A stretch of 64,000 nt of DNA from an uncultured Hyphomonas sp. (GTDB lineage: Bacteria; Pseudomonadota; Alphaproteobacteria; Caulobacterales; Hyphomonadaceae): contig NZ_OY782759.1 of NCBI RefSeq assembly GCF_963678195.1, forward strand, positions 2,604,001 through 2,668,000. Direction: 5' to 3'. A program made the position numbers and the translations under genes. Of the stretch, positions 1 to 64,000 are shown piece by piece (position 1 is the first letter of the stretch; each line of letters starts with the position of its first letter). The notes beneath the pieces are model-generated. The model was not told where the DNA came from. It worked only from the letters and a program-made list of their open reading frames with translations, and did not search any database.

Positions 1-1258
1 CCGCCGAAACAAGCGCTTCTTCCAACGCGTCTGCACGCCCGGAACACAGCTCGACCGAGCGCTCTACCAGATCGCAACCGGCAATAATCCGTATACTGCC
101 GGGGCCTCTCGCCATCCGGTGCGGCAAGGCGGTATTGGCCACATAAGCCTGTAGACGCGCCATGGATTGCGAACTTATTTCAGACGAGTCCTGGTCGAAG
201 AAAACCGGCGGCCCGGTCTCTGCCGGCCCTTTAAAGGCGGACTGCACTTTCTCCGACCGCGCCAGGGCGCCGGTCAGCATTCCTGAATATGGCGCCTGCG
301 CGATCAGCTTTTGTGCCGGCCTTTCCGCATCAGGCGCCGGCTTGTTCGCGGTCAACTGATCGATCCGGACCTCAACCAGAGACCGGCTGCGTGATTGCGG
401 GAACGTGTCCAGAAAGGCCTGAAGCAGCGGAACCTCTTCTGTCTGAAACGCTGCCAGCAGCGCCTGGCCCTCAACGGCCGCCTCTGCAGGCTGTTTGCAT
501 CCTGCGAAGCAATAATCCTGCTCTCCGCGCAACCCGCTTTCGATCCATGGCTGTTGCCGTTGTGAGGTCATTTTCTCTACGCGCGTCGCCACGCGCCGGA
601 ACAGGCCCTCCGCCGGCAACCCCGGCTGAGGCAGGTATTGCGACAGTGCCAGAGAGAACGGGCTGTTTCCCTGCTGACCGTCCTCTGCAACCGTGCCGGG
701 GGCAGTTGCATAGGCAATCAATGTCCCCCGAACCCTGGAACTTGGCGCCAGTCCGCCCCCTGCCGACCGGACAGCGGACGGCAAAGGATTGTTTCGGCAC
801 GCGTCCAGAACAATGAAATTGGTCGCGTTCTTCGCCGCATCCAGATCGCGCATGAGCAATCCCAGATTGGGTGCCTGCCGCCACACGTCGGCTTCATTGT
901 AAGCCTCTGCATCGACAGGAATAAGATAATTCAGCCCCTGTGACTGAATGCCATGTCCGGCGAAGTAAAAGAAACCTGTCGCGTCCGGGCCGGCCTCTGT
1001 CAGCCGTTCCCGCATGCGGCCGAACGCATCATTCATTTGCTCCAGCGTGGCATTCTCGAGAATCTCGACATCGAAGCCGAGACCATCAAGAGACGCCGCA
1101 ATGAGTCTGGCGTCGTTCTCAGGATTCTCCAGCTGCCAGCCGGGTGTCTGATATTTGCTGTTGCCAATCACGAGCGCCACTTTGGGCTCAGCAAAGGCTA
1201 TCAAAGGCAATGACAGGCCCGATATCAGGCCCAGCATCAGGAGTGTTAAAAATCTCAT
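1..1258 (-). CDS. Secreted caspase-like (peptidase C14) protein with OmpA-like C-terminus, partial
   Basis: Reading the minus strand from the ATG at 1258 gives 419 open codons that run off the window at base 1, so the C-terminus is missing. Residues 1-23 form a signal peptide (hydrophobic, ending AFA). Residues 25-260 match the caspase/metacaspase-like C14 fold: the start KVALVIGNSKY, the histidine motif FAGHG (His102) and the cysteine motif LDACRNNP (Cys154). Both members of the catalytic dyad are present. After a linker, residues from about 345 (VFFDQDSSEIS) to the edge resemble an OmpA C-terminal peptidoglycan-binding domain (I-A-G-C-D, then a run with R-A-D-A-L-E-E-A-L). Family knowledge suggests a periplasmic protease or scaffold tethered to the wall; the substrate is unknown. 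It is divergent from chvI, sharing a 270-base upstream region. Confidence 0.8.
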   Translation of the reverse strand, partial: MRFLTLLMLGLISGLSLPLIAFAEPKVALVIGNSKYQTPGWQLENPENDARLIAASLDGLGFDVEILENATLEQMNDAFGRMRERLTEAGPDATGFFYFAGHGIQSQGLNYLIPVDAEAYNEADVWRQAPNLGLLMRDLDAAKNATNFIVLDACRNNPLPSAVRSAGGGLAPSSRVRGTLIAYATAPGTVAEDGQQGNSPFSLALSQYLPQPGLPAEGLFRRVATRVEKMTSQRQQPWIESGLRGEQDYCFAGCKQPAEAAVEGQALLAAFQTEEVPLLQAFLDTFPQSRSRSLVEVRIDQLTANKPAPDAERPAQKLIAQAPYSGMLTGALARSEKVQSAFKGPAETGPPVFFDQDSSEISSQSMARLQAYVANTALPHRMARGPGSIRIIAGCDLVERSVELCSGRADALEEALVSA

Positions 1259-1272
1259 CAAACCATCCCAAA

Positions 1273-1288
1273 GGTTGGTTAACCGACC
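1273..1288. promoter_or_regulatory. Dyad upstream of the caspase-like gene
   Basis: GGTTGGTTAACCGACC is a 16-base dyad in which all position pairs are complementary except one T-G pair. It ends 15 bases before the caspase-like start codon (minus strand), inside the region shared with chvI. It looks like an operator or a 5' leader element; the binding protein is unknown. Confidence 0.35.
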
Positions 1289-1527
1289 AGATCAGTCAAC
1301 CGGAGGTATCTGGAAAATGCAAGCCGTGCCGAGTGCCTGCCGCCCGCACGCCCGCTTTTGCCGCAATTGACCTCCAAAGCGCCTTAATGTGAGCAAGCGC
1401 TCGCCCGGTTCACTGCGTTTCATTGCAAGTGTACCTAAGGGAGGCTATTTCCATGACGCGAACCATGTTTCACTCCACAGCTGACCGGCCCCAGACAGGG
1501 CCGAAACTGGCGGACAAGGACCGGACT

Positions 1528-2220
1528 ATGACAACTCTCGCGCTTGTGGACGATGACGAGAACATCGTCGCCTCTCTCAAGATGTTCTTCGAGGCGGAAG
1601 GCTACAATGTCCGCACCTATCATGATGGTGAGGCCGCCCTGCCCGCGCTGACCGAGAACCCGCCGGATATCGCCATCCTCGATGTGAAGATGCCGAAGAT
1701 GGACGGCATGGAACTGCTGCGCCGCCTGCGCCAGACCAGCGAACTGCCGGTGATCTTCCTGACATCGAAGGACGAAGAGATCGACGAGGTGATCGGCTTC
1801 AACATCGGCGCCGACGATTTCGTGCGCAAGCCGTGCTCCAACCGCCTGCTTGCAGAGCGGGTGAAAGCTGTGCTGCGCCGCGCCCGCGGTGGCCAGGCCG
1901 GCCCGGAGGAAGGTGACCACAAGCCGATCGTTCGCGGCAAGCTGACCCTGGACCCGAATCGCCACGCCTGTAACTGGGACGGCCATCCGGTGCGCCTGAC
2001 GGTGACGGAATTCCTGATCCTGCAGGCCCTGGCCCAGCGCCCGGGTTACGTCAAAAGCCGCGACCAGCTGATGGATGCCGCCTATGACGACCAGATCTAT
2101 GTCGACGACCGCACCATCGACAGCCACATCAAGCGGCTTCGCAAGAAGTTCCGCGAAGTGTCGGAAGAATTCGACGCGATCGAAACGCTCTACGGCGTCG
2201 GCTACCGCTACACTGAATAG
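1528..2220 (+). CDS. chvI: Response regulator ChvI (OmpR/PhoB type)
   Basis: A 230-residue response regulator. The receiver domain (1-120) has the acidic pocket DDD at 8-10, phosphoacceptor Asp52 (AILDVKMP), Thr79 and Lys101 (RKP). The C-terminal winged helix (about 135-228) ends in the recognition helix region [16 protein letters not shown]. Sequence and partner gene chvG downstream support ChvI, which in alphaproteobacteria controls envelope and acid-stress genes. I chose the ATG at 1528 because it begins exactly where ChvI homologues begin (TLALVDDDE) and has AAGGA seven bases upstream. An in-frame ATG at 1453 has an even better ribosome site (AAGGGAGG at 1437-1444) and would add 25 residues, so two starts are possible. 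Two genes separate it from the kinase. Confidence 0.88.
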
Positions 2221-2223
2221 AGC

Positions 2224-2694
2224 CTAGCCCAGCAGGCCCAGGCGCCAGCTCCAATAGGGCAGCGCCAGGGTCAGCAGGGCAAAGCCGATCCCGATCAGGA
2301 AGATCAGCGGCGAGTAGAAGCGCCGGTTCAGCGACAGAAAGGGCTGTTCCGGCAGCGCCTGCTCGAACGCCGGCAGTACGCCCAGTATGCCCCGCCCCAT
2401 GAAAATCAGCGCGGCCCCGGCCCCGGCGGCGGCAACCAGCCACTTCGACACCGGCACGTGCGCATATCCCCCGAGCACCAGCGCCAGAAAGGCGAAGGCA
2501 AACAGGCTGGCCGCCACGAACAGGCAAGCCATCGTGGAGGGCATTTTCGTGATTCCGCGCCGGCCAACGACCATGCGGGCCAATTGCTGCGCATTGGCGG
2601 CCGGAAAGGTCACGCCCATGCCCCAAAGGGCATGCAACAGACCTGTAATTGCCAGAATTCCGGCGATAACAATCGACAATATGGGTGCGATCAT
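2224..2694 (-). CDS. DUF3995 family membrane protein
   Basis: A 156-residue integral membrane protein with four hydrophobic segments (about 5-25, 50-75, 82-103, 130-152). The GLLHALWG motif in the first helix and a later PSTMACLFVAA stretch fit DUF3995, a family of small membrane proteins of unknown function. The start at 2694 follows a GAGGAC ribosome site; a longer in-frame reading upstream lacks one. It is convergent with chvI, ending four bases from the chvI stop, and separates chvI from the cyclophilin and chvG. Confidence 0.7.
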   Translation of the reverse strand: MIAPILSIVIAGILAITGLLHALWGMGVTFPAANAQQLARMVVGRRGITKMPSTMACLFVAASLFAFAFLALVLGGYAHVPVSKWLVAAAGAGAALIFMGRGILGVLPAFEQALPEQPFLSLNRRFYSPLIFLIGIGFALLTLALPYWSWRLGLLG

Positions 2695-2814
2695 GAGGTC
2701 CTCAGACGTCGCGCGACTTCCTGCCCGGCCGGCACATTCCTGCCGCACGGGCTTGCCGCAATGGGCTTCATTCAATAGCCAGTCTGTAGATTAGCACAAG
2801 GAACAGGAACTCCC

Positions 2815-3279
2815 ATGGCCGACCCTGAAAACACGATCCTCCTCGAAACCTCCCAAGGCAGCGTCACGATTGAGCTGCGCCCGGACCTGGCCCCCGGCCA
2901 TGTTGAGCGGATCAAGGAACTTGCCCGTGAAGGCTTTTATGACGGTATCGTCTTCCACCGCGTGATTCCGGGCTTCATGGCCCAGGTCGGCTGTCCGAAA
3001 GGCACCGGCATGGGCGGCTCCGACAAGCCGGACCTGAAAGCCGAGTTCAATGCAGAGCCGCATGTTCGCGGCACCTGCTCCATGGCCCGCACCTCGGCGC
3101 CGCATTCGGCCAACAGCCAGTTCTTCATCTGCTTCGACGATGCCAGCTTCCTCAACGGGCAATACACCGTCTGGGGCAAGGTGACTGAAGGCATGGACGT
3201 GGTCGACCAGCTGGCCAAGGGCGAGCCGCCGCGCAATCCGGACAAGATCGTCTCCATGCGCGTCGCTGCCGACGCCTGA
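2815..3279 (+). CDS. Peptidyl-prolyl cis-trans isomerase, cyclophilin type
   Basis: A 154-residue single-domain cyclophilin that catalyses proline cis-trans isomerisation in proteins. The catalytic signature FHRVIPGFMAQVG carries the active-site Arg; the later pieces SANSQFFIC and FLNGQYTVWGKV complete the fold. There is no signal peptide, so it should be cytoplasmic, as for PpiB. It lies 25 bases upstream of chvG on the same strand and is probably cotranscribed with it. Confidence 0.92.
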   Translation: MADPENTILLETSQGSVTIELRPDLAPGHVERIKELAREGFYDGIVFHRVIPGFMAQVGCPKGTGMGGSDKPDLKAEFNAEPHVRGTCSMARTSAPHSANSQFFICFDDASFLNGQYTVWGKVTEGMDVVDQLAKGEPPRNPDKIVSMRVAADA

Positions 3280-3304
3280 TCTGGCGCAAGCCTGAAAGAT
3301 CCGC

Positions 3305-4915
3305 ATGGCCGGTAAGGACAAGACACGTAAGACACCGCGCGCCGGACTGAACAGTTCGGTCGTGTTCGGCAGCCGTATCGCGCGGCTGATTTTCGCGTCG
3401 AACCTTGCCGGCCTTGCCATTCTCATCATCGGGGCGATGGTCCTGAACGAGATGCGGGCGGGCTTCGTCGTCTCGAAGAAGCAGGACCTTGTCGCCCAGG
3501 CGCAGATCTTCACCAGCCTGCTGGGCGACGATGCCACCACACCCCAGCCTGCGCTGGACGTGGACGCCGCCCGGCAAACCATCGTCCGCCTGAACCTGCC
3601 TGAACGGGTACGCGCGCGCATCTACCTGCCCGACGGCGAAATGGTGGGCGACAGCTTCTACCTTTCCGAACGGGTGGATGTGGACGCCCTGCCGCCGCTA
3701 CGCGAGCCCGGCCGGGTGGCCCGCTGGGGGCGGAACCTGTCGGAATGGGCGAGCCATGTGTTCGGCCCGATCATGCCGCGCCGCTCTTCCGATGCGGTCC
3801 GCACACAGACCTTCGAGGAAGAGTTCGACACGGCCGTCGAGGGCGGCGAAGCGGCGAGCCAGCGCTTCAACGACCGCGGCCAGCGCATCATTTCCGTGTC
3901 CATGCCCATCCAGCGCGTCTCTGCTGTGGTCGGCGTGCTGACGCTGGAATCCTCTGACATCGACGAGATCATCCGCGCCGAGCGGGCGGCGCTGCTACCC
4001 TTTATCGGCGTCGCGGTGCTGGTCGCCTTCATCACCTCCGTCCTGCTGACGCTGGGCATCGCGCGGCCGCTGCGCCGGCTGGCGGTGGCGGCAGACCGTA
4101 TCCGCGCAGGCGCCTCGGAACGGATCAACGTGCCAGCCCTGTCCGCCCGAAAGGATGAGATCGGCGACCTTGCCACCTCCATGCAGGGCATGACCGAGGC
4201 GCTGATCGAACGCATCCAGGCCAATGAGCAATTCGCCGCCGATGTGGCGCACGAACTGAAAAACCCGCTGACCTCCATCCGCTCCGCCATCGAAACGCTG
4301 GAGAGCGTGAAGGAAAACCCGGAACTGACGGAGAAGCTACGCGGCGTCATCGCGCAGGATGTGAAGCGCCTCGACCGCCTGATCACCGACATCTCCAATG
4401 CCTCCCGTCTCGAAGCGGAAATGACCCGCGTGCCGAACGAGCAGATCGACATTGCCCGCTTCGTTCAGGATGTGGTCAGCACCTATGACTCGCTGGCCAT
4501 CGATGAGGGGGCGGTGACCGTCTCCTTCCATGACGCGACCATGGGCGGGCGCCTGCTGGTGCAGGGCCGTGAGGGGCCGCTCGGCCAGGTGATCCGGAAC
4601 CTGATCGACAATGCCCGCTCCTTCTCGCCGCCGCGCGCGGTGGTGGACGTGACGCTGGACCAGACCAATGACGGCCCGCAAACCATCGCCCGCATCAAAG
4701 TGGAAGACACCGGCCCCGGCATCCCGCCCGACAAGCTGGAAACGATCTTCAGCCGCTTCTACACAGACCGCCCGAAAGGCACCGCCTTCGGCAACAATTC
4801 CGGCCTCGGCCTCTCCATCGTGAAACAGATCATCGCCACCCATCGCGGCAAGGTCTGGGCCGAAAACCGCGACGGCGGCGGGGCACGGTTCTGCGTGGAT
4901 TTGCCGGCGATCTGA
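3305..4915 (+). CDS. chvG: Sensor histidine kinase ChvG
   Basis: A 536-residue membrane kinase. A basic cytoplasmic N-terminus precedes TM1 (about 26-48), then a periplasmic sensor domain (49-230), TM2 (about 231-252), a HAMP linker (253-305), the HisKA helix with His316 (DVAHELKNPLTSIRSA) and an HATPase domain with N-box LIDNARSFS, G1 VEDTGPGIP and G2 NSGLGLSIV. The N-terminal layout matches ChvG/ExoS, partner of ChvI. In many alphaproteobacteria an HPr kinase and PTS genes follow; here the gene is followed by a terminator, so that linkage is absent. Cotranscribed with the cyclophilin just upstream. Confidence 0.88.
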   Translation: MAGKDKTRKTPRAGLNSSVVFGSRIARLIFASNLAGLAILIIGAMVLNEMRAGFVVSKKQDLVAQAQIFTSLLGDDATTPQPALDVDAARQTIVRLNLPERVRARIYLPDGEMVGDSFYLSERVDVDALPPLREPGRVARWGRNLSEWASHVFGPIMPRRSSDAVRTQTFEEEFDTAVEGGEAASQRFNDRGQRIISVSMPIQRVSAVVGVLTLESSDIDEIIRAERAALLPFIGVAVLVAFITSVLLTLGIARPLRRLAVAADRIRAGASERINVPALSARKDEIGDLATSMQGMTEALIERIQANEQFAADVAHELKNPLTSIRSAIETLESVKENPELTEKLRGVIAQDVKRLDRLITDISNASRLEAEMTRVPNEQIDIARFVQDVVSTYDSLAIDEGAVTVSFHDATMGGRLLVQGREGPLGQVIRNLIDNARSFSPPRAVVDVTLDQTNDGPQTIARIKVEDTGPGIPPDKLETIFSRFYTDRPKGTAFGNNSGLGLSIVKQIIATHRGKVWAENRDGGGARFCVDLPAI

Positions 4916-4921
4916 GGCAAC

Positions 4922-4956
4922 AAAAAAGCCCCCGCAATCGCAGGGGCTTTTCTTTA
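4922..4956. terminator. Bidirectional terminator between chvG and acs
   Basis: A run of six A, stem GCCCC (4928-4932) paired with GGGGC (4943-4947), then TTTTCTTT. It fits an intrinsic terminator for chvG on the plus strand and, through the A run, for acs on the minus strand. Confidence 0.8.
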
Positions 4957-4972
4957 TCCGATCAGAGCTGTG

Positions 4973-6922
<1,950 letters not shown>

Positions 6923-6960
6923 GGTCGTTTCCTCGTAGGGCATGAAATTTCGTCCTGATG

Positions 6961-8256
6961 TCAGAATGCATATTTGGTGGAGAAGGTGAAGCGGCTGATC
7001 GACCCATCCGCCCCCGATTCCACTTCACGAATGCCGTGAAGCAGCTCGACACCGACGGTCACTTTCGGGGCAATGTCCCACAAAACAGCGCCATAAGCCG
7101 ACTGGACGGACTTTGTCGTGACGTTCGCCGGGAGGTAGTTCGGATTGTCGACGAAGAGGCCCGAATAACCGACATTGAAGCGCGCCGTTTCGCCGAACGG
7201 ATGGCGCCAGGCGATCAGGCCGCCATAGCTGGGGATCGCTTCCAGCTTGCCGTTCGGATCGAGCGCCGTGGAGCGGCTGGCCGCCAGACCGACATAGCGT
7301 CCGATCCCCTCGCCGCCGACAAGATTGAAGCGGATATCGTCTTTCTCGCCGGCTTTCACCTTGCCCGAAACGCTGACGCCATAACCGAAGGTCTCATCCT
7401 CCGACGCGCCGAAATCCGCGCGCAGCTGGCGGGCGATGCCGGCCACGGAGACATTGCCGTAATCGCCGGTGAAATTGTAGCGGGCGACAATGTCCGGAAT
7501 GAGGTTCTCATCCCGCGAGCCGGCGTTCAGCGTGGTCGTGTTCGGGTTCTCCAGGGCGAACATCCAGTTGCCCTTGGTGTAGCGGATCTGAGGCTGGCGG
7601 ATGAACACCATGCCGTCCGACAGGATCAGGAAGCTCGCGCTCTCCGGAATGGCGGATGTGTTCTGAAAGGTCGACCATTCCTGGCCTGCCAGCCAGTTGC
7701 CATACTTCACAAAGGCCCGGCGCAGTCGCGGCGAATAGGAATTAGAAACCAGCTCATTGCCCTGGCCGGAGCCGAGGAAATCAAGTTCGATATAGCCCTG
7801 AACCGTGTCCTCTCCCACAGGCTTCGAGGCTGAGAGGAAGAAGCGGGAGGATTCGGCTGTGAAGTCGGTAAAGTCGGTCCCCTCCCCGCCGATCGGCGTG
7901 GCGCCCGGAATGTAGAAGTCCCGCGCGATAGACCCCGACGCGATCCCCCCATCGCTGAGCGATGTCGCGTGAACATCGAGGTCGACGATGCCGCCGAATT
8001 TGAGCGTCGTATCGCCGACGAGGAAACCGTCCGTCTTCGGAGCCGCTGCTGCAGGCGCGGCCTGTACCGCCACCGTCTCGATCCGGACGATATCGGCATC
8101 TGTGTCCGCTTTTTCGGCGGCAAGCTCTGCTTTCAGGTCGGCGACCATGGCCTCCAGCGCGGCGATACGTTCCTCGACTGTCTGCTCTGCATTTGCCGCC
8201 AGCGCCATGACTGCAACGGACGCCGTCAGAAATAAACCTTTAATTGACCTTGGCAT
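6961..8256 (-). CDS. DcaP-like outer membrane porin
   Basis: A 431-residue secreted protein. Residues 1-23 are a signal peptide (cleavage after ANA); a short coiled coil follows ([19 protein letters not shown]), then a beta-barrel-type sequence with alternating polar and apolar residues ending in the outer-membrane signature aromatic Phe (TKYAF). The coiled coil plus barrel architecture is that of DcaP-like trimeric porins, which pass small organic acids. The start at 8256 follows GGAGGAAAC. Upstream of acs in the same orientation, it plausibly provides acetate or dicarboxylate entry; the substrate is inferred from position only. Confidence 0.8.
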
Positions 8257-8440
8257 TAGTTTCCTCCCATGCCTTATTATTTCCAGGGAGTATCCTTCCG
8301 GCGGGCAGAGGCCGCTATTGGCCATTGGTGCTACGACAAAAGTCTAATGCTGCTCGACATCCCTTTCCGCTGGGGTATGGTTCTCCCGACAAGTCGCAGA
8401 CTGCGGATCAGGAAATCCGCGGCGCCGGGGAGGCTGAAGT
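8257..8440. promoter_or_regulatory. Divergent promoter region, porin-acs / crbR
   Basis: These 184 bases separate the minus-strand porin-acs unit from the plus-strand LuxR-type regulator. It must hold both promoters and is the likely target for the regulator encoded next door. I could not identify convincing -35/-10 pairs or a repeated binding motif by eye. Confidence 0.4.
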
Positions 8441-9073
8441 ATGGGACTGGTTCCGACCGTCCTGATCGTGGACGATCACCCATTGTTCCGTGACGCGCTC
8501 GAAGCAGCGCTGGGCACGGCATTTCCCGATGGCGCGACAGCGCACCACGCCAGCAGCCTGGCCGAGGCGCTTTCCCGGATAAAGGAACAGTCCTTCGACC
8601 TGATCCTTCTGGACCTGACCCTTGGCGATACGCAGGAATTCGACGGGCTGACGCGGATGATGGCTGCCGGGCCGGGCTGTCCGATCGTCGTCGTGTCGGC
8701 AACGGACGCGCCGCAGGCCTTTGGCACGGCCCGGGTGCTGGGCGCAGCAGGCTACCTGCCCAAGAGCATGTCGATGGAAGACCTCTCCGCCGCCCTCGCC
8801 ACGGCGCTGGATGGCGGGCAATGGTTCCCGCCTGACGATCCCGCCGCCAATGCCGGGCGGGAGGAACTCCTGGCTCGTGTGGCCGACCTGACCCCTGCCC
8901 AGCGCAAGGTCCTCTCCGGGCTCAATGACGGCCTGCTGAACAAGCAAATCGCCTATGAGATGGATATTTCGGTCGCCACGGTGAAAGCGCACATGACGGC
9001 GATCTTCCGCAAACTGGGCGCCAACAACCGGACCCAGGCGCTGCTGATCTTTAAGGAAGCCACATCGCTCTGA
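8441..9073 (+). CDS. crbR: LuxR/NarL-type response regulator, CrbR-like
   Basis: A 210-residue regulator with a receiver domain (DDH at 11-13, Asp58 in LILLDLTLGD, Ser/Thr switch in VVVSATD, Lys in YLPKSMS) and a C-terminal LuxR helix-turn-helix (about 145-208; LTPAQRKVLSGL, then NKQIAYEMDISVATVKAH). The ribosome site is GGGGAGG. Divergent from porin-acs and convergent with the SSF-type hybrid kinase. That arrangement matches CrbS/CrbR, the acetate-switch system that activates acs in Vibrio and Pseudomonas; the name rests on this context and the domain pairing. Confidence 0.8.
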   Translation: MGLVPTVLIVDDHPLFRDALEAALGTAFPDGATAHHASSLAEALSRIKEQSFDLILLDLTLGDTQEFDGLTRMMAAGPGCPIVVVSATDAPQAFGTARVLGAAGYLPKSMSMEDLSAALATALDGGQWFPPDDPAANAGREELLARVADLTPAQRKVLSGLNDGLLNKQIAYEMDISVATVKAHMTAIFRKLGANNRTQALLIFKEATSL

Positions 9074-9081
9074 GCCTGCGC

Positions 9082-12000
9082 TCAGGCGGAAACGTTCTGC
9101 GCCAACCCCTCCAGGAAACGGCGGATATCGTCCGGCGCGGCAGGTTTGCGCAACATGGCGACCCCGTCGATGCCGGCCTGCATCCGCACCGCGTCGTTCG
9201 ATGCGGCGGTCAGCAGAAGCACATTGCCCGGCGCTGACAGTTTCGACCGGCTCATGGCGATCAGGTCAAAGCCATCGACAGCGTCCTGCAGGTTGAGGTC
9301 CGCGATCAGCGCATCGAACGGCTCGGCACCCAGCCAGGCCTGTGCCTCGGCAGCAGAGCGCGCGCCGCGCACCTGACAGCCCCATCCGGTGAGCAATGCG
9401 GTCATGCCATCCACGATGGCGGCTTCATCGTCCACCACCAGAACTTTCAGATTGGCAAGGCTGACCGGCTTCGGCGCAGCGCTCTTCGGAACGGTGCGCT
9501 TGCGCTTGCCGGACTTGGCCGCCAGCGGAACCGTCACGGAAAAGACGCTGCCACGGCCGGGCACCGAACGGATATTGATGTCAGCCTCCATCAGGTCGGC
9601 AAGGCGTTTGGACACCGGCAGGCCGAGGCCCGCGCCCCGGATGCCTGTATTGTCGGTATCCTCGAAGCGCCGGAACTCCTCGAACACCAGCGGCAAACTG
9701 TCTGCGGGAATGCCCGGCCCCGTATCCCACACCTCGATCCGCGCCATGTTTCCACGCCGCCGCGCCCCGACCAGCACCGCGCCTTCGCGCGTATAGCGCC
9801 GGGCGTTGGAGATGAAGTTGCGCAGGATGCTCTTCAGGAAGTCCGGGTCTGCCTCCACGACAAGGCTGGTGGGCGCAATGCGGATGCCGATCCCTGCCTG
9901 CTCTGCCATCGGCATGGCCTCTTCCACCAGATCCTCCAGCAAGGGGCCAATGGGCAGCTGCGCTGGCTTCGGCGCAATGCTGCCATGGTCGAGACGGGAT
10001 ATGTCCAGCAGGCCGCGGATCAGCTCGTCCGCAGACTGAATGGCTTTGTCCGCACGGGAGACGAGCCCCTGCCCCTGATCGTCCGCCCGGATGGAGCCAA
10101 GGAACAGGCGCGCGGCGTTCAGCGGCTGCAGCAGATCGTGGCTCGCCGCCGCCAGGAAACGTGTCTTGGAAGCATTCGCCCCTTCGGCATCGCGGCGGGC
10201 AAGATCCAGATCCTGCGCCATGTCTTCAAGGTCCTGCGTGCGTTCGCGAACCCGTGTCTCCAGCGTTTCGTTTGCCTCGATCAGGGCGCGTTCGCGCAGC
10301 TTGTCTTCCGTGATGTCGGTGAAGGTCGTGACATAGCCGCCGCCCGGCGTCGGGTTGCCGACGATACGCAGGAAGCGCCCATCGGGATTGCGCCGTTCAT
10401 AAGTGTGCTGGCGCCCCGCCTTCATGTGCGCCACACGGCGATGGGCCTCTTCTGCCGGATCGCCATCGATCCAGCCGGACTTCAGATTGTGTTCAATCAG
10501 TTTCGACACCGGCGTGCCGACGGCCACGAGATCGTTCGGGTAATGGAACAGGTCCAGATAAGCGGTGTTCCACGCGACAAGGCGCTGGTCTGAATCCACC
10601 ACCGATATCCCCTGCGAGATATTCTCCAGCATGGATTGCAGCATGTGCCGGTCGAACCGCTCGGCCTGGGTCTTGTGGTCCAGCATGGAGAGCACATCGC
10701 GCAGGGCGACCTGGTTGCCACCGATGGCGGAGGCCAGCACGACCCGGGCCGACGAAGCGCCCAGCGCCGAGGCGAGCAACCGTTCCGTCCGCTGAACAAG
10801 CCCCCAGTCCGCCGGGCCATCACCGGATGCGGGCACGCCGGAGACCCGCCCGAAATCCGCAAAAGCGTGTTCCACGGCTTCAGGGTTCAGGAAACGTGAG
10901 GCCAGCGTCTTCAGCCCGTTAGGTGTTACCGCCGCAACAGGGTCAGCCGAGCCGGGATCCGTCTGGCCGCGCGGCTCCGGGTCACCGACAAAGACAGAGG
11001 ACTGGACCCGGTCGCGCAGACGCTCGCGCGCGCGCAGCGACAGGATGATATAGGCGGCGATATTGGCACCAAGGCTCCACACGACGCCATGGATCAGGCT
11101 GTCATCGAAACGCGCCCCCAGCAGGGCATGCGGATCCAGCCAGCCCGGCACGGCGGCCGCCATCGGGTCATGCTGCAGGATCGCCGGCAGGAACAGCGTA
11201 TAGGCCCAGAGCCCCATCCCGAGCACCAGCCCCCAGACGACCCCTGCCCGCCGACCGCTGCGCCAGTAGACGCCGCCGATCAGGCCCGGCGCGAACTGGG
11301 CCGCCGCAGCAAAGGAGAGGAGGCCGATCTGCGCCAGCGCTTCGCCCGTCCCGGCCAGCCGGTAATAGCCATAGGCGCAGAGCACGATGACGATGATCAC
11401 GCCCCGGCGGATCATCGTCAGGCGCGCGCCGGAATTGCCACCCAGACTGGAGAAGCGGCCGGTCTGCATCACCGCCGGCACGATCAGGTCATTCGTCACC
11501 ATGGTGGAGAGCGCCACGCTGGAGACGATCACCATGCCGGTCGCCGCCGAGAAACCGCCCAGGAAGACGAACAGGGCCAGCAAACCATTGTCATGCGCCA
11601 GCGGCAGGTCGAGCACGAAGAGGTCCGGCGGGACGTCACCGCCCAAAGTCGACAGGCCCGCGATCGTGATCGGGATCACCACCGCGCTGGTCAGGGCGAG
11701 ATAGGCCACGAACACGATCCGCGCGGTCTTCACCTCGCGCCGGTCCCGCCGCTCGATCACCGCGACGTGGAACTGGCGCGGCAGGCAGATAATCGCGCAC
11801 ATGGACAGGATCGTGGTCGTGATCATCCGCTGTGACAGGACGCCCCCCGAAAAAGGCTCGGTCGCATGCGCCGGCACCTGGATGTCCGGCGATGTGATCA
11901 GCGACAGGGAGAGCGCGGCAACGGCCACCAGGGCGACGATCTTGATGACCGCCTCCAGCGCCAGCACCTGCATCAGACCGGCATTGCGGCGTGTCGCGTC

Positions 12001-12537
12001 TGACTGGCGTGCGCCAAACAGGATGGCGAACACGCCCATGGCGAGCGCCGTGAACAGCACGGTCTGGCTGGCCGGGCGGCCACCGGCATTCTCCGCGCCA
12101 TAGGCCAGCGCCTGAAAGCTCATCCCCACCGATTTCAGCTGAAGGGCGATATAAGGCAGGCTGCCGGCCACTGCCGCCAGCGCCGCCAGGGCCCCGACGC
12201 CGCGGCTCTTGCCATATCGGGCCGACAGGAAATCCGACAGCGACGAGATGCTCTCCCGCTGGGCAACATCCCCGATCCGGCGGATCAGGTCCGGCAGGAA
12301 CAGGAAGACCAGCGCCGGGCCAAGGTAAATCGCGAAATAGTCCCAGCCATTCGTGGCCGACGTGCCGACCGCGCCGAAAAAGGTCCAGGAGGTACAATAT
12401 ACTGCCAACGCCAGGGCATAGATGTACGGGCTGTGGGTTGCCGACGGCTCCAGCGCCCGCCGGTCGCCGCGCCAGGCGATGGCAAACAAGCCGAGCACAT
12501 AAAGCCCCGTTGCCCCAACAATCAGCCAGACCGGCAT
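9082..12537 (-). CDS. crbS: SSF-domain hybrid sensor kinase, CrbS-like
   Basis: A 1151-residue fusion of a sodium/solute symporter domain (about 1-505, roughly 13 membrane helices) with a kinase: PAS-like region (about 630-745), coiled coil, HisKA with His800 (AAASHDLLQPLNAA), HATPase (N-box LRNFISNARRY, VWDTGPGIP, GAGLGLPVSKRLA) and a C-terminal receiver with Asp1080 (LIADLNLQ). This is the CrbS architecture, in which the transporter domain is thought to sense or carry the ligand. ATG at 12537 has GAGGAG eight bases upstream; an in-frame TTG two codons earlier is less likely. It ends nine bases from the stop of the crbR-like gene, which is convergent. Confidence 0.85.
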   Translation of the reverse strand: MPVWLIVGATGLYVLGLFAIAWRGDRRALEPSATHSPYIYALALAVYCTSWTFFGAVGTSATNGWDYFAIYLGPALVFLFLPDLIRRIGDVAQRESISSLSDFLSARYGKSRGVGALAALAAVAGSLPYIALQLKSVGMSFQALAYGAENAGGRPASQTVLFTALAMGVFAILFGARQSDATRRNAGLMQVLALEAVIKIVALVAVAALSLSLITSPDIQVPAHATEPFSGGVLSQRMITTTILSMCAIICLPRQFHVAVIERRDRREVKTARIVFVAYLALTSAVVIPITIAGLSTLGGDVPPDLFVLDLPLAHDNGLLALFVFLGGFSAATGMVIVSSVALSTMVTNDLIVPAVMQTGRFSSLGGNSGARLTMIRRGVIIVIVLCAYGYYRLAGTGEALAQIGLLSFAAAAQFAPGLIGGVYWRSGRRAGVVWGLVLGMGLWAYTLFLPAILQHDPMAAAVPGWLDPHALLGARFDDSLIHGVVWSLGANIAAYIILSLRARERLRDRVQSSVFVGDPEPRGQTDPGSADPVAAVTPNGLKTLASRFLNPEAVEHAFADFGRVSGVPASGDGPADWGLVQRTERLLASALGASSARVVLASAIGGNQVALRDVLSMLDHKTQAERFDRHMLQSMLENISQGISVVDSDQRLVAWNTAYLDLFHYPNDLVAVGTPVSKLIEHNLKSGWIDGDPAEEAHRRVAHMKAGRQHTYERRNPDGRFLRIVGNPTPGGGYVTTFTDITEDKLRERALIEANETLETRVRERTQDLEDMAQDLDLARRDAEGANASKTRFLAAASHDLLQPLNAARLFLGSIRADDQGQGLVSRADKAIQSADELIRGLLDISRLDHGSIAPKPAQLPIGPLLEDLVEEAMPMAEQAGIGIRIAPTSLVVEADPDFLKSILRNFISNARRYTREGAVLVGARRRGNMARIEVWDTGPGIPADSLPLVFEEFRRFEDTDNTGIRGAGLGLPVSKRLADLMEADINIRSVPGRGSVFSVTVPLAAKSGKRKRTVPKSAAPKPVSLANLKVLVVDDEAAIVDGMTALLTGWGCQVRGARSAAEAQAWLGAEPFDALIADLNLQDAVDGFDLIAMSRSKLSAPGNVLLLTAASNDAVRMQAGIDGVAMLRKPAAPDDIRRFLEGLAQNVSA

Positions 12538-12630
12538 GGACAAAACTCCTCAAGCGCTGATCTTCGCCCGGCAAACGCCCGTCTGGCAAGTTCTCCCATG
12601 GTCGGGGGCCAGAACATGAAACCGGAGATG

Positions 12631-12661
12631 AAAAAGGGCGGTCCGCTGCCTCGGACCGCCC
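12631..12661 (-). terminator. Terminator after the symporter large subunit
   Basis: Stem GGGCGGTCCG (12636-12645) with CGGACCGCCC (12652-12661), six-base loop, and AAAAA at 12631-12635, which reads TTTTT on the minus strand. A textbook intrinsic terminator that separates the symporter operon from the kinase gene. Confidence 0.88.
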
Positions 12662-12690
12662 AGTTCAGGAAGGTTGCAGGCGGCTGCCGT

Positions 12691-14460
12691 CTAGTCGGGC
12701 AGCATCTCCGCATCGGCAATGCCGTGTGCCGTTCTGGTTCCGGGCACGCGGATGTCTTCCACCAGGTCCTGGATGTCCTGCGGTGGCGGGGCGGTTATCA
12801 GGGCAACCACGACACCGACAGCCAGCGACAGGAACATGAAGACGAAGCCGATCCCTTCCGGAGAGACACCCAGCCACCAGTGCGAGGAGTCGGTGTCCAC
12901 GAACTTGAAGTGATAGATGTACCAGAAGGTGGTGATGAGACCGGTCAGCATCGACGCAATCGCGCCTTCCCGGTTCATCCGTTTCCAGAAGATGCCAAGC
13001 ACAATGACCGGGAACAGCGACGCCGCCGCGAGGCCGAAGGCGAAGGCCACCACCTGCGCCACAAAGCCGAGAGCGGACGTGTTCATCCCCATGATCCCGG
13101 CGAGGATCACCGCGCCTGCGGCGGCCCCCCGTGCAGTCAGCAATTCCTGCTTGTCGGTCATGCCCTTGAAGAAGGTCCGCCGGCAAAGGTCGTGGCTGAC
13201 TGCGGATGAGATCACCATCAGGAGGCCGGCCGCCGTCGACAGAGCCGCCGCAAGGCCGCCCGCGATGACAAGCCCGATCACCCAGGCCGGAAGGCCCGCA
13301 ATGGAGGGGTTGGCCGTCACGATGATGTCGCGGTCGAGCTTGGTGACTTCATTGTCGTCCCCTGCCCGGTATTGCACGACGCCGTCGCCATTCTTGTCGG
13401 TGACTTCCAGCAGGCCGATCTTTTCCCAGTCCTTGAACCATTTCGGGATCGGCTTGCCGCCATCGGCAATGATCGTGGCCGCTTCGGCATCATAATCGGC
13501 ATCGCTGGCAATATAGGTCGCCTCATTCACCGTATCGATGAAGTTGAGACGGGCCAGCGATGCAACAGCCGGAGCGGTCGTGTAGAGCAGCGCGATGAAC
13601 ACCAGCGCCCAGCCGGCCGACACGCGGGCCGCACCAGCGCTCGACACGGTGAAGAAGCGGATGATCACGTGCGGCAGACCCGCCGTGCCGAACATCAGCG
13701 CGCCGGTAATGGCGAACATGTCGATCATGGACTTGTCCGTCTGCGTGTACTCCATGAAGCCGAGATCCGTCACGACGGTGTTCAGCTTCTCCAGCATGGA
13801 GATGTCTTCGCCCTTCACATTGGAGATGAAGCCCAGCTGCGGGATCGGATTGCCGGTAACGATCAGCGACATGAAGATCGCCGGGACGGTATAGGCAAAG
13901 ATCAGCACACAGTATTGCGCCACCTGGGTGTAGGTCACGCCTTTCATGCCGCCGAGCACCGCGTAGACGAAAACGATCGCCATGCCGACCATGATGCCGG
14001 TGTTGAACTCAACGCCAAGGAAGCCCGAGAAGGCCACGCCCACGCCTTTCATCTGTCCGGCGATATAGGTGAACGAGACAAACAGGGCACAGACGACCGC
14101 GATCAGGCGGGCCGTGGTCGAGTAATACCGGTCGCCCACAAAGTCCGGCACGGTAAACTTGCCGAACTCGCGCAGGAATGGCGCCAGCAACAAAGCTAGC
14201 AGGACATAGCCGCCGGTCCAGCCCATCAGGTAGACCGAGCCGCCATACCCCATAAAGGCAATCAGGCCCGCCATCGACAGGAAGGAGGCCGCCGACATCC
14301 AGTCGGCCGCCGTGGCCATGCCGTTGACCATGGGGTGAACATCATGTCCGGCGACATAGAAGTCGTCGGTCGAACCGGCCCGCGCCCAGAGCGCAATGCC
14401 GATATAGGTCCCGAAAGTCAGGATGACCCAGAAATAGGTCCAGAATTCCTCGCCGCCCAT
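12691..14460 (-). CDS. Sodium/solute symporter, large subunit (VC_2705/ActP-like)
   Basis: A 589-residue SSF-family transporter with about 13 membrane helices, next to its DUF4212 small subunit. This pairing is characteristic of the two-component VC_2705 type symporter family, often tied to acetate or short acids. Conserved SSF pieces include the TAADWMSAASFLSMAG stretch in helix 2 and the YTQVAQY region. A large extramembrane loop (about 305-385) contains DKNGDGVVQYRA at 355-366, very like an EF-hand calcium loop, though the twelfth position is Ala rather than Glu. The start overlaps a GGAGG site inside the end of the small-subunit gene, four bases away. The substrate (acetate) is inferred from acs and the CrbSR-like genes. 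Confidence 0.85.
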   Translation of the reverse strand: MGGEEFWTYFWVILTFGTYIGIALWARAGSTDDFYVAGHDVHPMVNGMATAADWMSAASFLSMAGLIAFMGYGGSVYLMGWTGGYVLLALLLAPFLREFGKFTVPDFVGDRYYSTTARLIAVVCALFVSFTYIAGQMKGVGVAFSGFLGVEFNTGIMVGMAIVFVYAVLGGMKGVTYTQVAQYCVLIFAYTVPAIFMSLIVTGNPIPQLGFISNVKGEDISMLEKLNTVVTDLGFMEYTQTDKSMIDMFAITGALMFGTAGLPHVIIRFFTVSSAGAARVSAGWALVFIALLYTTAPAVASLARLNFIDTVNEATYIASDADYDAEAATIIADGGKPIPKWFKDWEKIGLLEVTDKNGDGVVQYRAGDDNEVTKLDRDIIVTANPSIAGLPAWVIGLVIAGGLAAALSTAAGLLMVISSAVSHDLCRRTFFKGMTDKQELLTARGAAAGAVILAGIMGMNTSALGFVAQVVAFAFGLAAASLFPVIVLGIFWKRMNREGAIASMLTGLITTFWYIYHFKFVDTDSSHWWLGVSPEGIGFVFMFLSLAVGVVVALITAPPPQDIQDLVEDIRVPGTRTAHGIADAEMLPD

Positions 14461-14464
14461 CGTC

Positions 14465-14731
14465 TCAGGCCTCCACGCCGTATTTCTTCTCCAGGCGGTT
14501 CATTGCCCGGCAGTAGTAGAAAATCAGCCCCACGAAGACGTAGATGGATCCGTTCTGTGCGAACCAGAATCCCAGGGGCGCGCCGCCAATCGATACCTGG
14601 TCGAGCACCGTCCGGAACAGGATGCCTGCGCCGTATGAGACCACGAACCAGATGGCGAGAAGGCTCAGGGTCAGCTTGACGACGTCGCGCCAATACCCCT
14701 TCGCATCAATCTCTTTGATATTGTGAGTCAT
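14465..14731 (-). CDS. Sodium/substrate symporter small subunit (DUF4212)
   Basis: An 88-residue protein with two membrane helices (about 17-39 and 50-74), the DUF4212 small subunit that accompanies VC_2705-type symporters. Typical features are the KGYWRDV start, WFVVSYGAGILFR in helix 1, GGAPLGFWFAQNGSI before helix 2 and the RLEKKYG tail. The start at 14731 follows GGAGGAAAC. The large subunit begins four bases after its stop, so the two are translated together. Confidence 0.88.
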   Translation of the reverse strand: MTHNIKEIDAKGYWRDVVKLTLSLLAIWFVVSYGAGILFRTVLDQVSIGGAPLGFWFAQNGSIYVFVGLIFYYCRAMNRLEKKYGVEA

Positions 14732-14891
14732 TGTTTCCGTTTCCTCCCTTTGACCTTTGTTGGAGCCCCTTACCGGGCCTTGCTGGCCAATGCCGTGTCC
14801 GGCTTCTGTGGCCGTTCTTCTTGTCTGGGTGCGGCAGCCGCGATTTGTACGCTGACGCAAAAGGGCCGCCTCAGACAGCCCCACTTTGGTC

Positions 14892-15095
14892 TTAGCTTTC
14901 CTGCCGGATCCGCCTGGCATAGCGGCGTTCTTTCCAGCCGCTCCACAGCAGTGCCCCGGCCAGCCCCAGACCACCGATCAGGTAAGCCTCGCCGAGGCCA
15001 AACCCGTCCGACAGGCTGAAGCCCGACGCCAGACGCACCGCATAGATCGCGGCCATCAACAGGCCAAAGGCCATCATCACATGCGCTTTCAGCAT
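14892..15095 (-). CDS. Small two-helix membrane protein in the symporter operon
   Basis: A 67-residue protein starting MLKAHVMMAFGLL, with two hydrophobic segments (about 5-22 and 33-51) and a basic tail ERRYARRIRQES. The start at 15095 has a strong GGGAGGAAAAG site. I do not recognise a family. It lies 160 bases upstream of the symporter small subunit on the same strand and is probably the first gene of that operon, so it may be an accessory part of the transporter, but this is only inferred from position. Confidence 0.6.
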   Translation of the reverse strand: MLKAHVMMAFGLLMAAIYAVRLASGFSLSDGFGLGEAYLIGGLGLAGALLWSGWKERRYARRIRQES

Positions 15096-15344
15096 CTTTT
15101 CCTCCCGTATTCTTTTCACCAGTTTACGCGATTTCGGCTGGCGGCCACCCCAGACCTTGGTCGGAGGATGGAACCGGGGAGGTTCCGCCCTTGGTCGGGG
15201 AATGCGCCACATGTCCGAAAGCCTTGCCAATACAGGGCTTATGGGCTACCTGCGCGCCTTCAGAAACGGCGGCGCGAGGCCGTGCGTGTCAGCTTCTCAC
15301 CCCAGCGGAACGGCGGGGCGGAGTCGAGGGCGAAAGGAAAAATA

Positions 15345-15995
15345 ATGTCAAAACAACAGATTAGCTTCAATGTCGAACTGCGTGAGCGCATCGGCTCCGG
15401 CGGCGCCCGTGCGGCCCGCAAGCAAGGCCTGGTGCCGGGCGTCCTCTATGGCGGCGGCCAGGATCCGGTGGCGATCAGCCTGAAGCGCAACGAAGTTCAG
15501 AAGGCCATCGAAACCGGCCACTTCCTGTCTTCGACCGCGACGCTGGTCCACAAGGGCGAGAAACAGCTGGTGATCCCGCAGGCGATCCAGCTGCACCCGG
15601 TCTCCGACCAGCCGATGCACGTGGACCTGTTCCGCGTCGACGCCAAGCAGCAGATCAAGGTCGAAGTGCAGGTTCACTTCGTCGGTGAAGAGGTCTCCCC
15701 GGGCCTCAAAAAGGGCGGCACGCTCAACGTGGTGCGCCACACGGTCGAACTGCTGGTTCCGGCCGGCCACATTCCGGAATCGCTCGAAGCCGATGTTTCC
15801 GAACTGGAAATCGGCGACAACGTGAAGATCTCCAACATCACGCTGCCGTCGGATGCAGAGCCGACCATCACCGACCGCGACTTCACCATCGCCACGATCG
15901 CCGGCCGCACGGCCAAGGTCGAGGAAGCCACCGACGAAGAGGCGGCAGAGGAAGAAGGCGCTGAAGAAGAAGGCGGCGAAGAGAAAGAAGACTAA
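15345..15995 (+). CDS. rplY: 50S ribosomal protein L25/general stress protein Ctc
   Basis: A 216-residue long-form bL25. The N-terminal part (about 5-95) is the 5S rRNA-binding L25 domain (ELRERIGSGGARAARKQGLVPGVLYGG); the second domain (about 100-185) is the TL5/Ctc beta domain. The last 25 residues are almost entirely Glu, Asp and Ala, a tail common in alphaproteobacterial L25. AAAGGA lies six bases before the ATG. The usual partner pth follows. Confidence 0.95.
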   Translation: MSKQQISFNVELRERIGSGGARAARKQGLVPGVLYGGGQDPVAISLKRNEVQKAIETGHFLSSTATLVHKGEKQLVIPQAIQLHPVSDQPMHVDLFRVDAKQQIKVEVQVHFVGEEVSPGLKKGGTLNVVRHTVELLVPAGHIPESLEADVSELEIGDNVKISNITLPSDAEPTITDRDFTIATIAGRTAKVEEATDEEAAEEEGAEEEGGEEKED

Positions 15996-16022
15996 GACTT
16001 CTTCCCTTCCATCCTTTAACGT

Positions 16023-16065
16023 GCGGCCCGCCTGTCCTATGTTGCCAGGCGGGCCGCTCACTTTT
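16023..16065 (+). terminator. Strong hairpin/terminator between rplY and pth
   Basis: A perfect 12-base-pair stem, GCGGCCCGCCTG (16023-16034) with CAGGCGGGCCGC (16046-16057), followed by TCACTTTTA. The T tract is short and displaced, so it may be a leaky terminator that lowers pth expression relative to rplY. Confidence 0.65.
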
Positions 16066-16097
16066 ACCCCTAAGCCCCGGCAGGAGGCGCATTCCTC

Positions 16098-16709
16098 ATG
16101 TTGATCCTTTCCGGACAGGGAAACCCCACCGACCGCTATGCAAAGAACCGGCACAATGCCGGATTCATCCTGCTGGACGCACTACATGCGCGGTACAATT
16201 TCGGGCCGTGGCGTTCGAAATTCGAAAGCCTGATCGCGGAAGGCAATGTCGGCGGGCAGAAAGTCCTGCTGGTCAAACCGCAGACCTATTATAACGAAAC
16301 CGGCCGCGCGCTCTCCAAGATCCTGCAATTCTACAAACGCCCCGCCGATGACGTGACCGTCTTCTATGACGAGATCGACCTTGCGCCCGGGCGCCTTCGC
16401 GTGAAGCGCGGCGGCGGGCATTCGGGTAATAATGGCGTGCGCTCGATGATGGCGCATCTCGGTGAAAGCTTCCGCCGTGTGCGGATCGGTATCGGTCATC
16501 CCGGCGACAAGGCCATGGTCATGCCGCACGTCCTGTCGGACTTCACCAAGGCAGACCTGCAATGGTTCGAACCGATGATCGACGCAATCGGCAGCGCCCT
16601 GCCCTTCCTGCTGGATGGTGATGATGAGCGTTTCCAGACCGAAGTCATGCGTCTCGCCCCGGCCCCGAAGCATGATCCGAAACAGGCCGCCCGGCGCGGC
16701 GACGCCTGA
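16098..16709 (+). CDS. pth: Peptidyl-tRNA hydrolase
   Basis: A 203-residue Pth enzyme that frees tRNA from stalled peptidyl-tRNA. Conserved pieces: GQGNPTDRYAKNRHNAGF with the catalytic His, KPQTYYNETG, YDEIDLAPGRLRVKRGGGHSGNNGVRS with the catalytic Asp region, and RIGIGHPGDK. CAGGAGG precedes the ATG. The last codons abut the convergent oxidoreductase gene directly. Confidence 0.95.
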   Translation: MLILSGQGNPTDRYAKNRHNAGFILLDALHARYNFGPWRSKFESLIAEGNVGGQKVLLVKPQTYYNETGRALSKILQFYKRPADDVTVFYDEIDLAPGRLRVKRGGGHSGNNGVRSMMAHLGESFRRVRIGIGHPGDKAMVMPHVLSDFTKADLQWFEPMIDAIGSALPFLLDGDDERFQTEVMRLAPAPKHDPKQAARRGDA

Positions 16710-17633
16710 TCAGGCGTCGATCTTTGCCAGAATGTCGGCTTCGGCGGCTTCCGCCATCGCGACCGCTCCGACCGTCCCATGCGCCGGAACCGGGCTGCGG
16801 GCGAGGCCGAGACAGGCGGCATAGAAGCCTTCATCGGCAGCGCCCAGCGGATCGGGCAGTTCGGCGGAGATGTCGACCTTGATCGCGTAAGGCGTCGAGT
16901 TCTCCACCTTACGGGTAAGGAAGTCGATGGAGATTTCGCCCGATGGATAAACGACATGCATGCTGCGCTGGCGCTCGCTGGCGGCGCGGCTGGCCGTCAG
17001 GCGGGCTTTGCCGCCCGCGGCATAGGTGAACTCTGCCGTCGCCTCATCGATATGGGCCGAGTGGACGCGGCGCCCTGTGGCGCTCACGCCGGTGAACTCA
17101 TTGCCCAGCATCATCGCCGCGAGGTCCAGGTCGTGGATCATCAGATCCCAGATGACCGACACATCGCCCGCGCGATTGTCCGGTGCAGGCGGACCGGAGC
17201 GGACCGATTCCAGCAGAAGCGGCGCTTCCTCAATCGCCAGCACGCCCATCGCCCTGGCGACGAAACGTTCCTGATGCCCCACCTGGAGGATACGGCCATG
17301 CGCGGCGGCCTCGTCTGCGAGGAAACGCGCGGCCTTGCCGGTCAGCGCCAGCGGCTTTTCGCACAGAACATGTCGGTGCGCCTCGATCGCCTGACGGGCC
17401 AGAGCCTCGTGCCAGGTGGCGGGCACGGCAATCACAACCGCATCGCACGCGTCCAGGAAGGCGGCATAGTCGTCGAAGCCCTTCGCGCCGAACTGCTCAG
17501 CGATACGCGTCGCGCGAGGCAGGTCGATGTCATAGACACCGATCAGATCGGTCCGGACCGATGCGGCAGCCTTCTGCGCGTGATAGTTTCCGAACACTCC
17601 GGCGCCCGCGACGCCCACTTTCAGCTTCGTCAT
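16710..17633 (-). CDS. Gfo/Idh/MocA-family oxidoreductase
   Basis: A 307-residue NAD(P)-dependent sugar-type dehydrogenase. The Rossmann start is VGVAGAGVFGNYHA, followed by the family signature CEKPLAL (about 93-99) with its catalytic Lys, and a C-terminal alpha/beta domain containing DLMIHDLDL with the active-site His. Members act on nucleotide sugars, inositols and similar substrates; I cannot assign the substrate. It abuts pth tail to tail and is divergent from the CurA-like gene. Confidence 0.82.
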   Translation of the reverse strand: MTKLKVGVAGAGVFGNYHAQKAAASVRTDLIGVYDIDLPRATRIAEQFGAKGFDDYAAFLDACDAVVIAVPATWHEALARQAIEAHRHVLCEKPLALTGKAARFLADEAAAHGRILQVGHQERFVARAMGVLAIEEAPLLLESVRSGPPAPDNRAGDVSVIWDLMIHDLDLAAMMLGNEFTGVSATGRRVHSAHIDEATAEFTYAAGGKARLTASRAASERQRSMHVVYPSGEISIDFLTRKVENSTPYAIKVDISAELPDPLGAADEGFYAACLGLARSPVPAHGTVGAVAMAEAAEADILAKIDA

Positions 17634-17802
17634 ATCCTAGCCCTCTGTCCCCTCCGGCATGGCACCCAACTGCCGAAGCATCAAGGCTGTGGCACAGCCC
17701 TGCCGCAGTCGCTTTCTTGTCAGTTGCCCCTTCACAGCGCCGGTATTCACGCCCAACTAGGGCCCAAGACAAACATAAGAAACCAAGCAGGAGGAATCAC
17801 GA

Positions 17803-18828
17803 ATGGCTACACTTACATCAACGGAATGGGGCCTCGCCCGCCGCCCGGTCGGCCTGCCAGAGCAGGCAGACTTCGAGAAGAAAACGGTCGAGATCGGCGA
17901 GCCGGGCCCCGGTGAAATCCAGGTGCAGAATTCCTGGATGTCGGTCGACCCGTATATGCGCGGCCGCATGTATGACCGCGAAAGCTATGTCCCGCCCTTC
18001 CAGATCGGCGAAACCATGACCGGCGGCGCCGTCGGCCGGGTGACAGCCTCCAACAATCCGGACTTCCAGGTCGGAGACCTCGTCCAGTCGATGAATGGCT
18101 GGCGTACGGCCTGGGTCGGCGATCCGGCAAGTGCCATGGCGGTGAAGCTGCCCAGCGATACCGGCCTGCCCGACAGTGCCTTCCTCGGCGTCGCGGGCAT
18201 GCCGGGCCTGACCGCCTATGCCGGCATCCTGCGGGTCGCTGAACTGAAAGAAGGCGACACGGTCTTCGTCTCCGGCGCAGCCGGCGCAGTCGGCTCTACC
18301 GTGGTGCAGATCGCCAAGATCAAGAACTGCACCGTCATCGGCTCGGCTGGCGGACCGGACAAGTGCGCCTTCGTGAAGTCGCTCGGCGCCGATCATGTGA
18401 TCGACTACAAACAGGCCAAGGGCCTTGAAGGGCTCGTCGCCGCCCTGAAGGAAGCCGCACCAAAAGGCATCGACGTCTATTTCGACAATGTAGGCGGCGA
18501 TCACCTGACCGCTGCCATCGAAGTCGCCCGCCCAATGGCACGCTTCGCCGAATGCGGGATGATCGCCCAGTACAATGAGACCGGCACGCCAGTTGGCCCG
18601 CCCAACATCATTCAGGTCGTCGGCAAACAGCTGAAGATCCAGGGCTTCATCGTCTCCACGCATGCCGACATGCAGCCAGCCTTCCTTGCGGATATGGCCA
18701 AATGGATCGCGGCAGGGCAGATGAAATTCCAGGAAACGGTGATGGAGGGAATCGACAAGGCGCCGGACGCCTTTATCGGTCTCTTCAGCGGTGCCAACAC
18801 CGGCAAGATGCTTGTTAAACTGGGATAG
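17803..18828 (+). CDS. NADP-dependent medium-chain oxidoreductase, CurA/leukotriene B4 reductase-like
   Basis: A 341-residue zinc-free MDR enzyme. The N-terminal region (MSVDPYMRGRM at about 46-56) and nucleotide-binding motif SGAAGAVGS (about 153-161), with DVYFDNVGG and the C-terminal GKMLVKLG, match the CurA/PTGR family that reduces activated double bonds of enones. AGGAGGAA precedes the start. The following gene begins two bases after its stop, suggesting an operon. Confidence 0.88.
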   Translation: MATLTSTEWGLARRPVGLPEQADFEKKTVEIGEPGPGEIQVQNSWMSVDPYMRGRMYDRESYVPPFQIGETMTGGAVGRVTASNNPDFQVGDLVQSMNGWRTAWVGDPASAMAVKLPSDTGLPDSAFLGVAGMPGLTAYAGILRVAELKEGDTVFVSGAAGAVGSTVVQIAKIKNCTVIGSAGGPDKCAFVKSLGADHVIDYKQAKGLEGLVAALKEAAPKGIDVYFDNVGGDHLTAAIEVARPMARFAECGMIAQYNETGTPVGPPNIIQVVGKQLKIQGFIVSTHADMQPAFLADMAKWIAAGQMKFQETVMEGIDKAPDAFIGLFSGANTGKMLVKLG

Positions 18829-18830
18829 TC

Positions 18831-19745
18831 ATGGCGGCTCTCTTCGACGCATATATCATGGTGGACTGGAGCGCGGCGTCAAAGCCCGTGACCGGGGCCA
18901 ATTCGATCTGGATTGGCATCCTGGCCAAGGATGCACGCCTCAAGCTGCAGTTCCGCGCCGTGAATATTGAAACGCGTCTGAAGGCCCGCGAATTCCTGGA
19001 GGACATGGTCGGCAAGCTGACGAAGCGCGGCGACCGTGTCCTTCTGGGATTTGACTTCTCGCTCGGCTATCCGGCCGGCACGGCGGAGGCCCTCGGCCTG
19101 AAGCTGGACGGCAAGGCGCCATGGCAGGCGATGCACGAACATCTCGCTTCCAAGCTCAAGGACAAGCCGGACAATTCCAACGCCCGCTACGCCATCGCAG
19201 CCGGCATGAACTATGCCGTCTCGAAAGGGCCGTATCCGTTTTGGGGCGCCCCGGCGCGCGATGTGGTCTCCACGCTGGGCAGTACGAAGCCTGACTTCGG
19301 CGACGCCTCCTTGCCGGAATACCGGCTCGTCGAGGCCTATCTGCGCGACAACAAATTGGGCCAGCCGAAATCGGTCTGGCAGCTCGCCTATACAGGCAGC
19401 GTCGGCAGCCAGTCCCTGACCGGGATTCCGCATGTCCATGCCCTGCGCGAAGCCTGGCCGGGCGCCCGGATCTGGCCGTTCGAATTCGACCCGGCAGAGC
19501 CCATGACTGAGGAAACGCTCACTGATGTGAGCGTGGTCATGACCGAGATTTACCCCTCATTGACCAAGGCAAAGCCCGAATCCGGCGAAACGCTGGATGC
19601 GGCCCAGGTTCGCGAAATTGCGCATTTCTATGCGTCTCTCGACCAAAAAGGGGCGCTTTCAGCTGCATTTTCCACAGCCAAAAGCCTGGAACCGGCAGAA
19701 AACACGAAAATTAAGGCCGAAGAGGGCTGGATTCCGGGCGTATAG
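18831..19745 (+). CDS. Conserved hypothetical protein, RNase H-like fold suspected
   Basis: A 304-residue soluble protein. The start, YIMVDWSAASKP, with the later GFDFSLGYPAG, has the two-aspartate strand pattern of DUF429-like, RNase H-fold proteins. Homologues in alphaproteobacteria are often labelled as molybdopterin or CbiG-type proteins without evidence, and I would not repeat that function. It is cotranscribed with the CurA-like reductase, two bases downstream. Confidence 0.55.
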   Translation: MAALFDAYIMVDWSAASKPVTGANSIWIGILAKDARLKLQFRAVNIETRLKAREFLEDMVGKLTKRGDRVLLGFDFSLGYPAGTAEALGLKLDGKAPWQAMHEHLASKLKDKPDNSNARYAIAAGMNYAVSKGPYPFWGAPARDVVSTLGSTKPDFGDASLPEYRLVEAYLRDNKLGQPKSVWQLAYTGSVGSQSLTGIPHVHALREAWPGARIWPFEFDPAEPMTEETLTDVSVVMTEIYPSLTKAKPESGETLDAAQVREIAHFYASLDQKGALSAAFSTAKSLEPAENTKIKAEEGWIPGV

Positions 19746-19804
19746 CCCGTGTTTATTGGGAATCCGGCGTGTTCAGGGTTTCCGAATCGTGGACTAGTCG
19801 AACC

Positions 19805-19824
19805 AACGGCGGGGCATCGCCGTT
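19805..19824 (+). promoter_or_regulatory. Leader hairpin in front of hupB
   Basis: AACGGCG (19805-19811) pairs perfectly with CGCCGTT (19818-19824) seven bases before the AGAGGAG ribosome site of the HU gene. It may shape translation or stability of the HU mRNA. Confidence 0.4.
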
Positions 19825-19844
19825 TAACTCAGAGGAGAACCCGT

Positions 19845-20111
19845 ATGAACAAGGGTGAACTTACGAAGGCAGTGGCCGCTGCTTCTGGTCTGTCGCAAAG
19901 CGACGCCGGCAAGGCCGTTGATGCTGTATTCGACACGATCGCTGACGCGGTGAAATCGCGTAAGCAGGTCGCCATCGCAGGCTTCGGCACATTCGCGCCG
20001 AAAACCCGCAATGCCCGCACCGGCCGCAACCCGGCAACCGGTGAACCGATCAAGATCCCGGAGAAGACATCGGCTTCCTTCAAGCCGGCCTCCGCAATGA
20101 AGGATCTCTAG
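19845..20111 (+). CDS. DNA-binding protein HU
   Basis: An 88-residue HU/IHF-family histone-like protein that bends DNA without strong sequence preference. It has MNKGELTKAVAAASGLS at the start, the strand motif VAIAGFGTF, and the DNA-binding arm RNARTGRNPATGEPIKIP with the intercalating Pro. AGAGGAG lies eight bases upstream of the ATG at 19845, which decides against a longer upstream reading. Single HU type; convergent with the MATE gene. Confidence 0.95.
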   Translation: MNKGELTKAVAAASGLSQSDAGKAVDAVFDTIADAVKSRKQVAIAGFGTFAPKTRNARTGRNPATGEPIKIPEKTSASFKPASAMKDL

Positions 20112-20145
20112 AACCGGTCATCCGTTACCGGAACAAGTAGAGAAT

Positions 20146-21558
20146 TCAGGCGGCGTGTCCCTTCAGGGGACGCGCCGCTTTCAATTCCAGCATCAGGGTC
20201 TGCAGCGTACCCGCCACGAACACACCGATCAGGGCGCCTTCCATCATGCCTTTCGCCCCGTGCCCCTGCACGATGCCGAACCAGTAACAGGACGGCAGCA
20301 TCACCAGGAAGAACGAGCCGATATGGATCAGGCTCGGCGACCAGACGATCTCCTGCGCCCGCAGCGCGAAGGACGCCGTGGCCTGAAGCCCGTCAAACAG
20401 GGTCATCACGGCGGCCAGGAACAGAAGCGACGCAATCGCCGGTGCGATCTGCACCCCATCGATCACGGCATCATGCTTCACCAGCAGCACGGACAGCGGA
20501 TGGTTGAAGATCACGAGACCAAGCCCGAGCGTCACACCCGTCAGGATCGTGGCCGCCACACCGAGCCGTCCCGCATTGACCACCTCTTCCCGGTTGCCAC
20601 GCCCGAAGGCTTCCGCAACCCGGACACTCGTGGCCGAAGCGATACCCATGTAAAACATGAAGCAGAAGCCGACGAGCTGGATCGTGTATCCGTACACGGT
20701 GTTGGCGGCCAGGCTGATCCAGGTCGCGATCGTGAAGGTCAGGTTGAACCCGCCCCATTCGGCCACGTTGGAAATGGCCGAACCGATACCGACCTCGAAC
20801 TGGCGCAGCGCTTCGCCCGGCTCCGCTTTCGGCGATGCCCGGAAAGCCGGGGTCAGGAAGATGACGGCAATGAACATCGCCACGGCGATCGCATAGCGCG
20901 AGCCGGTCGTCGCGATGGCAACGCCTTCCGCGCCCATCTGAGGCAAGCCCCAGAAGCCGCCGACATAGGCAAGGTCCAGAACGATGTTCAACAGAACACC
21001 GCCATAGCTGATGATCGCCACCAGCGTGGGGCGGCGCAGCGCTTCCAGGTAGAGACCGCACACGGTCGAAATAGTGAAGCCCGGGAGGGCCAACGCCATA
21101 ATGTGCGTAACCGACGCCGTCGATGCCGCGACATATTCAGGATTGGCGAGGTCGGTCGACTCCGAGACAGGCGCAATCTCGACGAACAGCCAATAGAACA
21201 AGGGGTCTGCAATCAGAACCACCAGTCCCAGCAGCGCGACGCCCAGCACAACGGCCGCAACCAGCCCCCGGCGAAAGATCCGTCCGGACTGGGCATGCCG
21301 TCCGACGCCCAGCATTTCGGACGTCAGGACCTGCACCCCGATCAGAATGCCCATGCTGAAGCCCAGCGTGACGCCCATGGGCAGCCAGGAGTTCAGCACG
21401 AACGGCAGCTCGCCGGGTGCAAACTGTCCCAGCACAACCGCGTCCGTCATGCTCATCAGCATCATCGCCATCCGGGAGATCGCGATGGGCACCGACAGGC
21501 GCAACAAATCAATAATGTCCCCAAGCCGGACCCAGGCCGGCCAGTTCATGCTCCGCAT
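20146..21558 (-). CDS. MATE-family efflux transporter
   Basis: A 470-residue multidrug and toxic compound extrusion protein with 12 predicted membrane helices in two repeats. The first helix bundle has VPIAISRMAMMLMSMTDAVVLGQF, typical of MATE helix 1. It exports cationic compounds using Na+ or H+ gradients; the substrate is not predictable. The start at 21558 follows GAGGG. It is downstream of aroG on the same strand, 163 bases away. Confidence 0.9.
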   Translation of the reverse strand: MRSMNWPAWVRLGDIIDLLRLSVPIAISRMAMMLMSMTDAVVLGQFAPGELPFVLNSWLPMGVTLGFSMGILIGVQVLTSEMLGVGRHAQSGRIFRRGLVAAVVLGVALLGLVVLIADPLFYWLFVEIAPVSESTDLANPEYVAASTASVTHIMALALPGFTISTVCGLYLEALRRPTLVAIISYGGVLLNIVLDLAYVGGFWGLPQMGAEGVAIATTGSRYAIAVAMFIAVIFLTPAFRASPKAEPGEALRQFEVGIGSAISNVAEWGGFNLTFTIATWISLAANTVYGYTIQLVGFCFMFYMGIASATSVRVAEAFGRGNREEVVNAGRLGVAATILTGVTLGLGLVIFNHPLSVLLVKHDAVIDGVQIAPAIASLLFLAAVMTLFDGLQATASFALRAQEIVWSPSLIHIGSFFLVMLPSCYWFGIVQGHGAKGMMEGALIGVFVAGTLQTLMLELKAARPLKGHAA

Positions 21559-21623
21559 TGGAATACCCTCTGCCCGGCGTCATACGCCGGGCCGTGTGTC
21601 TTGTTGAATTATGGTGTGCGAAG

Positions 21624-21648
21624 CAAGGCCGGATCAGTTCCGGCCTTG
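21624..21648. other. Perfect hairpin upstream of the MATE gene
   Basis: CAAGGCCGG (21624-21632) pairs with CCGGCCTTG (21640-21648), nine pairs with a seven-base loop. It lies in the aroG-MATE gap, 66 bases before the MATE start. No T tract follows on the minus strand, so it may be a leader element rather than a terminator. A second small hairpin (CCGGCT / AGCCGG, 21692-21707) lies nearer aroG. Confidence 0.4.
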
Positions 21649-21721
21649 TAAAATTTCCGTCTCCTGAAGGAGATGGATTGGGCTGTCGCACCCGGCTTTT
21701 CAGCCGGTAAAATAGGGTGCG

Positions 21722-23101
21722 TCAGCCAGCCTTGCGGGCCGAGTCCTTGCCGTTGCCGAGCGCCTGAAGCTTCTCTGCCACCAGGAAGGCCAGCTCCAGC
21801 GCCTGCTCACCGTTCAGTCGCGGATCGCAGTGCGTGTGGTAGCGGCTGGAAAGGTCGTCCTCGGAGATCGCCTGAGCGCCGCCGATACATTCGGTGACAT
21901 TCTGGCCGGTCATCTCAAAATGGACCCCGCCTGGGTAACAGCCTTCGGCATTCATGACGTCGATGAACTGGCGCACCTCGGAGAGAATGCGATCCACCGG
22001 GCGTGTCTTGAAGCCGGAGTCGGTCTTCAGCGTGTTGCCGTGCATCGGATCGCAGGACCACACCACCGTCCGGCCACTTGCCTTCACGGCACGCGCCAGC
22101 GGCGGCAGTCCCTGCTCCACGCCCTCGGAGCCAAAGCGCGAGATCAGCGTGATCCGGCCGGCTTCGTCTGTCGGGTTGATCGTCTCGATCAGGCGGACAA
22201 GCTCGTCCGGCTCCATGCCGGGGCCGCACTTGATGCCGATCGGGTTCTTGATCCCCTTGCAGAAATTGACGTGGGCATGATCCACCTGACGGGTCCGGTG
22301 GCCGATCCACAGCATGTGGGCCGACGTGTCGTACCAGTCGCCAGACGTGGAATCGATGCGGGTCAGCGCTTCCTCATAGCCGAGCAGAAGGGCTTCGTGG
22401 CTGGTGTAGAACTCTACCTGCGCCATCTGGGGCACGGTTTCGGCATTCAGGCCGACCGCTTCCATGAAGCGCAGAGAGGCAGAGATCTGGTCCGCCAGCT
22501 TCTCATAGCGTTCGCCCTGAGAGCTGCGGTCCACAAAGCCAAGCATCCAGCGGTGCACATTGGCGAGGCTGGCATAGCCACCCTGGCTGAATGCGCGCAG
22601 CAGGTTCAGCGTCGCTGCCGACTGGGAGTAGGCCTGGATCAGGCGATCCGGGTCGGGAATGCGGGCTTCCGGCGTGAAATCCATGCCGTTGATATTGTCG
22701 CCCCGGTAGGACGGCAGCGTGACGCCATCGATCGTCTCGATCGGGGCAGAGCGCGGCTTGCCGAACTGGCCGGCAATCCGGCCCACTTTCACCACAGGCT
22801 TTGCGGCGGCGAAGGTCAGCACGACGGCCATCTGCAGAATCACGCGGAACGTGTCGCGGATGTTGTCCGGATGGAATTCCTTGAAGCTTTCCGCGCAATC
22901 GCCGCCCTGCAACAGGAAGGCATCGCCCGCGGCCACTTCGGCCAGGCGGGTTTTCAGGCGTCGGGCTTCCCCGGCAAAAACCAGCGGCGGAAATGAGCGC
23001 AGACGGGCCTCTGCTGCAGCAAGTGCTGCAGTATCCGGGTAATCCTCCGGGATGTGCTTCGCCGGCAGTTCGCGCCAGTCGGAAGGGGTCCAGTTGCTCA
23101 T
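21722..23101 (-). CDS. aroG: Class II 3-deoxy-7-phosphoheptulonate (DAHP) synthase
   Basis: A 459-residue plant-type (class II) DAHP synthase, first step of the shikimate pathway, joining phosphoenolpyruvate and erythrose 4-phosphate. Conserved pieces include [12 protein letters not shown] (metal-binding Cys), KPRSAP, DYRGD-like [20 protein letters not shown] with the active-site His and TECIGGA. ATG at 23101 has GGAG upstream; the in-frame ATG eight codons earlier is less good. Divergent from the TIR-ParA gene. Confidence 0.93.
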
Positions 23102-23250
23102 CTTACGCTCCATTGATGGCCGCATTAATCACATGGCAGGCGATCGCTCAAGTTTCACCACAATTTGACAGCACAACGCTGGCGGAATCACCGTGTCACG
23201 CCTTAGGTAGTCAGGACCTGAGGCAAGCCTGAAGGGACCGCCGCGAGATC

Positions 23251-24558
23251 ATGTCTCACGTCTACATCGCCCACTCCACGCTGGACCTCGACGACCTGCT
23301 GAAGCTTCACGAAGCGATGCGGGCGGAGTCGATCCCGGTGAAATTCGCGCCGGACGACGATAACGACCGCGATCGTAACAATCGCGACATCGATGATGCC
23401 TTCGCGATGATTGTGCTGGTTTCGGCCACATCGGTGCGCTCAAAAGCCGTCCGGCAGGATATCGAGCGCGCCAAGGCCCGGGGCCTGCCGTTGATCCCTT
23501 ACCAGATCGACAAGGCGCGGATGAACGGCTTCTTCAAACAGGAAGTCCAGCCACATCTGCGCCTGTCCAGCACCACGCCGGACGGTCTGACGCAGCTGGT
23601 TCAGGAGACCCTGGACGCCTACAAGAAGAAATGCCCGGTCATCGCGGTGATGAACCTCAAGGGCGGGGTCGGCAAGACGACGGTTTCCGCTCAGGTGTTC
23701 GGCACGTGGCACGCCATGTCGGGCGGGCGGATCCTGCTGATCGACCTCGATCCGCAATACAATCTCACTCAGACCTTCTATGAAATGGATGTCGCGGATG
23801 AGAGCGCGGCGGCGGACCGGTCGGTCATTTCCCTCTTCGAACGCTCGCGCCTGCACACGCGGAATGCAGAAAGCCCGGCCGAACACTGGCTGAGCCTGTC
23901 GACGGAACCTTTTGCGCCGGTGGCGCGCGATTATCTGGTCCATGACCTGATGGCAGACGGCAACAGCCCGCCCGGCCGGTTCGACATCATCTCGGGCCAG
24001 TTTGAAATCTCGAAATATGCCTTTGCCACCGACAATGACGCGCTGGAACAGATCAAGCGCCACTTCCTGCGCCAGGTGGACTTCTATCGCAGCGAATACG
24101 ACCTGATCGTGTTTGACACGAACCCCAACGCGACATTTCTCACCCGCTGCGCGCTGGAGGCGGCAGACCGTGTGCTGGCGCCAATGCACACCGACGTCTA
24201 CTCCCTGCGCGGGGTGAAGCTGCTGAACCAGGTCGTGCGCACGCAGATCCCGGTCGGCAAGCGGCCTGCCCTGTCGGTTCTCTTCAATGCGGTCAGCCGG
24301 TCGGAACAGTCGACCTTCGAGGCCGATGCCCGCAATGGCGCGTTCGATGAAGCCGCCGGCTTCCCGCTTTCCAAAGCGCTGCTGAAGTCCGCCCTGCCCC
24401 GGTCAAAGCATTTTGCCGTGAAGCCACCGCAGGAGGGCCAGCCGCCCTGGAAGCAGCTGGTGATCCATTCCGGCCGCGGCGGGGGGTTGAAACAGATCCG
24501 CGAGAGCCTGAAAACGATTGCGCTGGAACTGAAGACGCTCTGCGACGAGACGCACTAA
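23251..24558 (+). CDS. TIR-like domain fused to ParA/MinD-type ATPase
   Basis: A 435-residue two-domain protein. Residues 1-95 have the TIR pattern: VYIAHSTLDLDD (strand A and box 1), IVLVSATS (strand D) and SKAVRQDIERA followed by LPLIPYQID. In catalytic TIR NADases the position of Asp70 is Glu, so NAD cleavage is uncertain. Residues 128-420 are a ParA ATPase with the deviant Walker A KGGVGKTT (137-144, both lysines), LIDLDPQYNLTQ (Walker A' Asp165) and DLIVFDTNPN (Walker B). No ParB gene is nearby, arguing against simple partitioning. The gene stands alone between aroG and gor. Function unknown; signalling, defence or localisation are possible. The ribosome site is weak. Confidence 0.75.
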   Translation: MSHVYIAHSTLDLDDLLKLHEAMRAESIPVKFAPDDDNDRDRNNRDIDDAFAMIVLVSATSVRSKAVRQDIERAKARGLPLIPYQIDKARMNGFFKQEVQPHLRLSSTTPDGLTQLVQETLDAYKKKCPVIAVMNLKGGVGKTTVSAQVFGTWHAMSGGRILLIDLDPQYNLTQTFYEMDVADESAAADRSVISLFERSRLHTRNAESPAEHWLSLSTEPFAPVARDYLVHDLMADGNSPPGRFDIISGQFEISKYAFATDNDALEQIKRHFLRQVDFYRSEYDLIVFDTNPNATFLTRCALEAADRVLAPMHTDVYSLRGVKLLNQVVRTQIPVGKRPALSVLFNAVSRSEQSTFEADARNGAFDEAAGFPLSKALLKSALPRSKHFAVKPPQEGQPPWKQLVIHSGRGGGLKQIRESLKTIALELKTLCDETH

Positions 24559-24559
24559 A

Positions 24560-24602
24560 GCAAGTAAGGAGCAATCGGCTTCGATTGCGAACGGATACTT
24601 GC
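24560..24602. other. Nested hairpin behind the TIR-ParA gene
   Basis: An outer stem GCAAGTA (24560-24566) with TACTTGC (24596-24602) encloses an inner stem GCAATCG (24571-24577) with CGATTGC (24582-24588). All 14 pairs are perfect. It begins two bases after the stop codon and lies between convergent genes, so it may end both transcripts, though no T tract is present. Confidence 0.5.
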
Positions 24603-24631
24603 GCGACAAAACCACATGACGCGTTACCGCG

Positions 24632-26038
24632 TCAGGCGTTGGTCGCCACCTCCGGCACCCATTTCGTGCGCATCGTCACCAGTTCCTCGGCCACCGACGG
24701 ATGGACCGCGCAGGTACGGTCGAAGTCCGGCTTGGTGACGCCCATCTTGATGGCGATGCCGATGGCCTGGATGATCTCGGCGGCATCATCGCCGACCATG
24801 TGGACGCCCAGAACTTTCTCATCCGACGCGCGCACGACCAGCTTCATCAGCACACGGCTGGTGTCGCCGTTCAGCGCATTTTTCATCGGCTTGAAGTTCG
24901 TCTTGTAAATATCGATGTCCGCGCCATGGGCTTTGCGGGCATCGGCTTCGCTGAGGCCGACCGTGCCAACTTCCGGCTGTGAGAAGACCGCCGTCGCAAT
25001 GTCCGAATGATCGAAATGCCAGGGATTACCACCAAACTCCGTGTCGGCGAAGGCGTGGCCTTCCCGAATGGCCACCGGCGTCAGTGCGACGCGGTCGGTC
25101 ACGTCGCCGACAGCCCAGACATTGTCGACATTGGTCTTTGACCATTCGTCGACTTTGACGGCGCCATTGTCATCCAGTTCGATCCCGGCCGCCTCACAGC
25201 CAAGCCCCTCCGTGTTCGGGCGGCGTCCAACGGCCATCAGCACAACATCGGCATCGATATGATTGCCACTGGAAAGCGTGATGTGAAGCGGCAGGTCTTC
25301 GCCGTCGCGCTTTTCGATCTTGTCGAGCACCGCGCCGGTTACAACGCGTACGCCCGCTTCTTTCAGGCCTTCATGTACAGCGGTGCGCACATCGGCATCG
25401 AAGCCGCGCAGCACTTCCTCACCGCGATAGACCAGGCAGGTCGGCACGCCGAGCCCGGCAAAAATGTGCGCAAACTCGACCGCGATATAGCCGCCGCCAG
25501 CGATGACGACATGTTTCGGCAGGTCTTCCAGATGGAAGACTTCATTGGAGGTAATCGTGTGCTCAATACCCGGCAGCTCTTCCTCGGATGGGCGCCACGG
25601 GGCACCGCCCACAGCGATGAGTATCTTTTCTGCGGTGATCGTCTTGCCGCTATTTTTCAGGCGGACGGTGTGCGCATCCACGAACTCGGCGCGCTGCTCG
25701 AAAATTTCCACGCCGGCATTTTTGAGGTTGCGGAAATAGATGCCCGACAGGCGGTCCACTTCGGCATGCATCGCCGCAGCAAATGTTCCGTGATCGTACG
25801 AGACATCCCCCACGCGCCAGCCATAGCCGGCCGACTTCTCGATGTCCTTCCCATACTGGCTGGCATAGACCATGAATTTCTTCGGCACACAGCCGCGGAT
25901 CACGCAGGTGCCGCCCATCCGGTATTCTTCTGCAAGGCCGACACGCGCGCCGGCGATGGCTGCGATGCGCGCCGCGCGCACTCCGCCGGAGCCGCCTCCG
26001 ATCACAAACAGGTCGAAGTCGTAAGCGTGCTCAGCCAT
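24632..26038 (-). CDS. gor: Glutathione-disulfide reductase
   Basis: A 468-residue FAD flavoprotein disulfide reductase. The FAD motif GGGSGGVRAAR is followed by the redox pair GTCVIRGCVPKK (two Cys), an NADP-binding motif GGGYIAVEFA, a second FAD motif VWAVGDVTD and the C-terminal dimer motif CAVHPSVAEE with the catalytic His. It reduces oxidised glutathione with NADPH. ATG at 26038 has AAGGA seven bases upstream, so the long upstream in-frame reading is not used. Likely last gene of a glmU-rpiA-gor operon. Confidence 0.93.
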   Translation of the reverse strand: MAEHAYDFDLFVIGGGSGGVRAARIAAIAGARVGLAEEYRMGGTCVIRGCVPKKFMVYASQYGKDIEKSAGYGWRVGDVSYDHGTFAAAMHAEVDRLSGIYFRNLKNAGVEIFEQRAEFVDAHTVRLKNSGKTITAEKILIAVGGAPWRPSEEELPGIEHTITSNEVFHLEDLPKHVVIAGGGYIAVEFAHIFAGLGVPTCLVYRGEEVLRGFDADVRTAVHEGLKEAGVRVVTGAVLDKIEKRDGEDLPLHITLSSGNHIDADVVLMAVGRRPNTEGLGCEAAGIELDDNGAVKVDEWSKTNVDNVWAVGDVTDRVALTPVAIREGHAFADTEFGGNPWHFDHSDIATAVFSQPEVGTVGLSEADARKAHGADIDIYKTNFKPMKNALNGDTSRVLMKLVVRASDEKVLGVHMVGDDAAEIIQAIGIAIKMGVTKPDFDRTCAVHPSVAEELVTMRTKWVPEVATNA

Positions 26039-26093
26039 GGTCGTATCCTTGAAAGTCGTGTGCGTGTCTGCGGGCGCATATGGGCGCGCAGGG

Positions 26094-26792
26094 TCAGAAT
26101 TCAAACACCGTGGCCCCGGCTTCATTGCCGATAATGACCGTCCGGGCGATGCCGATAAACAATCCGTGTTCGACGACACCCGGCACGCTGGAGAGGCGCG
26201 CAGCCATCGATTCCGCGTCCGGAATCCGCTGGCAGTGGCAGTCCAGGATGTAGTTTCCGCCATCGGTCATGACGAGCCGGCCGCCCGGCTGGGCCCGTAA
26301 TTCCACGCGCGGACGGTCGATCCCGCTTGAGCAGAGCGCATCGTAAACTTTCTTCGCGGTGATCGTGTAGCCGAAAGGCGTCACCTCCACCGGCAAGGGG
26401 AACTTGCCGAGCCGCTCGACCTGTTTCGACGGATCGGCAATCACGACCATGTGATCGCTGGCATTCGCGATAATCTTCTCGCGCAGCAGCGCCGCGCCGC
26501 CCCCCTTGATGAGAAAACCATGCTCATCGACCTCATCGGCGCCATCGACGGTGAGGTGGATACGCTCGATCTGTTCGGACGGGATCAGCGGCACGCCAAG
26601 GCTCTCGGCCAGCCGGCGGGTCTGTTCACTGGTTTCGATACAGCGCACGACCAGACCGTCGGCAATTTCCTCGGCGAGCATCTGGACGAAATATTTCGCG
26701 GTTGAGCCGGTGCCGAGGCCGATGGTCATGCCGTCTTCGACGAATTCCATCGCCGCGGCCGCCGCGTTCTGCTTCTCCAGCTCGTTTGCCAT
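26094..26792 (-). CDS. rpiA: Ribose-5-phosphate isomerase A
   Basis: A 232-residue RpiA, which interconverts ribose 5-phosphate and ribulose 5-phosphate in the pentose phosphate pathway. Signature pieces are GLGTGSTAKYFV, IDGADE-like VDGADEVD with the catalytic Asp, and IKGGGAALLREKI with the catalytic Lys region. It begins two bases after the glmU stop. Confidence 0.95.
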   Translation of the reverse strand: MANELEKQNAAAAAMEFVEDGMTIGLGTGSTAKYFVQMLAEEIADGLVVRCIETSEQTRRLAESLGVPLIPSEQIERIHLTVDGADEVDEHGFLIKGGGAALLREKIIANASDHMVVIADPSKQVERLGKFPLPVEVTPFGYTITAKKVYDALCSSGIDRPRVELRAQPGGRLVMTDGGNYILDCHCQRIPDAESMAARLSSVPGVVEHGLFIGIARTVIIGNEAGATVFEF

Positions 26793-26794
26793 GC

Positions 26795-28165
26795 TCAGCC
26801 CTTTTTCCTTGCAGCCTTTCGCGCCGCCATTTTCTCCCGGAACGCGGTCGCCCAGCCCTTGCGTTCCTCTTGTTTTCCTCGGGCCACCGCAAGCGAACCG
26901 GCTTCGACATCCCTTGTGATGACACTGCCGCTGCCAACGATGACGCCTTCCCCGATCTTCACCGGCGCCACAAGCGCCGAATTGGACCCGATGAAGGCCC
27001 CGTCCCCGATGATCGTTCGATGTTTGAAGAAGCCATCATAGTTACAGAAGATCGTGCCCGCGCCGATATTCGCACCGGCACCGACCTCGCCATCGCCCAG
27101 ATAGGACAAATGGCTCGCCTTGGCCCCTTCGGCCATGTGCACATTCTTCACCTCGACGAAATTGCCGACAAATGCCGCTTCATCCAGAACTGCGCCCGGC
27201 CGCAGCCGCGCAAACGGGCCGACGGAGGCATGGTGTCCGACCTGCGCGCCTTCGAGATGGCTGAACGCCCGGATCTGCGCGCCGGACTTCACGGTCACGC
27301 CGGGGCCGAACACCACATTCGGCTCGACCACCACATCATGCTCGATCACTGTGTCATAGGAGAAGTAGACGGTTTCCGGCGCGATCAGCGTCACCCCGGC
27401 TTCCAGCGCCTGTTTGCGGCGGCGTGCCTGGAAGACCGCCTCGGCTTCGGCAAGGTCAGCCTTGGAATCACAGCCGATCATGTCTTCTTCAGCGCACCGC
27501 ACGGCTTGGCAGCGATGGCCCTCTGCGCGGGCGAGACCGACAAGGTCTGTCAGATAATATTCGCCTTTGACATTGTCGTTGGTGACCTCTTCCAGAAGGC
27601 GGAACATGTCGCCGGCTCCGGCGGCCATGACGCCGGAATTGCAGAGCGTGACCAGCAGCTGCTCGGGCGTCGCCTCGCGCGCCTCGACAATGGCTTCCAA
27701 CTCGCCATGGCCTGACGTGATGAGACGGCCATAGAGCCCCGGCTCATGCGTGTCGAAGCCGAGCACGCCGACGGCAGCGCCTTCTTCCAGCGACGCAAAC
27801 AATTCCTCGATGGCGTCCACCGGAACCAGCGGGGAGTCGCCGTAAAGCACGACAAGATCACCCTTAAATCCGCTAAGCGCATCGGCTGCGCATCGTACAG
27901 CATGGCCTGTGCCCATGGGCGGGTCCTGGAAAACGACCGGGATATCGCCCGGCAGGCTGGCGATGTGTTCGATCAGCAGGCCCTGAGAGGGATGCGCCAC
28001 AACGACGATCTGCGAGCAGCCTGCCTGTCGCGCCAGGTCTATCGACCACTCGACCATAGGCCGACCGCCCACCGGGTGCATCACCTTGGGCAGGCTCGAC
28101 TTCATCCGCGTGCCCTTGCCAGCGGCGAGGATCACTGCCGCGCGGGGTCTGGATGTCTGGCTCAT
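26795..28165 (-). CDS. glmU: Bifunctional GlmU (GlcNAc-1-P uridyltransferase/GlcN-1-P acetyltransferase)
   Basis: A 456-residue enzyme making UDP-GlcNAc for peptidoglycan and lipid A. The N-terminal nucleotidyltransferase has AAGKGTRMKSSLPKVMHPVGG and the metal motif LYGDSPL. The C-terminal half is a left-handed beta helix of hexapeptide repeats with NYDGFFKHRTIIGDGAFIGSN, which holds the acetyl-CoA site. The start at 28165 follows GAGAGGG. First gene of the rpiA-gor operon, divergent from gph. Confidence 0.95.
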   Translation of the reverse strand: MSQTSRPRAAVILAAGKGTRMKSSLPKVMHPVGGRPMVEWSIDLARQAGCSQIVVVAHPSQGLLIEHIASLPGDIPVVFQDPPMGTGHAVRCAADALSGFKGDLVVLYGDSPLVPVDAIEELFASLEEGAAVGVLGFDTHEPGLYGRLITSGHGELEAIVEAREATPEQLLVTLCNSGVMAAGAGDMFRLLEEVTNDNVKGEYYLTDLVGLARAEGHRCQAVRCAEEDMIGCDSKADLAEAEAVFQARRRKQALEAGVTLIAPETVYFSYDTVIEHDVVVEPNVVFGPGVTVKSGAQIRAFSHLEGAQVGHHASVGPFARLRPGAVLDEAAFVGNFVEVKNVHMAEGAKASHLSYLGDGEVGAGANIGAGTIFCNYDGFFKHRTIIGDGAFIGSNSALVAPVKIGEGVIVGSGSVITRDVEAGSLAVARGKQEERKGWATAFREKMAARKAARKKG

Positions 28166-28250
28166 GACAGGGCCCTCTCGCTTTCTTATGCCCATTCGCC
28201 TAGATCAAAGGCCGATTCAAGGCGAGGGGCGAGCGGGAATTGGAGCAATC

Positions 28251-28931
28251 ATGACAGGATGGCTGAACGGCTGGAGCGTGGTGTTCGATCTCGACGGGAC
28301 GCTGGTGGACACCGCGCCCGACCTGCTGAACGCGCTGAACCATGTCCTGGACCATGCCGGGCTTGAAACGGTGGACCTTCAGACGGTCGCCGGAATGATC
28401 GGCCATGGCGCCAAGGCGATGATCCGGAAAGGCATGTCACATCAGGGCCTGACGCCCTCGGAGCCTGATCTGGATGCCCTCTTCGATCGCTTCCTTGTGT
28501 ACTATTCAGAACACATCGCGATCGGTTCACGGCCGTTCGACCAGGCGCCGGAAATTCTGGATGGCCTGGCCGCAGACGGCGCCATCCTTTCGGTCTGCAC
28601 CAACAAGAAGCAGGACCTTTCCGACAAGCTGCTGGACGCGCTGGGGCTTGCGCCGCGATTTGCCGCCATCATCGGCGCCGACAGCGTACCGTCCAAAAAG
28701 CCGGACGGAGACCATATCGTGCGCACCATCCATGCCGCCGGGGGCGATCCGGCCCGCGCCATCATGGTCGGGGATAGCCGCACAGACGAAAGGGCAGCCC
28801 GGAATGCCGGACTGCCCTTCGTATTTGTGCCATTTGGCTATGAAGCGGAGTCAGTGGAAGCGATTGGGGCAGATGCCGTCGTCTCGCACTATTCCCAGCT
28901 GCCTGCGGCGCTCTCGCGCCTGATCAGTTAG
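28251..28931 (+). CDS. gph: Phosphoglycolate phosphatase, HAD family
   Basis: A 226-residue HAD hydrolase. The catalytic motif FDLDGTLVDTAPD gives the nucleophile Asp13 and Asp15; motif II is SVCTNK, motif III Lys in SKKPDG and motif IV MVGDSRTDERAARNAG. The cap-domain type and length match Gph, which removes phosphoglycolate, although related sugar phosphatases cannot be excluded. GGAG is five bases upstream of the ATG. It overlaps the next minus-strand gene by four bases. Confidence 0.85.
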   Translation: MTGWLNGWSVVFDLDGTLVDTAPDLLNALNHVLDHAGLETVDLQTVAGMIGHGAKAMIRKGMSHQGLTPSEPDLDALFDRFLVYYSEHIAIGSRPFDQAPEILDGLAADGAILSVCTNKKQDLSDKLLDALGLAPRFAAIIGADSVPSKKPDGDHIVRTIHAAGGDPARAIMVGDSRTDERAARNAGLPFVFVPFGYEAESVEAIGADAVVSHYSQLPAALSRLIS

Positions 28932-29170
28932 GCAATCGCTTCAGCGCGCGGACGGTAGCTCGGACGAGCCGCCGACGCATCCGGATTGATCCGGCGGCGG
29001 GGCATGCCGTTCACCATGTTGCTGCGCACGTCGGTCCGGGCGCTGCGCATGGCAGGCACAAAGCCAGCGTCGACCAGGTCGACATCCACTTCGTAGCCAC
29101 GCTCGGCCCAATAGGCAGCAATTTTCTCACGCAGGCGCTTCGCGCCTTCTTCGTCACACCAGTCTTTCAT
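28928..29170 (-). CDS. Small conserved hypothetical protein
   Basis: An 80-residue protein starting MKDWCDEEGAKRLREKI, with an amphipathic N-terminal helix that looks DNA- or protein-facing (AAYWAERGYEVDV) and a basic, Arg- and Pro-rich tail. The N-terminal part resembles small helix proteins seen in Caulobacterales; I cannot name a function. GGAGAGAGAG precedes the start. Convergent with gph, overlapping its stop by four bases. Confidence 0.65.
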   Translation of the reverse strand: MKDWCDEEGAKRLREKIAAYWAERGYEVDVDLVDAGFVPAMRSARTDVRSNMVNGMPRRRINPDASAARPSYRPRAEAIA

Positions 29171-29341
29171 TTTCTCTCTCTCCAGGCGTTTTTGTTATTC
29201 AGGCTTGTTAGAGCCCGTGCCTGTCCTTCTTAGGGTCTACTTTTCGCGAACCGTGATCGGCTCGTCGTCTGTGACTGCAAAATGACAATGTTGGCGCGCA
29301 ATCTCAAGACTTATTTCGAATGAAACCAATGTAATCTTTCC

Positions 29342-29378
29342 AGATGAACAGATGTTCATACTGAACATCTGTTCATCT
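29342..29378. promoter_or_regulatory. Double dyad operator-like palindrome
   Basis: Two 14-base dyads, TGAACAGATGTTCA (29345-29358) and TGAACATCTGTTCA (29362-29375), are separated by TAC. Together with flanking bases they form a 37-base palindrome with 17-base arms and no mismatch. Centre-to-centre spacing is 17 bases. The half-sites GAAC-N4-GTTC have the spacing of Gram-positive-type LexA boxes, but the regulated gene and protein are not evident. A -10-like TAATCT (29332-29337) lies just upstream on the plus strand. Confidence 0.6.
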
Positions 29379-29627
29379 TCGTGTTTGGCGCCTGCAATGT
29401 TTACAGTGTTCCTGCTAAAAACAGTAAACCCCTTATACCACGCCTGTCCCGCATATGGGTGACAGCCTTGCTTTCGCCGCAATTCCCCAGGGAAACACAG
29501 GGCCTCAAACCATGCATTGCAGCATATCTTTGCATAGCAGCCATGACTCGCATGTCACACAACTCCCCGGAGATTGTAGCCTGATCGGGGGACAGAAACC
29601 GGTTACACCCGCTTCGGCTTTCCCTGC

Positions 29628-29655
29628 TTGACCTCGCGACTCAGTCAGATTAACC
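29628..29655 (+). promoter_or_regulatory. Candidate tRNA-Val promoter
   Basis: TTGACC (29628-29633), 16-base spacer, TTAACC (29650-29655), placing transcription start about ten bases before the mature tRNA. The -35 is good; the -10 is loose, as is common in alphaproteobacteria. Confidence 0.4.
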
Positions 29656-29673
29656 CCGCTTTTTTTCCGGAAC

Positions 29674-29748
29674 GGGCGATTAGCTCAGTGGTAGAGCACT
29701 GCCTTCACACGGCAGGGGTCACAAGTTCGAACCTTGTATCGCCCACCA
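29674..29748 (+). tRNA. tRNA-Val (CAC)
   Basis: A full cloverleaf: acceptor GGGCGAT/ATCGCCC, D arm GCTCAGTGGTAGAGC, anticodon stem CTGCC/GGCAG with loop TTCACAC (anticodon CAC at 29706-29708, valine), variable GGGTC, T arm with GTTCGAA, discriminator A and an encoded CCA (29746-29748). Confidence 0.97.
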
Positions 29749-29813
29749 TTCCTGTTCCGCGCCACCTGCCACAATGCGTGGTTCCTCCTGAAAAGCACGC
29801 TATAAGCCGCGCG

Positions 29814-30548
29814 ATGAAATCGCTGTTTCGTTCCCCTGCCGTGTCCGCCATCCTCGGCCGCCTGATCTGGGCATGGATGGCCCTGGTGACCCACACGGTG
29901 CGCTGGACAGTCGAAGTGGACCCTGCCGCCCGCGAAGCGTGGCGCCAGAATGACGGCATTGTCGTGGCCTCCTGGCACTCCCGCATCATGATCCTCCCTG
30001 TCGGCTGGATCCGCTTCATCCGTAATTGGAAAGACCGGGTGAACCGCGCCGCCATGCTGGTTTCGCTCTCGCCGGACGGTGAAGCGGTGGCTCGCGCCAT
30101 TGACCACCTTCATCTCCAAGCGATCAGGGGCTCTGCGGCCAACAAGAGGAAGCGCAAGGACAAGGGTGGTGCCCGCGCCATCGCCGAAGCCACGCGCCTG
30201 CTGAAGAATGGCAGCGCGGTCTGCATTACCCCTGATGGTCCCCGAGGCCCGGCCGAACAGGTCAGCCCCGGCGCGATCATGATCGCTCAGCGGGCCGGCG
30301 CGCCGATCGTCCCCTATGCCCTGTCTGTCACACCCTGCTGGCGGCTGAAGACGTGGGACCGCTTTATCATCCCCTTTCCCTTCACGAAGGGCGCCATCAT
30401 ATTGGGGCCACCGATAGCGGCCCCGCGCTCCGCAGACCCTGACGCCCTGCGCGCGGAATTGCAGGCACGACTTGATGAAGCGACCCGCCGGGCTGATATG
30501 CTGTGCGGCCGCAAATCGGAAACAGCTACGGACCCTTCCCCCAAATGA
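29814..30548 (+). CDS. DUF374 lysophospholipid acyltransferase-like protein
   Basis: A 244-residue protein of the DUF374 family, related to lysophospholipid acyltransferases. It has a short membrane-associated N-terminus, the acyltransferase-type histidine motif VVASWHSRIMI (His in WHSR), a Gly/Arg block (ITPDGPRGP) and GAIMIAQRAGAPIVP. In alphaproteobacteria this gene regularly precedes waaA and lpxK, and it is thought to act on lipid A or its precursors. Its stop overlaps the waaA start (ATGA). Confidence 0.82.
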   Translation: MKSLFRSPAVSAILGRLIWAWMALVTHTVRWTVEVDPAAREAWRQNDGIVVASWHSRIMILPVGWIRFIRNWKDRVNRAAMLVSLSPDGEAVARAIDHLHLQAIRGSAANKRKRKDKGGARAIAEATRLLKNGSAVCITPDGPRGPAEQVSPGAIMIAQRAGAPIVPYALSVTPCWRLKTWDRFIIPFPFTKGAIILGPPIAAPRSADPDALRAELQARLDEATRRADMLCGRKSETATDPSPK

Positions 30549-31807
30549 CCTTTGCACTCCATGTGTATCGCGTCCTGACCAGCGCGCTTTCGCCTTTCCT
30601 AGGCTTCGTGCTGAGTGCGCGGGTCAAACAGGGCAAGGAAGACTTCTCGCGCCGGAACGAGCGGATGGCCCGGCACCTGCCGGTGCTGCGCAATAATGGC
30701 GCGCTGGTCTGGCTGCATGGCGCGAGCGTCGGCGAAAGCCGCCTGCTGCTGGAACTCGGCAACCGTTTGCTGGACGAGCGGCCGGATCTGATGCTGCTGT
30801 TCACCAGCCAGACGCAGACCTCTGCCAGGCTGATGGGACCGATGCTGCCGGACAATGCCGTCTACACAATGGCCCCGGTAGACACGCCCGCCGCGGCCCG
30901 CCGGTTCATCCGTCACTGGAGGCCCAGCCTCTGCATCTTCGGCGAGGGGGAAGTCTGGCCCAATCTGATCCTGGAAGCGGAAAAGGCCGGCGCGAAGCGT
31001 GCGCTGGTGAATGCGCGCATGACCGAGAAATCGGCCCAGGGCTGGCAACGCTTTCACCAGACCTTCCGCGCGCTGGTCGGCCGGTTCGACGCCGTCCTTG
31101 CCGCCGACGAGGATACCGCCCGGCGGCTGGCCAATCTGATGGGCAAGCCGGTGGTCTGCGCCGGCAACCTGAAATCCGCCCTGCCCCCGCCGTCCGCCAA
31201 TGATGTTGAATTGCGCCGGATGCATGAGGGCTTCAAAGGCCTGCGTAAATGCTACCTCGCCGCCTCGACGCATGACGGTGAAGAAGCCCTGTTTCTGGAC
31301 GCGATGAAGGCAGCGCCGGACGCCGCCCTGATTATCGCCCCGCGCCATCCCGAACGCGGCCTGGCCATCGAAGACCTGCTGCGAACCCGCAATATTCCCT
31401 TCGCACGCCGTTCCCGCGGGGATGTGCCGAACATGAACACGCGGGTCCTGCTGGCCGACACGATGGGCGAGATGGGCATCTGGTTCCGGCTGGCCGATGC
31501 CGTCTATCTGGGCGGTGGGCACACGCCGCAGGTGGGCGGGCACAATCCGCTGGAACCGATCCGCCTCGGTAAGCCGGTCGTCTCCGGCCCGGACGTGTTC
31601 AATTTCGCCGACATGATGGAAGACCTGTCGGAGCGCGGTCTGATCCGCCTGCTCAAGACGCCGAAGGCGATCGGCCGGGCGCTGGTGACGATGGCACCGC
31701 CATCCGGTTCCTCGCTGGATCTGCTGGAATATGAAGCCGACGCACCCATGCAGGTCACGCTGGAGGCGATCCGCCCGTTGCTGCCGGAAAAAGGGCTTCT
31801 GGAATGA
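30545..31807 (+). CDS. waaA: Kdo transferase
   Basis: A 420-residue 3-deoxy-D-manno-octulosonic acid transferase. It starts with a membrane anchor (about 5-24), then the GT30 catalytic base region LHGASVGESRLL with Glu64, a second Glu in FGEGEVWPNLI, and a C-terminal donor-binding domain with YLGGGHTPQVGGHNPLEP. It adds Kdo to lipid IVA at the inner membrane. Both ends overlap neighbours by ATGA, indicating translational coupling. Confidence 0.93.
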   Translation: MTFALHVYRVLTSALSPFLGFVLSARVKQGKEDFSRRNERMARHLPVLRNNGALVWLHGASVGESRLLLELGNRLLDERPDLMLLFTSQTQTSARLMGPMLPDNAVYTMAPVDTPAAARRFIRHWRPSLCIFGEGEVWPNLILEAEKAGAKRALVNARMTEKSAQGWQRFHQTFRALVGRFDAVLAADEDTARRLANLMGKPVVCAGNLKSALPPPSANDVELRRMHEGFKGLRKCYLAASTHDGEEALFLDAMKAAPDAALIIAPRHPERGLAIEDLLRTRNIPFARRSRGDVPNMNTRVLLADTMGEMGIWFRLADAVYLGGGHTPQVGGHNPLEPIRLGKPVVSGPDVFNFADMMEDLSERGLIRLLKTPKAIGRALVTMAPPSGSSLDLLEYEADAPMQVTLEAIRPLLPEKGLLE

Positions 31808-32811
31808 AGGCGCCGCATTTCTGGTCGGCCGGTCTCGATCCGCGATCCCGGGAAGCTGCTCCGCTGACCCGCCTGCTGCTGACGCCGCTGGCGGCGCTGT
31901 ATACGTTCGGCATTCGACGCAAGCTGGCGGCCGCAGAACCGGAGACAATCCCGGTGCGGATTGTCTGCGTTGGCAATCTCACGGTCGGTGGCGTCGGAAA
32001 AACACCCATCGTCGAGGCGATCCGGCGCAAGGCAAGCGATGCCGGCCTGCGCGCGGCCAGCCTTTCACGCGGCTATGGCGGCACGATGGAAGGCCCGCTG
32101 AAGGTTGACCCTGCCCTCCACTCATCCGCTGAGGTCGGCGATGAACCGCTGATGCTGGCCGCCACGGGAGAAAGCTGGATAGGCAAGGACCGTTCAGACG
32201 CGGCCCGGGCGATGGCCGCCGACGGGGTGGACCTGATTGTCATGGATGACGGGCACCAGAATCCCTCCGTCGCGAAAGACCTGTCCCTGATCGTGATCGA
32301 TGCTGCCGCGCCTTTCGGCAATGGCCATGTCCTGCCCAAAGGCCCACTGCGCGAACCCGTCGCCGATGGTCTCGCCCGCGCAGACGGCGTGATCCTCATG
32401 GGCGAAGGCAAGGAACTAACGGCGGTGCAGAAATCCCGCCTGCCTGTCGTGCGTGCCGGGCTCGCCCCTGCCGGCGATGTGCCGGACGGCCCGCTCGTCG
32501 CCTTTGCCGGCATCGGGCGCCCGGTGAAATTCTTCGACAGCCTGACAGAGGCCGGCGCCGACCTGCAGGACAGCGTGCCCTATGGCGACCATCACGCCTA
32601 CACGGCCAGCGATCTGAAATTCCTGCACGAGCTCGCCACCCGCCGCGGGGCGCGTCTGATCACCACGTCAAAAGACCATGTCCGCTTGCCTGCGGAAGAA
32701 CGGGCGCGCATTCTTGTGTTTCCCGTCGAAGCCCGCTTTGAAGATGAGGCAGCGCTCACCGCGCTTCTCGCCCCAGTTCTCGCCCTTGGTCTCACGCCGG
32801 ATGAAGCATGA
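31804..32811 (+). CDS. lpxK: Tetraacyldisaccharide 4'-kinase
   Basis: A 335-residue lipid A 4'-kinase. The Walker A motif is GNLTVGGVGKTP (58-68), followed by the LpxK signature DDGHQNPSVAKD with the catalytic Asp pair, and a C-terminal domain ending the kinase fold. It phosphorylates the disaccharide before Kdo addition. Starts inside the waaA stop and ends inside the next start (ATGA at both). Confidence 0.93.
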   Translation: MKAPHFWSAGLDPRSREAAPLTRLLLTPLAALYTFGIRRKLAAAEPETIPVRIVCVGNLTVGGVGKTPIVEAIRRKASDAGLRAASLSRGYGGTMEGPLKVDPALHSSAEVGDEPLMLAATGESWIGKDRSDAARAMAADGVDLIVMDDGHQNPSVAKDLSLIVIDAAAPFGNGHVLPKGPLREPVADGLARADGVILMGEGKELTAVQKSRLPVVRAGLAPAGDVPDGPLVAFAGIGRPVKFFDSLTEAGADLQDSVPYGDHHAYTASDLKFLHELATRRGARLITTSKDHVRLPAEERARILVFPVEARFEDEAALTALLAPVLALGLTPDEA

Positions 32812-33773
32812 GCGATACGCAGCAGAAAACCGGATATGTCCGCCCGAAGGACATCGATAACCGCGCCAGCTTCTGGCAGCGGGTCCAGTGGCGACTGGAA
32901 ACGATTGCCTGGGACCTGATCTACTGGGCGCCGGTCAAAGCAATGGGGCCGGACCGCGCATCGAACTTCGGCGCCTGGCTGCTGCGCCGGATCGGCCCGC
33001 GCCTGTCGCAGCACAAGACCATGCGCCGGAACCTGAAAATGGCGTTTCCCGACTGGACCGAGGAACAGGTCGAAGAGACGGCCCTCGCCGCCTGGGAGTC
33101 GGCTGGCCGCACGGCCGGAGAGCTGCCACATCTGCCGAGCATCGATCCGTACACGTCTGGCCGGGTGGAGATTGTGGGTCTCGACATCCTCGACCGCATC
33201 CGTGACAGCGGAAAGGGCGCCGTCTTCATTTCGGGCCACTTTGCCAATTGGGAAATCATGCCCGCCGCCATCACCAAGCGTATCCCGCATGCGGTGATGA
33301 CCTACCGTGCGCTCAATAATCCACACATTGACCGGCGCATTTCGAAGCTGCGCCATGACTACGGCACGGCGATCAATGCCCCGAAAGGGATCGGCACACG
33401 GGAACTGATGCGCGCGCTGGCCAAGGGGTCTCCCATCGCACTGATGAACGATCAGAAGTTCAATGAAGGCGTCGCCGTGCCCTTCTTCGGCCGCGACGCC
33501 ATGACCGCGCCGGGCCCAACCCGGCTGGCCCTGAAATACAAGGTTCCGATCGTCCCCGTCTCGACGGTGCGTACCGGCCCTGCCCGGTTCCGCATCGAAT
33601 TTCATGAGCCTTTTGTGCCTGAAGACACCGGCAATACCGACGCCGACATTCTGCACTCGGTCACGCGGATCAACAATTTCCTGGAAGCCCAGGTGCGTGC
33701 CCATCCCGGCCAGTGGTTCTGGCAGCACCGCCGCTGGCCCAAGGAAGCCTGGAAAGACGCCGGCGTCACCTGA
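32808..33773 (+). CDS. lpxL: Lipid A late acyltransferase (LpxL/HtrB family)
   Basis: A 321-residue acyltransferase of the LpxL/LpxM family. The catalytic HX4E motif is SGHFANWE (His144, Glu149), preceded by the membrane-proximal N-terminal region and followed by a DQKFNEGVAVPFFG motif. It adds a secondary acyl chain to Kdo-lipid A, consistent with its place behind waaA and lpxK. Which chain it adds cannot be told. Last gene of the coupled operon. Confidence 0.88.
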   Translation: MSDTQQKTGYVRPKDIDNRASFWQRVQWRLETIAWDLIYWAPVKAMGPDRASNFGAWLLRRIGPRLSQHKTMRRNLKMAFPDWTEEQVEETALAAWESAGRTAGELPHLPSIDPYTSGRVEIVGLDILDRIRDSGKGAVFISGHFANWEIMPAAITKRIPHAVMTYRALNNPHIDRRISKLRHDYGTAINAPKGIGTRELMRALAKGSPIALMNDQKFNEGVAVPFFGRDAMTAPGPTRLALKYKVPIVPVSTVRTGPARFRIEFHEPFVPEDTGNTDADILHSVTRINNFLEAQVRAHPGQWFWQHRRWPKEAWKDAGVT

Positions 33774-33860
33774 GGCCCCGAGCTTGTCCTGGCGTATCAT
33801 GGTTTCCAAGTCGGCAACTCTCGACTCTGAATTCCGCCGTTTCCGGCACCGCTTGCTTAA

Positions 33861-33872
33861 AATTAGCTAATT
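33861..33872. promoter_or_regulatory. Perfect 12-base palindrome upstream of the EAL gene
   Basis: AATTAGCTAATT is a perfect palindrome 72 bases upstream of the EAL start, in an AT-rich patch that could include the promoter. It also partly resembles a CtrA box (TTAA-N7-TAAT) but misses the consensus second half. Confidence 0.35.
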
Positions 33873-33943
33873 AGGTTCGCCCGGTAACTGCCAGGACGGC
33901 AGGGGGATTCACTTAAGACCAGGCGCTCGCCGGGAGGGCACTG

Positions 33944-35173
33944 ATGAACGCATTCCAACTCGACCCATCCATGCTAAAAGGTCCGTCGGAGAGTTCGCCG
34001 CAGATCATTGAATCGTCCCTCAGGGCGATCCGCGAACACCTCGACATGCCGGTGGCGTATCTTTCGCAATTCGTGAACGGCCGCGTTGTCTACCGCCATG
34101 TCGACGCGCCGGGCTATGAACACCTGATCCGCGCAGGCGCCAGCCGCAGCATGGATGAAGGCTATTGCGGCCTCATCGTCGCCGGCCGCCTGCCGCAGAT
34201 GATCCCGGACACGTCCGAGAACCAGCTGGCCTCGTCCCTGCCGATCACCCGTACGCTGCCGATCGGCTCGCACATCGCCATTCCGATCCATCTGGAAGAT
34301 GGCACGACCTATGGCATGTTCGCCTGCCTCAGCCCGAAGCCGAACACCAGCCTCAACTCGCGTGACCTGGAAACGATGCGCCTGTTCGCAAATCTCGCGA
34401 CGCAGCAGATTCACGCCAATCACCGCACCGAGCGCATCATGCGCGAGAAGCGCATCCGCATCGAATCCGTGCTGGAAGAGAAAGCCTTCGAAATCGCCTA
34501 CCAGCCCATCGTGGATCTCGGCGACATGCAGCCAAAAGGCTTCGAGGCCCTGTCCCGCTTCTCGGCTGAGCCTTACCGGACGCCGGACATCTGGTTCGCA
34601 GAGGCCGCTGAAGTCGGTCTCGCCGCCGAACTGGAACTGGCTGCGATCCGCCATGCCGTACGGGCGCTGAACGTGCTGCCGGCCGACCAGTATGTGTCGG
34701 TGAATGCCTCGCCGCAGACCGTCATCAACCCGGCCTTTGCGCCTGCCTTCGCGGGGCTTCCGCTGTCGCGCATCGTGCTTGAGATCACCGAACATGCGAT
34801 CATTGAGGACTATGACCTGTTCACGAAATGCCTCGCCCCGCTGCGCAAGCGCGGTCTGCGCATCGCGGTGGACGATGCCGGGGCGGGCCACTCGTCGCTG
34901 CGCCATATCATCCAGCTGAGCCCGGATTTCGTGAAAGTGGACATCAGCCTGACGCGTAATGTCGATGCAGACCTTGCCCGCCGCGCGCTGATTTCCGCCC
35001 TGCTGCACTACACGCGCGAAACCAGCGCCCAGATCGTTGCCGAAGGCATCGAGACCGAGGCCGAGCTTCGCACGCTGAAACTGCTCGGCGTCCGCCGCGG
35101 TCAGGGTTACTTCCTCGGCCGGCCCAGCATCAATGCATTTGGCGACCTGAAAGCCGAAGCGCGCAAAGCCTGA
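33944..35173 (+). CDS. GAF-EAL cyclic-di-GMP phosphodiesterase
   Basis: A 409-residue cytosolic protein. Residues about 20-160 form a GAF-type sensor domain; residues 180-400 are an EAL domain. The EAL motif is FEALSRF (201-203), with VSVNASPQT, LEITEHA, DDAGAG, VKVDISL, AEGIET and QGYFLG, so the metal and catalytic residues all appear present. It should hydrolyse c-di-GMP, controlling motility or attachment. No membrane segment. A GGGAGGG ribosome site and a strong terminator frame the gene, suggesting a single-gene unit. Confidence 0.9.
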   Translation: MNAFQLDPSMLKGPSESSPQIIESSLRAIREHLDMPVAYLSQFVNGRVVYRHVDAPGYEHLIRAGASRSMDEGYCGLIVAGRLPQMIPDTSENQLASSLPITRTLPIGSHIAIPIHLEDGTTYGMFACLSPKPNTSLNSRDLETMRLFANLATQQIHANHRTERIMREKRIRIESVLEEKAFEIAYQPIVDLGDMQPKGFEALSRFSAEPYRTPDIWFAEAAEVGLAAELELAAIRHAVRALNVLPADQYVSVNASPQTVINPAFAPAFAGLPLSRIVLEITEHAIIEDYDLFTKCLAPLRKRGLRIAVDDAGAGHSSLRHIIQLSPDFVKVDISLTRNVDADLARRALISALLHYTRETSAQIVAEGIETEAELRTLKLLGVRRGQGYFLGRPSINAFGDLKAEARKA

Positions 35174-35199
35174 TCCATCCCCGCAAGCAAACTCTCCAG

Positions 35200-35228
35200 C
35201 GCCGGCCTGAATGGGCCGGCGTTTTTTT
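35200..35228 (+). terminator. Terminator after the EAL gene
   Basis: CGCCGGCC (35200-35207) pairs with GGCCGGCG (35214-35221), six-base loop, followed by seven T. A strong intrinsic terminator. Confidence 0.93.
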
Positions 35229-35312
35229 ATGCGCCAGCCAGCAGACTGAAGACAGGATTAGACACGCGCGAAAAGCCATCTAATGTCCGGTCTGCTGAGA
35301 GGACGAACTTGC

Positions 35313-35741
35313 ATGCATTACGGACAGATCATTTCCTGCGTCGCCCTGGCATCCGGAGCGGCCATGGGGCTGGGCGCCCTGATTTCCCCGCGCTGGGCGT
35401 CCGGCGTGGTGCGACTTGTCGAAGACCCGGACCCTGCCCGACCCGGCGGTTATTCGGAATTTCGCGCCACCTATGGCGGCCTGTTCCTGATGGCCCACCT
35501 GTCCGCCCTGCTGATCGCGCTGAACCTGCCAGCCATCTATGCCGGGTTTGCCGCTCTGCCATTAGCGCTTGGCTGGATCGGGGCAGGCATCGGGCGGCTG
35601 ATCTCCCTGTTTGCGGACCGCGACCGGAACCGGGCGAAAGGCCTCATACCGGTCTGGATCCCGCTCGAAATCATCATCGGCCTGGCAATCGGTGCCAACC
35701 TCATTCAGATCTACGACATCATCCGGACCTTCACGAAATGA
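35313..35741 (+). CDS. DUF4345 family membrane protein
   Basis: A 142-residue membrane protein with four hydrophobic segments (about 5-25, 55-72, 75-98, 115-137) and a charged loop between the second pair. It resembles DUF4345 proteins, of unknown function. The ATG at 35313 has GAGAGGA upstream; the in-frame ATG at 35283 has none. Its stop overlaps the M20 peptidase start by ATGA, implying coupling. Confidence 0.68.
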   Translation: MHYGQIISCVALASGAAMGLGALISPRWASGVVRLVEDPDPARPGGYSEFRATYGGLFLMAHLSALLIALNLPAIYAGFAALPLALGWIGAGIGRLISLFADRDRNRAKGLIPVWIPLEIIIGLAIGANLIQIYDIIRTFTK

Positions 35742-37120
35742 AACACAAATTCCTCTCCAGCCTCGCCGCCCTTCTTCTTGTCGGCTGTGTCTCCGCGCCG
35801 ACCGCGGCAAGCGCCGAACAGGTCGATGTCGACAAGGCGACTGAAATCCTCGGCCAGTCCGTCGCGTTCGACACCGTCGCGGGACGCGGCCAGGTCCCGG
35901 CCTATGCCGAATATCTGGCCGGTGAACTGGAGGCCGGTGGCTTCGCGAAAGAGGACATCGAGATTGTCCCGCTCGGCGAGACCGCCACGCTGATCGCCAC
36001 CTATCACGGCAAGAGCCCGGACTCCCCGATCCTGCTGAACGCGCACATGGACGTTGTGGAGGCAGACCCGGCCGACTGGGAACGCGCCCCGTTCACGATG
36101 GAAACGGATGGCACCTATTATTACGGGCGCGGCGTGCTGGACGACAAATTCGGCCTGACCATGCTGGTCACCACCCTGCTGCGCCTGAAGCGGGAAGGGT
36201 TCGAACCGGAAAATGACATCATCCTTATCCTGACGGGTGATGAGGAAACCGCACAGAAGACCGCCGAGACAATCGCCCCGCTCTACCGGAATGCGCGTTA
36301 CGTGCTGAATGCCGATGGCGGCGGCGGCACACTGAATGAAGATGGCACCTACGCCTTCTACAGCCTGCAGGCCGGTGAGAAGACCTATGCCGACTTCAAG
36401 ATCACCATCACCAATCCCGGCGGCCATTCCAGCCGCCCGACCGCGCACAATGCGATTGTTGACATGGCCGGCGTGCTGGAACGGATCGGCGCCTACAAAT
36501 TCCCGGTGGAGACAAGCGAGCTGACGCTCGCCTTCTTCGCCGAGACGGCAAAGCGCACGGAGGGGGACCTCGGCGAAGCGATGGCCCGTTTCGCCGCTGA
36601 CCCGGCGGATATGGCCGCCGCCGACCGGATCGGGCAGGAATCTGAATTCGTGGGCATCACGCGTACGACCTGCGTGCCGACCGAGATCACAGGCGGCCAC
36701 GCGCCGAACGCCCTGCCGCAAAGCGTGGTGGCAAACATCAATTGCCGCATCTTCCCCGGTATCCCGCCGCACGACGTGATGGCGAAACTGCAGGAACTGG
36801 CCGGCGATGGCGCAGACGTGACCTTCCCGGAGGAATTCCCGCAGTCCGAAACCTCGCCGCTGCACCCGGAAGTCATGGCCGCACTGCGCAAGGCGGTGGA
36901 TGCCCAGGCGCCCGGTCTGCCGATCATCCCATCCATGTCTGCCGGCACAACGGACGGCCTCTTCTTCCGCAAGGAAGGCATCGACACCTATGGCGTCACC
37001 GGCATCTTCATGAGGCCTTCGGACCAGTATGCCCACGGCCTGAACGAGCGCGTTCCGGTCGCCTCCATCCCTGGTGCGCTGGACCATTGGTACGTGCTGA
37101 TCACGGAACTGTCGAAGTAG
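35738..37120 (+). CDS. M20-family zinc peptidase, lipoprotein
   Basis: A 460-residue peptidase. A lipoprotein signal peptide ends at the lipobox LVGC (Cys17). The zinc site is built from NAHMDVVEADPADWE (His, Asp), GRGVLDDKFG (Asp), GDEET (Glu-Glu) and, later, the ITRTTCVPTEITGGHAPN region, with the dimer domain in the middle (NPGGHSSRPTAHNA). Members cleave N-acyl or dipeptide amide bonds. It should sit in the periplasm on the outer or inner membrane and probably feeds on peptides. Confidence 0.85.
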   Translation: MKHKFLSSLAALLLVGCVSAPTAASAEQVDVDKATEILGQSVAFDTVAGRGQVPAYAEYLAGELEAGGFAKEDIEIVPLGETATLIATYHGKSPDSPILLNAHMDVVEADPADWERAPFTMETDGTYYYGRGVLDDKFGLTMLVTTLLRLKREGFEPENDIILILTGDEETAQKTAETIAPLYRNARYVLNADGGGGTLNEDGTYAFYSLQAGEKTYADFKITITNPGGHSSRPTAHNAIVDMAGVLERIGAYKFPVETSELTLAFFAETAKRTEGDLGEAMARFAADPADMAAADRIGQESEFVGITRTTCVPTEITGGHAPNALPQSVVANINCRIFPGIPPHDVMAKLQELAGDGADVTFPEEFPQSETSPLHPEVMAALRKAVDAQAPGLPIIPSMSAGTTDGLFFRKEGIDTYGVTGIFMRPSDQYAHGLNERVPVASIPGALDHWYVLITELSK

Positions 37121-37145
37121 GTGACGGCCAAAATCCCTTGCATCG

Positions 37146-37172
37146 GAGGCCCGGATGACGGATTCGGGCCTC
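37146..37172 (+). other. Hairpin between the M20 peptidase and rluB-like gene
   Basis: GAGGCCCG (37146-37153) pairs perfectly with CGGGCCTC (37165-37172). It sits about 25 bases after the peptidase stop, so it may act as a terminator, although no T tract follows. Confidence 0.4.
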
Positions 37173-37193
37173 TGACATTGAAAGGAAGCCATC

Positions 37194-38306
37194 ATGACGG
37201 AGCGTCGAGAGACGGGCCGCCCGCGCCGCAAAACTGCGGGCGCGAAAGGCAAACCGGGCGGCAGGCCCGCCCCCGGACACAAATCCCTCAAAGCACGCGG
37301 CCCTGCCGCTGAGCCTGACTGGAGCGAAGGCGAGCGCATCGCGAAATATCTCGCGCGGGCCGGCGTCGCCTCCCGCCGTGAAGTCGAACGCCTGATCGAG
37401 GAAGGCAAAGTCAGCGTTGACGGCAAGAAGCTGACCTCTCCCGCCTTCAAGGTGACCGGCAAGGAACTGATCCGCGTCGGCCGCCGCATCATCTCGGCGC
37501 CGGAAGCGACCCGCGTCTGGCGCTATCACAAGCCCTCCGGCCTGATCACAACCAATGTGGACCCGGAAGGCCGGCGAACCATCTTCGACGAGCTGCCGCG
37601 CACCCTGCCCCGCGTGGTGACCGTTGGCCGTCTCGACCTCACCACCGAAGGCCTGCTGCTGCTCACCAATGATGGCGCACTCGCGAGGGCTCTGGAGCTA
37701 CCTTCGAGCGGGCTGGAGCGGACTTACCGCGTGCGTGCCCATGGCACCGTGACACCGGAAAAGATCGAAAAGCTCGCCCAGGGCATCACGGTCGAAGGCG
37801 TGAAGTACCAGCCAATCCAAGCGGTGCTGGACCGGGAGACGGGCGCCAATAACTGGCTGACCGTCACGCTCGCCGAGGGCAAGAAGCGTGAGGTGCGCCG
37901 CGCACTGGAATCGCTGGACCTGATGGTCAACCGGCTGATCCGCATTTCCTATGGTCCGTTCGAACTGGCCGACCTGAAGCCCGGCCAGGTGGACGAAGTG
38001 CCGCCGGACCTGCTCGCTGAAGCGATCGGGCATCTCTATGACGGCGTCAAAGACGCTGCCCCAGCGCGCCCTGGCCCCGGCAAGACAACCGGCAAACCTG
38101 CCCCGCGTGGCGGCAGGACCGGTCCGAAACCGCCACCCAAGCCACGCAGCAAAAAGGGCCGGAAGCCGGACGAGGAATGGTCGACCAGCGCCAAGCCGCC
38201 GTCTCCGAAATCTTCCCCCCAGCGTCCTTCCGCCAAGTCACGACTTGGCAGCAAGCCGCCTTCCGGTAAGCTGTCCGGCAACAGGAAACGCAGCAAGCCA
38301 CGCTGA
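37194..38306 (+). CDS. RsuA/RluB-family 23S rRNA pseudouridine synthase with basic tails
   Basis: A 370-residue protein. An S4 RNA-binding domain (about 47-100; IAKYLARAGVASRREVERLI) precedes the catalytic domain with GRLDLTTEGLLLLTND (catalytic Asp148) and KREVRRALESL. This is the RsuA subfamily, closest to RluB/RluE. About 40 basic residues precede the S4 domain and 85 Pro-, Lys- and Arg-rich residues follow the core, typical of alphaproteobacterial members and probably RNA-binding. The exact target uridine cannot be told. AAAGGA lies eight bases before the ATG. Confidence 0.88.
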   Translation: MTERRETGRPRRKTAGAKGKPGGRPAPGHKSLKARGPAAEPDWSEGERIAKYLARAGVASRREVERLIEEGKVSVDGKKLTSPAFKVTGKELIRVGRRIISAPEATRVWRYHKPSGLITTNVDPEGRRTIFDELPRTLPRVVTVGRLDLTTEGLLLLTNDGALARALELPSSGLERTYRVRAHGTVTPEKIEKLAQGITVEGVKYQPIQAVLDRETGANNWLTVTLAEGKKREVRRALESLDLMVNRLIRISYGPFELADLKPGQVDEVPPDLLAEAIGHLYDGVKDAAPARPGPGKTTGKPAPRGGRTGPKPPPKPRSKKGRKPDEEWSTSAKPPSPKSSPQRPSAKSRLGSKPPSGKLSGNRKRSKPR

Positions 38307-38355
38307 GACGGCGCACAAATGCCGCCCGTGGTCATCGCCATAAGGGAGGCATTGC

Positions 38356-39687
38356 ATGACGCTTCAGAATGTAACCGACACGTACCAGCAGGAAGTCCCG
38401 CCACAGGCGCCTTCCAACGCGCCCGTGTTCGATCTCGCTCCGCCGGTGAACCTTACCGATCCGGAAGTGTTTTCCAGTCATGGCGGCTACACGCATGAGG
38501 CTTTCGCCCTGATGCGGGAGAAGGCCCCGGTCATGTGGCACCCGGAAGAGGCCGCCGCCGGCTTCTGGGCGGTCACTTCCTATGATCTGGTCAAGACAGT
38601 GGAGCTGGACCCGGCGACATATTCGTCCCAACGCGGCGGCATCCTGATGACCTATGGCCTGCCGGACCAGCCGCGCCATCCGCTGCTCCATTCTTCCAGC
38701 CTCAACAGCCTGATCAATCTGGACCGGCCCTATCACACGCCGCTTCGCATGGAGCACATGCACTTCTTCCGCCCCGGCTTCGTCGCCGAATTGCGCAAGC
38801 GCGTCGATGCCTATGTGACCGAACTGCTCGACGCGATGGAGAAACAGGGCCCGGTGGTCGACATGGTCGAGATGTTCTCCGCCGAACTGCCACTGTTCAC
38901 GCTGTGCGAAATCCTGGGCGTCCCGGCGGCCGACCGGCCGAAACTGGTCCACTGGATGCACTTCCTGGAAACCTCGCAATACCGGGCCCAGCAGGAAGGC
39001 CTCGGCAATGTGACGCCGGAAGAGATGATGGAGTTCGTGGGCGAAATCCAGGCGATGTTCGACTTCGGGCGCCACCTGCTGGCCGAACGCCGGAAGGCGC
39101 CGAAAGAGGACCTGCTCTCCGCCATCGCCAATGTCGAGATCGACGGCAAACCGCTGAGCCCGGAATTCCTGGACGGGTCGTGGCTGCTGATCGTGTTTGC
39201 GGGCAATGATACGACGCGCAATTCCCTGTCCGGAACGATGCGCCTGCTGACGGAATTTCCGGATCAGAAGGCGAAGCTGCAGGCCAATCCGGACCTGTTC
39301 CCGAACTTCGTCCACGAAGCGATCCGCATGGTCTCACCGGTGACCTATATGCGGCGCACGGTCACGACGGATACCGAACTCGGCGGCCAGCCCATCGCGG
39401 AAGGCGACAAGGTGGTCATGTACTACGCCGCCGCCAATCGGGACCCGTCTAAATTCCCGGCCCCGAACCGGTTCGACATCACCCGTGAAAATGCGAAAGA
39501 GCACCTCGCCTTCGGGCATGGACCTCATGTCTGCCTGGGGCAGCGTGTTGCCAACATGCAGCTGGAAGCGGCCTACCGGCAGATCCTGTCACGCTTCCCA
39601 GATGTAAAATGGACCGGCGAGCAGACCATCGCACCGAACAATTTCGTTCACGCAATCTCCAGCCTCATGGTGGACCTTGGAACATGA
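38356..39687 (+). CDS. Cytochrome P450
   Basis: A 443-residue soluble bacterial P450. The I-helix oxygen-binding motif is FAGNDTTR, the K-helix EAIR pair is present (HEAIRM), and the heme loop FGHGPHVCLG supplies the axial Cys393. It hydroxylates hydrophobic substrates with electrons from a ferredoxin that is not encoded here. Its place in an operon with an enoyl-CoA hydratase and a CoA-transferase suggests acyl chains or steroid-like side chains, similar to CYP125/142 in sequence feel, but the substrate is inferred. AGGGAGG precedes the start. Confidence 0.9.
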   Translation: MTLQNVTDTYQQEVPPQAPSNAPVFDLAPPVNLTDPEVFSSHGGYTHEAFALMREKAPVMWHPEEAAAGFWAVTSYDLVKTVELDPATYSSQRGGILMTYGLPDQPRHPLLHSSSLNSLINLDRPYHTPLRMEHMHFFRPGFVAELRKRVDAYVTELLDAMEKQGPVVDMVEMFSAELPLFTLCEILGVPAADRPKLVHWMHFLETSQYRAQQEGLGNVTPEEMMEFVGEIQAMFDFGRHLLAERRKAPKEDLLSAIANVEIDGKPLSPEFLDGSWLLIVFAGNDTTRNSLSGTMRLLTEFPDQKAKLQANPDLFPNFVHEAIRMVSPVTYMRRTVTTDTELGGQPIAEGDKVVMYYAAANRDPSKFPAPNRFDITRENAKEHLAFGHGPHVCLGQRVANMQLEAAYRQILSRFPDVKWTGEQTIAPNNFVHAISSLMVDLGT

Positions 39688-40442
39688 CTGACGCGCTCGT
39701 TACCCGCCAGGACAAGGATGGCTGCGCCATTCTTACCCTCAATCGCCCGGACAAGCTGAACGCCCTGACCGTTGGCATGTTCCGCGAACTCCGCGCGCAT
39801 GTGTCCGATCTCTACAAGGACGACACGATCGGCTGCGTTGTCCTGCGCGGCGCTGGCAAATGCTTCTCTGCCGGGCACGACCTGGCTGACATCGCCGAGG
39901 GCGAAGCGGTGCCATCGCGCGGCTGGCATTCCGAAACGCTGCGCCTGATGGAGCGTCTGCCAAAGCCGGTGATCGCGGCCGTGCACGGGCATTGCTATAC
40001 CGGCGCACTGGAAGTCGCCCTGGCGGCGGACTTCATCATCGCCGCCGAAAGCGCGCGTTTCGGTGACACGCACGCCAAATGGGCGCTGACCCCGATCTGG
40101 GGCATGAGCCAGCGCCTGCCCCGCCGGGTCGGCATCGCGACGGCCAAGCGTCTGATGTTCACAGCGGAAATGATCCGCGCAGACGAAGCTTTCCGTATTG
40201 GTCTGGCTGAAATGGTGATACCGAACGAAGAGTTCGACGCAGCGATCGGAAAGCTGGCCGGGCAGATCACGGAAAACTCTGCCTTTTCACACGCCGCCAA
40301 CAAGCGCCTTCTGGAAGCGACCGATGCACGCGATATGGACAGCGGCCTGCAATGGGAGGTACTCAACAGTGAGGGCGTGGGGCCTGACATGCAGGCTCGA
40401 ATCGGGGCCTTTACAGGGAAGTCACCGAAAGCGAAAAAATGA
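39684..40442 (+). CDS. Enoyl-CoA hydratase/isomerase
   Basis: A 252-residue crotonase. Core pieces: ITL-type LTLNRPDKLNAL, the oxyanion region GKCFSAGHDL, HGHCYTGALEVALAADF and the helix ending NKRLLE. Position-specific catalytic acids are hard to verify by eye, so it could be a hydratase or an isomerase. It starts at an ATGA overlap with the P450, hence translationally coupled, and its stop overlaps the DUF2855 start in the same way. Confidence 0.85.
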   Translation: MTDALVTRQDKDGCAILTLNRPDKLNALTVGMFRELRAHVSDLYKDDTIGCVVLRGAGKCFSAGHDLADIAEGEAVPSRGWHSETLRLMERLPKPVIAAVHGHCYTGALEVALAADFIIAAESARFGDTHAKWALTPIWGMSQRLPRRVGIATAKRLMFTAEMIRADEAFRIGLAEMVIPNEEFDAAIGKLAGQITENSAFSHAANKRLLEATDARDMDSGLQWEVLNSEGVGPDMQARIGAFTGKSPKAKK

Positions 40443-41509
40443 GCGATTTTCTCATCCGCCGCGACGATCTGCGCGACGTCAAATGGACCGACCAGCCGAC
40501 CGCGCCACTGGCCGATGGCTGCGCACGGCTGAAGGTCGAAGCGTTTGCCCTGACCGCCAACAATGTGACCTACGCCACCTTCGGCGACGCCATGAAATAC
40601 TGGGATTTTTTCCCGGCTGCCGACCCGGCTTTCGGGCGCGTCCCGGTCTGGGGCTTTGCGACCGTTGAAGAGTCCAAGGCAGAGGGCGTCTCCGCCGGCC
40701 AGCGTGTCTATGGTTACCTTCCGATCTCTGACCGCTTTGACGTAATACCCGCCAAAGTGGGCAAGGCGAGTTTTGTCGACGGCGCCGAACACCGCCGACC
40801 CATGGCCGCGATTTACAACACCTATATCTTTACGGCTGCCGACCCGTCCTACGACAAGGCGTTCGAAGCGCAGCAGATGCTGTTCCGCCCGCTGTTCACC
40901 ACCGGATGGATGATCGACGACTCGCTGATGGAAACGGGAGACCCTATTCCCGAAACGGTCGTCATCTCCTCCGCCTCCTCCAAGACGGCGATGGCGCTGG
41001 CGCACTGTCTGAAGGAGCGCGGCAATGTGGACACCGTGGCGCTGACATCAAAAGGCAACAAGGCGTTCGTGGAATCCACCAAGCTTTATGGCCGGGTGCG
41101 CACCTACGCTGATGTGGACCGCCTGCACGCGCGCGGCCTGACCGCCTTTGTCGACTTCCTCGGACGGCCGACGCTGACGGCGGACGTCCACAATGCGCTG
41201 AAGGACCGGCTGGTGCGCAGCCTCGTCATCGGTGTGACGGACTGGGAAGGCAATCGCGCGCCGATCCAGCTGCCCGATCCGCAACCGGAATTCTTCTTTG
41301 TGCCGACCTATGCCGCTGAACGCACCAAGCAGATGGGCGCAGCAGCCCTCAACGCCAAACTCGGCCAGTCGCTGCTCAGCTTCTACAAGGCGTCACGCAA
41401 GTTCGTGAAACCGAAACAGAGTAAAGGGCATGAGGCGATTTCGTCTGCATGGTTGAAGACGCTGGATGCCGAAGTCAGCCCTTCCTCGGGCCTGATCCTC
41501 ACGCCGTGA
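40439..41509 (+). CDS. DUF2855 family protein
   Basis: A 356-residue protein of the DUF2855 family, found in alphaproteobacteria and fungi next to CoA-dependent degradation genes and of unknown function. It looks like a diverged medium-chain dehydrogenase/reductase fold: VEAFALTANNVTYATFG near the start, a VVISSASSKTAMALA nucleotide-type stretch and VALTSKGNK. Zinc ligands of alcohol dehydrogenases are not seen. Translationally coupled to the hydratase by ATGA. Confidence 0.8.
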   Translation: MSDFLIRRDDLRDVKWTDQPTAPLADGCARLKVEAFALTANNVTYATFGDAMKYWDFFPAADPAFGRVPVWGFATVEESKAEGVSAGQRVYGYLPISDRFDVIPAKVGKASFVDGAEHRRPMAAIYNTYIFTAADPSYDKAFEAQQMLFRPLFTTGWMIDDSLMETGDPIPETVVISSASSKTAMALAHCLKERGNVDTVALTSKGNKAFVESTKLYGRVRTYADVDRLHARGLTAFVDFLGRPTLTADVHNALKDRLVRSLVIGVTDWEGNRAPIQLPDPQPEFFFVPTYAAERTKQMGAAALNAKLGQSLLSFYKASRKFVKPKQSKGHEAISSAWLKTLDAEVSPSSGLILTP

Positions 41510-41516
41510 GCCGCGT

Positions 41517-42776
41517 GTGACGGCCTTAACGGATCTGCTTCGCAACCTGAGGGCCGCCACAGACGGCCAACCACGCATCTACGTCCCCGGCGGCCCCGCT
41601 GAACCGGCCTGCCTCGCCGATGCTTTGCGTACTGCACCGGACCTTGCCGATGGCGCCACATTCATCGGCCACTGGCTGCCCGGCATCAACCGGACGGCCT
41701 GGACGGGCTTCCATCCGGGCGCCCAGGCGGAAGGCACGTTCCTTTATTCCGAATACCGTTCAAGTTTCGAGGACGGCCGCTACCGCCTCATCCCCATCCA
41801 CTATTCGATGGCTTATGACTGGCTGAAGACGGTGCCGTTGGATGCCGCCTTCATTACCGTATCTGCGCCAAACAAGCGGGGTGAGGTATCGCTCAGCCTT
41901 GGTACGGACATGTCGCCCGCCCTTGTGGAGAGAAAACAAGTGCGCCTGATCGCGGTCATCCGGCCTGACATGCCATTTCCGGCGACGGCGCCGCACATGC
42001 CGCTCTCCGATTTCGCAAATGTCATTGAAGACGACGCACCGCTGATTACGCTGGCTGACCCTCCGCTATCGGATGAGGTAAAAGCCATCGCCGCGAACGT
42101 CGCCACACTGTTGGGGGACGGTTTCACCGTTCAGTCAGGCATTGGCAGCGTGCAGCAGATCGCCATGGCCGCAGCGGCGCACCACAAGCACATCCGTATC
42201 CACACCGGCATGATCACCGATGCCGCACTGGAGGCTGTGAATGCCGGTGCCATCAGTTCAGCGCCGGGCGCCATCCTGACCGGCACGGCCATCGGAACGG
42301 CGCCGCTTTACGACGCCGCCGGACGCGATCCGCGCTTCAATTTCCAGCCTGCCAGCATCACCCATTCCGTACCGGTCATGGCGTCCATTCCCCGGCTTGC
42401 CGCCATCAATGGCGGGGTGGAAGTGGACCTGTTCGGCCAGCTGAATTCCGAATGGGTGAAAGGCCGGCAGGTCGCCTCGACCGGCGGGCTCGGCAATTTC
42501 GTGCGCGGGGCCGGGCTTTCCGCAGGCGGACGCAGCATCATCGCCCTGCCCGCCACCGCACGCGCCGGGACACTGTCCCGGATCGTGGTCCAGCTCGCCT
42601 CGCCGACGGTCACGCTTCCCCGTGCCGAAGCAGGTTATGTCGTGACCGAATATGGCGTGGCGGACCTGGCAAGCGCGGATGTTGACCAGCGCGCCGAGCG
42701 GCTGATCGCCGTCGCCGCACCGGCCATCCGTGACAGTCTCGCCAATGACTGGGCGAAGCTGCGCGCCAGCCTCTAG
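41517..42776 (+). CDS. Acetyl-CoA hydrolase/4-hydroxybutyrate CoA-transferase-like protein
   Basis: A 419-residue family I CoA-transferase/hydrolase with two halves. Conserved pieces are FTVQSGIGSVQQIAMAAA, HTGMITDAALE and INGGVEVDLFGQLNSE, then GLGNFVRGA. It swaps or releases CoA from short or medium acyl groups. The start is GTG at 41517, seven bases after the DUF2855 stop, with a poor ribosome site, so it probably depends on coupling to the upstream genes. It is convergent with the helicase gene, overlapping by four bases. Confidence 0.82.
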   Translation: MTALTDLLRNLRAATDGQPRIYVPGGPAEPACLADALRTAPDLADGATFIGHWLPGINRTAWTGFHPGAQAEGTFLYSEYRSSFEDGRYRLIPIHYSMAYDWLKTVPLDAAFITVSAPNKRGEVSLSLGTDMSPALVERKQVRLIAVIRPDMPFPATAPHMPLSDFANVIEDDAPLITLADPPLSDEVKAIAANVATLLGDGFTVQSGIGSVQQIAMAAAAHHKHIRIHTGMITDAALEAVNAGAISSAPGAILTGTAIGTAPLYDAAGRDPRFNFQPASITHSVPVMASIPRLAAINGGVEVDLFGQLNSEWVKGRQVASTGGLGNFVRGAGLSAGGRSIIALPATARAGTLSRIVVQLASPTVTLPRAEAGYVVTEYGVADLASADVDQRAERLIAVAAPAIRDSLANDWAKLRASL

Positions 42777-44128
42777 CCGCGCGCGCCTTCCAGCTTCCGC
42801 TTCTTGCCACCGCGGCTGCGGCCACCCTGCTTACCGCCGGGCTTGCCTGCACCGCCCTGCGGCTTGGCTTTGGCTTGCGGACGGCGCTGGCCACCACGGC
42901 CGCCACCACCCGAACGACCACCGCCGTTTCCACGGGCCGGGCCTTTCGGCTTGTAGAGGCGTTCGTTCGGATCCGGCGTCGGCAGCAGGTCGACCTTTGT
43001 GTCTTCCGGGGCCTTCAGCACGTCAACTTCCATGCCGATCGTTTTCTCGATGTCACGCAGGTAATAGCGCTCGTCTTCTGCCACGAAGGACACGGCAAGG
43101 CCGGTCCGGCCGGCACGCGCGGTGCGTCCGATACGGTGCACATATTGCTCCGGTACGTTCGGCACTTCGAAGTTCACGACATGGCTGATGCCGTCGATGT
43201 CGATGCCGCGGGCGGCGATGTCAGTCGCCACCAGCACCTTGCAGGTGCCGTTCTTGAAGGCGTCGAGCGCCTTCAGGCGCTGCGGCTGGGATTTATTGCC
43301 ATGGATGGCTTTCGCATCCAGGCCTTTTGCGAGCAGCTTGCGCACCACCTTGTCGGCGCCATGCTTCGTCCGGGTAAAGACGAGAGCCCGGTCGATTTCC
43401 GGATTGTTCAGGACATCGAACAGGAGTTCGAGTTTGTCATTGTTGGACACGTGGTAGACGCCCTGGTCCACACGTTCGGCCGTGGTGGACGGCGGCGTCA
43501 CGGAGACGCGGACAGGATTGTCGAGGAATTGCTGCGCAAGATCGGAAATCAGCTTCGGCATGGTGGCCGAGAACAGCAGCGTCTGCCGGTCTTTCGGCAC
43601 CTGGGCGACGATCTTCTTCAGGTCGTGGATAAAGCCCATGTCCAGCATCTGGTCGGCTTCGTCGAGGATCAGGACTTCGACTTCCTGCAGGCTGACAGCT
43701 TTCTGGCCGACAAGGTCGAGCAGACGGCCAGGCGTGGCCACCAGCACGTCGGCGCCGCCCTGAAGAGCGCGGCGCTGCGCATTGATGTTCACGCCGCCGA
43801 ACACGGTCTGCACATTGCAGTCCATGTGGCGCGAATAGGTGCGGAAGCTGTCGGCGATCTGGCCGGCGAGTTCGCGGGTTGGCGCGAGCACCAGAACGCG
43901 CGCGCTCCGTGCCCGGCGTTTCTGCGGAAACTCCAGCATGAAGTCGAGCGTCGGCAGCGCGAAGGCCGCCGTCTTGCCGGTGCCGGTCTGGGCGATGCCC
44001 AGAAGGTCTTTGTCTTCCAGCAGCAGCGGGATGGCCTGTGCCTGAATCGGGGTCGGCGTCTCATAGCCTTCTTCCGCGATGGCTTTCATAAGAAGCGGGT
44101 TCAGGCCGAGGTCTGAAAACTTGGTCAT
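42773..44128 (-). CDS. rhlE: DEAD-box RNA helicase, RhlE type
   Basis: A 451-residue ATP-dependent RNA helicase. Q motif (FSDLGLNPLLMKAI, PTPIQAQAIP), Walker A AQTGTGKTAAF, ILDEADQMLDMGF, FSATMP and HRIGRTARAGRTG are all intact. The tail (about 385-451) is Gly-, Arg- and Lys-rich, giving non-specific RNA binding, as in RhlE. It remodels RNA in ribosome assembly and decay, often at low temperature. The ATG at 44128 has a weak site; a 268-base untranslated gap lies upstream, which may contain a regulatory leader. Confidence 0.9.
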   Translation of the reverse strand: MTKFSDLGLNPLLMKAIAEEGYETPTPIQAQAIPLLLEDKDLLGIAQTGTGKTAAFALPTLDFMLEFPQKRRARSARVLVLAPTRELAGQIADSFRTYSRHMDCNVQTVFGGVNINAQRRALQGGADVLVATPGRLLDLVGQKAVSLQEVEVLILDEADQMLDMGFIHDLKKIVAQVPKDRQTLLFSATMPKLISDLAQQFLDNPVRVSVTPPSTTAERVDQGVYHVSNNDKLELLFDVLNNPEIDRALVFTRTKHGADKVVRKLLAKGLDAKAIHGNKSQPQRLKALDAFKNGTCKVLVATDIAARGIDIDGISHVVNFEVPNVPEQYVHRIGRTARAGRTGLAVSFVAEDERYYLRDIEKTIGMEVDVLKAPEDTKVDLLPTPDPNERLYKPKGPARGNGGGRSGGGGRGGQRRPQAKAKPQGGAGKPGGKQGGRSRGGKKRKLEGARG

Positions 44129-44396
44129 AAATAGTCTTTCATTCGAGCGGACGCGCGGCATGCCTGCGCGCAGAACGCCCTGAAGGGTTTGATTGTGTGG
44201 AAGCCCCGCGCGATCAGGGACAACGGCATTGATTGAATGCCTGAAGGGGCCGGCCGGTCGCGGCGGGCTCACCCGCTGCACGTTTCACGCTGCCTGCCCC
44301 ATGCGCCTGTTCCGGCGCTGCGACACGGGCCACATGGCCCTGTTTGAATGAACAGTCAATGAAGGGAATGAGAAAATCCGTTTCCGGCCTGTTGTA
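44129..44396. other. 268-base gap upstream of rhlE
   Basis: Between the OmpA-like gene (minus) and rhlE (minus). It holds no convincing gene. Small hairpins are visible (GGCATT/AATGCC at about 44228, GGGCC/GGCCC at about 44329), and a long helicase leader is plausible, but I see no clear promoter. Confidence 0.4.
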
Positions 44397-45269
44397 TCAG
44401 CGGGCGGTGACGATGATCTCGGTCCGTTCATTCCGGTCACGCGCCTCTGCGGAATTGCCGCTGTCGACCGGCTGGGATTCGCCATAACCCTTGGCCGTCA
44501 GTACGGCTTCGTCCACGCCGCGCTCAACCATGTAGTCACGGATGGCTTTGGCCCGCTGGCGGGAAAGCTGGAGGTTGTAGCTGTCCGATCCGCGCGAGTC
44601 CGTATGTTCGGCGATCTCGATATTATGAGCGGAGCAAAGCCGTGCGATGCCGGTCACCATATCGGCCACAGGCAGTTCAGCCGCACTCAGCTCGGCCATG
44701 TTGACCGGGAAATCGATGTCGTCGACGCGCAGGGTCTGATTAAAGGCATCCTGGCAGTCATTGACGGTCAGGTCGCTCATCATGAGGCGGCTCAGGCCCG
44801 CGCCAAGGCGCTCTTCGATGCCTTCCACGCCCATCGCATTGACGATCAGATCCACCTTCTCAGAGCCTTCCGGGTCGTTCTCGATCGCGGATTTTGCGGT
44901 GATGAAGCTCACATCCCGGGCAGCGAGCCCCGGGGCCGTGCCGATCACAGCGGCAACGCCGTCGCGCACCTGCAGGCCAAGCCAGGAATACTGGCCCGTT
45001 GCGAAAGATTGTTCGAGCTTTGCCGCCCAGCCGACAGCGCCTGCCGGCAGATCCGGGATCGGGGCCGGTTCCGGCACAGCCGACGCGTCTGTGCGCATGA
45101 CGAGGATCTTGCCGTCACGGATCTGATAGGTGCCGTCCGCAATCGGGATACAGTCCGCTTCGGCCGCACTGGCCGTCGGTTGTGCCGTTTGGGCACTGTC
45201 CTGCCCCGAACAGGCGGCCAGCGCCAGGACTGCCGCAGCACCGGTAACCATTCGTGTCGCCAGAGCCAT
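44397..45269 (-). CDS. OmpA-like lipoprotein with BON-like middle region
   Basis: A 290-residue lipoprotein: the signal peptide ends at the lipobox LAAC (Cys20). The middle region (about 85-190) has a BON-like pattern (YSWLGLQVRDGVAAVIGTAPG). The C-terminal 115 residues form an OmpA peptidoglycan-binding domain with IAEHTDSRGSDSYNLQLSRQRAKAIRDYM and the end RNERTEIIVTAR, including the conserved Asp and Arg for diaminopimelate. This links the outer membrane to the wall, similar to ArfA-type proteins. Start follows AAGGAAAG. Confidence 0.85.
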   Translation of the reverse strand: MALATRMVTGAAAVLALAACSGQDSAQTAQPTASAAEADCIPIADGTYQIRDGKILVMRTDASAVPEPAPIPDLPAGAVGWAAKLEQSFATGQYSWLGLQVRDGVAAVIGTAPGLAARDVSFITAKSAIENDPEGSEKVDLIVNAMGVEGIEERLGAGLSRLMMSDLTVNDCQDAFNQTLRVDDIDFPVNMAELSAAELPVADMVTGIARLCSAHNIEIAEHTDSRGSDSYNLQLSRQRAKAIRDYMVERGVDEAVLTAKGYGESQPVDSGNSAEARDRNERTEIIVTAR

Positions 45270-45378
45270 ATGTCTTTCCTTATGCCTTCAGGATCCGTGT
45301 TTCTCACAGCCCCATGCATGTTCCGGGCCGGTTGGCCCCGGAGCCACGCACAGCATCCGGCGTTCGCTCCGCCTTGTC

Positions 45379-45403
45379 AAAACCCTTCGCGGGCCGGGCG
45401 AAG
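45379..45403 (-). terminator. Terminator after the amidohydrolase
   Basis: On the minus strand, CTTCGC and GCGAAG pair around a seven-base loop (plus coordinates 45385-45390 and 45398-45403), then GGTTTT (AAAA at 45379-45382). It lies 19 bases past the stop. Confidence 0.55.
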
Positions 45404-45421
45404 CGCCGCCGGCAGGCGCGG

Positions 45422-46702
45422 TCAGTCTTCGTTCTTGTAGACCACGCCGCCTTTCATCACGAAATCCACGTCTTCAAGTTCCGTGATGTCTTTCAGCGGA
45501 TCAGCCGTGACAGCAATGATGTCCGCATATTTGCCCGGCGTGATCGTGCCGATATCGGCATCCATCTCGACATGTTCGGACGCGAGGACCGTCGCCGCGC
45601 GGATGGCCTCTTCCGGCGTGAAGCCAGCGCCCACCATCAGGGCGAATTCCTGGGCATTGTCGCCATGCTTCGAGACGCCTGTATCGGTGCCGAAGGCCAC
45701 GTTCACACCGCCCTCATGGGCCCGGCGCAGCATGTCCTGCATCAGCGGGCCGACAATGGCGGCTTTCTGGCGGCTTGCTTCCGGGAACCAGGCCTCGTCT
45801 ACCCAGCCGCTGACCGTTGCGCCTGCCAGAACAGTCGGCACCAGCGTTGCGTTGTGTTCCCTGAACAGGGCGATGGTTTCGTCGTCCAGATAGGTGCCGT
45901 GCTCGATGGAATCGATCCCGGCACGCAGGGCTGATTCAATCCCGCCCTTGCCATGCGCGTGCGCCGTCACCTGGCGGCCCATGGAGTGCGCCGTCTCGAC
46001 GATGGCGACGAGCTCGTCATCGGTGAACTGCTGTTCCAGACCGGCCTTGGTGTTGGACATCACGCCGCCCGTTGCGGTGATCTTGATGACGTCTGCGCCT
46101 TCCTTCACCTGCTGGCGGACCGCCCGGCGGCAATCGTCAGCTCCGTTGCAGATGTTCGTGCCGGTGAACAGCGCCATCACGTCAGGTGCATAGCCGTTGA
46201 TGTCACCATGACCGCCCGTGACGGACACGGCCTGACCGGCCGCCCGCATGCGCGGCCCGGGCACCAGTCCCTTGGCGATCGCATCGCGCAGGCCAAACAC
46301 AGAATCGTTCGATCCACCGACGTCCTGCACCGTGGTGAACCCCGCCAGCAGCGTCTTGTGGGCGTAGCCTGCCCCGTCAAACGCCTGGTCGACCGTGGTT
46401 TCCTCGAAAGCCCGGATCCGCTCACCGGGGCCGGATTCGCTGGTGATGTGGACATGGCTGTCGATCAGGCCCGGCAGCACATAGGCATCGCGCAAATTGA
46501 TGACCGGCACGCCTTTCGGTCCCGGCTTGTAGCCTGCTTCGACCGAAACGATCCGGCCGTCTTCCACAACAATGGTCTGCTTGCGCAGATAGCCGTCTCC
46601 CGGTGTCGCCAGCAGGTAACCTGCGTGGATCACCGCGTCCTGCGCAGTTGCAATGCCTGCGAATGCCACAGCCGCGAGCGCGGCCAGACCGAACCTTTTC
46701 AT
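45422..46702 (-). CDS. Secreted amidohydrolase (prolidase/imidazolonepropionase-like)
   Basis: A 426-residue amidohydrolase. Residues 1-20 are a signal peptide (cleavage after ATAQ region). The metal site has LIDSHVHITSE (HxH), a lysine in VIKITATGG, histidines in TAHAHGKGG and HGTYLDDE, and the Asp in AFGTDTGV. Such proteins hydrolyse dipeptides or related amides in the periplasm; the exact substrate is unknown. AGAGGGAG precedes the ATG, and a terminator follows. Confidence 0.85.
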   Translation of the reverse strand: MKRFGLAALAAVAFAGIATAQDAVIHAGYLLATPGDGYLRKQTIVVEDGRIVSVEAGYKPGPKGVPVINLRDAYVLPGLIDSHVHITSESGPGERIRAFEETTVDQAFDGAGYAHKTLLAGFTTVQDVGGSNDSVFGLRDAIAKGLVPGPRMRAAGQAVSVTGGHGDINGYAPDVMALFTGTNICNGADDCRRAVRQQVKEGADVIKITATGGVMSNTKAGLEQQFTDDELVAIVETAHSMGRQVTAHAHGKGGIESALRAGIDSIEHGTYLDDETIALFREHNATLVPTVLAGATVSGWVDEAWFPEASRQKAAIVGPLMQDMLRRAHEGGVNVAFGTDTGVSKHGDNAQEFALMVGAGFTPEEAIRAATVLASEHVEMDADIGTITPGKYADIIAVTADPLKDITELEDVDFVMKGGVVYKNED

Positions 46703-46765
46703 GAGAGTCTCCCTCTAAGTTGCCGGCACCCTAGCCCCCTCGCCAGATCACCGCAATCAATGTGA

Positions 46766-47677
46766 TTAGTCGTCTGTCAGCCGGCCGGTCTCATCGCGTA
46801 TTTCCGGTCCGAAGACGCGGGCGCGCCCATCGCCGAACGCCGCATCGCGTGCTCTCAGCGTGGCTTTCAAGCCCTTCTCGGCAACACTCGCCCGGAAGCC
46901 GTCCGCTGCGCGGGTGTTATGTCCGCGCACGTCGTTTTCGACAGCGAGCCGCTGCAGCGTCCGCGCGCCCATCAGCTCCATAGCAAGGTTCACGATCCGC
47001 TTGTTGGCAGACAACAGGTCCGGGTCGATCTTGGCCATCCGCCCGGCAAGGCCAACGACTTCATCTTCCAGATGCTCGCCCGGCACGGCTTTCAGGATCA
47101 GGCCGATGGCCTGCGCCTCTGTGCCGGTGACCGTGTCTCCGGTCAGCAGCAGGCGCTTCGCCCATTGCGGCCCGCAATTATAGACCCAGAAATTATTCGG
47201 CAGGGCGCCAAGGTCCCGCGCGGGCGGAAAGCCGAAAGTCGCATCTTCGGCGGCGATCACCATGTCCGCCAGCAGCGCCAGGTCGCACCCGCCTGCCAGG
47301 CAATAGCCGTGCACTTTCGCGATCACCGGCTTGTGCATGTCGAACAACGCCATCCGCCAACGTTGCTGGCGTTCCAGCTGCCAGGCATCGTCATCAATGC
47401 TGCGATGGCCGCGATAGGATCTGGCCTCCCTGTCCTCTACCGGAGAGACCGGCACGTCGCCGTCTGCACCGGAGAGGTCATAGCCCGCGCAGAAAGCCCG
47501 GCCGGCGCCTTCCAGGATCACACAGTGCACATCCCGGTCATTGTCCGCTTCCCAGAGGGCGGCGGAGAGTTCTGCCTGCATGACGAAAGAGAGCGCGTTC
47601 AGCTTGTCCGGCCGGTTCAGCGTGATGCGCGCATGCCCGTCCTGCACCGAATAGAGAAGCGTCTCAAATCCGTTCAC
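46766..47677 (-). CDS. Enoyl-CoA hydratase
   Basis: A 303-residue crotonase with ITLNRPDKLNALSF, RAFCAGYDLSG (oxyanion glycine region), HGYCLAGGCDLALLAD and FGFPPARDLGALP. Near the oxyanion region both acidic positions look present, but the insertion after the DGDVPVSPVED stretch is longer than usual. The start is GTG at 47677: AAGGA lies upstream within the DUF4262 gene, whose stop is two bases before. Last gene of a five-gene operon (APH-like, MFS, hot-dog, DUF4262, hydratase). Confidence 0.85.
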   Translation of the reverse strand: MNGFETLLYSVQDGHARITLNRPDKLNALSFVMQAELSAALWEADNDRDVHCVILEGAGRAFCAGYDLSGADGDVPVSPVEDREARSYRGHRSIDDDAWQLERQQRWRMALFDMHKPVIAKVHGYCLAGGCDLALLADMVIAAEDATFGFPPARDLGALPNNFWVYNCGPQWAKRLLLTGDTVTGTEAQAIGLILKAVPGEHLEDEVVGLAGRMAKIDPDLLSANKRIVNLAMELMGARTLQRLAVENDVRGHNTRAADGFRASVAEKGLKATLRARDAAFGDGRARVFGPEIRDETGRLTDD

Positions 47678-47679
47678 GG

Positions 47680-48168
47680 TCAGTCCTTCTTCCAAGGGAC
47701 ATCCAGCCTCGGCTGGTCGCGGAACTCATCCGTGGTGTCCGGATCCCATGGGAAGAGCCCATCGTCGCCCGGCCAGAACACCTGGATCATGCCGCCGAGC
47801 GGCGGCCGCCCGGTTTCGCGGCGGATCATGATATTGATCGCGCCCACTTCGCCGAGGTGTTCCGGATGGACCGGGCGCAGCTCGACATCGGCTTCGTTCA
47901 GCACACCGTCCATTCGCAACGGCTCGCCAGTCCACTTCTTCTCTTTCACCAGCTTGGCGGCGACATTGTGCACCATGCCGTCAGCCGTTTCGGGATTCAG
48001 GCCGAAGATGACAAGTTCCGGCAGGCCGAACTTTTCCTGCATGCCGACCGTCACCGTGAACAGGAGACGCGAATTCGGATCTGCCGGGTCTTTCTGAACA
48101 TAAACCTTGGTCCAGCCATCGCGGTCGACATTGTTGGCCACGGCCTGCAATTCGGGGGAAAGCGCCAT
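47680..48168 (-). CDS. DUF4262 family protein
   Basis: A 162-residue soluble protein with the DUF4262 pattern: FTVTVGMQEKFGLPELVIFGLNPETAD and LRMDGVLNEADV in the middle, and a Trp-rich end (VFWPGDDGLFPWDPD). The family is of unknown function. It sits in the middle of a CoA-related operon, ten bases after the hot-dog gene, an unusual place that suggests a role with that pathway. Confidence 0.75.
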   Translation of the reverse strand: MALSPELQAVANNVDRDGWTKVYVQKDPADPNSRLLFTVTVGMQEKFGLPELVIFGLNPETADGMVHNVAAKLVKEKKWTGEPLRMDGVLNEADVELRPVHPEHLGEVGAINIMIRRETGRPPLGGMIQVFWPGDDGLFPWDPDTTDEFRDQPRLDVPWKKD

Positions 48169-48178
48169 ATTCGTCTCC

Positions 48179-49090
48179 TCAGGCGGGCAGCTTGTCTGCG
48201 GGATAGTTCGGATAGCTCGCCTTCATCACACCGTGATTGAGCAGCATTTCGGCGATCTGCTTATCGCCGGTCTTGTCGAAGAATTTGGTGCGGATCCAGT
48301 AATTCTCGACCCGTCGGCTTTGCGACAGGGCGACGACTTCGCGGCGCAGGATATAGGTTTCACCCACCAGGAGCGGGCCGTTGACCATGCGCACTTCAAG
48401 GTCTGCGAACAGGCCGATGGCCGGCTGCTTGACCGGGAACTTCGCCGTGCGGCTGGAATAATTGCCCAGCACACTGACCATTTCCAGCGGCACGATCGGC
48501 TGCCCCCACGGGCCTGCAGCAGCGTCGCTATAAACCGCCATCGGCTCCGTGATGACCTTCAGCTTGTCGGCCAGAGAGAAGGGATAGAGGCTGCCCATAT
48601 TCTGGTCCATGCCCATGGTCACGGTTTCGTCCGCGATCCCGGTCATGCCGACTTTCATGTCTTCCAGGATGACGAGGTCGCCCGCCGGGCGCAGCTTCTT
48701 CATCCGGCCTTCCAGCAGGGTCTCGCCATGGTCCGGGCCGATGGAGGCGCTGGCTTCCAGAACCGGCGTGCCGTCTTCCTTGAAGGCGCGGCACATTGTG
48801 CGGGTCTCGCCGGGTGCCGGCCGGTCGACCTCGACGCGGACCTTCTCGCCCTCGAACACCATGTTCAGGAAGTGGCTGGAGAAGCAGCCGCGCTCGAACC
48901 AGTCATTGCCCCAGATGTCAGCCAGGTAGGGCACGAATTGCGAAAAATGAGTCGGGCCTTCGATGGGGCCCGCCTTGATGCCGAGTCGCTCGGCTTCGCT
49001 GTCATCATGCAGGCTCTTGTGCCCGTCATAGGATTGTTCCTGCAGCATTTGCACGGGCGCGCGCAGCGGCCCCTTGATCGTCTCGGTCAT
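48179..49090 (-). CDS. Hot-dog fold (MaoC-like) hypothetical protein
   Basis: A 303-residue protein that looks like two fused hot-dog domains. N-terminal part: GIKAGPIEGPTHFSQFVPYL and CFSSHFLNMVFEGEKVRVEV; C-terminal part: GQPIVPLEMVSVLGNY and MVNGPLLVGETYILRREVVALSQSRRVE. The pattern resembles MaoC-type dehydratases and acyl-CoA thioester enzymes, though the conserved catalytic pair is not obvious. It overlaps the MFS gene stop by ATGA and so is coupled to it. Confidence 0.6.
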   Translation of the reverse strand: MTETIKGPLRAPVQMLQEQSYDGHKSLHDDSEAERLGIKAGPIEGPTHFSQFVPYLADIWGNDWFERGCFSSHFLNMVFEGEKVRVEVDRPAPGETRTMCRAFKEDGTPVLEASASIGPDHGETLLEGRMKKLRPAGDLVILEDMKVGMTGIADETVTMGMDQNMGSLYPFSLADKLKVITEPMAVYSDAAAGPWGQPIVPLEMVSVLGNYSSRTAKFPVKQPAIGLFADLEVRMVNGPLLVGETYILRREVVALSQSRRVENYWIRTKFFDKTGDKQIAEMLLNHGVMKASYPNYPADKLPA

Positions 49091-50370
49091 AGTGTTTCCT
49101 TTTCTTGAAGTTTGCCATTTTCATGGCCGCGCGTCACCCTTCCGCGGCGCTCCGGTCCGAACCACCAGCCCAGGAAAGACAGCGTCATCAACAGGGCAGA
49201 CAGGCAGAGCGTCAGCGTGGTCGTGCCGTGCCAGCCGGCATGTTCATAGGCAAAGGTCGCGCCCCAGCTGGCCAGCCCGCCGCCGATGAACATCAGCACG
49301 ATGTAGACCGTCATCAGGCGGGTGCGCACATCTGCCGGCAGGCTTAGGAAGGTCATCCGCCCGGTGATGTCGATCAACGGCCCGACGACGTTCATCATCA
49401 TGATCGGAATCAGCAGCAGCCACAGGCTGTGGCCGAGCAGGCCCAGCAGGCAGACCGCGCAGAACTGGATCATGGAAACGAACACCCGTGCCTTGCGCGG
49501 CCCCACCCGGTCGGCAATAGCCCCCAGGAACGGCGTGGTCAGCAGGTTCAGCAGCGACACCGCCGCAAGATAGCCCACCGTGTCGGCGCCATAGCCCATG
49601 GCCGGGCTCGTCAGGTAGAGGCCGAGGCCCAGCCAGACCGACAGGAAGATGCCGAAGCCCAGTCCCTGGATTGTGCCGGACAGCAGCACTTCCGGATGCT
49701 TCCGGATGATCGGAAAGACCGACAGGACGAGGCCGACATAATTGTGTTTGGGCGCATCCTTCTCGGACTTTTCCCGCTCATCCATGATCCGGGGCAGCAT
49801 GAAGGTGACCGCCGCCATCACCGTCGCGGCGATGAAATAAACCGTTCGCCAGCCGAGATGTTCACCCACCCAGCCTGCCCCGACACGCGCCAGCAGGATG
49901 CCGCCGATGACGCCCGTGGTCAGCGTCGCCGTCACCTGACCGAGCCGCTCCGGCGCCACACGCTTGGAGGCGTAAGCCGGCAAGAGGTAAGGCGTGATGG
50001 TGGAGAAGCCGAGAAAGGTGGAGCCTGCCACGAAGACCCGGAAATCGGTCGCCAGCGCCATGACGATCAGGCCCGCCAGCTGGCCGGTTGCGAAGATCGT
50101 CGCCAGCTTGCGGTTCGACACCCGGTCGCCGAGCGGCAGCAACAGCAGGATGCCCAGCGCCAGCGCAATCTGGTTCAGAGCTGGCACCAGCCCGATCTCG
50201 GACGGCGTGACGCCGAAATCCTTCGCCACAAGCGCAATGATCGGATGGATGTAATAGGCGTTGGCCGTCACCACGGCGCCCGCCAGGGTCAGCAGGATCA
50301 GGTCTCGCCGACCGAGGCGTTGCGTGTGCTGAGGCGGGCCGTGCCCGTCACCGGATGGGTCAGATGTCAC
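49087..50370 (-). CDS. MFS transporter
   Basis: A 427-residue major facilitator superfamily protein with about 12 helices. The signature loop after helix 2 is LPLGDRVSNRK, and the mirrored loop in the second half is AIADRVGPRKARV. It probably moves an organic acid or drug-like compound with H+. GTG start overlaps the kinase-like gene stop (GTGA), and its own stop overlaps the hot-dog start. Context suggests uptake or export of the substrate handled by the operon. Confidence 0.85.
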   Translation of the reverse strand: MTSDPSGDGHGPPQHTQRLGRRDLILLTLAGAVVTANAYYIHPIIALVAKDFGVTPSEIGLVPALNQIALALGILLLLPLGDRVSNRKLATIFATGQLAGLIVMALATDFRVFVAGSTFLGFSTITPYLLPAYASKRVAPERLGQVTATLTTGVIGGILLARVGAGWVGEHLGWRTVYFIAATVMAAVTFMLPRIMDEREKSEKDAPKHNYVGLVLSVFPIIRKHPEVLLSGTIQGLGFGIFLSVWLGLGLYLTSPAMGYGADTVGYLAAVSLLNLLTTPFLGAIADRVGPRKARVFVSMIQFCAVCLLGLLGHSLWLLLIPIMMMNVVGPLIDITGRMTFLSLPADVRTRLMTVYIVLMFIGGGLASWGATFAYEHAGWHGTTTLTLCLSALLMTLSFLGWWFGPERRGRVTRGHENGKLQEKETL

Positions 50371-51455
50371 CCCGGCATCCCGGCGCGGCGGGCATAGTCG
50401 GCGGCAAACTTGGCCAGCGGCACGACGCGCGCGGCGTTGCTTTCAGCGTTCGCGCTGTTGGCGGTGCCGTCACGCACCCGGCCGATAATGCCCTGCAGGA
50501 TGCCTGCGAGACGGAAGCCATTATAAGCGAAGTAATAGTCGAGCTCCGGCAGGCCATCGCGGCCGGTGTGCTTACAGTAGAGGTCGACATATTCTTCCAT
50601 GGTCGGAATGCCCCAGGCCTTGAGATCGTCAATCGCCATGATCGATCCGCGCGACGAGTCGCCCGGCGGCATCACCCAGTTCATCAGGTGATAGGAAAAG
50701 TCCGCCAGCGGATCACCCAGCGTGCACAGTTCCCAGTCCAGCACGGCGATGACTTTCGGCTCGGTCGGATGCAGCACCATATTGTCGAGGCGGTAGTCGC
50801 CATGGACGATCGTCGTCCGGTCGCCGGGCGGGATGTTCTTCGGCAGCCACTCGATCAGCTGTTCCATCTCCGGAATGTGCTGGGTCTCTGAGGCTTTGTA
50901 CTGTTTCGTCCAGCGGTGGATCTGGCGGGCGACATAGTCGCCCTCCTTGCCGAAGCCTTCCAGGCCCGCTTTTTTCCAGTCGACATTGTGGAGGTCGGCG
51001 AAGGTCTTCACCTTCGCCTCATAGATCTTGCGGCGCATGGCCGGCTCATAGTCCGGCAGCGTGCCGTCCCACAGAATGCGGCCTTCCACCATGTCCATGA
51101 CATAGAACATCGTGCCGACCACGCTCTCGTCGGTGCACAGGCCATAGGGCCGGGCGACCGGATAGCCGAGCGGGTAGAGCGCCGAAATCACGCGGTATTC
51201 CCGGTCAACGGCATGGGCGCTCGGCAACAGCTTGCCCGGCGGCTTGCGGCGCATCACATATTTCTTGTTCGGGGTGACGAGCTGGTAGGTCGGGTTGGAC
51301 TGGCCGCCCTTGAACTGGCGGACTTCCAGCGGGCCTTCATAGCCCTCGACATTTTCTTCCATCCAGGCGGCCAGAGCGGCCTCGTCGAATTTGTGCGTCT
51401 CCGCCACCTCTTTGGTGCCGGTAAACAGATCGCTAGCTTTCGGCGCGTCGGCCAT
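50367..51455 (-). CDS. Aminoglycoside phosphotransferase-like (ACAD10-type) kinase
   Basis: A 362-residue APH-fold protein. The catalytic loop is VHGDYRLDNMVLHP with the catalytic Asp, followed by the metal-binding LDWELCTLGDPLADFSYH. This subgroup is associated with acyl-CoA dehydrogenase clusters (ACAD10/11 type), which act on 4-hydroxy-acyl-CoA, and fits the hydratase and hot-dog genes in the operon. ATG at 51455 follows GAGGGCAGGAAA. First gene of the five-gene operon. Confidence 0.82.
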   Translation of the reverse strand: MADAPKASDLFTGTKEVAETHKFDEAALAAWMEENVEGYEGPLEVRQFKGGQSNPTYQLVTPNKKYVMRRKPPGKLLPSAHAVDREYRVISALYPLGYPVARPYGLCTDESVVGTMFYVMDMVEGRILWDGTLPDYEPAMRRKIYEAKVKTFADLHNVDWKKAGLEGFGKEGDYVARQIHRWTKQYKASETQHIPEMEQLIEWLPKNIPPGDRTTIVHGDYRLDNMVLHPTEPKVIAVLDWELCTLGDPLADFSYHLMNWVMPPGDSSRGSIMAIDDLKAWGIPTMEEYVDLYCKHTGRDGLPELDYYFAYNGFRLAGILQGIIGRVRDGTANSANAESNAARVVPLAKFAADYARRAGMPG

Positions 51456-51568
51456 TTTCCTGCCCTCATTTCCGCAATTTTTCAGAAGATACAATACTCA
51501 CGGGCCACGCTGCGCCAAGGCCTTCCGCGACGTCCGCGTGACCTGCCCGGCAAGGAAAGGCACGCGCC

Positions 51569-51757
51569 ATGCTCCAGATCAAAACGCTCATCACGGCCCT
51601 CACCCTTATTACCATAGCCAGCGTATGCCTGGCGGGGCTTGTCACGTTCATGATCTGGCGAGAAGCTGGGCGTATGCTACATCATGGAAAGGTAGCTTCC
51701 CTAACGGCAAAGACAGCCCGGCTCGCTGCACCTGTGAGGCGTGAAAAGGCACCATGA
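51569..51757 (+). CDS. Small single-helix membrane protein coupled to an L,D-transpeptidase-like gene
   Basis: A 62-residue protein with one hydrophobic segment (about 6-28) and a basic cytosolic tail. AAGGAAAGG lies about ten bases upstream of its ATG, and its stop overlaps the next gene start by ATGA. No family is recognised, but the coupling supports it being real and related to the periplasmic enzyme. Confidence 0.6.
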   Translation: MLQIKTLITALTLITIASVCLAGLVTFMIWREAGRMLHHGKVASLTAKTARLAAPVRREKAP

Positions 51758-52353
51758 GACGTTTTCTGGCCAGTACGGGTGTCAGCCTTACCGCCCTTTG
51801 TCTCGCTGCCCTGCCCGCCGCGGCGATTCCCGTCGATCCGCAGGGGCTGATCCGGCCGGAACTGCTGGGCGAGGCCCTGGCTTCCCTGAAAGCCCACAGC
51901 GACGCGGCCGATCCGTCTCACCTTGTGATTGTGGACTATGCCCGCCGGTCCAGCGAGCCGCGGGCCTATATCATCAATCTGGAAACCGGCCTGGTGGAAG
52001 ACACCTTCCGCGCCGCCCATGGCTCAGGCTCGGACCCTGACCATGACGGCTTCCTCGACGAATTCTCCGACGTGCCCGGCTCCTCCGCCAGCCCGAAGGG
52101 CGCCTACCTGCTGGCTGAGCAATATGTCGGCAAGCATGGCAAGTCTCTCCGCCTCGACGGCCTCGACCCGACCAATGCCAACGCCCGCGCCCGGGCGATT
52201 GTCATCCACGCCGCCGACTATGCCGAACCGTCCTTCCTCAAGAAGTGGGGCAAACTCGGCCGCTCGAATGGCTGCATCGTCTTCTCGAAGAAAGACCTCG
52301 CCACCTTCCTGAAAGACGTCCCCCGCCGCACGCTGATTTACGTCGGCAAGTGA
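51754..52353 (+). CDS. Periplasmic murein L,D-transpeptidase-like protein (YkuD_2 type)
   Basis: A 199-residue secreted protein. Residues 1-24 are a signal peptide (AALPAAA). The catalytic fold has VIVDYARRSSEPRAY, AAHGSGSDPDHDGF, SSASPKGAYLLAEQYVGKHG, RAIVIHAADY (His152) and GRSNGCIVF (Cys174), matching the murein L,D-transpeptidase catalytic domain family, which links or trims peptidoglycan stems. The translation start overlaps the small membrane gene stop by ATGA. Confidence 0.85.
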   Translation: MRRFLASTGVSLTALCLAALPAAAIPVDPQGLIRPELLGEALASLKAHSDAADPSHLVIVDYARRSSEPRAYIINLETGLVEDTFRAAHGSGSDPDHDGFLDEFSDVPGSSASPKGAYLLAEQYVGKHGKSLRLDGLDPTNANARARAIVIHAADYAEPSFLKKWGKLGRSNGCIVFSKKDLATFLKDVPRRTLIYVGK

Positions 52354-52359
52354 CAGCCC

Positions 52360-52381
52360 GGCTGACATTTTGTTGTCAGCC
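52360..52381 (+). other. Hairpin after the L,D-transpeptidase-like gene
   Basis: GGCTGACA (52360-52367) pairs with TGTCAGCC (52374-52381), eight pairs with a six-base loop. Probably part of a terminator although a T tract is missing. Confidence 0.5.
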
Positions 52382-52470
52382 CCTCAAAACCGCTTAGGGT
52401 AACCTCAAGCCATAGAGCTTGGGGGGACAATCAATATGCGGCTCATTCCATCCGCGCCAGAGGATTCCCG

Positions 52471-53259
52471 ATGATCCTCCAGCGCCTCGCCACTTCAATC
52501 CGCAAACAGGACTGGTTTACCGTCCTGATAGAGACGCTGATTGTGGTCTTCGGTGTGTTCATCGGTCTGCAGGTCAACAACTGGAACGAGGCGCGACAGC
52601 ATCGGATTGAGGCGGAGACCTCGCGTGAACGACTGATTGCCGATTTGCGCGCTGATCTTGATGCCTTTGCGGTTCGTCGGCAGTGGTACGAGGAAGTCGT
52701 GGCAGCCGCCCTGCGCGTTGATGGCGCTCTGCGGTCCGATCCGCCCGAAACGGTCGAAGAGACGTGGCGGTTTGTCCTCGACAGCTGGATCGCCGGCGGC
52801 GAATGGCCGTTCGCACCGTCGGCGCAGATCTACAAAGAACTTCAGAATGCTGGCGATCTGGACCTTATCGCCAGCGGATCGATGCAACGCCGGCTGCGCG
52901 ACTATTATGAAGACTCTGCCAACGAGATTGAAATATCACTGACATTCAGATCCGCCTATACCGACCTGGCGCGCCAATTGATCGAAGGCCGCGTCGGTAT
53001 GCACATCGCTGACTGTCTGTCAGCGGCCAGTTTCGAGCCCAGCCTGCCAGGTACAAACCCCACGAATTTCTACAAAGACTGTCCGCTGCCAGAAGATTTT
53101 GAGCTCGTTATGCGCTCAGCCGCAAGCCTCCGGGAGTCGGCAGCGCTCCGCCCCCAATTGAACGCGCGTCTGAGCAATCTTTCGGGGCTCCGGTCACTGC
53201 TTGAGTATCTTAACCGACAGGCGGCGTCACTGGTGTCTGATCTGGAGGCAACACGATGA
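52471..53259 (+). CDS. DUF6090-type membrane protein, copy 1
   Basis: A 262-residue protein. The start MILQRLATSI is followed by KQDWFTVLIETLIVVFG and a single membrane helix (about 18-35) ending in QVNNWNEAR, then a long cytosolic or periplasmic helical domain. This is the DUF6090 pattern (short N-terminus, one helix with GVFIGLQ, and a coiled domain), of unknown function. It overlaps copy 2 by ATGA; the N-terminal 40 residues are nearly identical in both, so they arose by tandem duplication while the rest diverged. Confidence 0.8.
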   Translation: MILQRLATSIRKQDWFTVLIETLIVVFGVFIGLQVNNWNEARQHRIEAETSRERLIADLRADLDAFAVRRQWYEEVVAAALRVDGALRSDPPETVEETWRFVLDSWIAGGEWPFAPSAQIYKELQNAGDLDLIASGSMQRRLRDYYEDSANEIEISLTFRSAYTDLARQLIEGRVGMHIADCLSAASFEPSLPGTNPTNFYKDCPLPEDFELVMRSAASLRESAALRPQLNARLSNLSGLRSLLEYLNRQAASLVSDLEATR

Positions 53260-54050
53260 TCCTCCGCCGTCTCACCACCGCGCTGCGCAAGCAGGACTGG
53301 TTCACCGTGGTGATCGAAACGCTGATCGTGGTGTTCGGCGTTTTCATCGGTCTGCAGGTCAATAACTGGAACGCGGCGCGAGTTGAGCGAAACAGCGAGC
53401 AGGTTCTGCTCTTGCGCCTGCAGGAGGAGACCCGCTCACTTCTGGACACACAGAAAAAAGAGCTGGCCGCACAAAGCCCTCGCATTGGGCTGCTCTCAGA
53501 CGCGAATTCCGTCATGTTCTCGCTCGCGCCGTCACGGCCACTGACCGATGATGAGTGCTGGGCTCTGCTCGTCTCACACTGGTTACCCTCGCCCACCGAA
53601 GCATTGTCGAGCCTTGATGAGCTCATTTCATCCGGCCGGTTTGACCTGATTTCCAGCCCTTCCGTGAAGGCGGCCCTCCGCGACTATGCTGTTGTGCAGG
53701 AACGTTCCCGTACTGCGCGGGCAGAAGCGGTCAGCGAACTCTTCCGGCTTCACACCCGGCATCCGGACGCCGTCTGGCTCGAAGTGGGGCGTGCTGAAGA
53801 TGCAGACTACGTTCGTCCAAATGTGTCCCCTGATGACGACGAAGGCCTGGTGTGGCGATATCGATGCGACATTGACCAGATACGCGGGAATAAGGGCCTC
53901 CTCAGCGAGTACAGCGACAACATCGCACGCTTGGAGTCATTCCTCGACCGGTACGAAGACCGCATTGCGGTCCTGACCGTGCTGGATGCTGAACTGGCCA
54001 AGGAACTGGGCACGTCAGGCTCGCGCCGCGAGAGCGATGCCGCGCCATGA
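53256..54050 (+). CDS. DUF6090-type membrane protein, copy 2
   Basis: A 264-residue paralogue of the preceding gene: MILRRLTTAL, then KQDWFTVVIETLIVVFG and QVNNWNAAR. Beyond about residue 45 the two differ strongly, so only the anchor is conserved. ATGA overlaps connect it to copy 1 and to a 28-codon remnant of a third copy. Function is unknown. Confidence 0.8.
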   Translation: MILRRLTTALRKQDWFTVVIETLIVVFGVFIGLQVNNWNAARVERNSEQVLLLRLQEETRSLLDTQKKELAAQSPRIGLLSDANSVMFSLAPSRPLTDDECWALLVSHWLPSPTEALSSLDELISSGRFDLISSPSVKAALRDYAVVQERSRTARAEAVSELFRLHTRHPDAVWLEVGRAEDADYVRPNVSPDDDEGLVWRYRCDIDQIRGNKGLLSEYSDNIARLESFLDRYEDRIAVLTVLDAELAKELGTSGSRRESDAAP

Positions 54051-54133
54051 TCCTCCGCCGCATCACCGTCGCGTTCCCGTCATTCCCTGAAAGCCGGACA
54101 ACTGACCTGATCACGGAATTGGAGCCACAATGA
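54047..54133 (+). pseudogene. 28-codon remnant of a third DUF6090 copy
   Basis: ATG at 54047 overlaps the copy 2 stop (ATGA). The first nine codons read MILRRITVA, as in the two full copies, after which the reading diverges and ends at TGA 54131-54133. That stop again overlaps the next start (ATG at 54130). It looks like a third copy whose middle was lost, keeping the coupling signal at both ends, or a short leader peptide derived from it. Confidence 0.55.
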
Positions 54134-54618
54134 CTCTTGAGCAAATCGCCTATATCGCCCAGATCGCCGGCGTACTCGTCGTCGCTGCGACCCTGATCTT
54201 CCTCGCCCTGCAAGTGCGGCAAGGCACTGATCTTCTGCGGTCTGACGCGCGGCAGACCCAGCTGACGAACGACCAGACCGGTGTCTACAAATTCGTCGAG
54301 TTCCCGGAACTCGGCCGCATCCTGTCACAGGTCGAAACACCGAGTTTCGAAGAAAAGACAAAAGTGATCTTCTGGATGATCGGCCAGATGCGCGCCCGCG
54401 AATATGAGTGGCTGCAATACAAGGCTGGCGCGATGGACAAGGAGTCGTGGGAATCCTATCGCGGTGTCATCTATTTCGTGCTCGGCACCGAACGGGCCCG
54501 CGCGCTGTGGGGCCTGACCTCCGGCTATTTCAATGCCGGATTCACGGCCATGGTCGAAGAGATGATCCGCGACGTTCCACCCATCGAATACTGGGACGAT
54601 CTGCAAGCGATCAAGTAA
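54130..54618 (+). CDS. Hypothetical one-helix membrane protein
   Basis: A 162-residue protein with a membrane helix at about 8-28 and a cytosolic or periplasmic helical domain (RTLG-like YKFVEFPELGRILSQVE, VIYFVLGTERARALW). I do not recognise the family, though similar short anchored proteins are common in marine proteobacteria next to DUF6090 genes. The start overlaps the remnant stop, giving four coupled reading frames. A GC-rich hairpin (GCGGCG/CGCCGC, 54619-54634) follows its stop at once. Confidence 0.6.
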   Translation: MTLEQIAYIAQIAGVLVVAATLIFLALQVRQGTDLLRSDARQTQLTNDQTGVYKFVEFPELGRILSQVETPSFEEKTKVIFWMIGQMRAREYEWLQYKAGAMDKESWESYRGVIYFVLGTERARALWGLTSGYFNAGFTAMVEEMIRDVPPIEYWDDLQAIK

Positions 54619-54703
54619 GCGGCGGTGTCGCCGCGACCTTCAGATTAAACTTCCGCCACGATTGAGATTCCTGCGACGGGAAGCACAGCGTACTACGTTT
54701 GAC

Positions 54704-54710
54704 CTATAAG
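54704..54710 (+). promoter_or_regulatory. Possible -10 element before the RNA array
   Basis: CTATAAG lies 21 bases before the first structured RNA. A matching -35 is not clear. The related TGGATAAA-N-CC occurs before unit 3 (55071-55080) and unit 4 (55219-55229), so these may be repeated promoter-like elements. Confidence 0.3.
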
Positions 54711-54730
54711 CGGTTCGCCGCAACCGGTCC

Positions 54731-54828
54731 CGTTCGCTGTCGCATCCTCCCCTGAAAATGACACAGCGAACCGCCCGCCATACTGTCTGCCTTACCCCCC
54801 TGAGCCCCAACAGACAGCATGGCGGGCA
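54731..54828 (+). ncRNA. Two-hairpin structured RNA, unit 1
   Basis: Hairpin A pairs GTTCGCTGT (54732-54740) with ACAGCGAAC (54763-54771) around a loop containing CCTCCCCTGAAA. Hairpin B pairs GCCCGCCAT (54773-54781) with ATGGCGGGC (54819-54827) and, after one mismatch, CTGTCTG (54783-54789) with CAGACAG (54811-54817), with a C-rich loop. Four related units follow each other in 54731-55383. The architecture resembles CcsR/Cuckoo small RNAs, whose C-rich loops pair with Shine-Dalgarno sequences; this assignment is inference. Confidence 0.7.
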
Positions 54829-54948
54829 CCTCCATTTCTGAGGCGCTTTTCGGCCTGAGATTCCTTACCGGAATTTCACCTCTCACGAACGCGTGAGGGT
54901 CATGGACACCGGCCCCTCTCTCCCCATATCAGTTACACGAGAGAGGTC

Positions 54949-55051
54949 CCGTTCGAAGCGTTTCTTCCCCCCCTGGAAACCGAACGGCGAACCGCCCGCC
55001 ATGTCATCCTGTCCTTCCCCCCCCCCGCGATAGATGACATGGCGGGTTTTT
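54949..55051 (+). ncRNA. Two-hairpin structured RNA, unit 2, with terminator
   Basis: Hairpin A pairs CCGTTCG (54949-54955) with CGAACGG (54981-54987), with inner GTTTC/GAAAC and loop TTCCCCCCCTG. Hairpin B pairs CCCGCCATGTCATC (54995-55008) with GATGACATGGCGGG (55033-55046), 14 pairs without mismatch, followed by TTTTT: a strong intrinsic terminator. The loop has a run of ten C (55017-55026). Stems differ from unit 1 by paired changes. Confidence 0.75.
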
Positions 55052-55110
55052 CTCCCGCCCCCGACAAATTTGGATAAACCTGCGCATAGCAGCGTCATGG
55101 AAATGAGTTC

Positions 55111-55191
55111 CGTTCGCGACGACAGCCCCTGAAACAGTCAGACGCGAACCGCCCGCCGCGCCGATGCCCCTTGCTCCGGCCCGGCGGGCGC
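55111..55191 (+). ncRNA. Two-hairpin structured RNA, unit 3
   Basis: Hairpin A pairs GTTCGCG (55112-55118) with CGCGAAC (55143-55149) around a loop with GCCCCTGAAA. Hairpin B pairs CGCCCGCCG (55150-55158) with CGGCGGGCG (55182-55190), with inner GCCG/CGGC. The core GCGAACCGCCCGCC is shared with units 1 and 2, while paired positions covary. Confidence 0.7.
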
Positions 55192-55273
55192 CTCAATTTC
55201 CGCGCCGCTGAATTTTTCTGGATAAAGCCCCGGACCGGAACGTCTGCTCTGTGAAGTCCGCACTTTGGTCTTC

Positions 55274-55383
55274 TTCGCTGTGGATACCATTTCCCCATTC
55301 TCCCACCGCACTTTGGGGACAGCGAAACCGCCCGCCATGCCAGGTCCAGCCCCCCGGACCAACAGCATGGCGGGCCCCTTTTC
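55274..55383 (+). ncRNA. Two-hairpin structured RNA, unit 4
   Basis: Hairpin A pairs TTCGCTGT (55274-55281) with ACAGCGAA (55319-55326) over a longer, C-rich loop. Hairpin B pairs GCCCGCCATGC (55330-55340) with GCATGGCGGGC (55365-55375), plus inner GGTCC/GGACC with loop AGCCCCCC, followed by CCCTTTT. The 11-base direct repeat CCGCACTTTGG (55258-55268 and 55306-55316) frames its first half. It ends 57 bases before the ABC-F start. Confidence 0.7.
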
Positions 55384-55439
55384 CGGGTCTACCGCTACCT
55401 GCCCTTGCATTCATCACAGGCCCGGTTACACCCCCGCCC

Positions 55440-57320
55440 ATGCTGACCATCACCAACCTCGATTTTCAGGTCGAAGCACGGCCCCTGTTCGAATCTGCCT
55501 CGGCGCAGATCTCGGCCGGCTGGAAAGTTGGCCTTGTCGGCCGCAACGGCACCGGCAAGTCCACCCTGCTGCGCCTGATCCGCGAGGATGTGGAACACCC
55601 GACCAATGACGCCGCGATCCGGCTGAACACCGGCGCCCGGCTCGGCTGGGTCGCGCAGGAAGTCGCGCCGACGGACGAGACCGTCCTCGATGTCGTCCTC
55701 GCCGCCGACAAAGAGCGCCACGCCCTGATGCAGGAAGCCGAGACCGCGACCGATCCGAACCGGATCGGCGAGATCCATGAACGCCTGGTCGACATCGACG
55801 CCTGGTCGGCAGAGGCGCGCGCCGCCGAAGTGCTGCATGGGCTCGGCTTTTCAGACGAAGACCTCTCCCGCGCCACAAAGGAATTTTCCGGCGGCTGGCG
55901 CATGCGCGCGGCCATCGCTGGCGTCCTCTTCTCGCAGCCGGACTTCCTGCTGCTGGACGAGCCGACCAATTATCTGGACCTTGAAGGCGCCGCCTGGCTC
56001 GAAACCTATATCCGGAAATATCCGTATACGGTCCTGATCGTCAGCCACGACCGCGAAATGCTGAACCGCTGTGTGACGCACACAATGGCGCTGGAGCACA
56101 AGAAGCTCTCGATCACGCCGGGTGGTTATGACGACTGGCTGAAACTGCGCGCGGCCAAGCTCGCCCAGCTGGAATCCCAGCAGGCGAAACAGGCCAAGGA
56201 ACGCGCCCACCTGCAGAGCTTTGTCGACCGGTTCCGCGCCAAAGCCTCCAAGGCCCGGCAGGCGCAATCCCGCATCAAGATGCTGGAGAAGATGCAGGAC
56301 ATCTCCATCCCCGTCGCCGACCGCACGACGCCGTTCCACTTTCCGCCGCCGGCCGACAAGCTGGCCCCGCCCATGCTGGAACTGAAGGACGCCGATCTCG
56401 GCTATGGCGAAGACGCGCGTATCCTGTCGAAGGTGAATTTGCGCCTCGACCCGGACGACCGCATCGCCATTGTCGGTGCCAACGGACAGGGCAAGACGAC
56501 TCTGGTGAAATCCATTGCCGAACGCCTGCCCCTGATGGCAGGCAAGCGCGTCACGCCGAAAGCCGTGCGCATCGGCTATTTCTCGCAGGATCAGCTGGAC
56601 GAGCTGTCCGAAGGCGACAGCGTGCTGGACCATGTCCGCCGCCTGCTGCCACCCGACACGCCGCCGGCGAAAGTCCGCGCCGCCGCGGCGGCCATGGGTT
56701 TCTCGGCGGAGAAGGTGGAAACCAAGGTCGAGAAACTCTCGGGCGGTGAGAAGGTTCGCCTCCTGCTGGGCCTCATGTCCCACAGCGCACCGCACATCCT
56801 GATCCTCGACGAACCGACCTCGCACCTCGACATCGACAGCCGCGAGGCACTGATCTACGCGCTGAACGACTTCCCCGGCGCCGTCCTGCTGATCACCCAC
56901 GACGTCTATCTCGCCGAAGCAACGGCGGACCGGCTATGGCTGGTCAAAGATGGCCGCGCCACGATGTATGACGGGGACCTCGAAGACTATCGCGCCCTCG
57001 TCATGAAAGCCGACCGCGCCGAAGGGAAAGCCGCGAAAGCGAAAGAGGCAAAGCCGAAACAGGCCGCGCCAAAGCCCGCCGCCTCTCCGGAAGACAAGAA
57101 ACGCCTCTCCGCCCTCAAGAAGCGCGCCCGAGACGCCGAAGAGCGCATGGAAAAGGCCAACGCCGCCATCGCAAAGATCGACGCGAAACTGGCCGAAGCC
57201 ACGCCGCCGCCGGACGAGCTGGAAAAGCTGCTGAAAACCCGCGCCGCCCAAGCCGAAACGGCCGAGGAAGCCGAGATGGAATGGCTCGAAGCGGCAGAAG
57301 CGTTGGAAGCAGAAGCCTAG
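55440..57320 (+). CDS. ABC-F family ATPase
   Basis: A 626-residue ABC-F protein with two ATPase domains and no membrane part. Domain 1: GRNGTGKST, signature FSGGWRMRAAIA and LLLDEPTNYLD. Domain 2: GANGQGKTT, LSGGEKVRLLLG and LILDEPTSHLD. A linker (about 245-310) is rich in charged helices and the C-terminus (about 520-626) is a Lys/Ala/Glu coiled coil like Uup or YheS. Such proteins act on ribosomes. The start lacks a good ribosome site; the array of structured RNAs just upstream may matter for its expression. Confidence 0.88.
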   Translation: MLTITNLDFQVEARPLFESASAQISAGWKVGLVGRNGTGKSTLLRLIREDVEHPTNDAAIRLNTGARLGWVAQEVAPTDETVLDVVLAADKERHALMQEAETATDPNRIGEIHERLVDIDAWSAEARAAEVLHGLGFSDEDLSRATKEFSGGWRMRAAIAGVLFSQPDFLLLDEPTNYLDLEGAAWLETYIRKYPYTVLIVSHDREMLNRCVTHTMALEHKKLSITPGGYDDWLKLRAAKLAQLESQQAKQAKERAHLQSFVDRFRAKASKARQAQSRIKMLEKMQDISIPVADRTTPFHFPPPADKLAPPMLELKDADLGYGEDARILSKVNLRLDPDDRIAIVGANGQGKTTLVKSIAERLPLMAGKRVTPKAVRIGYFSQDQLDELSEGDSVLDHVRRLLPPDTPPAKVRAAAAAMGFSAEKVETKVEKLSGGEKVRLLLGLMSHSAPHILILDEPTSHLDIDSREALIYALNDFPGAVLLITHDVYLAEATADRLWLVKDGRATMYDGDLEDYRALVMKADRAEGKAAKAKEAKPKQAAPKPAASPEDKKRLSALKKRARDAEERMEKANAAIAKIDAKLAEATPPPDELEKLLKTRAAQAETAEEAEMEWLEAAEALEAEA

Positions 57321-57352
57321 GCCCTCACCTCCCACGCAGCAGAGCTGCGCGG

Positions 57353-57988
57353 TTAAGCCCGGTTCGCCAGCATCCGGTCGCAGAATGCCTGGTGCGACGC
57401 GCGGATTTCCTCCAGCGCGTGGTGGATGATCTGCCGGTCCGGATCGAACATCAGCTCCAGCGTCATGCCGCGCAGCGACAGGATCAGCATGCGCGCATGC
57501 ACCACCAGCGCTTCGACATCGTTTACACCGGCTTCAACGCCCCGGCGCCGGGTCTCCCGGTCGAGTTCGATCTCGATCTCTTTCGTGACCCGGCCCAGCA
57601 TGGCGGCAAGGTCTGTGTCCCAGCGGGCCGCCAGCAGAACTTCCGTCACCGCGACAGACCGGGGCAGGCTCTGAGTCTCCCAATAGATATCGCAAAGGCG
57701 GCGCAGGCGCTCGACCGGATCGGAAATCCGCGCGAACCGCGCGCTCGTATCGGCCATCATGGTACGCATGGCGGCTTCGATCGTGGCAGTCATCAGGTCC
57801 AGCCGCGTCGGGAACTGGTTCAGCACCGAGCCGCGGCTGATGCCCGCTTTCGACATGACCGCTTCGATGGAGGTGCCGGCATAGCCGCGTTCATTGAGGC
57901 AATCGATGCAGGCGTCGATCAGTTGCCTGCGGGTTTCCTCTCCGCGGCGAGTGCGCCGGCGGCCTGAACGCTCTTTTGTTTCGGTCAT
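57353..57988 (-). CDS. TetR-family transcriptional regulator
   Basis: A 211-residue repressor. The N-terminal helix-turn-helix is at about 17-63 (LIDACIDCLNERGYAGTSIEAVMSKAGISRGSVLNQFPTR in parts). The C-terminal domain (about 80-205) is ligand-binding and of unknown specificity. It is divergent from the cupin-SDR-ADH cluster and probably controls it. The dyad in the intergenic region is a candidate operator. Confidence 0.88.
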   Translation of the reverse strand: MTETKERSGRRRTRRGEETRRQLIDACIDCLNERGYAGTSIEAVMSKAGISRGSVLNQFPTRLDLMTATIEAAMRTMMADTSARFARISDPVERLRRLCDIYWETQSLPRSVAVTEVLLAARWDTDLAAMLGRVTKEIEIELDRETRRRGVEAGVNDVEALVVHARMLILSLRGMTLELMFDPDRQIIHHALEEIRASHQAFCDRMLANRA

Positions 57989-58065
57989 TCCGTTTGATAT
58001 TTCCTGCCCTGCCCGGCGGGGATAATGGCCAGCGGCCCGGCCGCGTCAACCACGCCGGCCATTAC

Positions 58066-58081
58066 TAGTCAGTATTGACTA
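58066..58081. promoter_or_regulatory. Dyad between tetR and cupin genes
   Basis: TAGTCA-GTAT-TGACTA (58066-58081), a perfect inverted repeat. The right arm includes TTGACT, which could be the -35 of the cupin promoter, so a repressor bound here would block it. Confidence 0.5.
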
Positions 58082-58179
58082 TTTTCCTTTTTCCACTAGC
58101 GTCACCTCTGAAGGCAGACACGGCAACAGACCGGTCGCCAGCCAGAAAGGCCCGAAAGAGGCCATCGGGAGGAAAAGAC

Positions 58180-58716
58180 ATGAGCGACGCAAGCGTCACC
58201 GAAAAACCGTCCAGCGTGGCGGGTTACCAGATTTTCCGCACCTCCGAAGCGCCCTCTCTTGACGAAACCGCGCATATGGAAGTTGCGGACATGACGCCGG
58301 ACCTCGAAGCCGGCATCGGCGCCGCGCTGGAAGCCGGTTTCGCCGAAGGCAATGTGGTCAAGACCCTCTTCTCCCAGCCGGGCTTCAGCCTCACCTATGC
58401 CTGGTTCAAGAGCGGCTTCCCGCTCCCTCTTCATACGCACAATTCCGATTGTCTCTACTATATCGTCGCAGGCAGCCTCCAACTGGGCACAGATACGCTG
58501 GGCCCAGGCGACGGTTTCTTTCTGGGTGCGGGCAAGGCCTACCGCTACACGCCCGGCCCCGACGGCGTGGAAGTGCTTGAATTCCGCACCCAGGAAGACT
58601 TCGACATCAAGTTTCTCGCGAAGACGCTGCCGGCCTGGCAGAAAATTTCGGGGGTTATCTCCGAGCGCCGCTCCGCATGGGCAGACGAGCAACCTCCCAG
58701 CTCAGTCCTGTCCTGA
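58180..58716 (+). CDS. Cupin-domain protein
   Basis: A 178-residue protein with a single cupin barrel in the C-terminal half (about 75-150): LPLHTHNSDCLYYIVAGSL (metal histidines) and LGPGDGFFLGAGKAYRYTPG. The N-terminal 60 residues are a separate extension. The strong site GGGAGGAAAAG precedes the ATG at 58180. First gene of the cluster with SDR and ADH; the substrate is unknown. Confidence 0.8.
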   Translation: MSDASVTEKPSSVAGYQIFRTSEAPSLDETAHMEVADMTPDLEAGIGAALEAGFAEGNVVKTLFSQPGFSLTYAWFKSGFPLPLHTHNSDCLYYIVAGSLQLGTDTLGPGDGFFLGAGKAYRYTPGPDGVEVLEFRTQEDFDIKFLAKTLPAWQKISGVISERRSAWADEQPPSSVLS

Positions 58717-58731
58717 CGGAGCGGCAAACGG

Positions 58732-59517
58732 ATGACAAAACGATTTCAAGGCAGGGTCGCCGTCATCACGGGTGCAGCCTCTGGCATCGGTGCGGCAACC
58801 GCAAGACTGATGGCTGGTGAAGGCGCAAAGGTCGTGCTCGCCGACATTTCCGGAGACGCGGCAAATGCCCTTGCCGCGGCGCTCGGTCCGGATGCCATGG
58901 CGGTGACCTGCGATGTCTCGAAAGAGGCAGACGTCGCCGCCCTCATCAAGGCCGCGGCGGACGCACACGGACGGATCGACATTCTCTTCAACAATGCCGG
59001 CATCGGTAGTTTCGGCAACACGGTGGAACTGCCGCCAGACCAGTGGGAACAGGTGATCGCGGTCGATCTGCACAGTGTCTATTATGCCTGCCACCATGCC
59101 ATTCCACACATGCCGCGTGGCAGCGCCATCGTGAACACAGCTTCGATTTCAGGCCTGGGTGGGGACTATCGCTTCGCGGCCTACAATGCGGCCAAGGGCG
59201 CCGTGATCAACTACACGAAGGCGCTGGCGATTGACCATGCCCGCGACGGCATCCGGGTGAACGCCCTCTGCCCCGGCCTTGTCGAGACGCCGATCACCGC
59301 CGGGATGAGCCAGATGCCCGGCCTGCCGGAAGAATGGCACAAGCGCATCCCCATGGGCCGCGGCGCCCAGCCGGAGGAGATGGCGAACGTGGTCGCCTTC
59401 CTCGCCTCAGACGATGCTTCCTACATGACGGGTTCCATCGTGGTCGCCGATGGCGGCACCACGGCGCATACAGGCCAGCCGGAAGTCGCCCTCTTCGCCG
59501 GACTGCCGGAGGCCTAG
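58732..59517 (+). CDS. Short-chain dehydrogenase/reductase
   Basis: A 261-residue classical SDR. NAD(P) motif TGAASGIGAATA, NNAGIG, the Ser in NTASISG and the catalytic YNAAKG pair (Tyr, Lys) are present. It oxidises or reduces a hydroxyl or keto group. The MDR gene begins right after its stop, so the two act together, probably under the TetR regulator. Confidence 0.92.
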   Translation: MTKRFQGRVAVITGAASGIGAATARLMAGEGAKVVLADISGDAANALAAALGPDAMAVTCDVSKEADVAALIKAAADAHGRIDILFNNAGIGSFGNTVELPPDQWEQVIAVDLHSVYYACHHAIPHMPRGSAIVNTASISGLGGDYRFAAYNAAKGAVINYTKALAIDHARDGIRVNALCPGLVETPITAGMSQMPGLPEEWHKRIPMGRGAQPEEMANVVAFLASDDASYMTGSIVVADGGTTAHTGQPEVALFAGLPEA

Positions 59518-60579
59518 ATGCGTGCACTGACCCTTCAGGGCAAAACCTTCCGTATCGCAGACCTGCCCGACCCGTCCCCCGCCGCCGGCCAGCTTCTGGT
59601 CCAGCCGCTGTTCAACGGCATCTGCGGCAGCGATCTCAGCCTGCGCAAGCAGATGGCGGAGCTGGCGGATGTCACCCCGGCCGAGGCGCAACACCAGCTG
59701 CCCATGATCGTGCCCGGCCATGAATTCTCGGCCAAAATCGTCGGCATTGCTCCGGGTACGGAGACTGCGCTAAAGGTGGGCGACCGGGTGACCGGCCTGC
59801 CCTTCACACACAGCCATGACGGCCCGGCCTGTATCGGCCTCTCGCCCTTTCACAGTGGCGGCCTCGCCACCCTGTCCTGCATCGATGCCGAACGGACTTT
59901 CCGGGTGCCGGATGGCATACCGGACGACCTCGCCGCGCTGACCGAGCCGCTCTCGGTCGGCCTGCATGCGGTGAACCTCGCGAGCCGGAACAACGGCCCG
60001 AATATGGTCATAGGCTGCGGCCCGGTCGGCCTTGCCGTGATCCTGGCGCTGAAGATCGCCGGGCGCGGGCCGGTCCTTGCCGCAGACTTCTCAGCCGAAC
60101 GCCGCGCCGTGGCCGCCAGCCTCGGGGCTGACGTCGTACTCGATCCGGCCACCGACAGTCCCTATGAACGCTGGGGCGATCTCGGCCACGAACCGGCGGT
60201 CATGTCCCCCCTGCTGGAGCGGGATTTCCGCGGCCAGCCGCCGGGCCTCAATATTTTCGAATGCACCGGTGTATCGGGCGTTCTCGGCCAGATCGTGAAA
60301 TCGGCGCCGGCACATGCCCACATCATTATTGTCGGTGTCTGCCCGCATGAAGAGACGATCACGCCGCTGGATGGAATCACGCGGGAACTGACGCTGGAGT
60401 TCAGTTTCGCCTACCGGCCGGAAGAGTTCGGCACCGCGCTGACCCTGATCGAAGCTCATGCCGACCAGGCCGCGCGCCTGATCACCAGCCGCCAGCCGCT
60501 GGCCAGCACCGAAGCCGCCTTCGACGCGCTCGCCAGAGATCCTCATGAAATCAAGATCCTGATCGATCCGCACGCCTGA
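59518..60579 (+). CDS. Zinc-type alcohol dehydrogenase (MDR)
   Basis: A 353-residue medium-chain dehydrogenase. The catalytic zinc site is suggested by NGICGSDLSL (Cys) and GHEF (His, Glu), while the four-cysteine structural zinc lobe is missing or replaced. The NAD site is VIGCGPVGLAV and the C-terminus has QPLASTEAAFDALARDP. The first codon directly follows the SDR stop. Substrate unknown. Confidence 0.85.
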   Translation: MRALTLQGKTFRIADLPDPSPAAGQLLVQPLFNGICGSDLSLRKQMAELADVTPAEAQHQLPMIVPGHEFSAKIVGIAPGTETALKVGDRVTGLPFTHSHDGPACIGLSPFHSGGLATLSCIDAERTFRVPDGIPDDLAALTEPLSVGLHAVNLASRNNGPNMVIGCGPVGLAVILALKIAGRGPVLAADFSAERRAVAASLGADVVLDPATDSPYERWGDLGHEPAVMSPLLERDFRGQPPGLNIFECTGVSGVLGQIVKSAPAHAHIIIVGVCPHEETITPLDGITRELTLEFSFAYRPEEFGTALTLIEAHADQAARLITSRQPLASTEAAFDALARDPHEIKILIDPHA

Positions 60580-60660
60580 CGCCTGGGCCTGACACAAAAG
60601 TTTCACCGAAAAAGCGCGTTTCCCACGACGGATTCCCGGCGCTCTCGCGTTTCAGAAACA

Positions 60661-60726
60661 GGACGCAACGGCGCGTCCGGCGTTTTGCCTGCCGCATTTT
60701 CCCAAATCGACCCAGCGGCAGGCAAA
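60661..60726. other. Two hairpins between convergent genes
   Basis: GGACGC/GCGTCC (60661-60666, 60673-60678) is followed by GGCGTTTT, a possible terminator on the plus strand. TTTGCCTGCCGC (60684-60695) pairs with GCGGCAGGCAAA (60715-60726), 12 pairs, loop of 19. The 197-base gap separates the MDR gene from the amidohydrolase, both ending here. Confidence 0.55.
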
Positions 60727-60776
60727 CCGCCATTCCTGGACCGCACATCCACGGCTTGGCGGAGCGTTTCCGGCCC

Positions 60777-62228
60777 CTATTCCCCGGTCAGCGCGCTGAG
60801 ATCGACGCCGTATTCGGCCATGCCGCCGAAAACATTGGCCATCGTCCGGTCTGCATCCTGCTCGGCCGCGCCCCGACGCAGGCCATCCAGCGCCGCCCGG
60901 TCCAGCCACTCGCCGCGATAGACGAGGCCAGCCGGTTCTGCCGCGCAGGCAATGTTCGCCAGCGGATCGCAGGGCAGCAGGACGAGGTCTGCCGTGCAGC
61001 CTGCCTCCACGCACCCATCCTGCCCGGCCGTGCCCAGCACAAGTGACGGTGTGTAAGTCGCTGTCCGCAGCACGTCATAGGGTGACAGGCCCGCACCGGT
61101 CAGCAGGACCAGTTCCTCGCCCAGCGACTTGCCGGGGATATTGGTGAAGATGCCTGCATCGGTGCCTGCCAGCAGCGTGACGCCCTCTTCCTGGAAGATC
61201 TTTGCCACACGGGCGTAGAAGGCCGCGTCTTCCGCGACAGGTGCCGGATCCTGTGCGGCCCAGAAGTCGAAATTGCCGCCCTCGGTCTGCTGCTCCACCG
61301 CATTCAGAAGCTCCGTGTCCGGACGTGTCGTCGCCGCGCCCTCCGTCTCGGCCACCAGCAGCAGGTTCCGGTGCGCCAACAGGGTCGCCGTCACCGGCAC
61401 GCCTTCGGCGGCGATCTTGCGGGCAAGCTCACGCGCTGCCGCTTCATCGTGGCGATTGCGCAGGCCGTGCCAGACGACGGATTCAATGTGCTCAATCGTT
61501 TCGAAATGGTCGGCCAGAACCTCTTCGAAGCTGATATTGAAGGGCTTGTCCTGCGGCATGCCCTCCTCGCGCACACCTTCCGGCGTGTGACCGGAGACGG
61601 GCATGCCCCGCGCCGCGGCTTCCTCGATGATCGCCTCATAGGCCGGGCGGGTGAGGTTGGAATAGACCTTGATCCGGTCAAACCCCGCCTCGGCCTGCCA
61701 TGCGACAGCGGCGCGCGCTTCGTCTGCCGTTTCAACCATCTGGTGGTTGATCTGGGCATTCGGGCCGGGGCTGTTGAGAATCGGCCCGGTCGTGATGAGG
61801 TGCGGCCCCATCACCTCGCCCGCCTCGATCCGCTTCACCAGCGGCAGGTGGAAGGAAAGGCCGGACATGTTGCGCACCCGCGTCACGCCCCAGGAGAGAT
61901 AAGCGCCCAGCTCCGCCTCATCCCAGATATGGACGTGCATGTCGGTGAGGCCCGGCACCATCGTGCGCCCGGCGCCATCCACAGTTTCCGGCGCGGAGAG
62001 GCCTTCAGCCGTGTCGCGCACGGCGAGAATTTTCCCATCCTTCACCAGCACGAAAGCGTGCTCACGGACCGCAGGCGTCTCGCCTTCAAAGCCAATCGTC
62101 CGCACATCGCGGATCAGCAGGTCACCGCTGAGCGGTTCCGCTGCGGGGTCGGTCGCACAAGCAACCAGTGATGCAAGCGTGGCAACGGCCAGTGCCGCAC
62201 TGGTCATTTTCAGCATGTGTTTCATCAT
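60777..62228 (-). CDS. Amidohydrolase lipoprotein
   Basis: A 483-residue protein. The signal peptide ends at the lipobox LVAC. The amidohydrolase metal site has LTDMHVHIWDE (HxH), a Lys in DRIKVYSNL, SGHTPEG and the His in ETIEHIESVVWHG, and the Asp of LLAGTDAGI. It resembles imidazolonepropionase-like or prolidase-like secreted hydrolases. The substrate is unknown. Weak ribosome site before the doubled ATG at 62228. Confidence 0.85.
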   Translation of the reverse strand: MMKHMLKMTSAALAVATLASLVACATDPAAEPLSGDLLIRDVRTIGFEGETPAVREHAFVLVKDGKILAVRDTAEGLSAPETVDGAGRTMVPGLTDMHVHIWDEAELGAYLSWGVTRVRNMSGLSFHLPLVKRIEAGEVMGPHLITTGPILNSPGPNAQINHQMVETADEARAAVAWQAEAGFDRIKVYSNLTRPAYEAIIEEAAARGMPVSGHTPEGVREEGMPQDKPFNISFEEVLADHFETIEHIESVVWHGLRNRHDEAAARELARKIAAEGVPVTATLLAHRNLLLVAETEGAATTRPDTELLNAVEQQTEGGNFDFWAAQDPAPVAEDAAFYARVAKIFQEEGVTLLAGTDAGIFTNIPGKSLGEELVLLTGAGLSPYDVLRTATYTPSLVLGTAGQDGCVEAGCTADLVLLPCDPLANIACAAEPAGLVYRGEWLDRAALDGLRRGAAEQDADRTMANVFGGMAEYGVDLSALTGE

Positions 62229-62248
62229 GTGAACTGCGTTACGCCAGC

Positions 62249-64000
62249 CTAATCATAGAAGCAAAGCTCTTTCCCGTTGCCCTGATCATAGCAGCGCGGT
62301 TCATAGGATGGCGGACGGTAGGCTGGCGGTTTTCGTTTGGTCAGCTCCACCTGCCGCGCATAAGCATCGGAGGCTTTTTGTTCCTGTGCGCGCTGGGCGT
62401 CAAAGGTATTTTGCGCCCACGGCATGACCAGGTTGCATTCCGAACTATTGTTCCCGAAACGGCTGCAGATGTCATAGGCATCGCTGGAGCGCGGCAGGCC
62501 CTTCCAGCGCCGCCAATAGGTGCTGAGATACGTTCCGCCCAGCGTGCGTGCGGCGGTGTAGAAGTCCCCCCCATAGGGCACATCGGTGCCGCTCATGGCC
62601 AGGATCGCATCGGCGCTGGCCTTCAGTGTCGCGCGGGATTCCGCCTCATACCGGGCCTGCAGCACGTCCCATGGCGTCTCCAGGTATTCGCGATAGGCCT
62701 TGTTGTTTTCCCACCATTCGCGGGCTGTCGCCAGGATCAGAGGACGCTCCATGGCCATGGGATTGTCCGGGTGCGTTGCTTTCCGGTCCCGAGCCTCATA
62801 GGCCGCCCACAGTTCTTCCGGGCCGATGTCCATGCCGACATCATACCAGTCGGTCACGCCCGCGGAGCGGTTCATCGGATCCTTGAAATAGCGCGCCGCG
62901 ATCCGCAGCGGCGGCTCCGGCACATCGCGGCGGTCCGCGCCTGCGAACAGGCCGTAATACTCGTCCTCGTCCATCGTGCCGATCCAGATATCGGCGAAAG
63001 GCGGATAGTTCTTGCGGCCGAGAATATAGTCCATGACGCTTGCCGGCAGCAGCTCCTGAGGCTTGCCGCGCATCAGGTCGCCGTCTACCGCGCCGCCGAT
63101 CAGGCGATACCAGCGCCCATCCGCTGCCTCGTACACGATCAGCCAGCCGCGCACTCCGTCAATCTCGGGCAGGAACAGCGGCACCATGCCGATTATGTTG
63201 GGATGATCGAACGGCGTCACCGCGCCATCCTCATGACGCATCGGCAGGTAGATGCTCTCACCTGACAATATCCCGTGCCCGGACGTCATCGCCGCCACCT
63301 TCTGCACGGGCACCTGCTTGTAGTCACTACGATTGTTGCGGCTCCAATCGTCCGCCAGCGCATAGCCCACGGGCAGCGTCTCGAAATACGGGCCGACTGC
63401 TTCCATCTCCAGCGTCAGCGCATTGACGACCACGGACAGGCCCGTGCCGTCCTCGCCTTTCACCGGAAAGGCAATCTTGCCATTGCCATAGTAGTAGAAA
63501 TCGTAATCCCCGCTGCCCTCGTTCACGACGCCGGTGATGCGGTGCACCTCTTTTCCCATATTATCCATCACGACCAGCGTCTTGCCTCGTTCATCCGTCG
63601 CCGTCTTGTCATGGAACATCAGCGTGAAAGGGGTTTCAGGCGTGCGGCCATAAATGAAGTAGAATTCGTAGTGCTTGAACGGCAGCTTGAAGAGGCGCGG
63701 TTTCTCCGGGTCGAGGGTCACAAAATAATATCGGTAGTCCAGCGCCATCACGAGGGCCACCTTGTCACTGATGGGCAGTACCTGGATGTATTCCGCCGGC
63801 AACAGGATCGTGCCGTCTTCGGCCGCCAGGCCCTGCAGCACGACCTGTTTGGAAATCCAGCTATAGCTGTTGCCCTTGCTCTGGCCGCCATAATCCTGCG
63901 CGTACCTTGTGAAGTCCTCACGCGGAAGATTGTACCTGTCCAGGATCACGCCCATCTGCTCGCCGTCCAATTGCGAGACCGACCACAGCCGGACCGGCAT
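62249..64000 (-). CDS. Partial large protein of unknown function
   Basis: At least 583 residues; the reading frame continues beyond the window, so the ATG at the edge is probably internal. The sequence is rich in Tyr, Trp, Asp and Gly, with repeated strands typical of beta-propeller or WG-repeat-like proteins (for example WYRLIGGAVDGD, GGTYLSTYWRRWKG). The C-terminal part is basic and proline-rich with a final Cys pair. No family is recognised. Cotranscribed with nothing obvious here; a 20-base gap separates its stop from the amidohydrolase start. Confidence 0.5.
   Translation of the reverse strand: MPVRLWSVSQLDGEQMGVILDRYNLPREDFTRYAQDYGGQSKGNSYSWISKQVVLQGLAAEDGTILLPAEYIQVLPISDKVALVMALDYRYYFVTLDPEKPRLFKLPFKHYEFYFIYGRTPETPFTLMFHDKTATDERGKTLVVMDNMGKEVHRITGVVNEGSGDYDFYYYGNGKIAFPVKGEDGTGLSVVVNALTLEMEAVGPYFETLPVGYALADDWSRNNRSDYKQVPVQKVAAMTSGHGILSGESIYLPMRHEDGAVTPFDHPNIIGMVPLFLPEIDGVRGWLIVYEAADGRWYRLIGGAVDGDLMRGKPQELLPASVMDYILGRKNYPPFADIWIGTMDEDEYYGLFAGADRRDVPEPPLRIAARYFKDPMNRSAGVTDWYDVGMDIGPEELWAAYEARDRKATHPDNPMAMERPLILATAREWWENNKAYREYLETPWDVLQARYEAESRATLKASADAILAMSGTDVPYGGDFYTAARTLGGTYLSTYWRRWKGLPRSSDAYDICSRFGNNSSECNLVMPWAQNTFDAQRAQEQKASDAYARQVELTKRKPPAYRPPSYEPRCYDQGNGKELCFYD

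What the first reader, a model, noticed from the sequence alone, without database searches (positions are those of the whole stretch)
54731..55383. Four tandem two-hairpin RNAs with covarying stems and C-rich loops (CcsR/Cuckoo-like)
Within 650 bases, the same two-hairpin unit occurs four times (54731, 54949, 55111, 55274). The core GCGAACCGCCCGCC is kept in all (unit 4 has one extra A). Stem positions change in pairs: hairpin A ends CTGT/ACAG in units 1 and 4 and CG/CG in unit 3; hairpin B has CTGTCTG/CAGACAG, GTCATC/GATGAC, CCG/CGG or GC/GC plus GGTCC/GGACC. Such paired change means that RNA structure is selected. Loops are C-rich (CCTCCCCTGAAA, CCCCCCCTGGAAA, GCCCCTGAAA), complementary to GGGAGG ribosome sites such as those of the porin, the symporter-linked 67-aa gene, the cupin and the EAL gene here. 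Tandem RNAs with anti-Shine-Dalgarno loops are known as CcsR/Cuckoo RNAs in Rhodobacter and relatives, usually next to DUF1127 genes, which are absent here.
Basis: partly seen in the sequence, partly recalled or inferred. Interest (0 to 1): 0.88.

Follow-up and report, generated by a model that had tools for sequence, protein, structure and literature searches.

The report
Tandem C-rich-loop small RNAs in Hyphomonas
A bacterium of the genus Hyphomonas carries a row of four related two-hairpin RNA genes, kept by selection in one branch of the genus and matching no listed RNA family, that probably regulate other genes by pairing their C-rich loops with ribosome-binding sites.

Summary
Four two-hairpin units lie at 54732-55375 between an orphan gene and an ABC-F ATPase gene in a Hyphomonas genome. 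Units of this kind occur at one locus per genome in 15 of 42 Hyphomonas genomes, one to four each. Stems covary (35 units: 61 compensatory cells against 21.0 in shuffles; 13 orthologues of unit 2: 17 against 6.0), so a folded RNA is selected. Rfam 15 has no match at the array above its thresholds. Outside the genus nothing convincing turned up. Upstream footprints suggest separate promoters: a 32-bp operator-like element with a -35/-10 pair before unit 2, and TGGATAA-N15-CGTC before units 3 and 4. It is not a Cuckoo/CcsR member: CCUCCUCCC is absent from the window, no DUF1127 gene was found in the genome, and stem bases are conserved. It probably works like those RNAs and like GsrN, by C-rich loops pairing with G-rich ribosome-binding sites, but my target search gave no specific target. 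Transcription itself is untested.

The parts
54643..54682 (+). conserved upstream block of unit 1 (GATTAAACTTCCG...GCGACGGGA), possible regulator site
   Evidence: alignment of 9 genomes carrying unit 1, own included
54703..54710 (+). -10-like element of unit 1 (CCTATAAG); no clear -35
   Evidence: inferred
54711..54726 (+). small extra hairpin CGGTT/AACCG before unit 1 (GGGTT/AACCC in G020 and G021; not kept in G025)
   Evidence: inferred
54732..54771 (+). unit 1 hairpin A, stem GTTCGCTGT/ACAGCGAAC, loop with UCCUCCCCUGAAA
54773..54827 (+). unit 1 hairpin B, stem GCCCGCCATACTGTCTG/CAGACAGCATGGCGGGC
54828..54839 (+). unit 1 3' tail ACCTCCATTTCT; ACCTCC kept in 7 of 9 genomes, own included; resembles the 3' tail of 16S rRNA (that sequence recalled)
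54865..54896 (+). operator-like element of unit 2, TTACCGGAATTTCACCTCTCACGAACGCGTGA, one copy in the genome
54901..54929 (+). promoter of unit 2: -35-like CATGGAC (TTGG or TTGC forms in five relatives) and -10-like CCCATAT
   Evidence: footprint over 13 genomes; function inferred
54937..54946 (+). predicted 5' end of RNA 2, ACGAGAGAGG
   Evidence: position inferred
54949..54987 (+). unit 2 hairpin A, CCGTTCG/CGAACGG plus GTTTC/GAAAC, loop UUCCCCCCCUG
54994..55047 (+). unit 2 hairpin B, probable terminator, followed by a T-rich stretch
55071..55096 (+). promoter-like element of unit 3, TGGATAA-N15-CGTC (6 of 6 genomes with unit 3, own included)
55112..55149 (+). unit 3 hairpin A, GTTCGCG/CGCGAAC, loop with GCCCCUGAAA
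55150..55190 (+). unit 3 hairpin B
55219..55244 (+). promoter-like element of unit 4, TGGATAA-N15-CGTC (7 of 8 genomes with unit 4, own included; not found in G025)
55274..55326 (+). unit 4 hairpin A, TTCGCTGT/ACAGCGAA plus CCCCA/TGGGG, loop ATTCTCCCACCGCAC identical in six genomes
55330..55375 (+). unit 4 hairpin B, GCCCGCCATGC/GCATGGCGGGC with inner GGTCC/GGACC; CCCTTTTCC follows
55404..55442 (+). separate promoter-like stretch of the ABC-F gene, CTTGCATTC...GTTACAC, up to its ATG at 55440; present also in G020 and G021, which lack units 3 and 4
   Evidence: 10 of 11 loci; the other is a contig end

Best explanation
A family of paralogous small regulatory RNAs. Shown: four two-hairpin units under selection for structure, at one locus per genome, found in one Hyphomonas clade, with unit 2 the most widely kept. 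Inferred: each unit is its own gene, transcribed on the + strand from its own regulated promoter and ended by hairpin B. Unit 2 answers an unknown regulator at the 32-bp element, units 3 and 4 an alternative (ECF-like) sigma factor. The exposed C-rich loops base-pair with G-rich stretches, mostly ribosome-binding sites, of mRNAs encoded elsewhere and block or open translation. Several paralogues with different promoters and loops let different conditions reach overlapping target sets.
For: Folding z-scores -4.0 to -7.6. Covariation in 35 units (61 cells against 21.0 shuffled, 16 of 25 pairs with double changes, 0 of 500 shuffles as high; slid controls at most 12 cells; alignment fitted to the model) and in 13 unit-2 orthologues (17 against 6.0). 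Model R2 found units it was not built from in G002, G013, G028 and G036 at E 1e-8 to 3e-11, each behind the same element. C tracts in the loops change length by single bases, which speaks against coding. Unit-2 element, -35/-10 spacing and AGAG 5' end are footprinted. TGGATAA-N15-CGTC precedes unit 3 in 6 of 6 and unit 4 in 7 of 8 genomes. By eye, a run of at least three C is in loop A of 35 of 35 units and in loop B of 34 of 35. In print, a C-rich loop of GsrN in Caulobacter activates katG through its leader (PMC5869019, passages), and NfeR1 silences ntrB through CCUCCUCCC loops (PMC10746234, passages).
Against: No transcript was seen. The consensus scan finds neither a sigma-70-type promoter nor a standard terminator in 54600-55460, and units 1 and 3 lack a U tract. 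One covariation measure, the number of further pair types, is not above shuffles (18 against 20.7, 29 against 26.9, 15 against 16.6). Wobble pairs do not settle the strand (32 GU/UG against 34 AC/CA). TGGATAA-N14-16-CGTC has no other site outside reading frames in the genome, so no sigma regulon is visible. Candidate targets with GGGGAGG sites are mixed genes with no theme and little extra pairing.
Confidence: 0.62

Rival explanations
1. A CcsR-like operon: one stress promoter makes a long transcript that RNase E cuts into four RNAs with anti-Shine-Dalgarno loops.
For: Four tandem two-hairpin RNAs with C-rich loops; CcsR1-4 of Rhodobacter are also four in a row (PMC10253847, passages).
Against: No DUF1127 gene found in the genome. 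Motif CCUCCUCCC absent from the window. Conserved promoter-like blocks stand before the single units, units 3 and 4 can be missing while 1 and 2 stay (G020, G021), and a unit-2 orthologue stands alone in five genomes.
Confidence: 0.12
2. Leader or attenuator elements of the downstream ABC-F gene, above all unit 4.
For: Unit 4 ends 64 bases before the ABC-F start and is next to it in the 8 genomes that hold it.
Against: The ABC-F gene has its own conserved promoter-like stretch right at its start, also in G020 and G021 which lack unit 4. In G013 and G028 the single unit lies more than 1 kb from the ABC-F gene, before another gene.
Confidence: 0.1
3. A small DNA repeat of REP or mobile type, whose palindromes mimic covariation.
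For: Palindromic, GC-rich, intergenic, in several copies.
Against: Model R2 matches only this locus in the genome, and one locus in each of the 15 carriers, in G025 split over two contig ends. Regulatory blocks are conserved with it, and the C-rich side of the loops stays on one strand.
Confidence: 0.05
4. Decoys or sponges: the C-rich RNAs titrate a G-rich partner RNA or a C-binding protein rather than regulating mRNAs by seed pairing.
For: Many loops are plain C tracts of changing length (runs of C3 to C9 in loop A, by eye), which suits titration as well as seed pairing.
Against: Unit 4 keeps a specific 15-base loop in six genomes and unit 1 keeps UCCUCCC, which points to sequence-specific partners.
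Confidence: 0.12

Closest known systems
CcsR1-4 of Rhodobacter and the Cuckoo RNA family, with the CIN1 locus (PMC10253847, passages; the Cuckoo paper PMC4615179 is not held and was not read)
   Same: tandem hairpin RNAs with pyrimidine-rich loops in an alphaproteobacterium; several copies
   Different: no CCUCCUCCC, no DUF1127 partner found, conserved stems, separate promoter-like blocks instead of one RpoH promoter and processing
GsrN of Caulobacter (PMC5869019, passages)
   Same: C tract of about six in a 5' hairpin loop; same order by GTDB (recalled)
   Different: no EcfG promoter pattern GGAAC-N15-18-CGTT on the + strand of the array; no general-stress genes among the five neighbours examined; four copies; a direct sequence comparison with GsrN was not run
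alpha-r14 / NfeR1 and AbcR1/2 of rhizobia (PMC10746234 and PMC7143759, passages)
   Same: trans-acting RNAs with anti-Shine-Dalgarno loops; AbcR1/2 are encoded in tandem
   Different: three hairpins with identical CCUCCUCCC motifs and hypervariable stems in alpha-r14; other loops and conserved stems here; no Rfam match above threshold

Membership tests
Cuckoo RNA family / CcsR | CCUCCUCCC in each hairpin loop | tested here: not met
   0 matches in the window, 0.82 expected
Cuckoo RNA family / CcsR | two to four adjacent hairpins (recalled) | tested here: met
   two per unit
Cuckoo RNA family / CcsR | stems variable in sequence, loop motif constant | tested here: not met
   GTTC/GAAC and CCCGCC/GGCGGG nearly constant, loops vary
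Cuckoo RNA family / CcsR | associated DUF1127 gene (CIN1 locus; described as often found) | tested here: not met
   PF06568 not found in the genome at E <= 0.001; of 14 control genomes the search rang only in E. coli
Cuckoo RNA family / CcsR | RpoHI/RpoHII promoter | tested here: inconclusive
   unit-2 -10 CCCATAT, and TTGG-N17-CCTATAT in G013, resemble it and the groES promoters here (TTG-N18-CYTANNT in 27 of 30 loci), but spacing also fits sigma-70
Cuckoo RNA family / CcsR | match to a family model | not testable with these tools
   no such model at hand; at the array Rfam gave three matches, all below gathering, best E 0.42
GsrN | C-rich 5' hairpin loop | tested here: met
   C5 to C7 in loop A of the unit-2 copies
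GsrN | EcfG-dependent promoter GGAAC-N16/17-CGTT (consensus recalled) | tested here: not met
   no match on the + strand of 54600-55460
GsrN | beside ecfG, nepR, phyR (typical) | tested here: not met
   immediate neighbours only: three orphans without Pfam match, ABC-F, TetR
alpha-r14 / NfeR1 | three hairpins, each with CCUCCUCCC | tested here: not met

The most novel reading that the evidence does not exclude
A multi-input ribosome-site regulator: separately switched RNAs whose loops (UCCUCCC; C5-C9) and, in unit 1, a 3' tail ACCUCCxUUUC like the end of 16S rRNA (recalled) imitate the ribosome's own anti-Shine-Dalgarno sequence. Together they would lower translation of many strong-SD mRNAs under stress, a global and not a gene-by-gene effect, with unit 2 able to change its exposed parts through two alternative partners for GUUCG.
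Probability: 0.12. Interest if true: 0.72.

Novelty: new variant of a known kind. Interest (0 to 1): 0.5.

Why it matters
It adds a new, well-delimited RNA family to a lineage in which my one search of the held library found no small-RNA study (3 papers with all terms, none about Hyphomonas RNAs judging by titles and abstract starts). It is a natural series (one, two and four units, with recognisable upstream regions) for asking how regulatory RNAs duplicate and split their inputs and seeds. If expression is shown, C-loop RNAs of alphaproteobacteria exist in a further family beside CcsR, NfeR1 and GsrN.

Tried and rejected
I used only the Hyphomonas one (L059), which named the genus; the others were not inspected. 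Model R1 from four units modelled only hairpin B and was dropped.

TGGATAA-N14-16-CGTC as a genome-wide sigma regulon: 7 sites (2 in the reversed control), 2 in the array, the other 5 inside reading frames by my ORF listing. An exact RpoH consensus (recalled, Agrobacterium) gave 1 site against 4 in the reversed control, so the RpoH reading was not kept.

Strand from wobble pairs: undecided. Targets: GGGAGG before ATG in the window is at chance. GGGGAGGR-N2-10-ATG is enriched in three genomes (39 against 5, 33 against 7, 36 against 4 in the reversed control), as any SD would be. Of the 39 own sites, 29 start a frame that my rule accepted (at least 50 aa, or a closed one of at least 40), and they show no theme by eye. 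Only unit 1's loop was used for this, in 3 genomes; only the own sites were looked at further.

The weak hit outside the genus (G256, E 0.0086) is a C-loop terminator behind a small reading frame and was set aside. Large searches use stricter filters (in one search only 10 candidates per genome were scored, 37), so far or diverged relatives can have been missed, also in Hyphomonas.

Dropped rows: 3 antisense matches were left out of A4 by the E cut-off. G021 and G025 are not in A5 and A6, so 13 of 15 carriers are; A4 also leaves out G021. ABC-F loci of 30 of 42 genomes went into the tree.

Full report
What is there. Between a 162-aa orphan gene (54130-54618) and an ABC-F ATPase gene (ATG at 55440; Pfam ABC_tran and ABC_tran_Xtn) lie four copies of a two-hairpin unit. 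Hairpin A opens with GTTCG/CGAAC (TTCG/CGAA in unit 4), hairpin B with GCCCGCC/GGCGGG(C/T), and a linker of 0-6 bases joins them. All fold far better than shuffles (z -7.0, -7.6, -4.0, -6.0; one of 200 shuffles matched unit 3, none the others). The genome is a 3.67-Mb single contig. Its genus is Hyphomonas: the 3964-base contig G018:C143, of the same genus code, agrees in length and in the place of its unit with a record titled Hyphomonas sp. UBA5111 (L059).

Chance and selection. DNA similarity to the array region is found in 12 of 42 genomes of the genus. A covariance model from 21 units (R2, my structure) finds units in 15 of 42 at E <= 0.1, at one locus per genome (in G025 on two contig ends). 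In the own genome it finds the four units and an antisense shadow of unit 1, nothing else. Four of the carriers (G002, G013, G028, G036) had no sequence in the model and matched at E 1e-8 to 3e-11. On 35 units (A4, fitted to the model, so leaning towards it) 61 cells change on both sides against 21.0 in shuffles and at most 12 in slid controls, and 16 of 25 pairs show double changes. On the MAFFT alignment A2 (21 units) the figures are 36 against 12.7, and 10 pairs against 6.3 (6 of 500 shuffles as high). On 13 orthologues of unit 2 (A5) they are 17 against 6.0. Against this, the number of further pair types is not above shuffles in any of the three (18 against 20.7, 29 against 26.9, 15 against 16.6). 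C tracts in the loops vary in length by single bases, which speaks against coding.

Distribution and history. R2 in 105 genomes of the family: 15 with matches at E <= 0.01, all Hyphomonas. R3 in 398 genomes of the order: the same 15 and one weak, unrelated-looking hit (E 0.0086). On a tree of 30 ABC-F genes the carriers lie in one clade of 19, with three changes of state (quick method, 7 of 27 inner branches unresolved). Six carriers have four units, G020 and G021 have units 1 and 2, G014 units 2 and 4, and five a single unit. That single unit I take as orthologous to unit 2, since it stands behind the same upstream element. In G025 the contigs break inside the array, so its count is a lower bound. 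Either the array grew from a unit-2 ancestor, or it shrank to it.

Promoters. Before unit 2 a 32-base element, TTACCnnAAnTTCACnnnTCACGAAnGCGTGA, is found once per genome in 13 of 42 genomes (up to 2 mismatches), all carriers. G014 and G028 hold diverged forms. It is followed at near-fixed spacing by a -35-like CATGG (8 of 13 genomes, one of them TATGG) or TTGG/TTGC (5 of 13) and a -10-like CC(T/C)AnAT, then AGAG. This is the pattern of a regulator site next to a promoter (inference). Units 3 and 4 have TGGATAA-N15-CGTC in 6 of 6 and 7 of 8 genomes, a spacing typical of ECF sigma promoters (recalled). Unit 1 has a third, different block. The groES genes of the genus show TTG-N18-CYTANNT in 27 of the 30 fetched loci, so the unit-2 promoter may be RpoH-like, but the same spacing fits sigma-70. 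No EcfG pattern is on the + strand of the array, and the plain consensus scan found no promoter and no terminator.

Loops. Hairpin A of unit 1 shows UCCUCCC(C)UGAAA with small variants, unit 2 UUCCCCC(C)(C)UGG inside GUUUC/GAAAC, unit 3 mostly CCC(C)UGAA, and the lone units GUCCCCCCUCCCCC (G018) and variants. By eye, loop A has a run of at least three C in 35 of 35 units and loop B in 34 of 35, with runs up to C14. Unit 4 has CCCCA/TGGGG around AUUCUCCCACCGCAC, identical in six genomes and similar in G014 and G025. Unit 2 has two possible 3' partners for GUUCG. The first is favoured in a 47-base piece (-15.2 against -11.8 kcal/mol). In G040 one change G to A in the 5' arm is met by C to T in both partners, a single case that hints at two used states; G014 does not fit it.

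How it most likely works. Small RNAs, each from its own promoter, with exposed C tracts that pair with G-rich ribosome-binding sites of mRNAs elsewhere. The mechanism is known for GsrN, where six cytosines in the 5' loop are held to select targets and katG is activated (PMC5869019, passages), and for NfeR1, which silences ntrB (PMC10746234, passages). Shown here: structure under selection, family limits within what was searched, upstream footprints. Inferred: transcription, strand (from footprints and the T-rich stretch after unit 2), termination at hairpin B, targets. The target search was negative in the sense that matters: sites complementary to the unit-1 loop behave like SD sequences in general and fall before unrelated genes.

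Comparison with known families. CcsR RNAs are co-transcribed with the DUF1127 gene ccaF1 from an RpoHI/HII promoter and processed by RNase E (PMC10253847, passages). RNAs of the wider group carry CCUCCUCCC in every loop with variable stems (PMC10746234, PMC3927594, passages). Here the motif is absent from the window, DUF1127 was not found in the genome (the family is 37 positions long and of 14 control genomes only E. coli rang), and stems are conserved. Hence it works like them but is not a member. In Rfam 15 the window has only a tRNA elsewhere, the array three matches below gathering (F6 at unit 1, E 0.72; two others, best E 0.42), and seven relatives none at gathering.

Verdict. A real, new RNA family of a known working kind, with an unusual layout: paralogues in a row, apparently each with its own input. 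Papers were seen as passages (PMC10253847, PMC8307010, PMC10746234, PMC3927594, PMC5869019, PMC7143759); searches are search listings.

Noticed in passing
54865-54896: 32-base element with tandem TTACC/TTCAC half-sites and palindrome TCACG....CGTGA, one copy per genome; binding protein unknown.
   Followed up: partly
54828-54839: 3' tail of unit 1, ACCTCCATTTCT, resembles the 3' end of 16S rRNA (recalled); ACCTCC kept in 7 of 9 genomes with unit 1, own included.
   Followed up: partly
52471-54618: Three orphan genes in a row without Pfam match; by eye, N-termini like that of the third occur beside the single unit in G013 and G028 (L154, L155) and in L288.
   Followed up: no
54951-54992: In unit 2, GUUCG can pair with either of two CGAAC copies; in G040 both copies change in step with the 5' arm.
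   Followed up: partly
L221, middle of the locus: Terminator-like hairpin with loop CTCCTCCCCCCC behind a small reading frame in a genome of another family (G256): a C-rich anti-SD-like loop after a gene.
   Followed up: no
L228, L231, L238, L240, L244, L245, L247: The seven groES upstream regions printed carry TTGACG, a CYTANNT-like -10 and an inverted repeat TAGCAGTC...GAGTGCTAA that looks like the CIRCE element (recalled).
   Followed up: no
window 55404-55442: The ABC-F gene may be transcribed as a leaderless mRNA: promoter-like CTTGC(A/T)TTC...GTTACAC about 10 bases before the ATG.
   Followed up: no
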